In this document: one piece after another, positions 1 to 45,444 of the stretch
Layout of the letters: each line of letters starts with the position of its first letter
Position numbering within the stretch: the first letter of the stretch is position 1
Assembly (NCBI GenBank): GCA_012521815.1
Contig: JAAYLR010000111.1
Span: forward strand, 1-45,444
Direction: 5' to 3'
Length of the DNA: 45,444 bases
Source: Acidobacteriota bacterium
GTDB lineage: Bacteria > Acidobacteriota > Thermoanaerobaculia > Multivoradales > JAGPDF01
The notes under the pieces: model-generated
What the model was told of the DNA's origin: nothing
Databases searched by the model: none
What the model saw: only the letters and a program-made list of their open reading frames with translations
Made by a program: the position numbers and the translations under genes

Positions 1-1055
1 AGGAGTCCGCAGAGCACGAGGGTCACCACGATCGACGAGCCGCCGTAGGAGAGGAACGGCAGCGGCATCCCCTTCGTGGGGAAGAGCCCCAGCACCACGC
101 TCATGTTGATGAGGGCCTGGAGGACGAGCACCGTCGTCACCCCCCAGGCGAGGTAGCGCCCGAAGCTGTCGGGCGCGTTCACGCCGGCCCGCACCCCGCG
201 CCAGAGCACGGCCGCGAAGAGGAGCAGCACGAAGACCGCGCCCACGAAGCCGAGCTCCTCGGCGAGGATCGCGTAGATGAAATCGGTGAACGGGTACGGA
301 AGGAAGTGGAGCTTCTGCAGGCTCTCGCCCGGACCCCGGCCGAACAGCCCGCCCGAGCCGACGGCGATGAGCGACTGGAGCACCTGGAAGCCGCTGCCGA
401 GAGGGTCGCTCTCCGGGTCGAGGAACGTGAGCAGGCGCTGACGCCGGTAGGGCGCGGCCGCGATGGCGAGCGCCGCGAGCGGCACCAGCGCCGCGGCGCC
501 GAGCAGGATGTGCCGCCAGGGGAGGCCGGCGAGGAAGAGCATCGTCCCCGCGGTGGCGACGAGCAGCACCGCGGTGCCGAGGTCGGGCTCGAGCAGGATC
601 AGCCCCGCGAGCAGGCCGGTGACGAGCCCGGCGGGCAGCAGCAGCTCGCTGCTGCTGACCCGGTCCTCCTTCCTCGCGAGCTGCGACGCGAGATAGAGGA
701 CGAGCGCGAGCTTCGCGAGCTCCGACGGCTGGAAGGTGAGGCCGGCGATGAAGAGCCAGCGGCGGGTCGCGTTGAGTTCCGGCCCGAGCAGCACGAGCAC
801 GAGCAGCGCGAGCACCCCGAGGAGCAGCCCCCAGACGGCGAACGGCTCGCGCAGCCGCCGGTAGTCGACGTGCATGGCGAGCAGCATCAGCCCGAAGCCG
901 ATCGCCGCCGCCAGCGCCTGCCGGAGCAGATACGGGTTGAAGGCCTGTCCTCGCGCCTGCACCGCGGAGGCGGAGTAGACCATCGCCAGCCCGAGCGCGA
1001 CCAGCATCACCACGGCGGTGAAGAGCACGCGGTCGTAGACGAGCTTCCTAGCCAC
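1..1055 (-). CDS. ftsW: FtsW, septal peptidoglycan glycosyltransferase (3' end outside window)
   Basis: Polytopic SEDS-family protein that polymerises lipid II at the division septum with its partner FtsI. The frame begins at a GTG overlapping the murD stop by 8 nt (VARKLVYDRVLF) and runs off the left edge after about 351 codons, so the last residues are missing. Visible family marks are a first membrane segment with MVYSASAV, the stretch LQKLHFLPYPFTDFIYA and, close to the edge, PFLSYGGSS, all typical of FtsW/RodA/SpoVE. Its place directly after murD in a division cluster favours FtsW over RodA. It is the most distal gene of the mraZ operon seen here, and murG/murC/ftsQ would be expected beyond the edge. 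Confidence 0.93.
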   Translation of the reverse strand, partial: MARKLVYDRVLFTAVVMLVALGLAMVYSASAVQARGQAFNPYLLRQALAAAIGFGLMLLAMHVDYRRLREPFAVWGLLLGVLALLVLVLLGPELNATRRWLFIAGLTFQPSELAKLALVLYLASQLARKEDRVSSSELLLPAGLVTGLLAGLILLEPDLGTAVLLVATAGTMLFLAGLPWRHILLGAAALVPLAALAIAAAPYRRQRLLTFLDPESDPLGSGFQVLQSLIAVGSGGLFGRGPGESLQKLHFLPYPFTDFIYAILAEELGFVGAVFVLLLFAAVLWRGVRAGVNAPDSFGRYLAWGVTTVLVLQALINMSVVLGLFPTKGMPLPFLSYGGSSIVVTLVLCGL

Positions 1056-2427
1056 GCGTCACCTCCGCGGCGAGGAGCTCGCCCACGAGCCGCTGGAACT
1101 CCTCGCCCCGGTGAACGAAATCGCGGAACTGGTCGAAGCTCGCGCAGGCCGGCGAGAGGACGACCGCCTCCCCCGGCCGGGCGGCGGCCGCCGCCCTGGC
1201 CACTGCCACGTCGAGCGTGCCGCAGGCGAGGAGCGGACAGACCCCGGCGAGCGCGCGCGCCAGCTCGCCGGTGGCCTCGCCGATCAGGTAGGCGGCACGC
1301 GCCGCCCGGCCGACCGCCGTGGCGAGCGCGGAGAGATCCGTCCCCTTCGAGCGGCCACCGAGGATCAGGTGCACGCTCGCCGGCGCGAACCCCTCGAGCG
1401 CGCGCACGGTGGCGCCGACGTTCGTCCCCTTCGAGTCGTCCCAGAAGGTGACCCCGTCGCGCTCGCCCACCTGCTGGAGGCGGTGCGGCAGCCCCCGGAA
1501 GGCCGCGAGCGCCGCCGGAATCCCGGCGCGCGGCGCCCCGGCCGCGAGCGCGAGCAGCGCCGCGGCCATCGCGTTCTCGAGCTGATGGGGACCGGCGAGC
1601 GGCAGATCGGCGAGGCGGAAGAGCTCCTCCGGCGCCGCGCCCGGGCCGCGCTCCACGACCCGCTCGCCGTCGCGCCAGCAGCCGTCGGCGACCGGCCCGG
1701 TGAGCGAGAAGCGGCGAAGGCGCGCGGCGAGGTCCGGCGGGGCGAGGCCGGGCTCGTCGGCGTTGACGACCGCGATCGCCCCGGCCTCCTGGAAGGCGAA
1801 GACCCGCTGCTTGGCGGCGAGGTAGCCCGCGAGGTCGCCGTGGCGATCGAGATGATCGGCCGAGAGATTGAGCAGCGCCGCCGCCACCGGCGCGAGGCTC
1901 GTGATCCCCTCGAGCTGGAAGCTGGAGAGCTCGACGACGAAGGTCCGCCCGGCGGAGCCCTCGACGCACGCCGAGAGCGGCCGGCCGATGTTCCCGCAGA
2001 CCTCGACCGGCACCCCGGCGGCCGCGAGGAGCGCCCCGGCGAGCGCGGTCGTCGTGCTCTTGCCGTTGCTGCCGGTGATCGCCACAACCCGGCCGTCGAG
2101 GTGCTGCCAGGCGAGCTCGACCTCGGCGACGACCGGCACCCCGCGCTCTCGCGCGGCGGCGAGCAGCGGCCGGCCGGCCGGCACCCCGGGGCTCACGATC
2201 ACGGCCTCGATCCCGGCGGGGAGCGCCGGCGGCACGCCGGGCGGGAGGAGCCGGAAGCCGGGGTCGTCCGCGAGCTCGCCGAGCGCGCCGGCCGCGAGCG
2301 GACGGTCGTCGAAGCCGGTCACCTCGGCCCCCCGGCGGCGCAGCAGCCGGGCGGCCGCGAGCCCCGAGAGGCCGAGGCCGTAGACGAGCGTCCGGCGCAG
2401 CCCGCGCAGCTCGGGAGACCGGCTCAT
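1048..2427 (-). CDS. murD: MurD, UDP-N-acetylmuramoyl-L-alanine--D-glutamate ligase
   Basis: Cytoplasmic Mur ligase that adds D-glutamate to UDP-MurNAc-L-Ala using ATP. The 459-residue product has the usual length. It shows an N-terminal Rossmann-like start (VYGLGLSGLAAARLL), the ATP-binding P-loop GSNGKST at residues 119-125, and the later Mur-ligase marks HRLQQVGERDGVTFWDDSKGTN in two parts (HRLQ, then DDSKGTN) and LILGGRSKG. The ATG start overlaps the murE stop as ATGA (4 nt), so translation is probably coupled. Directly following murE is unusual, because murF and mraY normally lie between them. Downstream, ftsW begins inside its last codons. Confidence 0.97.
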   Translation of the reverse strand: MSRSPELRGLRRTLVYGLGLSGLAAARLLRRRGAEVTGFDDRPLAAGALGELADDPGFRLLPPGVPPALPAGIEAVIVSPGVPAGRPLLAAARERGVPVVAEVELAWQHLDGRVVAITGSNGKSTTTALAGALLAAAGVPVEVCGNIGRPLSACVEGSAGRTFVVELSSFQLEGITSLAPVAAALLNLSADHLDRHGDLAGYLAAKQRVFAFQEAGAIAVVNADEPGLAPPDLAARLRRFSLTGPVADGCWRDGERVVERGPGAAPEELFRLADLPLAGPHQLENAMAAALLALAAGAPRAGIPAALAAFRGLPHRLQQVGERDGVTFWDDSKGTNVGATVRALEGFAPASVHLILGGRSKGTDLSALATAVGRAARAAYLIGEATGELARALAGVCPLLACGTLDVAVARAAAAARPGEAVVLSPACASFDQFRDFVHRGEEFQRLVGELLAAEVTRG

Positions 2428-3908
2428 CGCCCCGCCTCCGCCGGCGTGACACCCGGCGCCGCCGCGAGCGCCCGCTCGATCTCCTCACGGTCGGAGAACG
2501 GCAGGCGCGCGCTCCCCACGAGCTGTTCGCGCTCGTGCCCCTTGCCGGCCACGAGCACCGCGTACCCCTGGCTGCCCGCCACCGCGAGCGCCTTGCGGAT
2601 CGCCTCCCGGCGATCGGGCACCACCCGGTAGTCGCGGTTGCCGCTCTTGCGCAGCCCGCTCTCGACCATCGCGATGATCGCGAGCGGATCTTCGCCGCGC
2701 GGGTTGTCGGAGGTGACGATCGGCAGCGCGGCGAGCCGGCCCGCGATCTCGCCCATCTCCGCGCGCTTGCCCGGATCGCGCTCGCCGCCGCAGCCGAAGA
2801 CGACCGCCACCCGCTGCCCCGTGACCTCGCGCAGCGAGCGCAGCGCCGCTTCGAGCGCCGCCGGGGTGTGGGCGTAGTCGACGAAGACCGGGAACGGCTG
2901 GCCGGCGGCGACCGCCTCCATCCGCCCGGCCGGGGGCGTGACCGCCGCCGCGCCCGCGACGATCGCCTCCCCTGGCAGCGCGAGCGCTTCGGCGATCGCC
3001 ACCGCGAGCATCAGGTTCACGGCGTGGAACCGCCCGACGAGCGGCGTCGCGAGCGTCAGCGGCCCGCGCGGGGTCAGGAGCCGCAGCCGGCTGCCGGTGA
3101 GCGTGAGGTCGAGACCCGCCACCGACACCGCGCCACCGTCGCCGCAGGTGAGCGGCGCGGCGAGCTCGCCGGCGAGCCGCCGGCCCCAGGGGTCGCCGAG
3201 ATGGACGACCGCGCGGCCGCCCGGCCGGAGCCGGTCGAAGAGGACGCGCTTGGCGGCGTAGTACGGCTCCATCGCGCCGTGGAAGTCGAGGTGATCGCGG
3301 CTCAGGTTCGTGAAGGCGGCGATGTCGAAGGTCACTCCCGCGAGGCGTCCCTGCACGAGCGCGTGCGAGGAGACCTCCAGCACCGCCGCGACGCCGCCGC
3401 GGGTGACGAGGGTGGCGAAGGCGGCGACCAGATCGGAGCCCTCCGGCGTCGTCCGGCCGCCGCCGGCGAGCTCTTCGCCCCGGAAGCGGTGGCCAAGGGT
3501 GCCGAAGAGCCCGGCCGGCCGGCCGGCCGCCTCGAGCATCGCCACCACCAGCGCGGCGACGGTCGACTTGCCGTTGGTGCCGGTGATCCCGACGAGCGTG
3601 AGATGGCGGCCGGGATCCCCTTCCAGACGGGCGGCGAGCGGGCCGAGGAGGGCGCGCGGCGCCGCGGCGAGGAGCCACGGCACCGGCGGGGCGGGTGCGG
3701 GAGGCGGCGCGGCGGCGATCACCGCCACGGCGCCCCGGGCCACGGCGTCACCGGCGAACGCCGCGCCGTCGTGACGCTCGCCCGCCCAGGTGACGAACAG
3801 GTCGCCCGGAACCACGCGCCGGGAGTCGTAGGCGAGACCGGACACCTCCGGATCGCCCGCGGCGAACCCCTGCAGCGGCAGACCCGCCACCAGTGCCGAG
3901 AGGCGCAT
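2424..3908 (-). CDS. murE: MurE, UDP-MurNAc-L-Ala-D-Glu--meso-diaminopimelate ligase
   Basis: Cytoplasmic Mur ligase adding the third amino acid of the stem peptide. The product is 494 residues. It has the substrate-binding N-domain with YDSRRVVPGDLF near residues 27-38, the P-loop GTNGKST at 110-116, the NLSRDHLDFHG motif, and DNPR at 401-404, the arginine-containing signature that selects meso-diaminopimelate over lysine; a meso-DAP wall is therefore predicted. The ATG shares one base with the ftsI stop (TGATG), which fixes the start although the frame stays open upstream inside ftsI. The gene ends in a 4-nt overlap with murD, leaving no room for murF or mraY. Confidence 0.97.
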   Translation of the reverse strand: MRLSALVAGLPLQGFAAGDPEVSGLAYDSRRVVPGDLFVTWAGERHDGAAFAGDAVARGAVAVIAAAPPPAPAPPVPWLLAAAPRALLGPLAARLEGDPGRHLTLVGITGTNGKSTVAALVVAMLEAAGRPAGLFGTLGHRFRGEELAGGGRTTPEGSDLVAAFATLVTRGGVAAVLEVSSHALVQGRLAGVTFDIAAFTNLSRDHLDFHGAMEPYYAAKRVLFDRLRPGGRAVVHLGDPWGRRLAGELAAPLTCGDGGAVSVAGLDLTLTGSRLRLLTPRGPLTLATPLVGRFHAVNLMLAVAIAEALALPGEAIVAGAAAVTPPAGRMEAVAAGQPFPVFVDYAHTPAALEAALRSLREVTGQRVAVVFGCGGERDPGKRAEMGEIAGRLAALPIVTSDNPRGEDPLAIIAMVESGLRKSGNRDYRVVPDRREAIRKALAVAGSQGYAVLVAGKGHEREQLVGSARLPFSDREEIERALAAAPGVTPAEAGR

Positions 3909-5878
3909 CAGCTCACCCCCGTGCCGAGGTAGAGCTGCACCGGGCTGCCGCGCGGCGGCAGCGGCGCCCCGGCCGGCGGCTCCTGCCGCTCGACCACGCC
4001 GGAGCCGACCAGCACCGGGCGCAGCCCGAGGCGGGCGACGCCGGCGATCGCCTCCCGGGCGGTCGTGCCGACGAGGTCGGGAAGGGCGGGGCCGGCCGGG
4101 GGCGCGTCCGCGACCGGCGGCTCCGGCGCGACCTCCCGGTCGGCGATCCGGACCGGCTCCGGCGTGGCCGGCACCGGTACGGGCTCGCCGGGCCACCGCT
4201 CGAGCGGCTCGCGCCGCGGCGGCACGCCGAGGTAGAGGAGCGCGCGCTCGACCACCCGGCGGAAGACCGGGGCCGCGACCTCGCCGCCGTGGTACCCCCC
4301 CTTCGGATCGTCGATCGCCACCGCCGCCACCAGCACCGGCTGCTCGACCGGCGCGAAGCCGACGAAGCTCGCGATGAACTCGTGGCTCAGGTAGCCGATC
4401 CCGGGCACCGCCTTCTGTGCGGTGCCGGTCTTGCCGGCCACGGTGTAGCCGGGGATCGCCGCCCGCTTGCCGGTGCCGCTCACGACCACCTCGGTCAGGA
4501 GCGACCGGAGCGTGGCGACGGTCCGCGACGCGACCGGCTCGCGGACCACGACCGGCTCGGGGTGCAGGCGGCGCCGGGCCCCTTCGTGGCCGATCTCGGC
4601 GACGACGTAGGGACGCAGCAGGCGGCCTCCGTTGGCCACCGCGGCGAAGGCGGTGGCGAGCTGGAGCGGGGTCACCGAGATCCCCTGCCCGAACGAGACG
4701 TACGCCTTCGTCGTCGGACCCCACCGCTCGACCGGCAGGAGGAGCCCGGCGCTCTCGCCCGGCAGGTCGATGCCGGTGGTCCGGCCGAAGCCGAAGGCGC
4801 GCACCGTCTCGTAGAACGGACCGTTGGGCACGCGCAGCGCGGTCTTGATCGTCCCGACGTTGCTCGACTTGGCGATCACGTCGCGGAAGGTGAGCAGACC
4901 GAACGGCTTGTGGTCGGAGATCCGGGTCTTCGCCAGCGTGATGCCACCCATCTCGCAGTCGAAGAGGTCGTCGGGCGAGACGAGCCCGCCGTCGAGCGCG
5001 GCGGCCGCGGTGACCATCTTGAACGTCGAGCCGGGCTCGTAGGCGTCCATCACCACCCGGTTGCGCCAGCTCTCGGGCGAGGAGGCGGCGAAATGGTTGG
5101 GATCGAAGCCGGGCCAGGAGGCCATCGCCAGCACTGCTCCGCTCCGCGGATCGAGCAGGACGATGCTGCCGTTCTGCGCCCGCCGTTCCTCGACGATGCG
5201 GGCGAGCTCCTCTTCGGCGATGTGCTGGAGCACCGCGTCGAGGGTGAGGACGAGATCCTCCCCCGGCTGCGGTTCGGAGATCTCGAGATCGAGGGAGGCG
5301 AGCGTCGTCTGCCGGGCGTCGCGCAGCACCGTGCGCCGGCCGGGGACGCCGGCGACGGCGCGTTCCCACTCCGCCTCCAGCCCGGCGAGACCGTGGTGGT
5401 CGGTGCCGACGTAGCCGAGCACCGCCGCCGCCACCTCGCGCATCGGGTAGTAGCGCTTGCTCTCCTCGAGGAAGTAGATGCCGGGCAGCGCCGCGGCACG
5501 CAGCGCCCGCGCCTGCGGCGGGTCGAGCTTGCGCGCTACCCAGACAAACTCCCGGTCGCTCGCGAGCAGCCGCTGCAGCCGGGCGGTGTCGGCCCCGGTG
5601 AGGCGCGCGATCGCCGCCGCCGCGGCATCCGGCTCGCCGACCTCGCGCGGCACCGCGAACGCCGACTCCACCGCCACCGAGACCGCGAGCTCGCGCCCCC
5701 GGCGGTCGTAGATCGTCCCGCGCGGCGGGTCGAGCTCGAGCACCTGCTGCTGCTGCCGCATCGCCCGGCGCAGATAGCTCTCGTGGTCGTGAACCTGCAC
5801 GCTCCAGAGGCGCCAGACGACGCCGCCCATCCAGAGCGTGGCGACGGCCAGCACGATGAGCAGGCGCGTCCGCTTCAC
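3908..5878 (-). CDS. ftsI: FtsI-type penicillin-binding protein 2/3 with C-terminal PASTA domain
   Basis: Class B transpeptidase that cross-links septal peptidoglycan with FtsW. The 656-residue product starts at GTG in a GTGA overlap with ftsL. It has one N-terminal membrane anchor (about residues 5-25), a dimerisation domain beginning PPRGTIYDRRG, and a transpeptidase domain with all three active-site motifs: STFK (Ser284), SSN (338-340) and KTGT (from Lys483). A proline-rich linker follows, then a single PASTA domain over about the last 60 residues (LPDLVGTTAREAI onward). The PASTA domain resembles SpoVD/PBP2x rather than E. coli FtsI, and is also seen in Acidobacteriota and myxobacterial-type genomes. 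Confidence 0.95.
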   Translation of the reverse strand: MKRTRLLIVLAVATLWMGGVVWRLWSVQVHDHESYLRRAMRQQQQVLELDPPRGTIYDRRGRELAVSVAVESAFAVPREVGEPDAAAAAIARLTGADTARLQRLLASDREFVWVARKLDPPQARALRAAALPGIYFLEESKRYYPMREVAAAVLGYVGTDHHGLAGLEAEWERAVAGVPGRRTVLRDARQTTLASLDLEISEPQPGEDLVLTLDAVLQHIAEEELARIVEERRAQNGSIVLLDPRSGAVLAMASWPGFDPNHFAASSPESWRNRVVMDAYEPGSTFKMVTAAAALDGGLVSPDDLFDCEMGGITLAKTRISDHKPFGLLTFRDVIAKSSNVGTIKTALRVPNGPFYETVRAFGFGRTTGIDLPGESAGLLLPVERWGPTTKAYVSFGQGISVTPLQLATAFAAVANGGRLLRPYVVAEIGHEGARRRLHPEPVVVREPVASRTVATLRSLLTEVVVSGTGKRAAIPGYTVAGKTGTAQKAVPGIGYLSHEFIASFVGFAPVEQPVLVAAVAIDDPKGGYHGGEVAAPVFRRVVERALLYLGVPPRREPLERWPGEPVPVPATPEPVRIADREVAPEPPVADAPPAGPALPDLVGTTAREAIAGVARLGLRPVLVGSGVVERQEPPAGAPLPPRGSPVQLYLGTGVS

Positions 5879-6225
5879 CGCGCCTCCCCGGCGAAGACGA
5901 GCTGCGCGAGCGTGGGCGATCCCATCCCCAGCTCGGCTGCCGCCCGCTCCCCGACCCGCGCCGGGCTCGCCAGATAGGCCGCCTCGAGGCGCAGCTGCCG
6001 TTCGTTCTGCTCGCTCCGGTGGAGCTGCCGCTCGAGCAGCTCGATCCGGTAGCCGACCCGGACCTGTTCGATCCGCAGCCAGATGTGGCCGAGCAGCCCG
6101 ATGGCGAGCGGCGCCAGGATCACCACCACCCAGACGAGCTCACGCAGCCGCCGGCGGTCCCGCTCCCGCACGAGGTAGGAGTTGACGACCGGCCGGCGGG
6201 GGGCGTAGATGCTCGGGACCGGCAC
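5875..6225 (-). CDS. ftsL: FtsL-like division protein
   Basis: Small bitopic protein of 116 residues in the ftsL position between rsmH and ftsI. It has a basic cytoplasmic tail (RERDRRRLRELV), one membrane segment at about residues 31-49, and a periplasmic coiled coil with heptad-like spacing (VRVGYRIELLERQLHRSEQ), the architecture of FtsL, which links FtsB/FtsQ to FtsWI. Primary sequence is poorly conserved in this family, so the name rests on position and topology. The start is GTG, preceded by GGAGG about 8 nt upstream inside the rsmH end. It lies 2 nt after rsmH and overlaps ftsI by 4 nt. Confidence 0.85.
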   Translation of the reverse strand: MPVPSIYAPRRPVVNSYLVRERDRRRLRELVWVVVILAPLAIGLLGHIWLRIEQVRVGYRIELLERQLHRSEQNERQLRLEAAYLASPARVGERAAAELGMGSPTLAQLVFAGEAR

Positions 6226-6227
6226 GG

Positions 6228-7154
6228 TCAGATCCTCCGGGCGGCGCGCAGCCGGGCCGAGCGCGAGCGCGGGTTCGCGGCGAGCTCCGCGGGGCCGGGA
6301 CGCAGCGGCTTGCGGGTGAGCAGCTCGAGCGCCCGGCTCTCGGCCCGGGTCTGGCCGGTCGTCTCCTCGATCTCGCCGCGGGCGGCGTCCCGCAGCCGCC
6401 GTTTGACGATCCGGTCCTCGAGGCTGTGGTAGGAGATCACCACCAGCCGGCCATCGCGATCGAGCAGCTCGATCGCCTGATCGAGCAGGCGCTCGAGCTC
6501 GGCGAGCTCCTGGTTGACCTCGAGCCGGAGCGCCTGGAAGGTGCGGGTGGCCGGATCGACCCGCCCCTCGCGGCGGCGGTCGCCCCCCTTCGCGGCGGCG
6601 ACGGCGCGGGCGAGCTCGCCGGTGGTGGCGAACGGCTGCCGCGCCCGGGTGGCGACGAGCGTGCGCGCGATCCGGCGCGCGTCGCGCTCCTCGCCGTACT
6701 CACGCAGCAGCCGCTCGAGGGCGGCTTCCGGATACTCGTTCACGATCTCGGCCGCCGTCGGGCCACCGCCGCCCATCCGCATGTCCAGAGGGCCGTCGCG
6801 CCGGAAGCTGAACCCGCGCTCGGCGCGATCGAGCTGCAGGGAAGAGACGCCCAGGTCGGCGAGGATGCCGGCGAGCGGCGGCAGCCCGAGGGGAGCGAGC
6901 AGCGCCGCGAGATCGCCGAAGCGGCCGGCGTGCAGCTCCCAGCGCCCGGCAAACGGCGCCAGCCGGGCTGCGGCCCCCGCGAGCGCCTCGGGGTCGCGGT
7001 CGAGGCCGACCAGCCGGGCTTCCGGGGCGGCGGCGAGCAGCGCGGCGGCGTGGCCGCCGAGTCCGACCGTGCAGTCCACGAAGACCCCGCCCCGGCCGGG
7101 CGCGAGACAGCGCAGGCTTTCGGCCACCAGCACCGGCTCATGGCTCCCCTCCAA
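6228..7154 (-). CDS. rsmH: RsmH, 16S rRNA (cytosine-1402-N4)-methyltransferase
   Basis: SAM-dependent methyltransferase that modifies C1402 of 16S rRNA in the decoding centre; conserved second gene of the division cluster (old name mraW). The 308-residue product begins with the family pattern HEPVLVAESL, followed by the SAM-binding VDCTVGLGGHAAALL, LADLGVSSLQLD, the FSFRRDGPLDMRM motif and C-terminal VISYHSLEDRIVKRRL. The start is a TTG with GGAGGGG five bases upstream; an ATG just upstream is in another frame. The gene lies 28 nt after mraZ and 2 nt before ftsL. Confidence 0.96.
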   Translation of the reverse strand: MEGSHEPVLVAESLRCLAPGRGGVFVDCTVGLGGHAAALLAAAPEARLVGLDRDPEALAGAAARLAPFAGRWELHAGRFGDLAALLAPLGLPPLAGILADLGVSSLQLDRAERGFSFRRDGPLDMRMGGGGPTAAEIVNEYPEAALERLLREYGEERDARRIARTLVATRARQPFATTGELARAVAAAKGGDRRREGRVDPATRTFQALRLEVNQELAELERLLDQAIELLDRDGRLVVISYHSLEDRIVKRRLRDAARGEIEETTGQTRAESRALELLTRKPLRPGPAELAANPRSRSARLRAARRI

Positions 7155-7182
7155 CGGCGCCCCTCCATCCGCCCGCCCCGCT

Positions 7183-7623
7183 CTACACCCCCCGCAGGGC
7201 GAGGGCCTGGAAATCGTCCTCGGTGAACGGCTCTTCGGCGAGCTTGCGGACGAAGCGGTCGCGGTTCCAGACCACGAGGTGATCGAGGCTGCCGCTGACC
7301 ACCACCTCGCCGGCGATCCCCGCGCTCTCGCGCAGGATCGGCGGCATCACCAGCCGGCCCTGGCCGTCGAGGCGCAGCTGCTGGCCGTAGTAGCTGACCC
7401 GTTCGAGGAAGCGCTGCCGGACCCGGTCGGTGGAGGGCATCGCCAGCAGGCGGCTTTCGATCTCCTCCCAGACCGGCAGCGGGTAGATCAGCGCCGAGTC
7501 GCCGAGCACGGAGGTGACGAAGAGGTCGCTGCCCCACCGCTCCTCGAGCGTCCGGCGCAGATCGGCCGGCACCTTGAGGCGCCCTTTGTCGTCGATGGTG
7601 GCAACCGCGCTACCCCGTAACAT
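7183..7623 (-). CDS. mraZ: MraZ, transcriptional regulator of the division and cell-wall cluster
   Basis: AbrB-like double-SpoVT domain DNA-binding protein that autoregulates the cluster by binding short repeats upstream of itself. At 146 residues it has the usual length. The two half domains are visible: the N-terminal ATIDDKGRLKVPADLR and the second LRLDGQGRLVMPPILRE, each carrying the D-x-K/Q-G-R-L/V signature. It is the first gene of the operon. AGGAG at 7634-7638 lies 10 nt before the ATG. A promoter and three MraZ-type boxes lie immediately upstream, supporting autoregulation. Confidence 0.97.
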   Translation of the reverse strand: MLRGSAVATIDDKGRLKVPADLRRTLEERWGSDLFVTSVLGDSALIYPLPVWEEIESRLLAMPSTDRVRQRFLERVSYYGQQLRLDGQGRLVMPPILRESAGIAGEVVVSGSLDHLVVWNRDRFVRKLAEEPFTEDDFQALALRGV

Positions 7624-7656
7624 GATTCGGCAACTCCTGCGGGAGTTTGGAACCGG

Positions 7657-7685
7657 AGTCTAGGCCCTTTCTCCACTTTTGTCCA
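7657..7685 (-). promoter_or_regulatory. Sigma70-type promoter of the mraZ operon
   Basis: On the minus strand, TGGACA (7685 to 7680; one mismatch to TTGACA) is followed after exactly 17 nt by TAGACT (7662 to 7657; four of six to TATAAT). Transcription would begin near 7650, giving a leader of about 27 nt with the AGGAG ribosome site. The -35 hexamer is itself one of the three MraZ boxes, so MraZ binding would block RNA polymerase directly. Confidence 0.7.
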
Positions 7686-7695
7686 TTTTGGTCCA
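7671..7695 (-). promoter_or_regulatory. Three MraZ boxes (TGGAN direct repeats, 10-bp period)
   Basis: Read on the minus strand the sites are TGGAC (7695-7691), TGGAC (7685-7681) and TGGAG (7675-7671), each separated by five A-rich bases, so they recur exactly once per helical turn. In E. coli and other bacteria MraZ binds three TGGGN repeats with the same 5-nt spacing upstream of mraZ. Here the fourth base is A rather than G. Position, number and period support operator function. Confidence 0.75.
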
Positions 7696-7705
7696 CCGAC
7701 TGGGA

Positions 7706-7739
7706 CACAAAACCCCCGGCTCGCCGGAGCGCGCCGGGG
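7706..7739 (-). terminator. Probable rho-independent terminator after the surA-like gene
   Basis: On the minus strand a 7-bp GC stem (CCCCGGC / GCCGGGG, plus-strand 7733-7739 and 7714-7720) with a 12-nt loop is followed by GTTTTGTG. It lies 19 nt past the surA-like stop and just upstream of the mraZ promoter, separating the mfd-surA operon from the division cluster. The T run is short, so termination may be partial. Confidence 0.5.
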
Positions 7740-7757
7740 CCAGGTGATGCGGGATCG

Positions 7758-8825
7758 TCAGGGAATCGGGGTTTCGGGCTCCGGCGTCGCCTCCGGACGC
7801 GGGATCGGGGCCAGCAGATCGACCTCGGCCGGGGGCGCGAGCTCGCGGTAGCCGACCGCGTCGGAGGGGAGGTTCTCCGCGACATAGGCCCGCGCCGTGA
7901 GCTCGGCGAGATAGCGCTTCATCTCCTGCTCGTACTGCCGGTTCTCCTCGATCATCTCGATCCGCTCGCGCACCTCCTGGAGGGGGCGCACCCGCGCCGG
8001 CTCCCGGGCGACGACCCGCAGGATGTGCAGGCCCCCCCGGGCCGGGACCGGCGCGCTGACCTCCCCCGGTTCGAGTGCCCACGCCGCTCCCTCGAGCGCG
8101 GCGTCGAGCTCCCCGCGCTGCACCCAGCCGAGCTCGACGAGCCCGGAGGTCTCCCCGCTCGCGGCGTGGCTCGCCGCCACGTCGGCGATCGCCTCGCCGG
8201 CCGCGAGACGGTCGCGGATCTGCGCCGCCAGCGCCGCCAGCGCCTCGGCATCGGGACGGGCCTGCTCCCGGACGACCAGCTCCTGGAGCTCGATCCGCTC
8301 CGGGAGCCGGAACTCCTCGACGTGCTCGCGGTAGAAACGCTGCACCGCCTCCTCGTCGACCTTGATCCGGGGCTGCACCTCGCGGCCGATCACCTCCTGC
8401 CACTGGAGCTGCTTCTCGAGCCGCGCCCGGTAGAGATCGATGCTCAACCCGCTCTGGGCGAGGGCCGCCGCGAACTCCGCCTCGGAGCTCAGGCCGTAGC
8501 GCTCGCGGGTGCTCGTCATCGCGCGGGCGAGCTGGTCGCGGGTGACGATGATTCGCAGCTGCTGGGCCCGGGAGAGGATGAGCAGCTCGTCGAACAGCTC
8601 CTTCATCGTCGCCCGGCCGACCTCTTCGACGAGCTGGCGGCGTTCGCTCTCGCCGAGGCCGGGGTCGTGGAGGATCATCCCGAGCCGCTCCTCGCGGCGT
8701 GACTCGTACTCGCGCAGCGTCGCGATCCGGTCGTTGACCCGGAGCACGATCCGGTTGCTCTCCACGGCGCCGGCGGCGCCGGCGGCGAGCAGCAGCAGGG
8801 AAAGGAGGGAACGCCAGCTAACCAT
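7758..8825 (-). CDS. SurA-like periplasmic parvulin-type chaperone/prolyl isomerase
   Basis: The 355-residue product starts with a signal peptide (WRSLLSLLLLAAGAAGAVES), so it is exported. The mature N-terminal region opens with NRIVLRVNDRIATLREYE, the usual SurA N-domain opening, followed by a helical region and a single parvulin domain at about residues 185-285 (IELQELVVRE, then LVELGWVQRGELDAALEGAAWALEPGEVSAPV and GGLHILRVV in pieces). The C-terminus is proline-rich. It probably assists outer-membrane protein folding. The ATG lies 8 nt inside the end of the preceding parvulin lipoprotein gene, indicating coupling. E. coli SurA has two parvulin domains; only one is evident here. Confidence 0.82.
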   Translation of the reverse strand: MVSWRSLLSLLLLAAGAAGAVESNRIVLRVNDRIATLREYESRREERLGMILHDPGLGESERRQLVEEVGRATMKELFDELLILSRAQQLRIIVTRDQLARAMTSTRERYGLSSEAEFAAALAQSGLSIDLYRARLEKQLQWQEVIGREVQPRIKVDEEAVQRFYREHVEEFRLPERIELQELVVREQARPDAEALAALAAQIRDRLAAGEAIADVAASHAASGETSGLVELGWVQRGELDAALEGAAWALEPGEVSAPVPARGGLHILRVVAREPARVRPLQEVRERIEMIEENRQYEQEMKRYLAELTARAYVAENLPSDAVGYRELAPPAEVDLLAPIPRPEATPEPETPIP

Positions 8826-9654
8826 AGGGCCTCGCGACGGGGAACCTCCCGCTGTAGATGAACGGGAGGGAGCGATCGTACACCGTGACCGCGAAAGCCC
8901 GTTCGGCCGCGGCCAGGAGCGCCTGCATCCGGGCATCCGCCTGCCGGCGCGCGAGCTCGCGCCGGACCTGCGGCGCCGCCTCCGCCTCCGGTATCAGACG
9001 CGCCGGCAACCGCTCGGCGACCTGGAAGACGTGGAATCCGTACTCGACCTCCACCACCGCGCTCGTCTCGCCCGAGCCGAGGCGCGCGAGAGCCCCGGCG
9101 AAGAGCGGCGGCAGGTCGGCGAGCAGGAGCTCCCCTTCGTCCCGGCCATCGGCCGCCGGATCGGCCTGGCGCGCCCGTTTCAGGACGGCGTCGAACGGGC
9201 TGCCCGCCGCCAGCTCCCGCCGGGCTCGTTCCGCCACCCGCCGGTCGCCGGTCAGCAGCTGCCGCAACCGTACCCGCTCGGGCTGTTCGAACGCTGTGCG
9301 GTGCTCACGGTAGAAGGCAGCGATCTCCTCCGCCGTCGGCTCGAGCGGCCCGTCGGCGGCGAGGAGGGCGTCCACCGCGCGCCGCGGCGGATCGTCGCGG
9401 GCGGCCACCCCCCGCTGGCCGGCGAGCCGGCAGAGCAGCCGCTCTTCGACGAACCGGTCGAAGAGGACCGAGAGCGGTTCGCTCGCGAGCGTCTCCCCGC
9501 CGCCGGCGTTGCGCACCAGGTAGGTCTCGAACTCGGCACGCCGCACGTCCTCCCCGCCGATGCGGGCCACGACGTCCGGCTCGGGGAGATCGCGGGGCGC
9601 GCCGCAGGCGCCCAGCAGGAGGACGAGGAGCGGAAGCGCGCGGGGGGACCTCAC
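8818..9654 (-). CDS. Parvulin-type peptidyl-prolyl isomerase lipoprotein (PrsA/PpiC-like)
   Basis: The 278-residue product begins with a lipoprotein signal: basic start, hydrophobic core and lipobox LLGAC with Cys about 18 residues from the start, so it is predicted to be membrane-anchored on the periplasmic side. The N-domain (VVARIGGEDVRRAEFE) resembles SurA/PrsA, and a parvulin-like domain spans roughly residues 125-225 (RVRLRQLLTGDRR, then EGELLLADLPPLF and YGFHVFQVAE). The start is GTG in a GTGA overlap with the mfd stop, with GGAGG seven bases upstream; a longer frame reading into mfd is disfavoured because it would bury the lipobox. A role in folding exported proteins is inferred. Confidence 0.82.
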   Translation of the reverse strand: MRSPRALPLLVLLLGACGAPRDLPEPDVVARIGGEDVRRAEFETYLVRNAGGGETLASEPLSVLFDRFVEERLLCRLAGQRGVAARDDPPRRAVDALLAADGPLEPTAEEIAAFYREHRTAFEQPERVRLRQLLTGDRRVAERARRELAAGSPFDAVLKRARQADPAADGRDEGELLLADLPPLFAGALARLGSGETSAVVEVEYGFHVFQVAERLPARLIPEAEAAPQVRRELARRQADARMQALLAAAERAFAVTVYDRSLPFIYSGRFPVARPYG

Positions 9655-12600
9655 GAGAGCACCTCCAGGGTATCGCGGGCGAGCTCGAGCCACGGCTCGC
9701 CCCGGGTTTCGAGGGTGAGCACGCCGGTCGGGCTGAACGCGGTGCCGGGCCGGTCGGCGACGAACCGGACCAGCCGGTCGATGTCGATGCGGGCGTCGCG
9801 CCGGAGCCGGATCGTGATCTTCCCCTCCTGCGCCGCGATCGCCTGCACCCGCAGCCGCTCGGCGAGACGCTTGAGGCTCGCGATCGCGAGCAGCGCGGCG
9901 ACCTCCGGCGGCGGCGGCCCGAACCGGTCGGTGAGCTCGGCCACCAGCTCCGCCTCCGGCTCCTCGCCGAGCGCCATCCGGCGGTAGATCTCCATCCGCA
10001 GGTTCGCCTCGCCGATGTAGCTCGCCGGGATCGCCATCGGCACCGGCAGGTCGAGCGCCACCGACGGCGCCTCCTCGATCACCTCGCCGCGCAGCTCGCG
10101 CACCGTCTCCTCGAGCATCCGCAGATAGGTCTCGATCCCGAGCTCGCCGATGTGCCCGCTCTGCTCGGCGCCGAGCAGGTTGCCGGCGCCCCGGATCTCG
10201 AGATCCCTCGCGGCGATGCGGAAGCCGGCGCCGAGCTCGGTGAACTCCCGCAGCGCTTCGAGCCGCTTGCGGGCGTCGCCCGCGAGCGCCCGGTCGGGTG
10301 CGACGAGCAGGTAGCAGTAGCCGAGCTGATGGCTGCGGCCGACCCGGCCGCGGAGCTGGTAGAGCTGCGCGAGGCCGAACCGGTCGGCGCGGTGGACGAG
10401 CATCGTGTTCACGTTCGGGATGTCGATCCCGTTCTCGATGATCGTGGTCGCCACCAGCACGTCGTGCTCGCCGCGGGTGAAGGCGTGCATCCGCCGGTGG
10501 AGCTCCTGCTCGTCGAGCTGACCGTGCCCGACGGTGATCCGCGCCGCCGGCACGAGCTCGCCGAGCCAGCGCGCGGTCTCGTCGATCGACTCGACCCGGT
10601 TGTGGACGAAGTAGACCTGCCCGCCGCGGTCGAGCTCGGCCTCGATCGCCTCGCGCACCAGCTCGTCGGAGAGCGGCAGGATCGCCGTCTCCACCGCCAG
10701 CCGGTCCTTCGGAGCGGTCTCGATCACCGAGAGGTCGCGCACCCCGGCGAGCGACATCTGCAGGGTGCGGGGCAGCGGCGTGGCGGTCATCGCGAGCACG
10801 TGGACGTTCTGCTTGAGCTGCTTGAGCCGCTCTTTCTGGGCGACCCCGAACCGCTGCTCCTCGTCGACGATCACGAGCCCGAGCCGCGGGATCGCGACGT
10901 CGCGGGAGAGGAGCCGGTGGGTGCCGACGAGGATGTCCACCTTCCCTGCCGCGAGCCGCTCCCGCACCTCGCGCACCTCGGCGGCGCTGCGGAAGCGGGA
11001 GATCATCTCCACCCGCACCGGGAAGCCGTCGAACCGCTCCCGGAACCGCTCGAGGTGCTGGTCGGCGAGGATCGTCGTCGGGGCGAGCACCACCACCTGC
11101 CAGCCGGCCGCCACCGCGCGGAACGCGGCGCGCAGCGCGACCTCGGTCTTGCCGAAGCCGACGTCGCCGCAGAGGAGCCGGTCCATCGGCGTCTCGCGCT
11201 CGAGATCGCCGAGGATCGCGGCGATCGCCTCGAGCTGGTCGGCGGTCTCCTCGAACGGGAAGGCGGCGGCGAACTGCCGCTCGAGATCGGTCTCCTCGGC
11301 CATCGCCGGCGCCCGGGCGAGCTGGCGGGCGGCGTAGAGGGCGAGCAGCTCGCCCGCCATCTCGCGCAGGCTCCGCTTGACCCGCGCCTTGGTGCGGTTC
11401 CAGGAGCTGCCGCCGAGCTGATCGAGCCGGGGGGCGATCCCCTCGATCCCCGAGTACTTCTGCAGCTGGTCGAGGCGGGCGAGCGGCACGAGCAGCCGCT
11501 TGCCGCCGGCGTAGGCGATCTCCACCACCTCGGCGCCGGCGGCGGGCGCCGCCGGCCGCAGCTCGCGCAGGGAAGCGGGCAGCTGCGGACCCGCCTCGCC
11601 GGCGACGGAGCGCAGCGCCACGAACTGGCCGATCCCGTGATCGGCGTGGACGACGTAGTCGCCGACCTTCAGGTCGCGCAGCCCCGCGAGGAACGGCCCG
11701 AAGCGCGGCCGGGGCCGCGGCGCCGCCCCCGCGGGCCGGGCGAGGAGCTGCCCCTCCCCGAAGACGACCACGCCGGCCGGCGGCAGGCGGAAGCCCCGGG
11801 TGAGCTCCCCTTCGACCAGCTCCACCCCCGCGCCGCCGACCGGGATCTCCCGCCCCGCGAGCAGCTCCTCGAGCGCCGCGAAACGCTCGGCGGCCGCCAC
11901 CACGAGGAGCCGCTCGCCACGGGCGCGGGCGGTCTCCACCTCCCGGGGGAAGCGGGGCAGCTGCCCGTGGAAGATATCGGTGAGCGAGCCGCCGAAGTCG
12001 AGGCCCGTCCCCGCGGCGCCGAGGAGCGCGCCGATCCGGATCGCCGCCCCGTCGAGCCGCTCCCGGACCGTGGCGAGCGGCAGCTCGAGCAGCTCGGGGG
12101 GGACCGCGAGCCGGTGCTGTTCGGAGCGTGCCGTGTACTCGGCCGCGAGGCGGTCGGCGTGCCGCTCGGCTTCGGCGGCGAGCGCCGGCGGATCGACGGC
12201 AACCAGGAGCGCCGCCGGCGGCAGGTAGTCGGCGAGCCCCACGGTCGCCGGGGCGAGGAGCGGCAGCGCCTGCTCCCAGCCGGGGAACCGTCCGGCGCCG
12301 CGCAGCGCCGCGAGCTGCTCGGCCACCTCCAGCCCGGGCGCGGCCCCGGCGAGCACCGAAAGACGGTCGGCGAGCGCGGCGGCGGCATCCGCACCTTCGG
12401 GGAAGAGCGCGAGCGGCAGCACCCGCGCCGCGGCGAGCTCCGCCACGGTGCGCTGGCTCACCGGATCGAAGCGGCGCACCGACTCGATCTCGTCGCCGAA
12501 CAGATCGAGCCGTACCGGCCCCTCCTCGCCCGGCGGGTAGAGATCGACGAGCCCGCCCCGTACCGCCACCTCGCCCACCTCGGTGACGAGATCGGTCCGC

Positions 12601-13082
12601 CGGTAGCCGTGCGCGAGCAGATGGGCGACGAGCTCCTCGGGAGCGATCAGGCCGCCGGGGGCGAGGGAGCGCGCCGCGGCCGCGAACGCCGCCGGTTCGG
12701 GAAGCCGCCGGAAGAGCGCCCGCCCCGTCGCGATCAGGAGCCGGGCGCGGCCGCTGGCGGCGAGATCGAGGGCGACCGCCTCCTGCGAGCGCACCGCGAG
12801 CGAGGGCTCCCCTTCGTGGTACGGGGAGAGCGGCGGGGCGGGGAAGAGGGCCGCCTGTCCGCCCGCAAGCGCGGCGGCCTCGAGCAGGGCGAGCGCATCG
12901 CTCTCGTGGGGGACGACCACCAGCAGCGGCACCCCGCGCCGCTCGGCGAGCAGATCGAGCAGCCAGCCGGCGGCCGGCAGCGGCAGCCGGATGGCGTCGC
13001 CACCGTGCACGACCAGATGACGAAACGGCGGGGCGGCGGCGAGACGATCCGAGAGGGCCTGCCAGGGTGCGGGACGCGACAC
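9651..13082 (-). CDS. mfd: Mfd, transcription-repair coupling factor
   Basis: ATP-dependent translocase that removes RNA polymerase stalled at DNA damage and recruits UvrA. At 1143 residues it matches E. coli Mfd (1148). The order is an N-terminal UvrB-homology region, the RNA-polymerase-interacting domain beginning GDYVVHADHGIGQF, then the RecG-like translocase with Walker A GDVGFGKTEVALRAAF (Lys645), the VIVDEEQRFGV box and MTATPLPRTLQMSLAGVRD, and the C-terminal autoinhibitory D7 domain. The frame continues upstream antisense to sppA, but GTG at 13082 fits family length and has a -10 hexamer 7 nt before it, suggesting a leaderless message. The two parvulin genes downstream are translationally coupled to it. 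Confidence 0.96.
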   Translation of the reverse strand: MSRPAPWQALSDRLAAAPPFRHLVVHGGDAIRLPLPAAGWLLDLLAERRGVPLLVVVPHESDALALLEAAALAGGQAALFPAPPLSPYHEGEPSLAVRSQEAVALDLAASGRARLLIATGRALFRRLPEPAAFAAAARSLAPGGLIAPEELVAHLLAHGYRRTDLVTEVGEVAVRGGLVDLYPPGEEGPVRLDLFGDEIESVRRFDPVSQRTVAELAAARVLPLALFPEGADAAAALADRLSVLAGAAPGLEVAEQLAALRGAGRFPGWEQALPLLAPATVGLADYLPPAALLVAVDPPALAAEAERHADRLAAEYTARSEQHRLAVPPELLELPLATVRERLDGAAIRIGALLGAAGTGLDFGGSLTDIFHGQLPRFPREVETARARGERLLVVAAAERFAALEELLAGREIPVGGAGVELVEGELTRGFRLPPAGVVVFGEGQLLARPAGAAPRPRPRFGPFLAGLRDLKVGDYVVHADHGIGQFVALRSVAGEAGPQLPASLRELRPAAPAAGAEVVEIAYAGGKRLLVPLARLDQLQKYSGIEGIAPRLDQLGGSSWNRTKARVKRSLREMAGELLALYAARQLARAPAMAEETDLERQFAAAFPFEETADQLEAIAAILGDLERETPMDRLLCGDVGFGKTEVALRAAFRAVAAGWQVVVLAPTTILADQHLERFRERFDGFPVRVEMISRFRSAAEVREVRERLAAGKVDILVGTHRLLSRDVAIPRLGLVIVDEEQRFGVAQKERLKQLKQNVHVLAMTATPLPRTLQMSLAGVRDLSVIETAPKDRLAVETAILPLSDELVREAIEAELDRGGQVYFVHNRVESIDETARWLGELVPAARITVGHGQLDEQELHRRMHAFTRGEHDVLVATTIIENGIDIPNVNTMLVHRADRFGLAQLYQLRGRVGRSHQLGYCYLLVAPDRALAGDARKRLEALREFTELGAGFRIAARDLEIRGAGNLLGAEQSGHIGELGIETYLRMLEETVRELRGEVIEEAPSVALDLPVPMAIPASYIGEANLRMEIYRRMALGEEPEAELVAELTDRFGPPPPEVAALLAIASLKRLAERLRVQAIAAQEGKITIRLRRDARIDIDRLVRFVADRPGTAFSPTGVLTLETRGEPWLELARDTLEVLS

Positions 13083-13089
13083 GAGCCGG

Positions 13090-13117
13090 AGTCTACCGGC
13101 AGGCGCGAGCCCGTCAT
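13090..13117 (-). promoter_or_regulatory. Candidate mfd promoter giving a leaderless transcript
   Basis: On the minus strand ATGACG (13117 to 13112), a 16-nt spacer and TAGACT (13095 to 13090) lie just before the mfd GTG, with only 7 nt between hexamer and start codon. Transcription would begin at or next to the GTG. No Shine-Dalgarno is present, which agrees with leaderless initiation. Confidence 0.5.
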
Positions 13118-13153
13118 GCCCCGTCGGCGCGCAACCACCCCGCGGCGACTGCG

Positions 13154-13159
13154 TAGAAT
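13154..13159 (+). promoter_or_regulatory. Candidate -10 element for sppA
   Basis: TAGAAT matches TATAAT at five of six positions and lies 52 nt before the sppA ATG in the divergent mfd/sppA gap. No convincing -35 is seen at 16-18 nt. The same hexamer precedes the M3 peptidase and, on the minus strand, pepD. Confidence 0.4.
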
Positions 13160-13211
13160 CTGGTTGAGCCGGGGGCAGCGCCGCCCGCGGCGCTCGGGAG
13201 GATCCCCCCAC

Positions 13212-15068
13212 ATGGACAACCCTCGGCCCAACCTCGTCTATCGCCTGTTGCGCGGCTTCTGGCGGCTCGTGGATCGCTGCCGCCGGCTCAGCCTCAACCT
13301 CCTCTTCCTGCTCATCGTCGTCTTCGTGGTGGTCGCGCTCCTGCGCCGTGACGAGCCGAAGGTTCCGAAGGGCGCGGCGCTCGTCATCGAACCGGCCGGC
13401 GCGGTCGTCGAGCAGCTCTCCGGCGATTCGTACCAGCACCTGCTCGCGAAGCTCGACGGCGGCGGCACCACCGAGACGCTCCTCAAGGACCTGCTCGATG
13501 CGATCCGGACTGCCGCCGGCGACGACCGGATCACCGCGCTCTACCTCGACACCGACAGCCTCGGGGCGATCGGCCCGAGCAAGCTGCAGGATCTCAGGAA
13601 GGCGATCGACGCCTTCAAGGCCACCGGCAAGCGGGTGGTCGCGGCGGGGGACGGCTTCGGCACCAGCTCCTACTATCTGGCCGCCCTGGCCGACGAGATC
13701 CATCTCAACCCGCTCGGGCAGGTGATTCTCCAGGGATACGGCCTCTGGCAGCCGTACTTCCGCGCCGGGCTCGAGAAGTACGAGATCGACGTCAACATCT
13801 TCCGGGTCGGCGAGTACAAGTCGGCGGTGGAGCCGTACCTGCGCGACGGCATCTCCGAGGAGGCGCGCGAGTCGTACCTCGACGTGCTCGGCGACCTTTG
13901 GGACTCCTACCTCCGCGACGTCGCCGCCGCCCGGAATACCACCCCGGAGGCGATCGCCCGGGGGATCGAGGAGGTCAACGCGCGGCTGCGCGAGGCCCAT
14001 GGCGACACGGCGCAGATGGCGCTCGCTCTCGGCCTCGTCGATCACCTCTCCACCCGCGACCAGGTTCGCGAGCGGATGATCGAGCTCGTGGGCAAGGAGA
14101 AGGACGGCCACGGCTTCTCCAGCATCGACATGGAGGATTACCTCCAGGCGACCGCCGCGAAGCGCAAGCAGCCGGAGAAGGGTCCGGCGGTGGGGATCGT
14201 GATCGCCAAGGGCACGATCAGCGACGGCTCCCGTCCCCCGGGCGAGATCGGCGGCGACTCGACCGCCGCGCTGATCCGCAAGGCCCGGCGGAACAAGGCG
14301 GTGAAGGCGGTCGTCCTGCGGGTCGACTCGGGCGGCGGCAGCGCCTTCGCCTCCGAGGTGATCCGGCGCGAGCTCGAGCTGACCCGCGACGCCGGCAAGC
14401 CGGTCGTGGTCTCGATGGGTTCGGTCGCGGCTTCGGGCGGCTACTGGATCGCGACCTCGTCGGACGAGATCTGGGCGAGCCCCGACACGATCACCGGCTC
14501 GATCGGCATCTTCGGCATCCTCCCGACCTACCAGAAGCCGCTCGCGAAGTACCTCGGGACGACCATCGACGGCGTCGGCACGACCTGGCTCTCTGGCGCC
14601 CTGCGCCCCGACCGGGCGCTCGATCCCCGCGTCGGGGAGCTGATGCAGCAGATGATCGACCGCGGCTACGAGGAGTTCCTCGAGCGGGTGGGCAAGGCTC
14701 GCGACATGACCCGTGACGAGGTCGACCGGATCGCCCGCGGCCGGATCTGGAGCGGCGCCGACGCCCACCGGCTCGGCCTCGTCGATCAGCTCGGCGACCT
14801 CGACGACGCGATCGCCGCCGCCACCGCCAAGGCCGGTCTCGAGGAGAAGCCCCGCCTGATCTACCTCGAGAAGGAGCGCACCTGGAAGCAGAAGCTGGCC
14901 GAGCAGCTCTTCGTCACCGCGAGCTCCTTCGTCGGCGACGCCTACCAGGCGCCGCGCGGGCTCTCCCCTGTCCGCTCGCTGCGACAGCTCGAACGCCGCT
15001 TCGAGACGCTTCTGACGCTCGACGATCCGAACGGCGTCATCGCCCACTGCCTCTGCGAGATCGAGTGA
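13212..15068 (+). CDS. sppA: SppA, signal peptide peptidase (long, two-domain form)
   Basis: Membrane-anchored serine protease that degrades cleaved signal peptides on the outer face of the inner membrane. The 618-residue product has one membrane segment at about residues 31-45 (LNLLFLLIVVFVVVALL) and two tandem ClpP-like domains as in E. coli SppA. Catalytic Lys203 lies in GEYKSAVEPY and nucleophile Ser408 in SVAASGGYW, at almost the same positions as in E. coli (Lys209, Ser409). The ATG has GGGAGGA just upstream. The reading frame is open far upstream, antisense to mfd, but that extension is a shadow. The gene is divergent from mfd and ends 19 nt from a convergent permease gene. Confidence 0.95.
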   Translation: MDNPRPNLVYRLLRGFWRLVDRCRRLSLNLLFLLIVVFVVVALLRRDEPKVPKGAALVIEPAGAVVEQLSGDSYQHLLAKLDGGGTTETLLKDLLDAIRTAAGDDRITALYLDTDSLGAIGPSKLQDLRKAIDAFKATGKRVVAAGDGFGTSSYYLAALADEIHLNPLGQVILQGYGLWQPYFRAGLEKYEIDVNIFRVGEYKSAVEPYLRDGISEEARESYLDVLGDLWDSYLRDVAAARNTTPEAIARGIEEVNARLREAHGDTAQMALALGLVDHLSTRDQVRERMIELVGKEKDGHGFSSIDMEDYLQATAAKRKQPEKGPAVGIVIAKGTISDGSRPPGEIGGDSTAALIRKARRNKAVKAVVLRVDSGGGSAFASEVIRRELELTRDAGKPVVVSMGSVAASGGYWIATSSDEIWASPDTITGSIGIFGILPTYQKPLAKYLGTTIDGVGTTWLSGALRPDRALDPRVGELMQQMIDRGYEEFLERVGKARDMTRDEVDRIARGRIWSGADAHRLGLVDQLGDLDDAIAAATAKAGLEEKPRLIYLEKERTWKQKLAEQLFVTASSFVGDAYQAPRGLSPVRSLRQLERRFETLLTLDDPNGVIAHCLCEIE

Positions 15069-15087
15069 GCGCGGGGGCGCGCCGGCC

Positions 15088-16362
15088 TCACTCCCAGCGC
15101 AGCGCCTCGACCGGATCGAGGGCCGAGGCGCGGCGCGCCGGGAGGTAGCCGGCGAGCAGGCCGGTGCCGGCGGCCGCCGCGAGGCCGCCGGCGACCGCCC
15201 AGAGCGGCGGCACCGCCGCGAACCCCGGCGCCGCGAGGGTGAGGAGCAGGCCGAGCAGGGAGGCGACGACCACCCCGGCGGCGCCGCCGGCGAGCGAGAG
15301 GATCGCCGCTTCGAGCAGGAACTGCCGCCGTACCTCCCCCCGCCGCGCCCCGAGCGCGCGGCGCAGGCCGATCTCCCGGGTCCGCTCGGTGACCGCGATG
15401 ATCATCACGTTGGCGATGCCGAGGCCGCCGATCAGGAGCGAGACCGCCGCGAGCGCCGCGGTGACGAGCCCGATCCGGGCGCCGAGGCGGTCGATCTGGG
15501 CGATGATCTGGTCGGAGGTCGAGAGGTGGAAGTCGTTCGGCTCCCCCGGGCCGAGATCGCGCAGGCGGCGGAGGATCGCCTCCACCTCGGCCCGCGCCGC
15601 CTCCCGCCGCCCCGGCTCGGCCTGGATGTAGAAGACCGCCTCCTCGGCCTCCGGATAGAGGCGGCGGGCGGTGCCGAGCGGGATCATGATCACGTTGTCC
15701 TGCCGGTTTTCCCCGAAGACGGCGCCCTGGCGCGGCGCGACCTCGCCGATCACCGTGAAGGCCACCCCCCCGAGGCGCAGCTCGCGGCCGGTCGCCCGCC
15801 CGCGCCCCCAGAGCGCCTGGGCGACGTTCGCTCCCATCACCGCCAGCCGGGCGCCCACCCGCTCCTCGAGCGGGGTGAACGGCCGCCCGGCGGCGAGCTC
15901 GGCGTCGGTGATCTCCATGAAGTTCGCCGAGACCCCCTCGACGAGCGCCTGCTCCGACTCGTTGCCGCCGCCGCGGACGACGAGCGGCCGGCCGCCGTCG
16001 AGCACCGGCACGAGCAGCTGCACCGCGACGTCGCGGATCTCGTTGCCGAGCGCCGCGATCCGGGGGGCGAGGGCCGGGTCGAGCGGCCGCCGCTGCGCCT
16101 CGGCCTCCGCCGGCGGGGAGTACGGATCGCCGGTGCGGTGATAGGCGAAGACGTTGTCCGAGCCGATCTCCCGGAAGAGCAACGCCACCTGGCTGCGGAC
16201 GCCGGCGAGCACCGCGGTGACGAGCACCACCGTGACCACCCCGATCACCACCCCGGCGATCGCGAGCAGCGAGCGCAGCGGCTGGCTGCGAATCGCCCCG
16301 AACGCCAGCCGCGCCGACTCCGCCGCGATCCGCCCGACCGCCCCCCGCCGCCGGCCGTTCAT
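15088..16362 (-). CDS. MacB/FtsX-type ABC transporter permease (second of pair)
   Basis: 424-residue inner-membrane protein with the MacB topology: one N-terminal membrane segment (SLLAIAGVVIGVVTVVLVT), a large periplasmic MacB-PCD domain (about residues 65-280), and three C-terminal segments of the FtsX domain including the coupling motif TERTREIGLRRALGARRGEV. The ending ARRASALDPVEALRWE is typical of this family. MacB-type exporters use mechanotransmission to drive efflux or lipoprotein release with a MacA-like adaptor. The ATG overlaps the stop of the upstream permease by 4 nt. No nucleotide-binding domain is encoded in this protein or nearby. Confidence 0.9.
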   Translation of the reverse strand: MNGRRRGAVGRIAAESARLAFGAIRSQPLRSLLAIAGVVIGVVTVVLVTAVLAGVRSQVALLFREIGSDNVFAYHRTGDPYSPPAEAEAQRRPLDPALAPRIAALGNEIRDVAVQLLVPVLDGGRPLVVRGGGNESEQALVEGVSANFMEITDAELAAGRPFTPLEERVGARLAVMGANVAQALWGRGRATGRELRLGGVAFTVIGEVAPRQGAVFGENRQDNVIMIPLGTARRLYPEAEEAVFYIQAEPGRREAARAEVEAILRRLRDLGPGEPNDFHLSTSDQIIAQIDRLGARIGLVTAALAAVSLLIGGLGIANVMIIAVTERTREIGLRRALGARRGEVRRQFLLEAAILSLAGGAAGVVVASLLGLLLTLAAPGFAAVPPLWAVAGGLAAAAGTGLLAGYLPARRASALDPVEALRWE

Positions 16363-17609
16363 TCCGCCCTCAGCGCCCGGATGATCTCCACCCGCGACGC
16401 CAGCCGCGCCGGGTACCAGCCGGCGAGCAGCCCCGCGCCGGCGGCGTGACCGATCGCCAGCGCTACCGTGCGCGGGGTGAGCGCGAGATCGAGCGCGAAC
16501 GCCCCGGCGAGCAGGTCGGTGGCGAGCGCCACCACCCCGGTGCCGAGCGCGCCGCCCGCGAGCGCCACCAGCGTCGCCTCGGCGAGGACCTCGCTCACGA
16601 TCTGCCCCCGCGTCGCCCCCACCGCCCGGCGGACGCCGATCTCGAAGGTGCGCTGCGCGACCGAGACGAGGGTGGTGTTGGCGACCACCACGATCGCCGC
16701 GAGCAGCGCCATCGCCGAGAGGAGCGGGGCCACGCCGCCGACCCGGCCGGCGACCGCGAGCGCGAAGCTGCGCGCCGCCTCCGGCGCCACGAGATCGAAG
16801 TCGTCCGCGACGCCGGGGCCGAGCCGCCGCCGCGCCCGCAGCGTCGCCCGCGCCCGGTCCTCGGCCGCCGCCACCGTCTGCCCCGGCGCCGGGTGCGCGG
16901 TGAGCTGGAGCGACGGCGCCGCCCCGTACGCCCGCTCCCAGGCCGGCAGCGGCACCCAGACGGAGCGGTCGAGCGACATCCCGGCGGAGGTCCCGAGGCG
17001 CTCCTGCACCCCGATCACCGTGAACCCGCGGCCGGCGAGCCGCACCGTCCCGCCGAGCGGGTCGCGACCGGGGAAGAGCGCCTCGGCCACCTCGTGCCCG
17101 AGCACCGCCACCTGCCGGCCGGCCCGCTCCTCGCCGGCCGAGAAGAACCGTCCCTCCCGGATCGCGAGCTCCCGGATCTCGGGCAGCCGGTGCCCCGTGC
17201 CGGCCACCGTGGCGTTCTCGAACCGGTGGCTGCCGCGCTTCACCTCGGCGCTCCGCTGCGCGAGCGGCGCGGAGACGAACCGGCCGTCGGCATGCGCGTC
17301 GAGAAAACGGTGATCGGCGCGCCGGAGCGGCGGGTTGCGCTCCTGCTTGCGGGCGAGCTCGCGGCGCGACACCTGTCCCGCGGCGCCGACCCGGGCGAGC
17401 ACGAACGAGTCGGCGCCGAAGGCGCGCGCGGTGCTCTGCCGGGCGTAGAGGGTGAGCCCTTCGACCGCGGTGTGCACCGCCGCGAGCGTGGCCACCGCGA
17501 CCGCGATCGCCAGCACCCCGAGGCCGCTGCGCAGCGGGTTGGCGCGCGCCGAACGCGCGCCCTGCGCGAAGGCGCGCGAGAGGCAGGGCAGGCGCGGGAC
17601 GAAGGCCAT
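16359..17609 (-). CDS. MacB/FtsX-type ABC transporter permease (first of pair)
   Basis: 416-residue paralogue of the following gene with the same layout: N-terminal membrane segment (LGVLAIAVAVATLAAVH), periplasmic MacB-PCD domain containing GTVRLAGRGFTVIGVQERLG, and three C-terminal segments with QRTFEIGVRRAVGATRGQIV. A second, different permease suggests a heterodimeric exporter. The ATG at 17609 is chosen over an in-frame TTG 12 nt upstream, because the latter lies at the edge of a 22-bp palindrome. No Shine-Dalgarno is visible; TAGATT ends 10 nt before the ATG, so the message may be leaderless. It is divergent from the adaptor gene. Confidence 0.88.
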   Translation of the reverse strand: MAFVPRLPCLSRAFAQGARSARANPLRSGLGVLAIAVAVATLAAVHTAVEGLTLYARQSTARAFGADSFVLARVGAAGQVSRRELARKQERNPPLRRADHRFLDAHADGRFVSAPLAQRSAEVKRGSHRFENATVAGTGHRLPEIRELAIREGRFFSAGEERAGRQVAVLGHEVAEALFPGRDPLGGTVRLAGRGFTVIGVQERLGTSAGMSLDRSVWVPLPAWERAYGAAPSLQLTAHPAPGQTVAAAEDRARATLRARRRLGPGVADDFDLVAPEAARSFALAVAGRVGGVAPLLSAMALLAAIVVVANTTLVSVAQRTFEIGVRRAVGATRGQIVSEVLAEATLVALAGGALGTGVVALATDLLAGAFALDLALTPRTVALAIGHAAGAGLLAGWYPARLASRVEIIRALRAE

Positions 17610-17621
17610 GGGCAACGGCAA

Positions 17622-17643
17622 TCTAGCACCCGCGGGTGCTAGA
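17622..17643. promoter_or_regulatory. 22-bp perfect palindrome, candidate operator for divergent efflux genes
   Basis: The half-site TCTAGCACCCG is followed directly by its exact reverse complement, with no mismatch in 11 pairs. It sits in the middle of the 44-bp gap between the permease (start 17609, minus) and adaptor (start 17654, plus). TAGATT on the minus strand and TAGAGT on the plus strand, the likely -10 elements, overlap its two ends. A dimeric repressor here would shut both promoters. No T run follows, so a terminator is unlikely. Confidence 0.6.
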
Positions 17644-17653
17644 GTCGTCGTTC

Positions 17654-18826
17654 GTGAAGCGGTGGCGCTGGATCATCGGCATCGGGCTGCTGGCAGCCGG
17701 AGCGATCGCTTTCGTCTCGCTGCGCGCCCGTCGCGACCACGGCGTTCCGGTCGATCTCGCGACGGTGACGGCGCGCCCCCTCTTCCAGTCGTTCGCGACC
17801 GCCTCGGGCGAGATCGTCGCCAGCCGCTGGGCCGACATCGGCTCGAGCGTCATGGGCCGCCTCGTCGCGCTCACCGTTGCCGAGGGGGAGCGGGTCGCGG
17901 CGGGGCAGGTCCTCGCCCGGATCGATCCGGTCCAGGCGGCGAGCGAGGCGGAGGCGGCCGCGGCGCTCGTGCGGGCGCTCGAAGGGGAGCTCGCGGCCGC
18001 CGAGGCGCGGGCGACCGACACCCGCCTCGCCGCCGGTCGCGCCCGGGCGCTGCTCGCCGAGGGGATCCAGTCGCAGGCCGAACTCGACGCCGCCACCGCC
18101 GCCGCCGACGCCGCCGCGGCGAGCGTCGAGGCCGCCAGCCGCCGCGTGGCGCAGGGGCGCGCCCAGCTCACCCGCGCCCGCGACGCGCTCGCGAAGACCG
18201 AGATCACCGCGCCGATGGCCGGCGTCGTCACCCGCCTCGCCGTGCGCGAAGGGGAGATGGTCGTCGTCGGGGTGCAGAACCAGCCCGGCACGATCCTCAT
18301 GACCCTCTCCGACCTCTCGGCGCTCGACGCCGAGGTGAAGGTGGCCGAGGCCGACGTCCTCCGCCTCCGGATCGGCCAGCCCGCCTGGGTGACCCTCGAA
18401 GCGGCTCCGGAACGCGAGCTCGCCGGCCACGTCGTCGAGATCGGGGCGAGCGCGCTGCCGCTCGCGGGCGGCGCGAGCGCGGCGCGGGAGTTCCGGGTCG
18501 TCGTCCGCCTCGACACCCCGGCCGCCGAGCTCAAGCCGGGGCTGACCTGCGACGTCCGGATCCTCGCCGAGGAGGTTCGCGACGTGCTCACCGTCCCCCT
18601 GCAGGCGGTCGTGCTCCGCGCCGACGAGAGCGGCACGGAGCGGCCGGGGCTCTTCCTCGCCGAGGCCGGCCACGCCCGCTTCGCACCGGTCGAAACCGGG
18701 GTGATCGGCGGGCTCGACGTCGAGGTGCGGGGCGTGCCGGCCGGGGCCGCGGTCGTCGCGGGGCCTTTCCAGGCGCTGCGGGACCTCGTCGACGGCGCTC
18801 CCCTGCGCACGCGCAGCGGCCACTGA
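17654..18826 (+). CDS. MacA/HlyD-type periplasmic adaptor subunit
   Basis: 390-residue membrane-fusion protein: N-terminal anchor (WRWIIGIGLLAAGAIAFVSL), a lipoyl half domain (GRLVALTVAEGERVAAGQVLARI), an alanine-rich alpha-helical hairpin over about residues 95-180, the second lipoyl half (APMAGVVTRLAVREGEMVV), then beta-barrel and membrane-proximal domains. It would bridge the inner-membrane permeases and an outer-membrane channel. The start GTG at 17654 places the anchor at the N-terminus; an in-frame GTG at 17636 lies inside the palindrome. TAGAGT ends 8 nt before the chosen start and no Shine-Dalgarno is seen. It is divergent from, and probably works with, the two permeases. Confidence 0.88.
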   Translation: MKRWRWIIGIGLLAAGAIAFVSLRARRDHGVPVDLATVTARPLFQSFATASGEIVASRWADIGSSVMGRLVALTVAEGERVAAGQVLARIDPVQAASEAEAAAALVRALEGELAAAEARATDTRLAAGRARALLAEGIQSQAELDAATAAADAAAASVEAASRRVAQGRAQLTRARDALAKTEITAPMAGVVTRLAVREGEMVVVGVQNQPGTILMTLSDLSALDAEVKVAEADVLRLRIGQPAWVTLEAAPERELAGHVVEIGASALPLAGGASAAREFRVVVRLDTPAAELKPGLTCDVRILAEEVRDVLTVPLQAVVLRADESGTERPGLFLAEAGHARFAPVETGVIGGLDVEVRGVPAGAAVVAGPFQALRDLVDGAPLRTRSGH

Positions 18827-18894
18827 AGCGGCGCGCGAGCGCGCTCCCGGAAGCAGCCGCGGCGGGGCATCCCGTACCGTGCGGCCGGGCGGGA

Positions 18895-18900
18895 TATGCT
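18895..18900 (+). promoter_or_regulatory. Candidate -10 element for the DUF4388 gene
   Basis: TATGCT lies 20 nt before the ATG at 18921, preceded by GA. The same hexamer serves as the probable -10 of the DUF134 operon at 36917. No clear -35 is seen here. Confidence 0.3.
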
Positions 18901-18920
18901 CCGGACACGAGGCAGACCGC

Positions 18921-21422
18921 ATGACCCGCGCCGAGGATCCCCAGCTGCGCGAAGCTCTCGACGAGCTCGAGCTCTACCTCGCCGATCAGCTCGCGCCGCT
19001 GCTGGTCGCCGGCGCGGTCGAGCAGCTGCTCGCGCGGCCGCCGGCGCTGACCGGCGAGCTGCTGGCACGCTGGGCCTTCGAACAGGCGAGCCTGCGGCCA
19101 CGGGAGCTGGCGGCCGCCGAGCTCCTCTTCCATGCGCTGCGCAAGGTCCACCAGCTCCACGAGCTCGGCCTCGTCACCGACCCGCGGTTCCTTCCCTTCC
19201 TCCGGGAGCTCGCCGCCGAAATGCTGCAGCGCTGCCCACCGGAGCAGCGCGAGCGCCTCGCCGGGCTGATCGCCCAGCTCGGCGCGGGAGCGGGCGCCGG
19301 CCGGGCGCGGACACCGGTGGCCGGCCTGACCCGTTTCGTGCCGGCGGCCACCGGCCCGCCGCCGGCCGCGGGCACCACGCCGCCCCCCCTTTCCGCCGCC
19401 GCGCTCGCGAGCCTGCAGCGGTTCGCCGACCTGCTCGAGAAGCGCTTCGGCGCCGGCGGCCCCGCGCCGGCGGACGCCGCCTCTTCGGAAGCGGCCCAGC
19501 AGCTCCTCGTCCTCGCCGCCGCCGACGCCGGCAACGCCGAGGAGCTCTCCTCCCGGCTCGCACGGCTGCAGACGGCCGGACTCGGCCCGGCGCTCGAACG
19601 CGACCTGCTGCGCAACCTGATCCCGACGCTTCCGGACTGGGCGGTGGTCCGTCCCGAAGGTGCGAGCGCCACGCCGCAGGGCGGGGCCGCGGCGGCCGTC
19701 GAGCACGCGGTCCGTCTCGCCGGCGACCGCGCCCGCACGGCGGAGCGGTGGAAAGAGCTCGTCCAGAGCGCCGCCGAGGAGTTCAACCAGGGAGCCTTCG
19801 GGCGGGCGCTCACCCTCGTCGACCTCGCCGCACGGATGGCCCGGGACGGCGAGGTCGATCCGCAGCTCGCCGCGCGCGCCTTCTCCCGGGCACACGAGGC
19901 GTACGACACCGCCATGCTCCTCCAAGCCGCCGCCGAGAGCCGCCACCGCCCGCTGCTGCGGCGGCTGCTCGAGATCCATCCCGGCTGGGCGCCTCGCGAG
20001 CTGCTCGACGCTCTCGATCAGGAGCCCGACTCGAAGCGGCGCCGCCTGCTGCTCACGCTGCTCGAGGTCTGGGGACGCGAGGCGCGCCCGATCGTCTTCG
20101 AGCGGCTCGGCCTCGCCATCGCGGCCGGGGCGAGGGAGGCGAACGCCTGGTGGTTCCTGCGCAACCTCGTCTTCCTGCTGCGCCACCTGCCGCGTGAGCC
20201 GGGCAGCGATCCCCGCCAGGAGCTCGAGCTGATCGGCCCGTTCACGTCCCTCGACTGGCACCCCTCGTTCCAGCGGGAGAGCCTGCTGCTGCTCGCGCAG
20301 CTGCCCGACGGGCTCGGGCTGCCGCTGCTCGTCGAGCGTCTCCGGCAGGCCGAAAAGGCCGCGGCCGCCACCCCGCCGGCCCGCTCGCCCGAGGAGCTCG
20401 CCCGGGTCTTCCAGGCCCTCGCCCACGCCCTCGTCCACCAGGGCTCGGCCGAGGGGCGGCGGGCGCTCGTCGAGCATGCGCTCGCGCGGCGGCCGGGTAC
20501 CGGCGACAGCCTCGCCCGCCTGCGCGAGCTCGGCCGGATCGACCTGGCGAACGATCCCCCCGTCCTCGCCCGCCTGCTCGCCGAGCTGCAGGAGCTCATC
20601 CCCCGCCGCGTGCTCGGCTTCGTCGTGCGCCGCCGGGACGAGGAGCTCACGCTCCTGGTCACGGCGCTGGCGGCGACCACCGCCCCGGCGGCGCGAGCGG
20701 CCCTCGCCGATCTCGCCGCCCGCTTCCCGGATTCCACGTTCGGAAGGCTCGCGGCCGCCGGGGGGAAGGCGGCGCCCGCTCCGGTGGTCACGCCGGAAGA
20801 CGGCGAGGAGGACGAAGACGAGGTTCCCGCGACGCCGGTCCCGGAGCCCGAGCGCGCTTCGCTCACCGGCGACCTCGACCTCTTCGGCCTGCCCGGCCTC
20901 CTGCAGAACCTGCAGCAGACGGAGGCCACCGGGCGGCTCCTCGTCCGCGACGCCGACGGTCAGCTCGCCGCCGAGATGCGGCTCGTCGGCGGCCGGTTCG
21001 CGAGCTGCCGCAGCGGCCGCCTGTGCGGCGAGGCCGCCCTCTACCAGCTGCTCGAGCTCCCCTTCCCGGGCTCGTTCGAGTTCACGCGCACGAGCGGCGC
21101 GGCCCCGCCGCCGCCGGGCGACCTGCGCGACCTCCTCGGGCTCCTGCTCGAGTCGATGCGGCGGCACGACGAGCTGCGCCGGGCCCGGGCCCTCGTGCCC
21201 GACGACGCGCTGCTGCGGGCCGGCGGCGCCCGGCCCACGGCTCCCGAGACGGAGCGGGACGGCGAGCTGGTGCGGACGGTCTGGGCGCGGGTGCGCGGCG
21301 GCGCCCGCGCCCGCGACTGTGACGAGGTGGCTCCCGTCGACCTCTACCGGATCCGCACCCTCCTCGCCCACTGGGTCGGCGAAGGGGCGCTCGAGATCGC
21401 CCCGGAGCCGGCGGCTCCCTGA
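18921..21422 (+). CDS. Large DUF4388-domain protein of unknown function
   Basis: 833-residue soluble protein without signal peptide or membrane segment. About residues 1-130 are helical; an Ala/Pro-rich linker follows; about 150-615 are helical and Leu/Arg/Glu-rich, possibly HEAT- or TPR-like repeats. An acidic linker (EDGEEDEDEV) then leads to a DUF4388 domain at about 645-735 (LTGDLDLFGLPGLLQNLQQ, then TGRLLV and GGRFASC). DUF4388, also called the PatA-type N-terminal domain, occurs in regulators of Cyanobacteria, myxobacteria and Acidobacteriota and is often linked to response regulators; its activity is unknown. The ATG has GAGG 8 nt upstream. It stands alone between the efflux genes and convergent pepD. 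Confidence 0.75.
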   Translation: MTRAEDPQLREALDELELYLADQLAPLLVAGAVEQLLARPPALTGELLARWAFEQASLRPRELAAAELLFHALRKVHQLHELGLVTDPRFLPFLRELAAEMLQRCPPEQRERLAGLIAQLGAGAGAGRARTPVAGLTRFVPAATGPPPAAGTTPPPLSAAALASLQRFADLLEKRFGAGGPAPADAASSEAAQQLLVLAAADAGNAEELSSRLARLQTAGLGPALERDLLRNLIPTLPDWAVVRPEGASATPQGGAAAAVEHAVRLAGDRARTAERWKELVQSAAEEFNQGAFGRALTLVDLAARMARDGEVDPQLAARAFSRAHEAYDTAMLLQAAAESRHRPLLRRLLEIHPGWAPRELLDALDQEPDSKRRRLLLTLLEVWGREARPIVFERLGLAIAAGAREANAWWFLRNLVFLLRHLPREPGSDPRQELELIGPFTSLDWHPSFQRESLLLLAQLPDGLGLPLLVERLRQAEKAAAATPPARSPEELARVFQALAHALVHQGSAEGRRALVEHALARRPGTGDSLARLRELGRIDLANDPPVLARLLAELQELIPRRVLGFVVRRRDEELTLLVTALAATTAPAARAALADLAARFPDSTFGRLAAAGGKAAPAPVVTPEDGEEDEDEVPATPVPEPERASLTGDLDLFGLPGLLQNLQQTEATGRLLVRDADGQLAAEMRLVGGRFASCRSGRLCGEAALYQLLELPFPGSFEFTRTSGAAPPPPGDLRDLLGLLLESMRRHDELRRARALVPDDALLRAGGARPTAPETERDGELVRTVWARVRGGARARDCDEVAPVDLYRIRTLLAHWVGEGALEIAPEPAAP

Positions 21423-21482
21423 AAGGCCCGCCGCCGGCGACCGGTCCGGAGCCGGCCGCCGGCGGGAGCGCAAGTCCGGCCG

Positions 21483-22937
21483 TCAGCTCGCGAGGTCGGC
21501 GAGCAGTGCCGTGAGCAGCTGCCAGAAGCGCGCGACCGACGGGATCTCGACCTGCTCGTCGGGAGAGTGCGGGAACTGGATCGTGGGCCCGAAGGAGATC
21601 ATGTCCATCCCCGGCACCTTCTCCCCGACGATCCCGCACTCGAGCCCGGCGTGCATCGCCCCGACGTGCGCCGCCTTCCCGAAGAGCCGCTCGTGGACCC
21701 GCTGGGAGGCGGCGAGCAGCGGGCTCGCGAGGTTCGGCTGCCAGCCCGGATAGCCGTCGAGCGACTCGACCTTCGCTCCCGCCAGCTCGCCGAGCGCCCG
21801 CAGCCGCCCCTGCACCGCGCGCAGCGCCGTGGCGACCGAGGAGCGGTTGCTCATCAGGATCTCGAGGGCGCCGTCACGCTCGGCGACGGTGGCGAGGTTG
21901 GTGGAGGTCTCGACGAGCCCCGGGATGTCGTAGCTCATCACGAGCACGCCGTGGGGCAGCGTGCGCAGGAGGGCGAGCGCCCGCCGGGTGACCCCTTCGG
22001 TCCAGACCCGCTCCGGCACCGCCACCTCGGCGATCTCGTAACGCAGCCCCGGATCGGCCGTCCGCAGCTCGGCGCGAGCCGCCTCGAGCTCGCGGGCGAA
22101 CGCCTCGCGGACCGCGTCGCGGGCCGCCGCGCTCGTCACCACCACCGCCCGGGCCTCCCGCGGGATCGCGTTGTGCTTGTCGCCGCCCGTGAAGGCGGCG
22201 AGCCGCAGCGGCGCCACCTCCTCGGCGGCGAAGAGGCCGCGCGCGAGCAGCGCGCTCGCGTTGCCCCGCTGGAGGTGGATGTCGACCCCGGAGTGCCCCC
22301 CCTTGAGCCCCGCCACCGTGATCTCCCAGGCGGTCGCGCCGGGCACCGGCGCCTCGCGCTCGAGCGGGAGCGTGATCCGGCTCCCGGCGCCGCCGGCACA
22401 GCCGACGGTGAGCGTCCCCTCCTCTTCCGAGTCGAGGTTGATCAGCTGCCGGCCCGCGAGCATCCGCGCGTCGAGCTCGGTGGCGCCGGTGAGGCCGGTC
22501 TCCTCGTCGATCGTGAAGAGCAGCTCGAGCGGCCCGTGCACGAGGTCGTTCGCCTCGGCGACGGCGAGCATCGCCGCCACCCCGATCCCGTTGTCGGCGC
22601 CGAGCGTGGTGCCGGTGGCCTTGAGGAAGTCGCCGTCGCGCCGCGGGACGAGCGGGTCGCGGGTGAAGTCGTGGTCGACGTCGGAGTTCTTCTCGTTGAC
22701 CATGTCGAGATGCGCCTGGAGGATCGTCACCGGCGCCCCCTCGCGCCCCGGCGAGGCGGGCTTGACGACCACGAGGTTGCCGGCGCCGTCCCCCTGCACG
22801 GCGAGACCGAGGCGGTCGGCCACGCCGGCCACGTAGCGGCGCATCTCCTCCTCGTTCTTCGAGCCCCGCGGGATGGTGAGGATCTGGTCGAAGTGACGCC
22901 AGAGCGCTTCCGGCTTCAGATCGGAGACGAAGGTCAT
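21483..22937 (-). CDS. pepD: PepD, aminoacyl-histidine dipeptidase (M20 family)
   Basis: Cytosolic zinc dipeptidase (peptidase D, carnosinase-like). The product has 484 residues, matching E. coli PepD (485). Metal-site motifs are visible: QAHLDMVNEKN, TLGADNGIGVAAMLA with the bridging Asp, FTIDEETGLTGA with the Glu-Glu pair, and a conserved HAGLECGI near the C-terminus. The opening LKPEALWRHFDQILTIPRGS is typical of the family. The ATG is preceded by AGGAGG at good spacing; the open frame farther upstream is not used. The gene is divergent from hypF across 173 nt, and TAGAAT on the minus strand at 23049-23044 is a possible -10. Confidence 0.94.
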   Translation of the reverse strand: MTFVSDLKPEALWRHFDQILTIPRGSKNEEEMRRYVAGVADRLGLAVQGDGAGNLVVVKPASPGREGAPVTILQAHLDMVNEKNSDVDHDFTRDPLVPRRDGDFLKATGTTLGADNGIGVAAMLAVAEANDLVHGPLELLFTIDEETGLTGATELDARMLAGRQLINLDSEEEGTLTVGCAGGAGSRITLPLEREAPVPGATAWEITVAGLKGGHSGVDIHLQRGNASALLARGLFAAEEVAPLRLAAFTGGDKHNAIPREARAVVVTSAAARDAVREAFARELEAARAELRTADPGLRYEIAEVAVPERVWTEGVTRRALALLRTLPHGVLVMSYDIPGLVETSTNLATVAERDGALEILMSNRSSVATALRAVQGRLRALGELAGAKVESLDGYPGWQPNLASPLLAASQRVHERLFGKAAHVGAMHAGLECGIVGEKVPGMDMISFGPTIQFPHSPDEQVEIPSVARFWQLLTALLADLAS

Positions 22938-23094
22938 CGGTGGGCCTCCTGCCGCGCGCTGCGCGGCGGTTCGGTTCGCAGCTCGGTGGTGGGACCGGGC
23001 GGGCCCCGCCGGCGGGAGCCCCCCGCGGCGGCGGCGAGCTCTCATTCTACGAGCCTTTCCCCGGACCGGGGCCGGGTCCCGGGGCCAGCTCGCG

Positions 23095-23100
23095 CATAAT
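23095..23100 (+). promoter_or_regulatory. Candidate -10 for the hypFCDE operon, leaderless
   Basis: CATAAT (five of six to TATAAT) ends exactly 10 nt before the hypF ATG. No Shine-Dalgarno precedes the ATG, so transcription probably starts at or just before it. A -35 element is not recognisable. Confidence 0.45.
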
Positions 23101-23110
23101 CGCGCTCGCG

Positions 23111-25507
23111 ATGGACGCACGGCTGCGGCTCACCATCCAGGGCGCGGTGCAGGGGGTCGGCTTCCGCCCCTTCGTCTTCCGCCTCGCCGAGGAGCTCGAG
23201 CTCGCCGGCTGGGTGCGCAACGGCACCCGCGGGGTGGAGATCGAGCTCGAGGGGCCGCGCGCGCGGCTCGAGGCGTTCCTCGCCCGGCTGCCCGAGGAGA
23301 AGCCGCCGCCGGCGCTCCTCCTCGAGGTGGCGAGCGAGTGGCTCCCGCCGGCGGGCGAGCGCGGGTTCCGGATCGAGGCGAGCCGGGAGGGGGAGACGAA
23401 GAGCGCGGTGATGCTCCCCGACCTCGCCACCTGCGCCGCCTGCCGGGCCGAGATCTTCGATCCCGGCGACCGCCGCCACGGCTACCCGTTCACGAACTGC
23501 ACCCTCTGCGGCCCGCGCTTCTCGATCCTCACCGCGCTCCCCTACGACCGGCCGCACACGACGATGCGCGGCTTCGTGATGTGCCCGGCCTGTCGCAGCG
23601 AGTATGGTGACCCGCGCGACCGGCGCTTCCACGCCCAGCCCAACGCCTGCCCCGACTGCGGGCCGCGGCTCGCGCTCCGCGCCCCCTCCGGCGAGGTGCT
23701 GGCGCGCGCCGCGGCCGCGCTCGCCGGCGCCGCCGCGGCGCTCGCCGCGGGCGAGATCGTCGCGCTCAAGGGGCTCGGCGGCTACCAGCTCCTCTGCGAC
23801 GCCCGCGACGAGGCGGCGGTCGCCCGCCTGCGGGCGCGCAAGCGGCGGCCGGCCAAGCCGCTCGCGGTCATGGTGCGCGACCTCGAAAGCGCGCGGGCGC
23901 TCGCCGAGATCGGTCCGCTCGAGGCCGAGCTGCTCGCGAGCCCGCAGGCGCCGATCGTCCTCCTCCGCCGGCGGGAGGGGGCGGCGCTCGCCGCCGGGCT
24001 CGCGCCGGGCAACCCGACCGTCGGGCTGATGCTCCCCACCACGCCGCTCCACCACCTCCTCTTCGCCGCGCTCCCGATCCCCCTCGTCGCCACCTCGGGC
24101 AACCTGAGCGACGAGCCGATCGCGATCGACGACGCCGAGGCGCTCGCCCGGCTCGGGAGGATCGCCGACCTCTTCCTCGCCCACGACCGGCCGCTCGCCC
24201 GGCACGTGGACGACTCCGTCTGCCAGGTCGTCGCCGGCGCCCCCCGCCTCGTGCGCCGGGCCCGGGGGTACGCGCCGCTCCCCCTCCTCCTCGCCCGGCC
24301 GGTGCCGACGCTCCTCGCCACCGGGGCGCACCAGAAGGTGACGGTCGCCCTCTCCGTCGGCCGGCAGGTCTTCCTCTCCCAGCACATCGGCGACCTCGAG
24401 ACCCCGGAGGCCGAGGGGGCGTTCGCGCGGGTGATCCTCGACTTCCTCCGCATCTACGAGGCGGTGCCGGCGGGGATCGCCCACGACCTCCACCCCGGCT
24501 ACACGACGACCCGCTGGGCCGAGCTCGCGGCCGCGGCCGAGGGCGGGCTCCTCGCGCGGGCCGGCCACCCGCCGGCGGAGCTCCCCCGCTTCGGGGTCCA
24601 GCACCACCACGCCCACCTCGCCGCCGCGCTCGCCGAACACGGGCTCGACGGCCGGGAGGCACTCGGCCTCACCTGGGACGGCACCGGCTGGGGACCCGAC
24701 GGCACGGTCTGGGGGGGCGAGGCGCTCGCCGGCAACGCCGCGGGCTTCACCCGCCTCGCCCGGCTGCGGCCGTTCCGGCTGCCCGGCTCGGAGGCGGCGG
24801 TGCGCGAGCCGCGCCGGGTCGCCTTCGCCCTCCTCACCGACCTCTTAGGCCCGGAGGCGGTGGCGGCGAGCGACCTGCCCGCGCTCGCGACGTTCACCGA
24901 GGCCGAGCGGCACCTCCTCGCCCGGCTCGTGGCGACCGGCCTCCACGCGCCGTGGACCTCCTCCCTCGGACGCCTCTTCGACGCGGTCGCCGCGCTCGTC
25001 GGCCTGCCCGGCCGGGTCTCCTTCGAGGGAGAGGCGGCGATCGCCCTCGAGCAGCTCGCCGACCCCCACGAGACCGGGAGCTACCCGCTGCCGCTCGTGA
25101 GCGCCCCGGCCCCGGCCGGGCTCGCCCCGGGGCAGCGCTCCCGGCCGGAGCTGCTCGAGCTCGACTGGCGCCCGCTCCTCGCCGCGCTGCTCGCCGATCT
25201 GGCCCGCGGCCGGCCGGGTGCTACCATCGCCGCGCGGTTTCACAACGCCATGGCCGACGCCGCCCTCTCTCTCGCCCGGACCGCCGATCTCGAGCTCATC
25301 GTCCTCACCGGCGGCTGCTTCCAGAACCGGCTCCTCACCGAGCGGGTCGCCGAGCGGCTGCGGGCGGGCGGCTTCACCCCCCTCCTCCACCGGCAGGTGC
25401 CCGCCAACGACGGCGGTCTCGCGCTCGGCCAGGTGGCGGTGGCGGCGGCCCGACTGGCCGCCGGAACGACAGGAGAACCCCCCGATGTGCCTGGGAGTCC
25501 CCGGTAG
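23111..25507 (+). CDS. hypF: HypF, carbamoyltransferase for hydrogenase cyanide-ligand synthesis
   Basis: Uses carbamoyl phosphate and ATP to carbamoylate the C-terminal Cys of HypE, the first step to the CN ligands of [NiFe]-hydrogenase. The 798 residues show the full order: acylphosphatase domain (IQGAVQGVGFRPFVFRLA), two CxxC...CxxC zinc fingers starting CAACRAEIF and CPACRSEYG, a YrdC-like domain with ALKGLGGYQLLCDA, and a Kae1-like C-terminal domain with HHAHLAAALAEHG, LTWDGTGWGPDG and VLTGGCFQNRLL. The ATG follows a -10-like CATAAT by 10 nt. Its 3' end overlaps hypC by 23 nt. Confidence 0.97.
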   Translation: MDARLRLTIQGAVQGVGFRPFVFRLAEELELAGWVRNGTRGVEIELEGPRARLEAFLARLPEEKPPPALLLEVASEWLPPAGERGFRIEASREGETKSAVMLPDLATCAACRAEIFDPGDRRHGYPFTNCTLCGPRFSILTALPYDRPHTTMRGFVMCPACRSEYGDPRDRRFHAQPNACPDCGPRLALRAPSGEVLARAAAALAGAAAALAAGEIVALKGLGGYQLLCDARDEAAVARLRARKRRPAKPLAVMVRDLESARALAEIGPLEAELLASPQAPIVLLRRREGAALAAGLAPGNPTVGLMLPTTPLHHLLFAALPIPLVATSGNLSDEPIAIDDAEALARLGRIADLFLAHDRPLARHVDDSVCQVVAGAPRLVRRARGYAPLPLLLARPVPTLLATGAHQKVTVALSVGRQVFLSQHIGDLETPEAEGAFARVILDFLRIYEAVPAGIAHDLHPGYTTTRWAELAAAAEGGLLARAGHPPAELPRFGVQHHHAHLAAALAEHGLDGREALGLTWDGTGWGPDGTVWGGEALAGNAAGFTRLARLRPFRLPGSEAAVREPRRVAFALLTDLLGPEAVAASDLPALATFTEAERHLLARLVATGLHAPWTSSLGRLFDAVAALVGLPGRVSFEGEAAIALEQLADPHETGSYPLPLVSAPAPAGLAPGQRSRPELLELDWRPLLAALLADLARGRPGATIAARFHNAMADAALSLARTADLELIVLTGGCFQNRLLTERVAERLRAGGFTPLLHRQVPANDGGLALGQVAVAAARLAAGTTGEPPDVPGSPR

Positions 25508-25745
25508 GGTCATCGAGGTCACCACCAACGAGCTCGGCGTGCCGAGCGGCAAGGTGGATTTCGCCGGCGTGGTCAAGGAGGTCTGCTTCGCCTGCACGCC
25601 CGAGGTGCGGGTGGGCGAGTACGTGATCGTCCACGTCGGCTTCGCGATCAGCCAGATCGACGAGGAGGAGGCGCAGCAGGTCTTCACCTATCTGGAGGAG
25701 ATCGGCGAGCTCGCCGAGCTGGAAGGCGCCTTGCCGGAGGGCTGA
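25485..25745 (+). CDS. hypC: HypC, hydrogenase maturation chaperone
   Basis: 86-residue HypC/HupF-family chaperone that, with HypD, carries the Fe(CN)2CO unit to the hydrogenase large subunit. It starts [12 protein letters not shown] with the essential Cys2, and has the family [20 protein letters not shown] stretch. The start lies 23 nt inside the end of hypF and has AGGAG 8 nt upstream. hypD begins 4 nt after its stop. Confidence 0.97.
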
Positions 25746-25749
25746 GCCG

Positions 25750-26838
25750 GTGCGCTTCGTCGACGAGTACCGCGGCGAGGCCGAGGCCGCCCGGCTCCTG
25801 GCCGCCCTCGCGCGCGACACCACCCGCCCCTGGACGCTGATGGAGCTCTGCGGCGGCCAGACCCACACGCTGATCCGCTCCGGCATCACCCGGATGCTCC
25901 CGGCGGGGATCACCCTCGTGCACGGGCCCGGCTGTCCGGTCTGCGTCACCTCGCTCGAGCTGATCGACCGGGCGCTCGCCATCGCCCGCCGCCCGGAGGT
26001 GATCTTCACCTCCTTCGGCGACATGCTCCGCGTCCCCGGCTCCGAGGCCGACCTCTTCGCGGTGAAGTCGGCCGGCGCCGACGTGCGGATGGTCTACTCG
26101 CCGCTCGATGCGGTGAAGCTCGCGGCGAAGCACCCGGACCGCGAGGTCGTCTTCTTCGCGGTCGGCTTCGAGACCACCGCGCCGGCCAACGCGATGGCGG
26201 TCTGGCAGGCGAGCCGGCAGGACCTCCGCAACTTCTCGATCCTCGCCGCCCACGTGCTCGTGCCGCCGGCGATGGAAGCGATCCTCGCCTCGCCCGCCAA
26301 CCGGGTGCAGGCGTTCCTCGCCGCCGGCCACGTCTGCGCGATCATGGGCTACCGGGAGTACGAGCCGATCGCCGCGCGCCACCGGGTGCCGATCGTGGTC
26401 ACCGGCTTCGAGCCGCTCGACCTCCTCCAGGGGATCCACATGGCGGTGCGGGCGCTCGAGGCCGGCCGCCACGGGGTGGAGAACCAGTACGCCCGCGCCG
26501 TCACCCGCGACGGGAACGCCCCCGCCCAGCGCCTCCTGCGGGAGGTCTTCGAGCCGTGCGACCGCAAGTGGCGCGGGATCGGCGAGATCCCCGCCTCGGG
26601 CCTCCGCCTCCGCCCGGAGTACGCCGCCTTCGACGCCGAGCAGCGGTTCGCCGTCGGCCACCTGAGCGCGGCCGAGTCGCCGCTCTGCTTCGCCGGCGAG
26701 GTGCTCCAGGGGCTCCGGAAACCGCCCGACTGCCCGGCGTTCGGGCGCGAGTGCACGCCGGAGCATCCGCTCGGCGCCCCGATGGTCTCCTCCGAAGGGG
26801 CCTGTGCCGCCTACTACCGCTACGGGAGGAGCTCGTGA
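25750..26838 (+). CDS. hypD: HypD, Fe-S scaffold for Fe(CN)2CO assembly
   Basis: 362-residue [4Fe-4S] protein on which iron receives its cyanide and carbon monoxide ligands. Conserved motifs are present: [11 protein letters not shown] (Cys34), [10 protein letters not shown] (Cys62 and Cys65), the [14 protein letters not shown] motif, and C-terminal cluster cysteines in [20 protein letters not shown] split over that region ([12 protein letters not shown] at the end). The GTG start lies 4 nt after hypC. Its end overlaps hypE as GTGA. Confidence 0.97.
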
Positions 26839-27902
26839 GCGACGAACGCGGCGATCCGGCCGCCGGCCCGGTCTGCCCGGTGCCGATCTCCGACTACCCG
26901 ACCGTCCAGCTCGCCCACGGCGGCGGCGGCCGGCTCACCCAGCAGCTCATCGAGCGGCTCTTCGTGCCGAGCTTCGCGAACCCGCTGCTCGCCGCCCTCC
27001 ACGACGGCGCGGTGCTCCCCGTCGGCGGCGAGCGCCTCGCCTTCACGACCGACTCCTACGTCGTCCACCCGCTCTTCTTCCCCGGCGGCGACATCGGCTC
27101 GCTCGCCGTCCACGGCACGGTCAACGATCTCGCGATGTGCGGCGCCCGGCCGCTCGCCCTCTCCTGCGGGCTGATCCTCGAGGAGGGGCTCCCGATGGAG
27201 ACCCTCGCGCGGGTCGTCGCCTCGATGCGCGACGCGGCGGCCGCCGCCGGGGTGCCGATCGCCACCGGCGACACGAAGGTGGTCGACCGGGGCAAGGGGG
27301 ACGGGATCTACGTCAACACCGCCGGCATCGGCGTCGTCCCCCCGGGGATCGCGATCGATCCCCGTCGCGCCGCGCCCGGCGACGTCGTCCTCCTCTCCGG
27401 GCGGATCGCCGAGCACGGGATCGCAATCCTCTCGGTGCGCGAGGGGCTCGAGTTCGAAAGCCCGATCCGCTCCGACTCCGCGCCCCTCGCCGGGCTCGTC
27501 GGGGTACTCCTCGACCGGCTCGGCGAGCGGGTCCACGTGCTGCGCGATCCGACCCGCGGCGGCGTGGCCACCACCCTCCACGAGATCGCCGCGCAGGCGG
27601 GCGCGGGCATCCGGATCGAGGAGAGCCGCCTCCCGCTCGCTCCCGCCGTGCGCGGCGCCTGCGAGATCCTCGGCCTCGATCCGCTCTACGTCGCCAACGA
27701 GGGGAAGGCGCTGGCGATCGTCGCCCGCGAGGCGGCCGACGAGGCGCTCGCGCTCTGGCGCGACCACCCGCTCGGCCGCGATGCCGTCGCGATCGGCGAG
27801 GTCGTCACCGACCACCCCGACCGGGTCACCCTCCGCAGCTCGATCGGCGGCCTGCGGCTCGTCGACCTCCTCGCCGGCGAGCAGCTCCCCCGGATCTGCT
27901 GA
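26835..27902 (+). CDS. hypE: HypE, carbamoyl dehydratase forming protein-bound thiocyanate
   Basis: PurM-like ATPase that receives carbamoyl from HypF on its C-terminal Cys and dehydrates it to thiocyanate, the CN donor. The 355-residue product shows [15 protein letters not shown] at the N-terminus, [34 protein letters not shown] and the obligatory C-terminal PRIC. The GTG start overlaps the hypD stop by 4 nt with GGGAGGAG upstream. It is the last gene of the hypFCDE unit; hypA and hypB lie 12 kb away on the other strand. Confidence 0.97.
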
Positions 27903-27960
27903 GCGGCTCCGAGCGCGCCCGGCTACGGGTGACCGGGCGGCCGGCGCGCCGCCGCCGGCC

Positions 27961-28398
27961 TCACGGCCGCTGGAGGAGCCAGAGGCCCGCGAGGCAGAGG
28001 AGCAGACCGGCGGTGCGCCGCAGGTCCCAGGGCTCGCCGAGCAGGAGCGCGCCGAGCGGGACGAGGAGGATGGCGAGCGCGGCGCTCGCGAAGAGCGCGG
28101 CGCTGTGGAGCGGCCAGCCGGCGCGGTAGGCGAGCAGGAAGCCGAACTCGACGCCCACGATCGCCACCCCGACGAGCAGGCTCCACGGGTTGAGGGCGCT
28201 CGTCCAGGGGGCGCTCGCCGCGCCGCTGGTCAGCGGGAGGAAACAGAGCGTCGCGAGCAGGGCGACCGCGTAGGCGACGGTGAGCGAGGCGGCCGGCGGC
28301 ACCTCCCGCGGCACCGCGCGCTGCGCCCAGTGGTAGAGGACGTTGGCGCCGATCACGAGCAGCATCGGCGGCCAGAGGCCGAGCCCTTCACGCGCCAT
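27961..28398 (-). CDS. Small EamA/DMT-like membrane protein
   Basis: 145-residue protein with about four membrane segments (from LLVIGANVLYHWA, VAYAVALLATLCFLP, LLVGVAIVGVEFGFLLA, then AALAILLVPLGALLLGEPWDLRRTAGLLLCLAG in two pieces). The LLLGEPW ending is like one half of EamA/DMT transporters and small multidrug-resistance-type proteins; a half-size protein would need to dimerise. Substrate is unknown. GGAGG lies 5 nt before the ATG. It follows the DUF218 gene by 21 nt, so the two are probably co-transcribed, and it converges on hypE. Confidence 0.75.
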   Translation of the reverse strand: MAREGLGLWPPMLLVIGANVLYHWAQRAVPREVPPAASLTVAYAVALLATLCFLPLTSGAASAPWTSALNPWSLLVGVAIVGVEFGFLLAYRAGWPLHSAALFASAALAILLVPLGALLLGEPWDLRRTAGLLLCLAGLWLLQRP

Positions 28399-28419
28399 CC
28401 GCGCCTCCGTTCGCCCCTC

Positions 28420-29076
28420 TCACTCGCACGGCGGCAGCTCCCCCTCGGCCGGCCAGCGGTCGGGCGGCCGGACGAACGGGCGCCGCGCGAGGTAGGCGCC
28501 CAGGAAGTAGCTCTCCCGCAGCAGGAAGCGGAGCCGGCTGCGCTTGCCGGTGAAGCGGGTCGTCGGCGTGGGCGCCGGGGCGGCGTCGAGGCCGAGCTCG
28601 CGGGCCATCGCGAGCGCCCGCGCCATGTGGAGCGGGTCGGAGACGAGCAGCAGCCGCGGCCGGCCGGGTTCGCTCCCGAGCAGGGTGCGGGCCGCGAGGA
28701 GGTTCTCGTAGGTGGTGCGCGAGCCCGCCTCGCAGAGCATCGCCTCGGGCGGCACCCCGCGGCCGAGGGCGTAGGCCCGCGCCACCGCTGCCTCGGCGCG
28801 CACGTCGCCGGGGGCCACCCCGCCGGTGAAGACGATCCGGCGTACCCGGCCGGTGTGATAGAGGTCGATCGCGTGCTTGATCCGCTCCTCGAAGACGGGC
28901 GAGGGGCGGGCGCCGTAGATCGCGGCGCTGAGCACCACCGCGGCGTGGGCATCTCCCGGCGCGGCGCGGCGCGAGGCCAGCCCCACCCGGGCGACGAGGC
29001 CGCCGGCGACGAGGCCGCAGCCGCCGGCGGCGGCGAGCGCGACCCGGAGCCAGCGGCGGCGCGGCCAGAGCCTCAC
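28420..29076 (-). CDS. DUF218/YdcF-SanA-ElyC family membrane-anchored protein
   Basis: About 218 residues: a basic start and one N-terminal membrane segment (VALAAAGGCGLVAGGLVARV), then a DUF218 domain with AAVVLSAAIYGARPSP, FTGGVAPGDVRAEAAVA, SRTTYENLLAARTLL and LLLVSDPLHMARA. DUF218 proteins (SanA, ElyC, YdcF) are linked to envelope integrity, but the biochemical activity is unsettled. The frame stays open up to 29169, but codons upstream of 29082 have A/T in third position unlike the gene body. The GTG at 29076 is preferred, also because a 23-codon frame ends there in a GTGA overlap; GTG 29082 is the alternative. Confidence 0.75.
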   Translation of the reverse strand: MRLWPRRRWLRVALAAAGGCGLVAGGLVARVGLASRRAAPGDAHAAVVLSAAIYGARPSPVFEERIKHAIDLYHTGRVRRIVFTGGVAPGDVRAEAAVARAYALGRGVPPEAMLCEAGSRTTYENLLAARTLLGSEPGRPRLLLVSDPLHMARALAMARELGLDAAPAPTPTTRFTGKRSRLRFLLRESYFLGAYLARRPFVRPPDRWPAEGELPPCE

Positions 29077-29144
29077 GGCCACGGCCGCTCCCGCTGCGTC
29101 CGCCACCCCGGAGTGGCGGGGTGGGGCATCATCGGCGGCGACAT
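29073..29144 (-). CDS. Possible 23-codon leader peptide upstream of the DUF218 gene
   Basis: An ATG lies 6 nt after a TATGCT hexamer (29156-29151, minus), i.e. about where transcription should begin. Its frame starts MSPPMMPHPATP, is Pro/Arg-rich, and ends with a TGA overlapping the DUF218 GTG as GTGA. Translational coupling is plausible, but the peptide is short, has no known relatives I can name, and may be chance. Confidence 0.25.
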   Translation of the reverse strand: MSPPMMPHPATPGWRTQRERPWP

Positions 29145-29150
29145 GCGCTG

Positions 29151-29156
29151 AGCATA
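29151..29156 (-). promoter_or_regulatory. Candidate -10 for the DUF218-EamA operon
   Basis: TATGCT on the minus strand, identical to the -10 proposed for the DUF134 operon. Transcription would begin near 29144, at the ATG of the possible leader peptide. No good -35 is visible. Confidence 0.3.
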
Positions 29157-29187
29157 CCGGCTGCCTCACTCTCCCGCACCGGGGGGC

Positions 29188-29216
29188 TTGGGCTCCGGCG
29201 CCGTCCCTGACATCAT
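29188..29216 (+). promoter_or_regulatory. Candidate promoter of the phosphofructokinase gene
   Basis: TTGGGC (29188-29193), a 17-nt spacer and CATCAT (29211-29216). The spacing is ideal and each hexamer matches four of six positions. The leader would be about 25 nt and includes the strong ribosome site GAGAGGAG. Confidence 0.4.
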
Positions 29217-29246
29217 CCCGTTCCCGAGAAGAGAGGAGTGATTCGC

Positions 29247-30455
29247 ATGTCCATGATCCAGAACAAGCGCGGCACGATCGCCATCCTCACCGGCGGGGGC
29301 GACGTCCCCGGCCTCAACCCGGCAATCCGCGCCATCACCATCCGCGCCCTGCGCGAGGGGTACCGGGTGCTCGGCATCCGGCGCGGCTGGGCCGGCCTCA
29401 TCGAGATCGACCGCGATCACCCCGAGAACGATTCCGGCTTCGTCCTCGAGCTGAGCGAGGAGGCGGTCAACCGGGTCGGCCGTACCGGCGGCACCTTCCT
29501 CCACACCTCCCGCACCCGGCCCTCCCACGTGCCGCAGGCGTACGTCCCCGCCCACCTGCGCGACAAGTACACGGCAGAGATGAACGACCTGACCCCCGAG
29601 GTGCTCGCCAACATCGGCCACCTCGGCATCGACTACCTCATCCCGATCGGCGGCGACGACACCCTCTCCTACGGGGTCCGGCTCCATCAGGAGGGGGTCA
29701 AGGTCATCGCCGTCCCCAAGACGATGGACAACGACGTGCCGGGGACCGACTACTGCATCGGCTTCTCGACCTGCGTCACCCGCACGATCGAGATGACCCA
29801 CGCCCTGCGCACCTCGGCCGGCTCGCACGAGCGGTTCCTGGTCATCGAGGTCTTCGGCCGCTACGCCGGCTTCACCGCGCTCCTGCCGACGATGGCGGGC
29901 GCCGCCAACCGGTGCGTGATCCCCGAGTTCCCGTTCGACATCGAGCTCCTCACCGAGCTGCTGGTCAAGGACCGGCGCACGAACCCGAGCCGGTACAGCG
30001 TGGTGCTCGTCTCCGAAGGGGCGAAGATCGCCGGGATGTCGGAGATGGTCTTCGCCGGCGAGGAGGCCGACGCCTACGGGCACAAGAAGCTCGGCGGCGT
30101 CGGCGACCTGATCTCCGAGCGCCTGCGGGTGCTGTCGCCGAAGTACAACGGCGGGCGGCGGATCAACGCGATCAACCAGCGCCTCGGCTACCTCGTGCGC
30201 TGCGGCGACCCCGACGCCCTCGACTCGATCGTGCCGATGGCGTTCGGCAACCTCGCCCTCGATCTGATCCTCGAAGGCATCTCGGGCCGGCTCGTCGCCG
30301 TCCGCAACGGCCGCTACGACAACGTCCCGATCGACGTCGTCACCAGCCGCAAGAAGGTGATCGACGTCGGTCGCCACTACCTGCCCGAGCGCCTGCGGCC
30401 GAAGTACGAGAAGTTCGAGAACAAGCCGGTCTTCATCATGACCGGCGACTACTGA
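29247..30455 (+). CDS. pfp: Pyrophosphate-type 6-phosphofructokinase
   Basis: Phosphorylates fructose 6-phosphate in glycolysis. The 402-residue product has the PFK-A fold signature LTGGGDVPGLNPAIRA, and the phosphate-donor site reads GGDDT (135-139) with PKTMDND (157-163). In the family, Asp in place of Gly in GGDG and Lys in place of Gly in P-G-T-I-D-N-D mark pyrophosphate users, so a reversible PPi-dependent enzyme is predicted. Substrate residues in FEVFGRYAGFTA-like form (IEVFGRYAGFTA) are intact. The ATG at 29247 has AGAGGAG 8 nt upstream; an upstream in-frame GTG lies within the ribosome site. It converges on the DUF4118 gene with only 10 nt between. Confidence 0.93.
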   Translation: MSMIQNKRGTIAILTGGGDVPGLNPAIRAITIRALREGYRVLGIRRGWAGLIEIDRDHPENDSGFVLELSEEAVNRVGRTGGTFLHTSRTRPSHVPQAYVPAHLRDKYTAEMNDLTPEVLANIGHLGIDYLIPIGGDDTLSYGVRLHQEGVKVIAVPKTMDNDVPGTDYCIGFSTCVTRTIEMTHALRTSAGSHERFLVIEVFGRYAGFTALLPTMAGAANRCVIPEFPFDIELLTELLVKDRRTNPSRYSVVLVSEGAKIAGMSEMVFAGEEADAYGHKKLGGVGDLISERLRVLSPKYNGGRRINAINQRLGYLVRCGDPDALDSIVPMAFGNLALDLILEGISGRLVAVRNGRYDNVPIDVVTSRKKVIDVGRHYLPERLRPKYEKFENKPVFIMTGDY

Positions 30456-30465
30456 GGGCGACGCG

Positions 30466-31260
30466 TTACGGCATGGGGCCCGCGTCTCGCCGGAGACGCC
30501 CGAGGGCGAGAGCCAGCTGGTTGGCGACCGTCTCGAGCAGGCGGACGGCGTCCTCGGGCGGGGCCGCCGCGCCCTCCGCCCAGCGTATGCCGAGCACGCC
30601 GAGCACCTCCTCGTCGGCACCGGGCAGCGGCACGTAGAGACCGGGCGTGGTCCGGTACTCCCGCGTGAGCGCCCCCGCCGCGCGGCCATGGTCGTAGACC
30701 CACTCCGCCGCCTCCAGCTCCTCCCCACCGAAGTGCGTCCCGTCGCCGGCACGCACCTCGAGATCCCCCCGCTCACCGGGGACCAGAACCACGGCCTCGC
30801 CGCCGAACAGCACGCGCGCATGGCGGCCGGCGGCATGGAACAGAGCCTCCTCGAAGGGCGCCTCGGCGAGGTCGCGGCTCAGCTCGTAGAGGGCAGTCGC
30901 CCGCCGTTCGCGGGCGCCCGCCGCCGCCGCCTCGGCCCGGAGCCGACCGGTCAGCGTCGAGATCGTGATCCCCACCGCCAGCATCCCGGCGAAGGTGAGC
31001 AGGTACTGTGCATCGTCCACCGTGAAGGTGAGGTGTGGCGGCACGAAGAAGAAGTCGAACAGCGCGACCCCGAGGAGCGCGGCCAGCGCCGAAGGACCCC
31101 GACCGGAGCCGAGCGACACCGCCACCACCATGAGGAGGAAGAGCATCGAGAGGTTGACGGGTGCGATGTGACCGCGCACGGCGGCGGCGAGCGCCGTGGT
31201 CGCGACGGTCACTGCGGCGGCGATCAGATAGCCGCGCAAAGGGTGGGCGATCGTCCTCAT
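30466..31260 (-). CDS. KdpD-like DUF4118-GAF membrane protein without kinase domain
   Basis: 264-residue protein carrying four membrane segments at about residues 8-95 (DUF4118, as in KdpD, with the typical LLGVALFDFFFVPPHLTF) followed by a GAF-like domain at about 110-255 (ALYELSRDLAEAPFEEALF onward). There is no USP/KdpD N-terminal domain and no HisKA or ATPase domain, so it is not a kinase by itself. It may sense a signal and act on the kinase encoded divergently, or be a remnant of KdpD. The frame is intact and GC3-rich, arguing for a working gene. The ATG has GGGAG 5 nt upstream; an in-frame TTG lies 33 nt farther up. Confidence 0.8.
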   Translation of the reverse strand: MRTIAHPLRGYLIAAAVTVATTALAAAVRGHIAPVNLSMLFLLMVVAVSLGSGRGPSALAALLGVALFDFFFVPPHLTFTVDDAQYLLTFAGMLAVGITISTLTGRLRAEAAAAGARERRATALYELSRDLAEAPFEEALFHAAGRHARVLFGGEAVVLVPGERGDLEVRAGDGTHFGGEELEAAEWVYDHGRAAGALTREYRTTPGLYVPLPGADEEVLGVLGIRWAEGAAAPPEDAVRLLETVANQLALALGRLRRDAGPMP

Positions 31261-31403
31261 GAGGGCTCCCGGAGCGGATCGCCGGTACCGCAAACCGCGG
31301 CGCGCGGCTCCGCCACGAGGTCATGCTCCACGCCGCGCACGGAAGAAGTCCGGAGGGAGGACGAAAGAGAGCGCGAAGGGCGAGCGGCCAGCCGCCGCTG
31401 CGC

Positions 31404-31409
31404 TAGACT
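31404..31409 (+). promoter_or_regulatory. Candidate -10 for the histidine kinase operon
   Basis: TAGACT lies 24 nt before the kinase GTG, identical to the -10 of mraZ and mfd. No clear -35 is found. GAGGAG downstream of it could serve as ribosome site, though it is about 13 nt from the start. Confidence 0.35.
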
Positions 31410-31433
31410 GACCCGAGGAGCGGCCGACCGATC

Positions 31434-32900
31434 GTGGGCGAGATGCAACGGCGACTGGAAGGCAGACGGTGGCTCGTCCCCACCGGTGCCGCCGCGGTAC
31501 TCACGGCCGTCACCTTCACGCTGTCAGCCGCCGGCGTCAATCCCGCCGCGGCGGGTCAGCTCTTCCTCATCACCGTCCTCCTCCTCGCCACCTGGGGAGG
31601 CCTCGGGATCGGGGTGACGGCGGCGCTCGTCGCCACCGCCGCCTTCAACGTCTTCTTTCTCCCCCCTACCGGAACGTTCGACATCGCCGACGCGAGCAAC
31701 TGGGTCGCGCTTGCCTCCTTCCTCGCCGCGGCGGTGCTCGCGAGCCGCCTGGTGGTCCGGGCCCGCCGGCAGGCGCAGACCGCGCTCGCCAGAGCTACCG
31801 AGATCGAAGCCCTCTACCGGCTCGGCATCGAGCTCTTCACGGCCGCGGTGGGCACCCGGAGCCTCGCGCACACCGCCACGGAGGCGGTCCGCGCCACCGG
31901 CGCCGCCGCCGGTGGCCTTGCCCTCTTCCGCGGCGAGGGAGAGCTGGTGTTCCCCGACTGGTTCGGCGAGGTCCCCGACGGTACCGTGCGGCAGCGGATC
32001 GCGAGCCTCCGGGTCCACGGCCAGACGCTCGAGTTCCCGGCCACGCGAGGGACTGACCTCTACCTGCCGCTGCTGACGGGAGAAGAGCCGGTGGGCGCCC
32101 TGGTGGCACGCGCGACCGAGGCCACCCGCAGCGCCCTGGAGTCCGCCGCCCGGCTGCTCGCCCTCGCCCTCGAGCGCGACCGCCTGCTCGCCGATCGCTC
32201 CCGCCTCGAGGCGCTGCGCGAGAGCGAGGCACTCAAGACCGCGCTGCTGCGCGCAGTCTCTCACGACCTCTCCTCGCCGCTGACCGTCATGGGGATCCAG
32301 GTCGACGGGCTGCGGCGCGAGCTCGGCCCGTACCCGGAGCTCGGAAGCCGGCTCGCGGCGCTCACGGCGCAGATCGGGCTGCTCCAGCGCCGGATCGGCA
32401 ACCTGCTCTCTTTCGCCCGGCTCGAAGCCGGACAGATCGAACCTCACCCCGAGCCGCTGCCGGTTCCGGATCTCGTGCGCGCGGCCCGGGAGAGCCTCTC
32501 GCTCCCCCGTCCCGAGCGACCGGTCGCGGTGGAGATCGCGCCCGACTGTCCCGATCTCCTCGTCGACCCCTCTCTAGCCCTCGAGATCCTCGTCAACCTG
32601 CTGGAGAACGCCGACCGGGCCTCGCCGCCGGGCGAGGCCCTCGAGATCCGGGGGGGTCGTCATCCCACGCTCCCGGCGAGGATCCGCCTCGGCGTTCTCG
32701 ACCGCGGCCCGGGGCTGACGGAGCTCGGGGAGGAGGGGCAGGAGATCGATGCCGCGAACGTGCAGCCACGTGGACTCGGCCTCGAAATCGCCCGCAGCTT
32801 CGCCGGCGCCAGCGGCGGCGCGATCCGGCTCACGCGGCGGCACGGTGGCGGCACCTGCGCCTGGGCGGATCTGCCCGCCGCGGCCAGCGGAGAGCCCTGA
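31434..32900 (+). CDS. KdpD-like sensor histidine kinase (DUF4118-GAF-HisKA-HATPase)
   Basis: 488-residue inner-membrane kinase. It has a DUF4118 region of about four membrane segments (residues 15-105, with AAFNVFFLPPTGTFDI), a GAF-like region (about 125-250), a HisKA dimerisation domain with phospho-acceptor His277 in AVSHDLSSPLTVMG, and an HATPase domain with NLLENADRASPPG, LDRGPGLTEL and RGLGLEIARSF. It corresponds to the C-terminal half of KdpD and lacks the N-terminal KdpD/USP sensor domains. The start is GTG 31434 or ATG 31443. The response regulator gene shares its last base (TGATG), so the pair is coupled. Confidence 0.9.
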   Translation: MGEMQRRLEGRRWLVPTGAAAVLTAVTFTLSAAGVNPAAAGQLFLITVLLLATWGGLGIGVTAALVATAAFNVFFLPPTGTFDIADASNWVALASFLAAAVLASRLVVRARRQAQTALARATEIEALYRLGIELFTAAVGTRSLAHTATEAVRATGAAAGGLALFRGEGELVFPDWFGEVPDGTVRQRIASLRVHGQTLEFPATRGTDLYLPLLTGEEPVGALVARATEATRSALESAARLLALALERDRLLADRSRLEALRESEALKTALLRAVSHDLSSPLTVMGIQVDGLRRELGPYPELGSRLAALTAQIGLLQRRIGNLLSFARLEAGQIEPHPEPLPVPDLVRAARESLSLPRPERPVAVEIAPDCPDLLVDPSLALEILVNLLENADRASPPGEALEIRGGRHPTLPARIRLGVLDRGPGLTELGEEGQEIDAANVQPRGLGLEIARSFAGASGGAIRLTRRHGGGTCAWADLPAAASGEP

Positions 32901-33586
32901 TGCCCCGCCGCCCACGCCTCCTGGTGGTCGACGACGACCCGGCGATCCGCGAAGGGCTCTGCGAGGAGCTCGAGGCCGCCGGCTACGACACCCTCGCCGC
33001 CGCCGACGGCGAACGGGCCCGGGAGCTCTTCCTCGCCGAGGAGCCCGATCTCGTGCTCACCGACCTCGCAATGCCGCGACTCGACGGCTTCGGTCTGGTG
33101 CGCGCGATCCGCCGGACCCATCGCACCCCGGTGCTCGTCCTCTCGGTGCGCGGCGGGGAGTCGGACAAGATCCGCGCCCTCGATCTCGGCGCCGACGACT
33201 ACGTGACCAAGCCGTTCTCGGTGCCGGAACTGCTCGCCAGGGTCCGCACCCAGCTGCGACGCGCCGCCCCACCGAGCTCCCGGTTGCGGTTCCCCGACCT
33301 GGAGATCGATCTCGACCGGCGCCGCGTGCGGCAGGGGGAGCGGGAGATCCACCTCACACCCACCGAGCTCGCGATCCTCGAGGTGCTCGCCCGCAACGCC
33401 GGCCGTCCGGTCTCGGCGCGGCAGCTGATCGCGAAGGTCTGGGGTGCCGAAGAAGCGAGTGCCGACACGGTGCGGGTCCACGTCGGCTCGCTGCGGCGCA
33501 AGCTCGAACCCGACCCCTCGGCGCCCCGCTATCTCGTCACCGAGCCCTGGGTCGGCTACCGGTTCCTCGCCGAACCGATCGAGTAG
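32900..33586 (+). CDS. KdpE-like OmpR-family response regulator
   Basis: 228-residue regulator with a receiver domain (acidic pocket DDD at 11-13, phospho-acceptor Asp55 in LVLTDLAMP, Lys104 in YVTKPF) and a winged-helix OmpR-type output domain (about residues 125-225, with HLTPTELAILEVLARNAG and DTVRVHVGSLRRKLEPDP). The ending YRFLAEPIE resembles KdpE. It would be phosphorylated by the kinase directly upstream and probably controls the permease gene 67 nt downstream. The ATG start overlaps the kinase stop by one base. Confidence 0.93.
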   Translation: MPRRPRLLVVDDDPAIREGLCEELEAAGYDTLAAADGERARELFLAEEPDLVLTDLAMPRLDGFGLVRAIRRTHRTPVLVLSVRGGESDKIRALDLGADDYVTKPFSVPELLARVRTQLRRAAPPSSRLRFPDLEIDLDRRRVRQGEREIHLTPTELAILEVLARNAGRPVSARQLIAKVWGAEEASADTVRVHVGSLRRKLEPDPSAPRYLVTEPWVGYRFLAEPIE

Positions 33587-33653
33587 GGCCCTTCCGGGTT
33601 TCTTTCTCGTTCGTTCCGGTCTCCCTCGTCACCGTCCCTCTACGCTGAGGGCG

Positions 33654-35648
33654 ATGACCGTCTCCGCGCCGCCGACGGCGCCGGTTTCGCTGCGCCAGCG
33701 CGCCTCGCGCACCGTCTTCGGGGCGCCGAAGGACCCGACCGACCGCGGCGTCTTCCACCGGATGTCGCTCGTCGCCTTCCTCGCCTGGGTCGGCCTCGGC
33801 GCCGACGGCCTCACCTCGTCGTCCTACGGCCCCGAGGAGGCGTTTCGTGCGCTCGGCGCGCACACCTACCTCGCCCTCGCGCTGGCGGCGGCAACCGCCT
33901 TCACCGTCTGGCTCCTCTCCGCCTCGTACCGGAGCGTCATCGAGCACTTTCCGACCGGCGGTGGCTACGTCGTGGCTTCTCACCTGCTCGGGCCCCGGCT
34001 CGGCCTCGTCTCGGGCGCCGCGCTGGTGGTCGACTACGTCCTGACGAGCGCCGTCTCCATCGCCTCCGGAGGCAACGCCCTCTTCAGCTTCCTGCCGGCC
34101 GACTGGGCCGCCTGGAAGCTGCCGCTCGAGGTGGCCATGATCGCGCTGCTCATGGTGCTCAACCTTCGCGGCGTCAAGGAGAGCGTCTCGGCCCTCCTTC
34201 CGGTGTTCCTCCTCTTCCTCGCCACCCACGTGCTGCTCATCGGCTGGGCGGTAGCGAGCCACCTCGGCGACGCGCCGACCGTGGCGGCCGAGCTGCGTTC
34301 CAGCTTCGACCAGGGTCTGGCGACGATCGGGACCGGCGGCATGGTGCTCCTCTTCCTGCGCGCCTACTCGCTCGGCGGCGGCACCTACACCGGTATCGAG
34401 GCGGTCTCCAACGGGCTCCAGATCATGCGCGAGCCGAGGGTCCAGACCGGCAAGCGCACCATGACCTACATGGCGGTCTCGCTCGCTTTCACCGCCGGCG
34501 GGATCCTCGTCGCCTATCTGCTCCTGAAGGTCGTTCCCGTGCCCGGCAAGACGCTCAATGCCGTGCTCGCCGAGGCCACCTTCGGGGGCTGGCGGCTCGG
34601 CGGGCTGCCGCTCGGCGCCTGGCTCGTGCCGCTCACGCTCCTCTCGGAAGGCCTGCTCCTCTTCGTCGCCGCCCAGGCCGGTTTCATCGCCGGCCCGCGC
34701 GTGATGGCGAACATGGCGATCGACTCGTTTCTCCCCCATCGCTTCGCCGCCCTCTCCGAACGGCTGACGATGCACAACGGGGTTCTCGTGATGGGCAGCG
34801 CCGCCCTCGCGCTCCTCTTCTACACCGAAGGCAACATCCACCTGCTCGTGGTGATGTACTCCATCAACGTCTTCCTCACCTTCACCCTCTCGCAGGCCGG
34901 GATGAGCCGCTTCTGGTGGCAGCGGCGCGACCTGGCCGAGCGCCGCCGGCATCTCGCCCTTCACGGACTCGCCCTCGCGATGTGCGCCAGCATTCTCGGC
35001 ATCACGCTGGTCGAGAAGTTCCGGCACGGCGGCTGGCTCACGGTCACGCTGACCTCGGTCCTCGTCATCCTCTGTCTGGGAATCCACGCCCATTACGGGC
35101 GCGCCAAGACGGGGCTCCGGCAGCTCGACGAGATCCTGGGGTCGTTGCCGACCGGCGGCAGGCCGAACCGGGAACCGCTCGACCCCACCGCGCCGACCGC
35201 CCTGATCCTGGTCCGTTCTTTCGACGGCCTCGGCGTGCACCTCCTGCTCTCGGTACTGCGGACTTTCCCGGGGCTCTACCGGCAGTTCGTCTTCGTCGGT
35301 ATCGCCGTCGTCGACTCCGGCTCTTTCAAGGGACGCCAGGAGATCGAGTCGTTGCAAGCGGCGACGCGGACCGATCTCGAGCGGTACGTGGCGCTCACCC
35401 GCCGGCTCGGTTTCGCCGCCGACTTCGCCACCGCCACCGGCATCGACGTCGTCGAGGAGGGGACCGCGCTCACGACCGAGCTCGCCCGGCGCTACCCCCG
35501 CGCCACGGTGATGGCGGGCAAGCTCGTCTTTCGCCGCGAGCGCTGGTTCCACGGCCTGCTGCACAACGAGACCTCGGCGGCGATCCAGCGCCGGCTGCAG
35601 TGGCTCGGGGTGCCGATGGTGATCCTCCCGGTACGGGCGAGCACCTAG
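33654..35648 (+). CDS. APC-superfamily permease, KimA-like; probable potassium importer
   Basis: 664-residue inner-membrane protein with an APC fold: about 12 membrane segments in residues 35-490 and a soluble C-terminal domain (about 510-664) of Rossmann/USP-like appearance. The start region GLGADGLTSSSYGPEEAF matches the SSDALSSVAYGTE-type motif of KimA/YdaO and KUP-like potassium importers, and FPTGGGYVVASHLLGP is the APC TM3 pattern. Position behind a KdpD/KdpE-like pair supports potassium; an amino-acid substrate remains possible. The ATG at 33654 is the first start after the regulator gene; the frame is open farther upstream inside that gene. Confidence 0.8.
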   Translation: MTVSAPPTAPVSLRQRASRTVFGAPKDPTDRGVFHRMSLVAFLAWVGLGADGLTSSSYGPEEAFRALGAHTYLALALAAATAFTVWLLSASYRSVIEHFPTGGGYVVASHLLGPRLGLVSGAALVVDYVLTSAVSIASGGNALFSFLPADWAAWKLPLEVAMIALLMVLNLRGVKESVSALLPVFLLFLATHVLLIGWAVASHLGDAPTVAAELRSSFDQGLATIGTGGMVLLFLRAYSLGGGTYTGIEAVSNGLQIMREPRVQTGKRTMTYMAVSLAFTAGGILVAYLLLKVVPVPGKTLNAVLAEATFGGWRLGGLPLGAWLVPLTLLSEGLLLFVAAQAGFIAGPRVMANMAIDSFLPHRFAALSERLTMHNGVLVMGSAALALLFYTEGNIHLLVVMYSINVFLTFTLSQAGMSRFWWQRRDLAERRRHLALHGLALAMCASILGITLVEKFRHGGWLTVTLTSVLVILCLGIHAHYGRAKTGLRQLDEILGSLPTGGRPNREPLDPTAPTALILVRSFDGLGVHLLLSVLRTFPGLYRQFVFVGIAVVDSGSFKGRQEIESLQAATRTDLERYVALTRRLGFAADFATATGIDVVEEGTALTTELARRYPRATVMAGKLVFRRERWFHGLLHNETSAAIQRRLQWLGVPMVILPVRAST

Positions 35649-35818
35649 TGCCAACGCTTCTCCCGGAGACGATCGCCCCCACCCCGCGGGGCAGTCTTCC
35701 GGGAAAGCGGCCCCCGGGGGTATCGTGGGCGGGTACCGGCGGCCGGCGGAGGCGCGCCCGGAGCGGTCGCCTGAAGTCGTTTCCAGCGGGTGCATGATCC
35801 GAATACGGAGGAATGCTC

Positions 35819-36829
35819 ATGCTCGAGAAGATCGGAGTCATCGGCGGCGGTTTCATCGGCGGCGTGCTCGTGCAGGAGATCGCCCAGCGCCGGCTCGCCC
35901 GCGAGGTCGGGCTCGTGGACCCGGCGCCGATGGTCAACCCGGCGGATCCGGAGGAGCGCCAGGCGGTGGTGCGGCGGCAGTCGGTGGCGATCGGCAAGAG
36001 CCTCGACATCTTCGAGGGGCTGCCGGTGGTGAGCCGCGACGTCCGCCTCGTCGGCACCAAGGACTACTCCGCGCTCGCCGGCGCCGAGCTGGTCATCAAC
36101 ACCGCCGGCGTGCCGCGCAAGGCCCGCCCGGACGGCACCTTCCCGAGCCGGGAGGAGCTGCTCGCGATCAACCTGAAGGTCACGATCGAGGTCGCCCGGG
36201 GGATCGCGCAGTTCTGCCCCGAGGCGATGATCATCTCGATCGCCAACCCGCTCGACGCCATCGTCTTCACCCTCGACAAGCGTCTCGCGCCGCCGAAGAA
36301 CCGGCTGGTGGGGATGGCCGGGGTGCTCGACTCGGCCCGCTACCGGGCGTTCGTCGCCGAGGCCGCGAACGTCTCGGTGGAGAACGTCAACGCGATCGTC
36401 CTCGGCGGTCACGGCGACGACATGGTGCCGGTGCGCAGCTCCTGCCTGATCGCCGGCCTCCCGGTCGAGCGGTTCCTCGACGCCGACACCCTCCTGCGGA
36501 TCGAGAACCGCACCCGCAAGGCGGGGGGCGAGGTCGTCGGCCTGCTCGGCTTCGGCTCCGCCTTCGTCTCGCCGGCCTGGTCGGCGCTCGAGATGGCCGA
36601 GGCGATCATCTTCGACAAGCGCAAGATCCTGCCGGTCTGCGCGAAGCTCGAAGGAGAATACGGCGTCGACGGCCTCTTCTGCGGGGTCCCGGCGATCCTC
36701 GGGCGCAACGGCGTCGAGCAGGTCATCGAGCTCGACCTGACCGCCGAGGAGAAGGCGGCGTTCGCCAAGTCGGTCGCCGGTGTCGCGAAGACGTGCGAGG
36801 AGGCGGGAGCGATGCTCGCCACCCTCTGA
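35819..36829 (+). CDS. mdh: Malate/lactate dehydrogenase family protein, probably malate dehydrogenase
   Basis: NAD-dependent oxidoreductase of 336 residues interconverting malate and oxaloacetate. It shows the dinucleotide motif GVIGGGFIGG, NTAGVPRKA with the substrate-binding Arg that favours malate over lactate, SIANPLDA, MAGVLDSARYR and the catalytic His in GGHGDD. Two insertions stand out: about 17 extra residues between VDPAPM and GKSLDI in the NAD-binding half, and about five in the mobile active-site loop (RPDGTFPSREEL). GGAGG is 7 nt before ATG 35819; an earlier in-frame ATG at 35813 is too close to the ribosome site. It stands alone. Confidence 0.87.
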   Translation: MLEKIGVIGGGFIGGVLVQEIAQRRLAREVGLVDPAPMVNPADPEERQAVVRRQSVAIGKSLDIFEGLPVVSRDVRLVGTKDYSALAGAELVINTAGVPRKARPDGTFPSREELLAINLKVTIEVARGIAQFCPEAMIISIANPLDAIVFTLDKRLAPPKNRLVGMAGVLDSARYRAFVAEAANVSVENVNAIVLGGHGDDMVPVRSSCLIAGLPVERFLDADTLLRIENRTRKAGGEVVGLLGFGSAFVSPAWSALEMAEAIIFDKRKILPVCAKLEGEYGVDGLFCGVPAILGRNGVEQVIELDLTAEEKAAFAKSVAGVAKTCEEAGAMLATL

Positions 36830-36893
36830 GAGCCGGACGCAGTCGCCGGCCTCGATTTCGGGCCGCCCTCTCGCCGCCGTGTCCCACGACGGC

Positions 36894-36922
36894 TTGACGG
36901 CGGCCTTTTCTGAACATATGCT
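36894..36922 (+). promoter_or_regulatory. Promoter of the DUF134-radical SAM-NifX operon
   Basis: TTGACG (36894-36899; five of six to TTGACA), a 17-nt spacer and TATGCT (36917-36922; four of six) form the best promoter in the window. Transcription would begin near 36929, 54 nt before the DUF134 ATG. A 20-bp inverted repeat overlaps the -10. Confidence 0.65.
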
Positions 36923-36927
36923 CAGAA
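36908..36927. promoter_or_regulatory. Inverted repeat overlapping the -10, probable DUF134 operator
   Basis: TTCTGAACATATGCTCAGAA is a 20-bp palindrome centred on CATATG with nine of ten pairs matching; only the A36914/C36921 pair fails. It covers the -10 hexamer and extends to the likely transcription start, an arrangement suited to repression. The regulator encoded just downstream is the obvious candidate to bind it; that is inference. Confidence 0.6.
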
Positions 36928-36982
36928 CATCGGGCGCTCCGGACGTCGGATACCCCCGGACAATCGCATCGAAACCATCCGC

Positions 36983-37396
36983 ATGGCCCGCCCTCCGCAC
37001 CCGCGCCGCATCGCCCTCTCCTGTCCGGGAGCCGGCTTTCGGCCGCTTGACCGGCCCGTGCGCGGGACCCCGGTCCTCACCCTCGGCCTCGACGGGCTCG
37101 AGGCGCTGCGCCTCGCCGATCTCGAAGGGCTCTACCAGGAGGCCGCGGCGGAGCGGATGGGGGTCTCGCGCCCGACCTTCGCCCGCGTCCTCACCCGCGC
37201 CCGCGCGGTGGTCGCCGAAGCGCTCGTGGAGGGGAAGGTGCTCGTGATCGGGGCGGTGCCCTCGCGCCCGGGGGCGGACGAACCGCTCCCCTGCCCGCTC
37301 CACGGGGGCGAACGCCGGCGCGGCCGGGCCTGCCGTTGCGGGAGGCTCGATACGCCCTGCGATCCGGGGCCGGAGGGCCCCGAGGAGATCTCATGA
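36983..37396 (+). CDS. DUF134 (UPF0251) family predicted DNA-binding regulator
   Basis: 137-residue protein with the DUF134 pattern: ARPPHPRRIALSCPG start, LTLGLDGLEALRLADLEGL, then a sigma70-region-4-like helix-turn-helix QEAAAERMGVSRPTFARVL at about residues 52-70. The C-terminus holds several cysteines (CPLHGG, then CRCGRLDTPC), suggesting a metal or Fe-S site that could sense the cofactor. The family is commonly found beside NifX/NifB-like metal-cofactor proteins, as here. It is the first gene of the operon, behind a promoter with an overlapping palindrome, and overlaps the radical SAM gene by 4 nt (ATGA). Confidence 0.87.
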   Translation: MARPPHPRRIALSCPGAGFRPLDRPVRGTPVLTLGLDGLEALRLADLEGLYQEAAAERMGVSRPTFARVLTRARAVVAEALVEGKVLVIGAVPSRPGADEPLPCPLHGGERRRGRACRCGRLDTPCDPGPEGPEEIS

Positions 37397-38385
37397 CCAC
37401 GCGCAAGCTCCGGGACCGCTCACCCGGCGGCCACGTCTACGGCCCGGTGCCGAGCCGCCGGTTCGGCGCCAGCCTCGGCGTCGACGCGGTGCCGTACAAG
37501 ATCTGCTCGTTCGACTGTACCTACTGCCAGCTCGGTCCCACCGGCACCCTGACGGCCCGGCGGCGGCGGTTCTACCCGGTCGAGACGATCCTCGCCGAGG
37601 TCGCGGCGCGGCTCGCCGACGGCCCCGCGCCCGACGTCATCACCCTCGCCGGCTCCGGCGAGCCGACGCTCGACAGCGGGCTCGGCGAGCTCATCGCCGG
37701 CCTGAAGCGGCTCGCGGCGGTGCCGGTGGTGCTGCTGACCAACGGCTCGCTCTTCCACCGCCCGGCGGTGCGCGCCGCGGCGGCGAAGGCCGACATCGTG
37801 GTCCCGAGCCTCGACGCCGGCGACGAGGCGACCTTCCAGGCCGTCAACCGGCCGGCCCCGGGTCTGACGCTCGCCCGCGTCGTGGCCGGTCTCGAGGCGT
37901 TCCGCGCCTCTTTCCAGGGGCGTCTCTGGCTCGAGGTGATGGTGATGGACGGCGTCAACGACAGCCCGGAGCAGCTCGCCCGGATCGCCGTCCTCGCCCG
38001 CCGGATCGGCGCCGAGAAGGTCCAGCTCAACACCCCGGTGCGCCCGACGTTCGACGAGCGGGCGCGGCCGCTGAGCGCCGAACGCCTCGCCGCCTGCTGC
38101 GCCCATTTCGATCCGCCCGCCGAGCCGATCGCCGACTTCCGCGCCCGGGGCCCCGGCGCGGAGCCGCTCACGGCCGCCGACGACGAGCGGGTGCTCGCGC
38201 TGCTCGGCCGCCGCCCCTGCACGCTCGACGATCTCGCCGCCGGCCTGCAGCTCCACCCGGCCGAGGTGGGCAAGGCGCTCGGCCGCCTCGAGCGGGCGGG
38301 CGCGATCGCCGGCCACCAGCGCGGCGGCCGCCGCTACTGGATCGCCACACGCGGCGACCAGCCACCTTCCGAGAGGGGCCTTTGA
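37393..38385 (+). CDS. Radical SAM protein (COG0731-like) with C-terminal winged-helix-like domain
   Basis: 330-residue radical SAM enzyme. The start YGPVPSRRFGASLGVDAVP, the cluster-binding CSFDCTYCQLG (CxxxCxxC) and LAGSGEPTLDSGLGELI are characteristic of the COG0731 Fe-S oxidoreductases that accompany DUF134 and NifX-like genes; the reaction is unknown. The last 60 residues (DDERVLALLGRRPCTLDDLAAGL, in two parts) look like a winged helix (LHPAEVGKALGRLERAGAI), which could bind nucleic acid or be an interaction domain. GAGGAG precedes the ATG, which overlaps the DUF134 stop. The NifX-like gene follows after 88 nt. Confidence 0.88.
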   Translation: MTTRKLRDRSPGGHVYGPVPSRRFGASLGVDAVPYKICSFDCTYCQLGPTGTLTARRRRFYPVETILAEVAARLADGPAPDVITLAGSGEPTLDSGLGELIAGLKRLAAVPVVLLTNGSLFHRPAVRAAAAKADIVVPSLDAGDEATFQAVNRPAPGLTLARVVAGLEAFRASFQGRLWLEVMVMDGVNDSPEQLARIAVLARRIGAEKVQLNTPVRPTFDERARPLSAERLAACCAHFDPPAEPIADFRARGPGAEPLTAADDERVLALLGRRPCTLDDLAAGLQLHPAEVGKALGRLERAGAIAGHQRGGRRYWIATRGDQPPSERGL

Positions 38386-38473
38386 ACCCTCTCGTCAACC
38401 CCATCCGGCGGCTGCCGGGCGCGCGGACGCTCCCGGGCTGCCGGCCTTTCTCGACCCCAAGGAGTCACACCCC

Positions 38474-38896
38474 ATGAAGAAGATCGCCGTTCCGCTCGCC
38501 GCCGGCGCGTTCTCCTCCCACTTCGGAGGCGCCGACGCTTTCGCTTTCTTCACCGCCGAGGAGGGCAGCGAGGAGATCACCTCGGCCGCCATCGTGGCCG
38601 CTCCCCCGCACGAACACGGCGCCTTCCCGCGCTGGCTCTCCGAGCAGGGGATCTGCGCGGTGCTCGCCGGCGGGATGGGGCAGCGCGCGAGCGCCATCCT
38701 CACCGCCGCGGGCATCGACGTGGTGCTCGGCCTCGAAGGGGGAGATCCGGAGGTCATGGCCCGCGACTACCTGGCCGGCCGGCTCACCTCGAAGGGCTCG
38801 CTCTGCAGCGGAGGCCATGGCGTCGGCTGCGGCGGCCACGATCACGATCACGGCCACCATCATCACCACCACCATCATCACCGGCACGGCGAATGA
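38474..38896 (+). CDS. NifX/NafY-type cofactor-binding protein with Cys/His-rich metal tail
   Basis: 140-residue protein of the dinitrogenase iron-molybdenum cofactor biosynthesis family (NifX/NifB C-terminal/MTH1175 type), which carries metal-sulfur clusters. The domain (residues 1-105) opens KKIAVPLAAGAFSSHFGGADAF and includes LAGGMGQRA. A metal-binding tail follows: CSGGHGVGCGG, then 13 histidines including a run of nine. The tail could chelate nickel, zinc or other divalent metal, uncommon for this family. AAGGAG lies 9 nt before the ATG. It is the last gene of the DUF134 operon and converges on yjjX-hypB-hypA. Confidence 0.87.
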   Translation: MKKIAVPLAAGAFSSHFGGADAFAFFTAEEGSEEITSAAIVAAPPHEHGAFPRWLSEQGICAVLAGGMGQRASAILTAAGIDVVLGLEGGDPEVMARDYLAGRLTSKGSLCSGGHGVGCGGHDHDHGHHHHHHHHHRHGE

Positions 38897-38907
38897 GCCG
38901 GCGGTGA

Positions 38908-38941
38908 CCGGGAGGGGCAGCTAGCCGGCTGCCTCTCCCGG
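38908..38941. terminator. Convergent hairpin, probable bidirectional terminator
   Basis: A 14-bp stem with one G-T pair (38908-38921 against 38928-38941) and a 6-nt loop lies between the NifX-like gene and yjjX, overlapping the last codons of the latter. It is among the strongest hairpins in the window. There is no T run on either strand, so termination may need Rho, or the hairpin may instead protect the 3' ends. Confidence 0.5.
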
Positions 38942-39502
38942 CCCCGGCTCCCGCAGCGGGATCAGCGCGAGGACGACCGGCTGCTCGTAGAGCGCGCGGC
39001 GGTCGATCGCCCCGCCGGTGAGCAGGCCGACCGCGCCGTCGGCCTGCTTCGAGTTCTCGCGCCCGAAGAGGCGATCGCACGCCTCCCCGAGCTCGACGCC
39101 GGCGCGCACCAGCGCCGCCAGGGCCGGCGGGAGGAGGAAGGTGGCGCTGCGCGCCAGCCCCTCGCCGCGCGCGCTCGCGGCGACGACCCAGGCGAAGGCG
39201 GCGAGCCCTTCGGCCCGCTCCTCGACGCCCCCTTCGATACCGATCCAGAGATCGGCCTCGGGCCGTGCCGCGCGGGCGGCGAGCACCCGGGCGCGGGCGC
39301 CCTGGAGCGTCTCGGCCTCCGAGAACGGCTGCTCGGCCACTCCGGACGGAACCGCCACGGCCTCCGCCCGGACCTCTCGCCCGGGGAAGGCGAGCCGGCA
39401 GCCGGCCGCCGCCGCCCGGCCCTTGACCGGGTTGGACGAAGCGACGATCAGGAACAGCGGCCGGTCAGACCGCGGCGGGCCGGCCGCCGGAGAGCCGCCC
39501 AC
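38921..39502 (-). CDS. Inosine/xanthosine triphosphatase (YjjX/DUF84 family)
   Basis: 193-residue house-cleaning NTPase that hydrolyses ITP/XTP and keeps non-canonical purines out of nucleic acids. The opening VASSNPVKGRAAAAG corresponds to the VGTTNPVK motif, followed by VPSGVAEQPFSEAETLQGA, the acidic WIGIEGGVEE and FGRENSKQADGAVGLLTGG. All are family marks. It follows hypB by 6 nt on the same strand, so it is probably expressed with hypA-hypB though unrelated in pathway. Confidence 0.9.
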   Translation of the reverse strand: MGGSPAAGPPRSDRPLFLIVASSNPVKGRAAAAGCRLAFPGREVRAEAVAVPSGVAEQPFSEAETLQGARARVLAARAARPEADLWIGIEGGVEERAEGLAAFAWVVAASARGEGLARSATFLLPPALAALVRAGVELGEACDRLFGRENSKQADGAVGLLTGGAIDRRALYEQPVVLALIPLREPGPGEAAG

Positions 39503-39508
39503 GGCCCC

Positions 39509-40249
39509 TCAGCCGGAGTGATCGTGATGATGATGATGGTGATGCCGCTTGCCGGTCGCCGGCGGCAGCTCGGCCCGGCGCGCGGCGATCCAGGCATACC
39601 ACTCGTCGAGCCCCTCGCCCGTCACCGCCGAGCAGCGCACCAGACGGGGCACCGGCATCGTCGCCGCGAGCGCGGCCTCGAGCGCCTCCATCCGGTAACC
39701 GGGCAGGTGCGGCAGGAGATCGCACTTGGTCAGCAGCACGAGGTCGGCCTTGCGAAAGATCACCGGGTACTTCAGCGGCTTGTCCTCGCCCTCGGTGACC
39801 GAGAGCGCCACCACGCTCGCCTGCTGCCCGAGGTCGTAGATCGCGGGGCAGACGAGGTTGCCGACGTTCTCGACGAAGAGGGTGTCGACCCCCTCCCAGG
39901 CGAGCTCGTGGAGCGCCTCGTGGACCAGCCGTGCGTCGAGGTGGCAGGCCGAGCCGGTGGTGATCGTCGCCGCCGGGATCCCGGCCGCCCGCAGCCGCTC
40001 GCCGTCGTTGTCGGTGGCGAGGTCGCCGGAGAGCGCGCCGAGCCGGTGTCCGGCGAGCGCGCGCGCCGTCGCCTCGAGGAGGGCGGTCTTGCCCGAGCCG
40101 GGCGAGCCCATCAGGTTGATCGCGAGCACCCCGCGCTCGCCGAAATGCTCGCGGTTGTGCTGCGCCATCCGGTCGTTGCTGGCGAGCAGGCTCTCGTGAA
40201 GCTCGACGGAGACCAGATCCGGATCGCCGCAGCCACAGGTTTCACACAT
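39509..40249 (-). CDS. hypB: HypB, nickel-binding GTPase for hydrogenase maturation
   Basis: GTPase that delivers nickel to the hydrogenase large subunit with HypA. The 246 residues show the N-terminal MCETCGCGD (CxxCGC, high-affinity nickel site as in E. coli), the P-loop GSPGSGKT at 48-55, the metal-site GSACHLDARLVHEAL, the VENVGNLVCPA motif and TKCDLL. A poly-His stretch, seven His then D-H, sits at the very C-terminus. In Bradyrhizobium and other long HypB proteins the nickel-storing His region is N-terminal, so the placement is unusual. The ATG lies within the end of hypA (8-nt overlap). Confidence 0.96.
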   Translation of the reverse strand: MCETCGCGDPDLVSVELHESLLASNDRMAQHNREHFGERGVLAINLMGSPGSGKTALLEATARALAGHRLGALSGDLATDNDGERLRAAGIPAATITTGSACHLDARLVHEALHELAWEGVDTLFVENVGNLVCPAIYDLGQQASVVALSVTEGEDKPLKYPVIFRKADLVLLTKCDLLPHLPGYRMEALEAALAATMPVPRLVRCSAVTGEGLDEWYAWIAARRAELPPATGKRHHHHHHHDHSG

Positions 40250-40589
40250 CGGGAACCTCCATCTCCACGCGTTCGAGCAGCATCTCGCCGCCCGCCACCA
40301 GCCGCGCCGGCGCGCCGCAGAGCCCGCAGCGCCGGGGCCCGTCGGCGGCGACGGCGGTGCCGCAGGCGGTGCACTCCCAGCGCGCCGGCTCCGTCAGGAG
40401 CTCGAGCGGCGCCGTGGCGCAGAGCGTGTCGGTGCGGGCGAGCTCGTAGGCGGTGGCGAGGAGCGACAGCTCGACGCCGGAGAGCTCGCCCACCCGCACC
40501 CGGACCGCCGAAACCGCGGTCGCCCCGTGCTCCCGGGCGACCGCTTCGACGCGGTCGAGGAGGGCGGTGACGAGAGAGTACTCGTGCAT
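40242..40589 (-). CDS. hypA: HypA, nickel metallochaperone
   Basis: 115-residue nickel chaperone for [NiFe]-hydrogenase maturation, partner of HypB. The MHEYSLV start supplies the nickel-binding Met1-His2 terminus, which fixes the start codon; the zinc site is two CxxC pairs, Cys73/76 and Cys88/91. No Shine-Dalgarno is seen. A 7-bp inverted repeat lies 10 nt upstream. It may be first gene of hypA-hypB-yjjX or be read through from the GNAT gene 81 nt upstream. Confidence 0.96.
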   Translation of the reverse strand: MHEYSLVTALLDRVEAVAREHGATAVSAVRVRVGELSGVELSLLATAYELARTDTLCATAPLELLTEPARWECTACGTAVAADGPRRCGLCGAPARLVAGGEMLLERVEMEVPDV

Positions 40590-40599
40590 CGTTCGAAGG

Positions 40600-40622
40600 G
40601 TGCCGCTTGCTCTCTGCGGCAC
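40600..40622 (-). promoter_or_regulatory. Inverted repeat in the hypA leader
   Basis: GTGCCGC and GCGGCAC, perfectly complementary, are separated by 9 nt and end 10 nt before the hypA ATG. On the minus strand a TAGGCT hexamer (40637-40632) could be a -10, which would put this hairpin at the very 5' end of the transcript. It could be an operator or an RNA hairpin; no T run follows. Confidence 0.35.
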
Positions 40623-40670
40623 ACCGCTCCCAGCCTATCGCACGGCCGGGACCGACCCCGTCCGCGGCGG

Positions 40671-41207
40671 CTAGAGGGCGAGCACCAGGTGGCTCATGTC
40701 GTGCGGCGCGCCGTCGGGATCCGTCCCGTAGCCGGGGAGGCGCTGCTCGCGGAACCCGAGCTCACGCAGCACCCGCACCGCATCCGTCTCGAGGTCGGAG
40801 ATGAGCATGCAGTTGAGGAACTTCAGGCCGTTGACCCGGGCGGTGTCGATGAAATGGTTGATCAGCATCGTGCCGAGCCCGGCGCCCCGGTAGTCGGGAT
40901 CGATCAGCCACTTCACGCGGCCGACCAGCCGGAGGGGTCCGTGCGCGCGGCGGTGGAGGGTGGCATCGGCCACCACCTTGCCGCCATCGAGGGCGAGCAG
41001 GGGGAAGACCTTCGCGTAGTCGAGCTCGCGTCCCCACTGCTCGATCAGCTCGCGATCGTCGATCCGGTCCCACGCGAACCGGCGCCGCTCGGCGGGCAGC
41101 CGCAAGAAGAAGTCGTAGAGCGCCTGCGTGTCCCCCTGCTGGAAGGGGCGCAGCACGAGCCGCCGGCCGTCACGCAGCACGGCCTCCTGCGGGAAGCGAT
41201 TGGACAT
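40671..41207 (-). CDS. GNAT-family N-acetyltransferase
   Basis: 178-residue acetyl-CoA-dependent acetyltransferase. The N-terminal part (LRDGRRLVLRPFQQGDTQAL) is the usual GNAT first strand and helix. The acetyl-CoA site is in motif A, VKWLIDPDYRGAGLGTMLIN (R-G-A-G-L-G). The substrate is unknown; the general shape resembles protein or small-molecule acetyltransferases. GGAGG lies about 6 nt before the ATG. The reading frame is open upstream but lacks a ribosome site there. hypA follows on the same strand after 81 nt. Confidence 0.85.
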   Translation of the reverse strand: MSNRFPQEAVLRDGRRLVLRPFQQGDTQALYDFFLRLPAERRRFAWDRIDDRELIEQWGRELDYAKVFPLLALDGGKVVADATLHRRAHGPLRLVGRVKWLIDPDYRGAGLGTMLINHFIDTARVNGLKFLNCMLISDLETDAVRVLRELGFREQRLPGYGTDPDGAPHDMSHLVLAL

Positions 41208-41390
41208 GCGAACCTCCGGTTCGGGTGCGAACGGGGAGTGGACAGCCACCAGGATGAGGATATCGCGATGGGTCGCTGCGGGGTCACCGGCTCCTCCGGC
41301 GGGGTACGGCCGCTACCGCCACCGGCCGTACCCTCGGGGGTCGGGGACCGTGAAAGCTCTCGACGCCGGGCGTGGCGCGGACCACCAGAG

Positions 41391-41591
41391 CTACGGCAAC
41401 TCAGGGGAGGCGGGCTCCGCCGCCGCCTCGGGCTCGCCGGAAACCTCCAGCTGCTCGCTCTCCGGGGTTTCGTCCACCGTGCCCCCCCCGCCCTGCTTGC
41501 GCTCGAGCTTGCGCTGGAGCTTCTCTTCCCGCTTCTGCTTCTTGGCGAGCTCTCGCTGCCGCTTGCTGTACTGGTAGTTCGATCGCGCCAA
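41391..41591 (-). CDS. Small basic, charged protein of unknown function
   Basis: 66-residue protein starting MARSNYQYSKRQRELAKKQK, a very basic helical half (Lys/Arg/Glu) followed by an acidic, Pro/Glu-rich tail. Similar small Lys-rich proteins with an RSNYxxxKRQxELAKK start occur in many proteobacterial genomes, without known function; RNA or ribosome binding is possible. GAGGTGA lies 9 nt before the ATG. It is divergent from the Lrp-like gene. The 183 nt between it and the GNAT gene hold no recognised gene. Confidence 0.7.
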   Translation of the reverse strand: MARSNYQYSKRQRELAKKQKREEKLQRKLERKQGGGGTVDETPESEQLEVSGEPEAAAEPASPELP

Positions 41592-41681
41592 CGTTCACCT
41601 CGTCACGCGGGGGACCGCGACCGTCCGGTGCGGACGGCCCGCCTGCCGCTCGCGCGAGGATATCAGCCCGCCACGAACCGC

Positions 41682-41710
41682 TCGACCGCCCTCGCCCGAG
41701 CGGCTACGAT
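41682..41710 (+). promoter_or_regulatory. Candidate promoter of the Lrp/AsnC-like gene
   Basis: TCGACC (41682-41687), a 17-nt spacer and TACGAT (41705-41710), each four of six or better to consensus at exact spacing. It lies 22 nt before the ATG at 41733, with GGGGAGGGAG as ribosome site. Confidence 0.4.
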
Positions 41711-41732
41711 CCCCTCCGGGGAGGGAGCCGCC

Positions 41733-42014
41733 ATGGTCCACGCCATCGTCCTGCTGGAAGCCGAGCGCCACCGCATCAACGATCTCGCCCAGGAGCTGCT
41801 GGCGTTGCCGGGGGTCACCGAGGTCTACTCGGTCGCGGGGCCATGGGACCTGGTCGCGATGGTGCGGGTGCCTTCCAACGACGAGGTCGCCGAGCTCGTC
41901 ACCGGGCGGCTCCTCCAGCTCGCCGGCGTCCGCCGGTCGGAGACGCTGCTCGCCTTCCGCACCTACTCGCGCCACGACCTCGAGCGGATGTTCGGCGTCG
42001 GGCTCGACGGCTGA
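41733..42014 (+). CDS. Stand-alone Lrp/AsnC ligand-binding (RAM) domain protein
   Basis: 93-residue protein equal to the C-terminal ligand-binding domain of Lrp/AsnC regulators: VHAIVLLEAERHRINDLAQ, LPGVTEVYSVAGPWDLVAMVRV and a final TLLAFRTYSRHDLE. It lacks the helix-turn-helix, so it cannot bind DNA by itself. Stand-alone RAM proteins form ring oligomers and bind amino acids; they may modulate other regulators or enzymes. GGGGAGGGAG precedes the ATG. It is divergent from the small basic protein gene and 124 nt upstream of the M3 peptidase gene. Confidence 0.88.
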   Translation: MVHAIVLLEAERHRINDLAQELLALPGVTEVYSVAGPWDLVAMVRVPSNDEVAELVTGRLLQLAGVRRSETLLAFRTYSRHDLERMFGVGLDG

Positions 42015-42061
42015 GGCACCCGCCGGATCTCCGCCGGCGGTGGCGCGGCACGCATCCCGCG

Positions 42062-42067
42062 TAGAAT
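42062..42067 (+). promoter_or_regulatory. Candidate -10 for the M3 peptidase
   Basis: TAGAAT (five of six) lies 71 nt before the ATG at 42139. No persuasive -35 is seen, as is common for the other TAGAxT elements in this window. Confidence 0.4.
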
Positions 42068-42138
42068 GGAGCCGTCGCGCGCTGGCCGCCGGCGGCGGCT
42101 TCCTGCCGCGACCCCACCCGACCATGGAGAACCCGGAG

Positions 42139-44265
42139 ATGCCGACCCCACTTCTCTCTTCGCTGGGCCTGGTGGCTCTGCTCGCCACCGCGCCCGCCAC
42201 CCCGGACAACCCGCTGCTGCGCCCCTGGACCGGCCCGTACGGCGGAGTACCGCCGTTCGACCAGGTGAAGGTCGAGCAGTTCCAGCCGGCGATCGAGGCC
42301 GCGATGGCCGAGGCGCTCGCCGAGATCGACGCCATCGCCAACGATCCCGCGCCGCCCACCTTCGAGAACACGATCGTCGCGAAGGAGAAGACCGGCCGCA
42401 CGCTCGACCGGGTGATGGCCGTCTTCGGCGTCTACGGCTCGACGATGAGCACGCCGGAGTTCCAGGCGGTCGAGCTGGAGGTGTCGCCGAAGCTCGCCGC
42501 CTTCGGCGACCGGATCATCCAGAACGAGAAGCTCTTCGCCCGCATCGCCGCGGTCTACGCGGGCCGCGACGAGGCCGCTCTCACGCCCGAGCAGAACCGC
42601 CTCGTCTGGCTCGAGTACACCCGCTTCGTGCACGCCGGCGCCCAGCTCGGAGCCGAGGCCAAGGAGCGGCTTTCGGCGATCAACCAGCGCCTCGCCACCC
42701 TGTACACCCAGTTCAGCCAGAACGTGCTCGCCGACGAGACCGACCACCTGCTCGTGCTCGAGGAGAAGGACCTCGCCGGATTGCCCGACTCCTACCGGGC
42801 CGGCGCCGCCGTCGCCGCCGAAGCCAGCGGCCACCCCGGCAAGTGGGTGGTGCTCAACACCCGCTCGAGCATGGAGCCGTTCCTCACCTTCTCCGAGCGG
42901 CGCGACCTGCGCGAGAAGGTCTGGCGGACCTACTACAGCCGGGGGGACAACGGCGACGCGAAGGACAACAAGGCGATCATCACCGAGATCCTCGCCCTGC
43001 GCGCCGAGCGGGCGAAGCTGCTCGGCTACGCGACCCACGCCCACTGGCGGCTCGAGGACACGATGGCGAAGACCCCGGAGCGGGCGATGGCGCTGCTCGA
43101 GGCCGTCTGGACGCCCGCGGTCGCCCGGGCCCATGAGGAGATCGCCGACATGCAGGCGGTCGCCGACGCCGAAGGGGCCGGGATCCGCATCGAGCCGTGG
43201 GATTACCGGTTCTACGCCGAGAAGGTGCGCAAGGCGAAGTACGACATCGACGAGAACCTGGTCAAGCCGTACCTGCAGCTCGAGCAGCTGCGCGAAGGGA
43301 TGTTCCAGGTCGCGACCGACGTCTTCGGTCTCCGCTTCGCCCCCGTCGCCGGGCTGCCGGTCGTGCACCCCGACGTGCGCGTCTGGGAGGTCACCGACGC
43401 CGCGAGCGGCCGCCACGTCGGCCTCTGGTACTGGGATCCGTACGCCCGCACCGGCAAGCAGTCCGGCGCCTGGATGAGCGAGTACCGCTCCCAGCACCGG
43501 TTCGACGGCGAGGTGACGCCGATCGTCTCGAACAACTCGAACTTCGTGAAGGGCACCCCGGGCGCGCCGGTGCTCATCTCCTGGGACGACGCCACGACGC
43601 TCTTCCACGAGTTCGGTCATGCTCTCCACGGCCTCTCCTCGAACGTCGCCTACCCGTCGCTCGCGGGGACCGAGGTGGCCCTCGACTTCGTGGAGTTCCC
43701 CTCCCAGATCCTCGAGCACTGGCTGCCGGTGCCCGAGATCCTGCAGCGCTACGCCCGTCACTACGAGACCGGCGAGCCGATCCCGGCCGCGCTCGTCGCC
43801 CGCCTCGAGCGGGCCGCGAACTTCAACCAGGGCTTCCAGACCGTCGAGTACCTGGCGAGCGCGATCGTGGACATGAAGCTCCACCTCGCGGGCGCGGCGA
43901 AGATCGATCCCGACGCCTTCGAGCGCGAGACGCTCGCGGCGATCGGCATGCCGCGCGAGATCGTGATGCGGCACCGCACCCCGCAGTTCGGGCACATCTT
44001 CAGCGGTGACGGCTACTCGGCCGGCTACTACAGCTACCTCTGGGCCGACACCCTCACCGCCGACGCCTGGGAGGCGTTCACCGCCGGCGCCGGCCCATGG
44101 GACAAGCAGGTCGCCAAGCGCCTGCGTGAGCATGTCTTCTCGGTCGGCAACACGGTGGATCCCGCCGAGACGTACCGTGCCTTCCGCGGTCGCGACGCGG
44201 GCATCGAGGCCCTGATGCGCAAGCGCGGCTTCCCGGTGCCCACGGCGCCGACGGCGGCGAAGTAG
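42139..44265 (+). CDS. M3 family zinc metallopeptidase (peptidyl-dipeptidase Dcp/oligopeptidase A-like)
   Basis: 708-residue metallopeptidase. The zinc site HEFGHALHGL (HExxH) is followed by the third ligand in EVALDFVEFPSQILEHW; the N-terminal region (NPLLRPWTGPYGGVPPFDQVKVEQFQPAI) and C-terminal GDGYSAGYYSYLWADTL are typical of Dcp. The start at 42139 gives a hydrophobic N-terminus (LLSSLGLVALLATAPAT), a probable signal peptide, so periplasmic degradation of peptides is likely. GGAG is 8 nt upstream of this ATG; an in-frame ATG at 42124 has no ribosome site. A strong hairpin follows the gene. Confidence 0.93.
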   Translation: MPTPLLSSLGLVALLATAPATPDNPLLRPWTGPYGGVPPFDQVKVEQFQPAIEAAMAEALAEIDAIANDPAPPTFENTIVAKEKTGRTLDRVMAVFGVYGSTMSTPEFQAVELEVSPKLAAFGDRIIQNEKLFARIAAVYAGRDEAALTPEQNRLVWLEYTRFVHAGAQLGAEAKERLSAINQRLATLYTQFSQNVLADETDHLLVLEEKDLAGLPDSYRAGAAVAAEASGHPGKWVVLNTRSSMEPFLTFSERRDLREKVWRTYYSRGDNGDAKDNKAIITEILALRAERAKLLGYATHAHWRLEDTMAKTPERAMALLEAVWTPAVARAHEEIADMQAVADAEGAGIRIEPWDYRFYAEKVRKAKYDIDENLVKPYLQLEQLREGMFQVATDVFGLRFAPVAGLPVVHPDVRVWEVTDAASGRHVGLWYWDPYARTGKQSGAWMSEYRSQHRFDGEVTPIVSNNSNFVKGTPGAPVLISWDDATTLFHEFGHALHGLSSNVAYPSLAGTEVALDFVEFPSQILEHWLPVPEILQRYARHYETGEPIPAALVARLERAANFNQGFQTVEYLASAIVDMKLHLAGAAKIDPDAFERETLAAIGMPREIVMRHRTPQFGHIFSGDGYSAGYYSYLWADTLTADAWEAFTAGAGPWDKQVAKRLREHVFSVGNTVDPAETYRAFRGRDAGIEALMRKRGFPVPTAPTAAK

Positions 44266-44276
44266 CGTCCCCCACC

Positions 44277-44303
44277 CCGGCGGCGGGCCCCGCCCGCCGC
44301 CGG
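44277..44303 (+). terminator. Hairpin terminator after the M3 peptidase
   Basis: A perfect 11-bp GC stem (CCGGCGGCGGG / CCCGCCGCCGG) with a 5-nt loop begins 11 nt after the stop, followed by CGGTTTCGG. The T run is only three. It ends 10 nt before the stop codon of the convergent chorismatase gene, so it may stop both transcripts. Confidence 0.55.
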
Positions 44304-44313
44304 CGGTTTCGGC

Positions 44314-45327
44314 TCAGAGGGCGACGCCCTCGATCTCCAGGAGCAGATCGGCGCGGCAGATGTCGGCTTCGAGGTAGAGGACCGGCTGCCCGGCCGCGAG
44401 ATGCGAAGCGAGCCCGGCACGCACTCCCCCGAGATCCGCGGGGCGGCGGAGGTAGACCTTCGCGAAGGCGAGCGCTCCCAGGCCGCTCCGCCAGCGCTCC
44501 GGCCCATGGTTCGCGGCGGCCGCGAGGGCCCGGCCGATGTTCTCCCGGGTCTCGGCGAGCTGGGCCACCGGATCGCCGGCGTGGCGGGTCGCGTGGCCGA
44601 CCACGCTCGCGGTCCCCGAGAGGAAGCAGCAGGGTCCGAGCCCGGGCGGCGCGACCGTGAGACGGGAGAACGACGGGCCGACCGGTCCGTAGCGGGGTGG
44701 ATACCGCCAGGCCGCGAGCTGCCGGGGGTTTTCGACGTGCCGCCCCGGTGCGCGGGCGGCGAGGAAGCAGACGAGCAGCTCCTCGCCCGGCGCGCCGACC
44801 GCCGAGGAGGCGCAGAAGCGCCGCTCGGCCGCGAGGCCGTAATGGCTCACCCACGCCCGCGCCCGCCCGAGGTTGAAGCTCCGGTAGACCTCGAGCCCAT
44901 CGCGCTCTTCGTTGATCCCGGGCAGGTAGTTCCAGACCCGCAGCAGGTGCGGGTAGCCGTGCGCGGCGGCCAGCGCGAGCAGCCCGGAGAAGAGAGCGTG
45001 CGCCGCCGGTTCCGCCCCGCCGGCGATCGGCAGGCGGCCGGTACCGAAGAGGAGGCGGCCGTCGTGTGCGTAGGCGAGCGGCCCGGCGCGGCCGGTGACG
45101 GGCGGCGAGGCGGCCGGCCAGAGCTCGAGCCACGGTTCGCCGCCGAGCACGGCATTCGGCACCGCGACCGCGACCCCCGCATCCGGAGGCAGCTCGCCCT
45201 CCCCATAGCCGACCGCCGCGAGCAGCTCGCCGGCGAGCACGGACGGCGGTGCCAGCCGGCCGGGACCAGCCCAGAGACGGCAGGCGGCAGCGATCCCTTC
45301 GACGCCCTCGACGATCACGGTCGCCAT
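44314..45327 (-). CDS. Chorismatase-family protein (FkbO/Hyg5/XanB2-like), probable 3-hydroxybenzoate synthase
   Basis: 337-residue enzyme of the chorismatase family, which removes pyruvate from chorismate. Family motifs are LRVWNYLPGINEE, YRSFNLGRARAW, FLSGTASVVGHATRH and the C-terminal LYLEADICRADLLLEIEG. Cys324 and Glu331 are seven residues apart, as are Cys327 and Glu334 of Hyg5, which forms 3-hydroxybenzoate; the FkbO type lacks this Cys. A 3-hydroxybenzoate product, used in xanthomonadin/aryl-polyene pigments or as a precursor of other compounds, is therefore favoured. No pigment genes are in the window. Older annotation calls this family pteridine-dependent dioxygenase. The ATG at 45327 has GGGGGAG just upstream. 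Confidence 0.85.
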   Translation of the reverse strand: MATVIVEGVEGIAAACRLWAGPGRLAPPSVLAGELLAAVGYGEGELPPDAGVAVAVPNAVLGGEPWLELWPAASPPVTGRAGPLAYAHDGRLLFGTGRLPIAGGAEPAAHALFSGLLALAAAHGYPHLLRVWNYLPGINEERDGLEVYRSFNLGRARAWVSHYGLAAERRFCASSAVGAPGEELLVCFLAARAPGRHVENPRQLAAWRYPPRYGPVGPSFSRLTVAPPGLGPCCFLSGTASVVGHATRHAGDPVAQLAETRENIGRALAAAANHGPERWRSGLGALAFAKVYLRRPADLGGVRAGLASHLAAGQPVLYLEADICRADLLLEIEGVAL

Positions 45328-45403
45328 TCTCCCCCGTTTCCCGCCGGGCTCGCCACGTCCGGAGAGCTTGCCCCGGCGGCCGAATCCTGATCGACTCCCC
45401 CGG

Positions 45404-45444
45404 ATGCGACCGGAGACGATGGAAACCCCGCCCGCCTCGGCGAT
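45404..45444 (+). CDS. Possible 5' end of another gene
   Basis: Two in-frame ATGs (45404 and 45419) open a frame that runs off the right edge; GGAG lies 3 nt before the second. Only 13 codons are visible, so identity is unknown and the call is tentative. The 76 nt between it and the divergent chorismatase gene show no clear promoter. Confidence 0.25.
   Translation, partial: MRPETMETPPASA

Follow-up and report, generated by a model that had tools for sequence, protein, structure and literature searches.

A perfect 22-bp palindrome between divergent exporter genes of an Acidobacteriota bacterium is probably made of two back-to-back leaderless promoters

Leaderless genes are marked by a TANNNT hexamer, the first T of which lies about 12 bp before the start codon, and this signal was found in the Acidobacteria in 3/3 genomes (Zheng et al. 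2011, PMC3160421). In Deinococcus, the TANNNT leaderless signal was tested by experiment (PMC12340547). Divergent transcription from a shared, pseudo-symmetrical -10 element has been described for bidirectional promoters by Warman, Grainger and others (PMC12825309, PMC10268837), the two starts being commonly 18 bp, and also 10 or 23 bp, apart (PMC12825309). A third point of comparison is the EcoRV restriction-modification system (PMC5333194).

The locus studied here resembles each system in some respects. With the TANNNT leaderless genes (PMC3160421, PMC12340547), it shares the hexamer pattern, a similar distance to the start codon, a high-GC genome and the lack of a Shine-Dalgarno sequence. 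However, two promoters lie back to back in the present case, with 14 bp between the hexamers and TGC before both. Like bidirectional promoters (PMC12825309, PMC10268837), the locus displays -10 symmetry and would accommodate one polymerase at a time. In contrast to them, it has two distinct hexamers and predicted starts some 40 bp from each other; because its -10 elements are not shared, it falls outside the definition of a bidirectional promoter (PMC12825309). With EcoRV (PMC5333194), the locus shares divergent promoters at which the binding sites for RNA polymerase overlap. In EcoRV, however, one of the promoters serves a gene for a regulator, the C protein, and the transcript of this gene is not of the leaderless kind; in our case, the searches gave no regulator. 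In the literature, to the extent that its text was accessible, nothing was found on leaderless, divergent, overlapping promoters with palindromes as an arrangement of its own.

The locus is a 44-nt gap (17610-17653) in the window, that is, the whole 45,444-nucleotide stretch of DNA that was analysed. It separates the ATG of a permease gene on the minus strand from the GTG of an adaptor gene on the plus strand, and it contains TCTAGCACCCGCGGGTGCTAGA, a perfect palindrome of 22 bp at 17622-17643 with 11/11 pairs. The first-pass annotation had reported such a palindrome in a 44-bp divergent gap of export genes; it is real, and its coordinates were reproduced. In 60 dinucleotide shuffles of the window, perfect palindromes of at least 22 bp are expected 0.23 times per 45 kb, as compared to one observed. 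Hence, that the window holds one palindrome of this length is unremarkable. What stands out is its placement exactly within the 44-nt divergent gap, not its length. The exporter region as a whole (15088-18826) comprises two FtsX/MacB-type permeases and the adaptor, and an adjoining ABC ATPase gene was not recognised. Elsewhere in the window (30469-32897), we observed a divergent pair of genes for DUF4118 membrane proteins, with a GAF domain in one and histidine kinase domains in the other.

Table 1 Coordinates of the exporter genes and of the elements identified in the gap between them.
Feature	Coordinates	Strand	Details
perm1, MacB_PCD/FtsX permease	16359..17609	minus	start ATG 17609; PF12704 + PF02687
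perm2, second MacB_PCD/FtsX permease	15088..16362	minus	4-nt overlap with the end of perm1
HlyD/CusB-type membrane-fusion adaptor	17654..18826	plus	start GTG 17654; PF16576 + PF13437
Putative permease promoter, extended -10 TGCTAGATT	17620..17628	minus	hexamer TAGATT 17625-17620, 10 nt from ATG 17609
Putative adaptor promoter, extended -10 TGCTAGAGT	17637..17645	plus	hexamer TAGAGT 17640-17645, 8 nt from GTG 17654
Palindrome arms	17622-17632 + 17633-17643		11 nt each, 100% complementary, gap between arms = 0
Spacer CCCGCGGG	17629..17636		8 bp, all G/C, separates the two TGCTA motifs

The ends of the palindrome read TGCTAGANT on each strand. As noticed on first reading, they coincide with -10-like hexamers in both directions, 8 and 10 nt from start codons that lack a Shine-Dalgarno sequence. 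TGC precedes both hexamers, TAGAGT and TAGATT, and 14 bp lie between them (17620-17625 and 17640-17645). By inspection, neither GTG 17654 nor ATG 17609 is preceded by a purine run resembling a Shine-Dalgarno sequence, and a consensus scan found no sigma-70 pair with a -35 hexamer. Both starts therefore present two features of leaderless promoters, namely TANNNT 6-10 nt upstream (8 and 10 nt, respectively) and no Shine-Dalgarno.

The distance between TANNNT and candidate starts was profiled in 404,092 bases of the same genome, hereafter G000 (the window and 34 further stretches). This sample held 294 likely ORFs, chosen by a simple GC-position rule without a trained gene finder, and 1,454 candidate in-frame ATG/GTG codons; five loci chosen by motif were left out of the profile. 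TANNNT was found 28 times at 6-10 nt upstream of the starts, versus 4 times at 0-5 nt and 15 times at 11-20 nt. This corresponds to 28 sites over 5 positions, compared with 19 over the 16 flanking ones (binomial 1.8e-7, and 1.1e-6 once the two sites of the palindrome locus itself are removed). A further 51 sites are spread across 21-40 nt, the expected place for the boxes of leadered genes. In the congener G001 (125,148 bases), the corresponding counts are 9 at 6-10 nt, 2 at 0-5 nt and 5 at 11-20 nt (9 versus 7, binomial 0.005). The reversed motif T...AT likewise peaks at 6-10 nt (27 sites) and is no independent control, because it overlaps TANNNT hexamers ending in AT. Position 3 of the hexamer is G in 15/28 of the G000 sites, and TGN precedes it in 7/28, TGC accounting for 5 of those. 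The permease-side distance of 10 nt exceeds the 6-8 nt of most sites and is shared by 7/28. The TANNNT peak 6-10 nt before starts therefore suggests that the palindrome arms are the leaderless -10 box of this lineage, present on both strands.

Two other sites of similar type were observed. At L133:11384-11453 in G000, compact divergent boxes of the leaderless type (TATGCT-N6-ATG on the minus strand, TAACAT-N10-ATG on the plus strand) occur with no palindrome; the starts are 69 nt apart and the plus gene encodes a DUF4388 protein. At L056:5610-5653, a leaderless-type promoter (TAGACT-N6-ATG) is immediately preceded by the G/C inverted repeat CCCCGG..CCGGGG, which is kept in G001.

Within the order, adaptor orthologs were found in G001 (80%), in G027 (64%) and in the more distant G060 (72 genomes searched). 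The class search (148 genomes) yielded the same four adaptor genomes, G000 included, and in the phylum sample 23/396 genomes, again counting G000, possess an ortholog. Placement of perm1 was compared over 26 loci: it is divergent beside the adaptor in 17, downstream on the same strand in 5, without a counterpart in 3 and uncertain in 1. Both -10 boxes with TGCTA are present in three of the 17 divergent loci (G000, G001 and G027) and missing from the other 14, and only G000 has the perfect 22-bp palindrome. Conservation in relatives had been named as a test of the palindrome at first reading. The full palindrome fails it, being absent from 16/16 other divergent loci, whereas its nine outer pairs persist in G001. 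The perm1 gene of G001 (L069:11389-12584) aligns as residues 10-175 and 188-416 in different frames, which corresponds to a frameshift or an assembly error.

Comparison of G000 with its two closest relatives, G001 and G027, separates what stays constant from what changes. In G001 (TCTAGCACCCGCCGGTGCTAGA), one central pair is broken at unchanged box spacing, 9/9 outer pairs and 7/8 central bases being kept, and the 8 bp before the GTG differ from those of G000 at 6/8 positions. In G027 (GGGTAGCACCCCGCGGGGCATGCTAGAGTC), where the permease-side extended -10 is TGCTACCCT, four inserted bases bring the TAGCA-TGCTA spacing to 12, versus 8 in G000. The distances from hexamer to start are nonetheless 8 and 10 nt in all three genomes. 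On the adaptor side, TGCTAGAGT-N8-start is kept in 3/3 loci with changed spacer and flanks, and on the minus strand TGCTANNNT-N10-ATG is also kept in 3/3. Start distances that stay fixed despite a changed box spacing would be expected if two promoters are present, and not if the site served one rigid dimer. Three more leaderless promoters, compared between G000 and G001, served as a control: TANNNT and its start distance are kept in 3/3, and upstream conservation varied, one of the three also having a conserved upstream stretch. At the palindrome, the conserved centre, set against the changed 8 bp before the GTG, could hint at a constraint beyond the -10 boxes. The first-pass idea of divergent, leaderless promoters is thus probably correct, given that the box occurs at the same distance genome-wide and is kept at the locus in G001 and G027.

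Taken together, these comparisons make it likely that the palindrome consists of two back-to-back extended -10 elements and an 8-bp G/C spacer, forming compact divergent leaderless promoters. The perfect symmetry would arise because the -10 box is present twice and the centre is all G/C; in the window, 286/3,536 all-G/C 8-mers (8.1%) are palindromic. RNA polymerase carrying the housekeeping sigma factor would begin transcription at each start codon or no more than a few bases away, and the resulting mRNAs would be leaderless or nearly so. Assuming a 17-bp spacer, the plus promoter would have its -35 slot at 17617-17622, atop the minus -10. As each -35 position falls on the -10 hexamer of the other promoter, only one polymerase could presumably be accommodated at a time, and the promoters probably compete for RNA polymerase. 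Adaptor and permease, as the two exporter halves, would be co-expressed at a basal level under mutual competition, with no dedicated regulator.

The first-pass annotation had instead proposed a site for a dimeric regulator. In such an operator, a homodimeric repressor bound to 17622-17643 would cover both -10 boxes and switch both leaderless transcripts. Exporters often have local repressors, and the 11/11 symmetry lies exactly over both boxes. In addition, G001 retains all nine outer pairs, and the identity of 7/8 bases at the centre keeps this reading in play. However, the symmetry can be accounted for by the -10 boxes and the G/C spacer, it is broken in G001, and the site is missing from the 14 other divergent phylum loci. 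The change of spacing from 8 to 12 in G027 is also not what is expected of a rigid dimer.

Searches for a regulon and a regulator point the same way. The search for further half-site copies left the motif single-copy in the genome. When at most 3 mismatches were allowed, the 18-mer core was located at 3 positions in G000, of which two are weak matches, versus 6 for the backwards control; one weak match (window 8497-8514) falls within a PPIase gene. Among 98 genomes searched, TAGCACC-N2-9-GGTGCTA was found at a single site per genome in G000, G001 and 3 others. The divergent pattern TCTAGCA-N0-28-TGCTAGA gave 7 sites in 6/98 genomes, fewer than the backwards control, with spacers of 2, 20, 4, 8, 8, 5 and 27, none of which is preferred outside G000 and G001. 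In the genome_contigs collection, the exact 18-bp core has one match only, in a Chitinophaga MAG (L034:7615-7632). As for the regulator, none adjoins the gap among the 24 proteins of the window that were compared with Pfam (Mfd and SppA were scanned as their G001 counterparts in place of the window frames), in agreement with the first reading. The sole DNA-binding-like Pfam matches, MraZ (7186-7623) and the winged helix of a radical SAM protein (37336-38382), are not adjacent to it. With broken symmetry in G001, altered spacing in G027 and neither an adjacent regulator nor a regulon, we consider an operator unlikely.

Another proposal concerns the symmetry itself, which may have been selected: near-perfect symmetry would create a regulator-free toggle, in which the promoters are equal competitors for a single RNA polymerase. 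If true, the adaptor and permease of one exporter would be kept balanced, both mRNAs being leaderless, but we hold this to be quite unlikely. Coincidence, in which one or both hexamers are no promoter and the palindrome arose by chance in a G/C-rich genome, is very unlikely. The 0.23 palindromes of such length expected per window would allow for it, but both hexamers keep their start distance in three species between which the adjacent bases vary, and the genome-wide TANNNT peak lies at the same distances. Finally, an mRNA hairpin at the 5' end or a terminator function can be dismissed almost entirely: a single strand of the palindrome can fold, but the site lies between two 5' ends, it has no T run and nothing terminator-like, and leaderless transcripts, if such they are, would never include the palindrome.

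Overall, two back-to-back leaderless promoters provide the simplest reading, a tidy but ordinary arrangement in which an operator is not required by anything found. At the sequence level, the locus strengthens the case for leaderless -10 boxes in this G/C-rich lineage. In a lineage with leaderless promoters, promoter boxes alone can give rise to perfect palindromes between divergent genes, and such palindromes should not be called operators without a test of spacing in relatives.

Follow-up and report, generated by a model that had tools for sequence, protein, structure and literature searches.

DUF134 proteins occur in many bacteria and archaea and, to our knowledge, have no known function. 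In the window, the 45,444-nucleotide stretch of DNA analyzed here (contig C37 of a 2.95-Mb source genome in 243 contigs), a DUF134 gene opens an operon that also encodes a radical SAM enzyme and a NifX-like protein. The locus raises two questions, namely whether the DUF134 protein controls these genes through the palindrome that lies over their promoter, and what chemistry the encoded proteins serve.

Genes and Promoter of the Operon

The operon is made up of the following features.

36894–36899, plus strand: −35 element TTGACG (promoter search; a TTGACA-like element also lies 5′ of the operator in relatives)
36908–36927, plus strand: candidate DUF134 operator, the palindrome TTCTGAACATATGCTCAGAA (unique core, conservation, and helix-site covariation)
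36917–36922, plus strand: −10 element TATGCT, inside the operator
36983–37396, plus strand: DUF134 (UPF0251) regulator (PF02001, structure model, alignment)
37393–38385, plus strand: radical SAM enzyme with a C-terminal winged helix (PF04055, PF17782, structure model, relatives)
38474–38896, plus strand: ORP-type NifX-like carrier (PF02579, ORP half of MrpORP, alignment)

The three genes are co-directional, and each of the identities given in the initial annotation is matched by a family profile. The DUF134 protein matches PF02001 with an E-value of 1.5e-17 (64.4 bits against a curated cut-off of 27), the radical SAM enzyme matches PF04055 at 1.1e-17, and the NifX-like protein matches PF02579 at 8.8e-16 (58.4 bits against a curated cut-off of 26.3). 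The winged-helix-like tail noted for the radical SAM enzyme is a DprA_WH-like winged helix (PF17782, 8.5e-9). The reading frames of the first two genes share an ATGA overlap, while a gap of 88 bp separates the radical SAM gene from the NifX gene, which has AAGGAG 5′ of its ATG. Genes for a DUF84 NTPase, HypB, and HypA lie 3′ of the operon in convergent orientation. A link to hypA and hypB was rejected, as they are convergent neighbors only and a comparison of 55 relative loci, made for the suggested co-occurrence, found no hyp genes at any of them. HypB (39509–40249, minus strand) has a His-rich C-terminal tail, HHHHHHHDHSG, and in this resembles the NifX-like protein, whose gene is close by on the opposite strand.

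The promoter is of the sigma-70 type, with TTGACG, a 17-bp spacer, and TATGCT agreeing with the consensus at 9 of 12 positions. This promoter-like pair is the sole match in 4 kb (shuffles, 0.0 ± 0.2). The earlier description of a near-consensus promoter thus stands for the promoter as a whole and is generous for the −10 element, where 4 of 6 positions are matched. The 20-bp palindrome is as described: it is centered on a perfect CATATG, has 9 of its 10 pairs matched, and covers TATGCT. When the CATATG core is counted, none of 5000 dinucleotide-shuffled versions of the 330-bp upstream region equaled it; a bare 9/10 palindrome, with the core ignored, arises in ~5% of shuffles. Its 14-bp core, TGARCATATGYTCA, has a single exact match in the 2.95-Mb genome, at DUF134, and one further, weak site appears when two mismatches are allowed.

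Conservation of the Palindrome

The palindrome recurs beside DUF134 genes of other genomes. A CATATG-centered palindrome with a score of at least 13 lies upstream of 53 of 76 distinct DUF134 genes (bacteria and one archaeon), drawn from the phylum of the window and, for other phyla, from named genomes; in about 30% of the genes examined, no clear palindrome is seen close to the start. Of 58 upstream regions taken from this DUF134 set, 37 attain the score, as against 6 of 1160 shuffled ones. A search for the exact core across 297 genomes of the phylum found it in 16 of the 47 that have DUF134 and in 7 of the 250 that do not (p = 1.5e-9), and a backward-read control pattern had 0 matches in the same 297 genomes.

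All 17 exact sites in genomes with DUF134 adjoin DUF134 (13 genomes), NifX (L176 and L183), or DUF5320 (L179). Chance was rejected as the source of the extra sites, given that every exact site in these genomes has one of these three genes beside it. A second palindrome in L232, a relative in the class of the window, precedes a CGGC-domain gene. Where DUF134 is lacking, three exact sites lie before ArsR genes and one beside a NifX-MinD locus, and those in L180, L181, and L197 have no such neighbor; for G064, the survey covered one of two sites.

A near-identical palindrome, CTGAGCATATGCTCAG, is found near base 1501 of L190–L192, upstream of ArsR-family genes in genomes without DUF134, where it is apparently a convergent operator. 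The sequence of the palindrome therefore cannot by itself name its binder. This is why we retain, as an improbable alternative, that a regulator other than DUF134, for example an ArsR/SmtB-type metal sensor, uses the palindrome as its operator, with DUF134 a co-regulated passenger. The core TGAGCATATGCTCA does stand upstream of ArsR-family genes where DUF134 is missing, one of which, in L191, is followed by a FeoB-like gene. However, no ArsR gene adjoins the window operon, and the one exact site in this genome is at DUF134. A separate binder would also not explain the covariation described below.

Recognition Helix and Mode of Control

The helix-turn-helix of DUF134 is sigma-region-4/DeoR-like, with the recognition helix SRPTFARVL. 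Across relatives, the helix is paired with the half-site of the palindrome: SRxTxxR goes with TGR, SRGTVQR with TGT, and SRQTxGN with xTRG. Half-sites are concordant with the helix in 93 of 106 cases, where the best of 100000 permutations reached 73. Since the permutation test ignores kinship, a DUF134 tree was built with the helix masked. On this tree there are 5 changes of helix class and 5 of site class, and the two classes agree in 54 of 54 genes, agreement meaning at least one matching half-site per gene. Because the tree is short and its resolution weak, it is uncertain how many of the changes are independent, yet the masked tree still implies several.

The comparative evidence that DUF134 binds the palindrome is therefore strong, and it extends to the autoregulation put forward in the initial annotation. 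This rests on the conservation of the site, its overlap with the promoter, its covariation with the helix, and the presence of other copies before NifX, DUF5320, and CGGC genes. In relatives, TTGACA-like elements have preferred distances of 14–15, 21, and 37 bp before the start of CATATG, and the operator often overlaps the core promoter at the spacer, the −10 element, or the start region. A protein bound there would be in the position of a repressor, and from this we infer that DUF134 represses its own operon.

DUF134 could instead bind the site and activate in the manner of a sigma factor. In structure, the DUF134 model comes closest to sigma region 4 domains and to the DNA-binding domain of DeoR, both at weak E-values. 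Activation is nevertheless a poor prospect, given that the operator lies over the −10 element, spacer, or start region rather than 5′ of the −35 element, and that DUF134 has no sigma region 2.

The signal may be read from the C-terminus. The Cys-rich tail noted earlier for DUF134 is present, as is the Cys/His tail of the NifX-like protein. The DUF134 tail ends in CPLHGG-RRRGRACRC, and the alignment shows an ending of the CPxHGG-x-RRRGRxCxC type to be common to this protein and its nearest relatives; other DUF134 branches have zinc-ribbon-like CxxC pairs or only short Cys motifs. Such Cys/His-type motifs make it plausible that the tail senses a metal or cluster.

The NifX-Like Carrier

The NifX-like protein is best placed with the ORP proteins. 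It matches the ORP half of MrpORP at 1.2e-26, covering only positions 265–365 of the MrpORP model NF041136, and is thus a stand-alone ORP domain lacking the Mrp/NBP35 ATPase fusion. Nor does it sit in an ORP complex of the Desulfovibrio type, as the MinD-type Fe-S ATPases of this genome are outside the operon, on contig C205. An alignment of 12 sequences has the invariant residues H16-F17-G18, P44, H46, G67-M68-G69, and C111. In Azotobacter vinelandii, NifX binds NifB-co through H35 (PMC13128457), which would be equivalent to H16 of the window protein. In the ORP chain of D. gigas, an arginine occupies the position of the HFG histidine, so this histidine is not essential for an ORP to hold a cluster. 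Nitrogenase NifX proteins are found with nif cofactor genes, and this genome lacks nifB.

The tail of the carrier, CSGGHGVGCGGHDHDHGHHHHHHHHH, is rich in Cys and His. Tails of this type (CSGGH..CG.H) are also present in L067, L069, and L078, and ORP-type copies elsewhere end in CDH. At most loci examined (such as L101, L113, and L135), MrpORP and ORP-type NifX have this Cys-Asp-His C-terminus, a possible metal-binding end. The Gly-rich cationic tail of IssA is absent from the window carrier. The NifX proteins of L124, L153, and L158, which are encoded in MinD-radical SAM clusters, have GGMGMGRGMG tails like those of IssA/IssX, which suggests that these copies are thioferrate-type storage partners.

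The Radical SAM Enzyme

The enzyme belongs to the radical SAM superfamily, with a YGPVPSRR...CxxxCxxC motif and a radical SAM barrel modeled well (pLDDT 84). The CxxxCxxC cysteines are invariant or nearly so in 50 homologues. A fold search with the model scored PFL-AE, viperin, and NifB alike and did not narrow the function.

The likeness to NifB, together with a carrier from the family of the NifB-co-binding NifX, raises the prospect that the enzyme is a NifB analogue making a carbide cluster for the NifX-like protein to carry. This we regard as very improbable, as PFL-AE and viperin match the fold as well as NifB or better. Beyond CxxxCxxC, the only conserved cysteine is C276, in 35 of the 50 homologues, and auxiliary cysteines such as NifB has for two further [4Fe-4S] clusters are not conserved among them. 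With these cysteines missing and no nifB found in the genome, a NifB-like enzyme was rejected.

Gene Order in Relatives

The radical SAM family is widespread in bacteria and occurs in some archaea. At 33 of 80 loci, a MinD-type ATPase with 4Fe-4S motifs and NifX are both nearby, and at 43 of the 80 there is at least one of MinD, NifX, DUF5320, and DUF134; the 37 without expected neighbors are partly due to contig ends. The gene is elsewhere flanked by two MinD-type Fe-S ATPases, with ORP/NifX genes, and L061 has the order DUF134-DUF5320-rubrerythrin-NifX-MinD-radical SAM-MinD-NifX. Further recurrent neighbors encode NifU_N, zinc ribbon, ARMT1-like, and metallo-beta-lactamase proteins. The ARMT1-like (DUF89) and metallo-beta-lactamase genes beside the radical SAM gene (L125, L107, L149, and others) may hint at its substrate.

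Closer relatives carry a longer version of the window operon. In three members of the same class (L232, L233, and L248), the order is DUF134-DUF5320 (or DUF5320-like)-radical SAM-ArsP_2-NifX, where ArsP_2 is a putative heavy-metal exporter with ten transmembrane segments. L084, from the wider phylum, has DUF302 in the second position (DUF134-DUF302-radical SAM-ArsP_2-NifX), L234 has DUF134-radical SAM-ArsP_2, and in L037, L049, and L086 the exporter gene is directly 3′ of DUF134 and its site. The window enzyme groups with the radical SAM proteins of ArsP_2 operons (clade support 0.989). Given that gene order and this grouping, the window operon is most likely a reduced copy from which DUF5320 and the exporter have been lost. 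Retention of the operon is patchy, since the radical SAM gene is absent from all 7 sampled genomes of the genus and family of the window. The set is therefore not self-contained, as had been supposed: relatives add DUF5320 and ArsP_2, and this genome encodes a second NifX and two MinD ATPases elsewhere, in a NifX-MinD-MinD locus on contig C205.

The exporter also invites an arsenic or organoarsenic reading, in which an arsenical is converted by the radical SAM enzyme and then leaves the cell through ArsP_2, with NifX as an accessory thiol carrier. The transporter of relatives scores above the NCBIfam arsenic_eff cut-off, and the ArsP_2-linked clade includes the window enzyme. Set against this, the arsenic label is that of the family only, many radical SAM relatives sit with MinD and ORP genes instead, and a search of this genome, run without a positive control, found no ArsP_2. 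An arsenic system is accordingly unlikely.

Proposed Mechanism and Significance

On balance, comparison of sequences makes it probable that the genes in the window are a reduced version of a metal-handling operon under DUF134 control, with DUF134 repressing at the palindrome. DUF134, presumably as a dimer, would bind the CATATG-centered site through its helix-turn-helix and, because the operator covers the −10 element, block RNA polymerase. The signal detected by its CxxH...CxC module is probably a metal, a cluster, or redox state, and occupancy of the module would alter DNA binding. Derepression would yield the radical SAM enzyme and the ORP-type carrier. The carrier most likely holds a metal-sulfur unit by His16 of HFG, with Cys111 and the His-rich tail collecting or releasing metal, and it may work with the NifX-MinD-MinD Fe-S ATPases of contig C205. 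The radical SAM enzyme would modify a small molecule or a pathway protein needed for the cargo, as opposed to building clusters in the manner of NifB. In relatives the gene set is completed by ArsP_2, which suggests that the operon serves the homeostasis or detoxification of a soft metal or metalloid under sulfide-rich anoxic conditions.

With ORP/NifX, MinD Fe-S ATPases, NifU, and DUF5320 as partners, the most likely role of the operon is a metal- or sulfide-responsive handling of metal-sulfur species. A broader proposal, offered tentatively, is that DUF134 proteins might be widespread repressors that sense a metal or cluster and choose their operators by a readable helix-to-operator code. 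The pathway under their control, with a radical SAM enzyme, an ORP carrier, and an exporter, would produce a dedicated heterometal-sulfur species outside nitrogenase, or dispose of it.

These assignments give DUF134 a candidate DNA site, a specificity code, and a putative regulon (itself, NifX, DUF5320, CGGC, and NifX-MinD), so that its role is directly testable. They also connect an orphan radical SAM family with the metal-sulfur machinery of ORP and MinD proteins, to which one clade adds a putative heavy-metal exporter. The question of what cargo ORP and MrpORP carry may become more tractable through this link.

Comparison with Known Systems

The initial annotation regarded the system as undescribed. 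The ORP/MinD/MrpORP side is known from Desulfovibrio, whereas the open-licence literature searched gave no description of an operator, regulon, or radical SAM partner for DUF134/UPF0251. The Desulfovibrio ORP complex and MrpORP (orp1/orp2) resemble the window in having an ORP/NifX-type protein and MinD-type Fe-S ATPases, and have been tied to Fe-S biogenesis in anaerobes (PMC6345978). The regulator gene of the orp operons is likewise self-controlled (PMC3897727). Those operons use the sigma-54 regulator DVU2106, in contrast to DUF134 and a sigma-70 type promoter in the window, and unlike orp1/orp2, the window operon includes a radical SAM gene and has its ATPases on another contig.

Nitrogenase cofactor synthesis by NifB and NifX also pairs a radical SAM enzyme with a NifX-fold carrier. 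The window differs in having neither auxiliary cluster cysteines nor a genomic nifB, and its carrier is closer to ORP/MrpORP. The thioferrate storage protein IssA (PMC5524996) shares the NifX-fold domain, and several NifX proteins of related loci share its Gly-rich tail, where the window carrier has a Cys/His tail instead. The ArsR/SmtB metal-sensor operons are similar in regulatory design, with a small helix-turn-helix sensor, a palindrome over its own promoter, and a site similar to TGARCATATGYTCA, and the transporter in related operons adds to the likeness. DUF134 is, however, a different family, with a helix-turn-helix of the sigma-4/DeoR-like kind.
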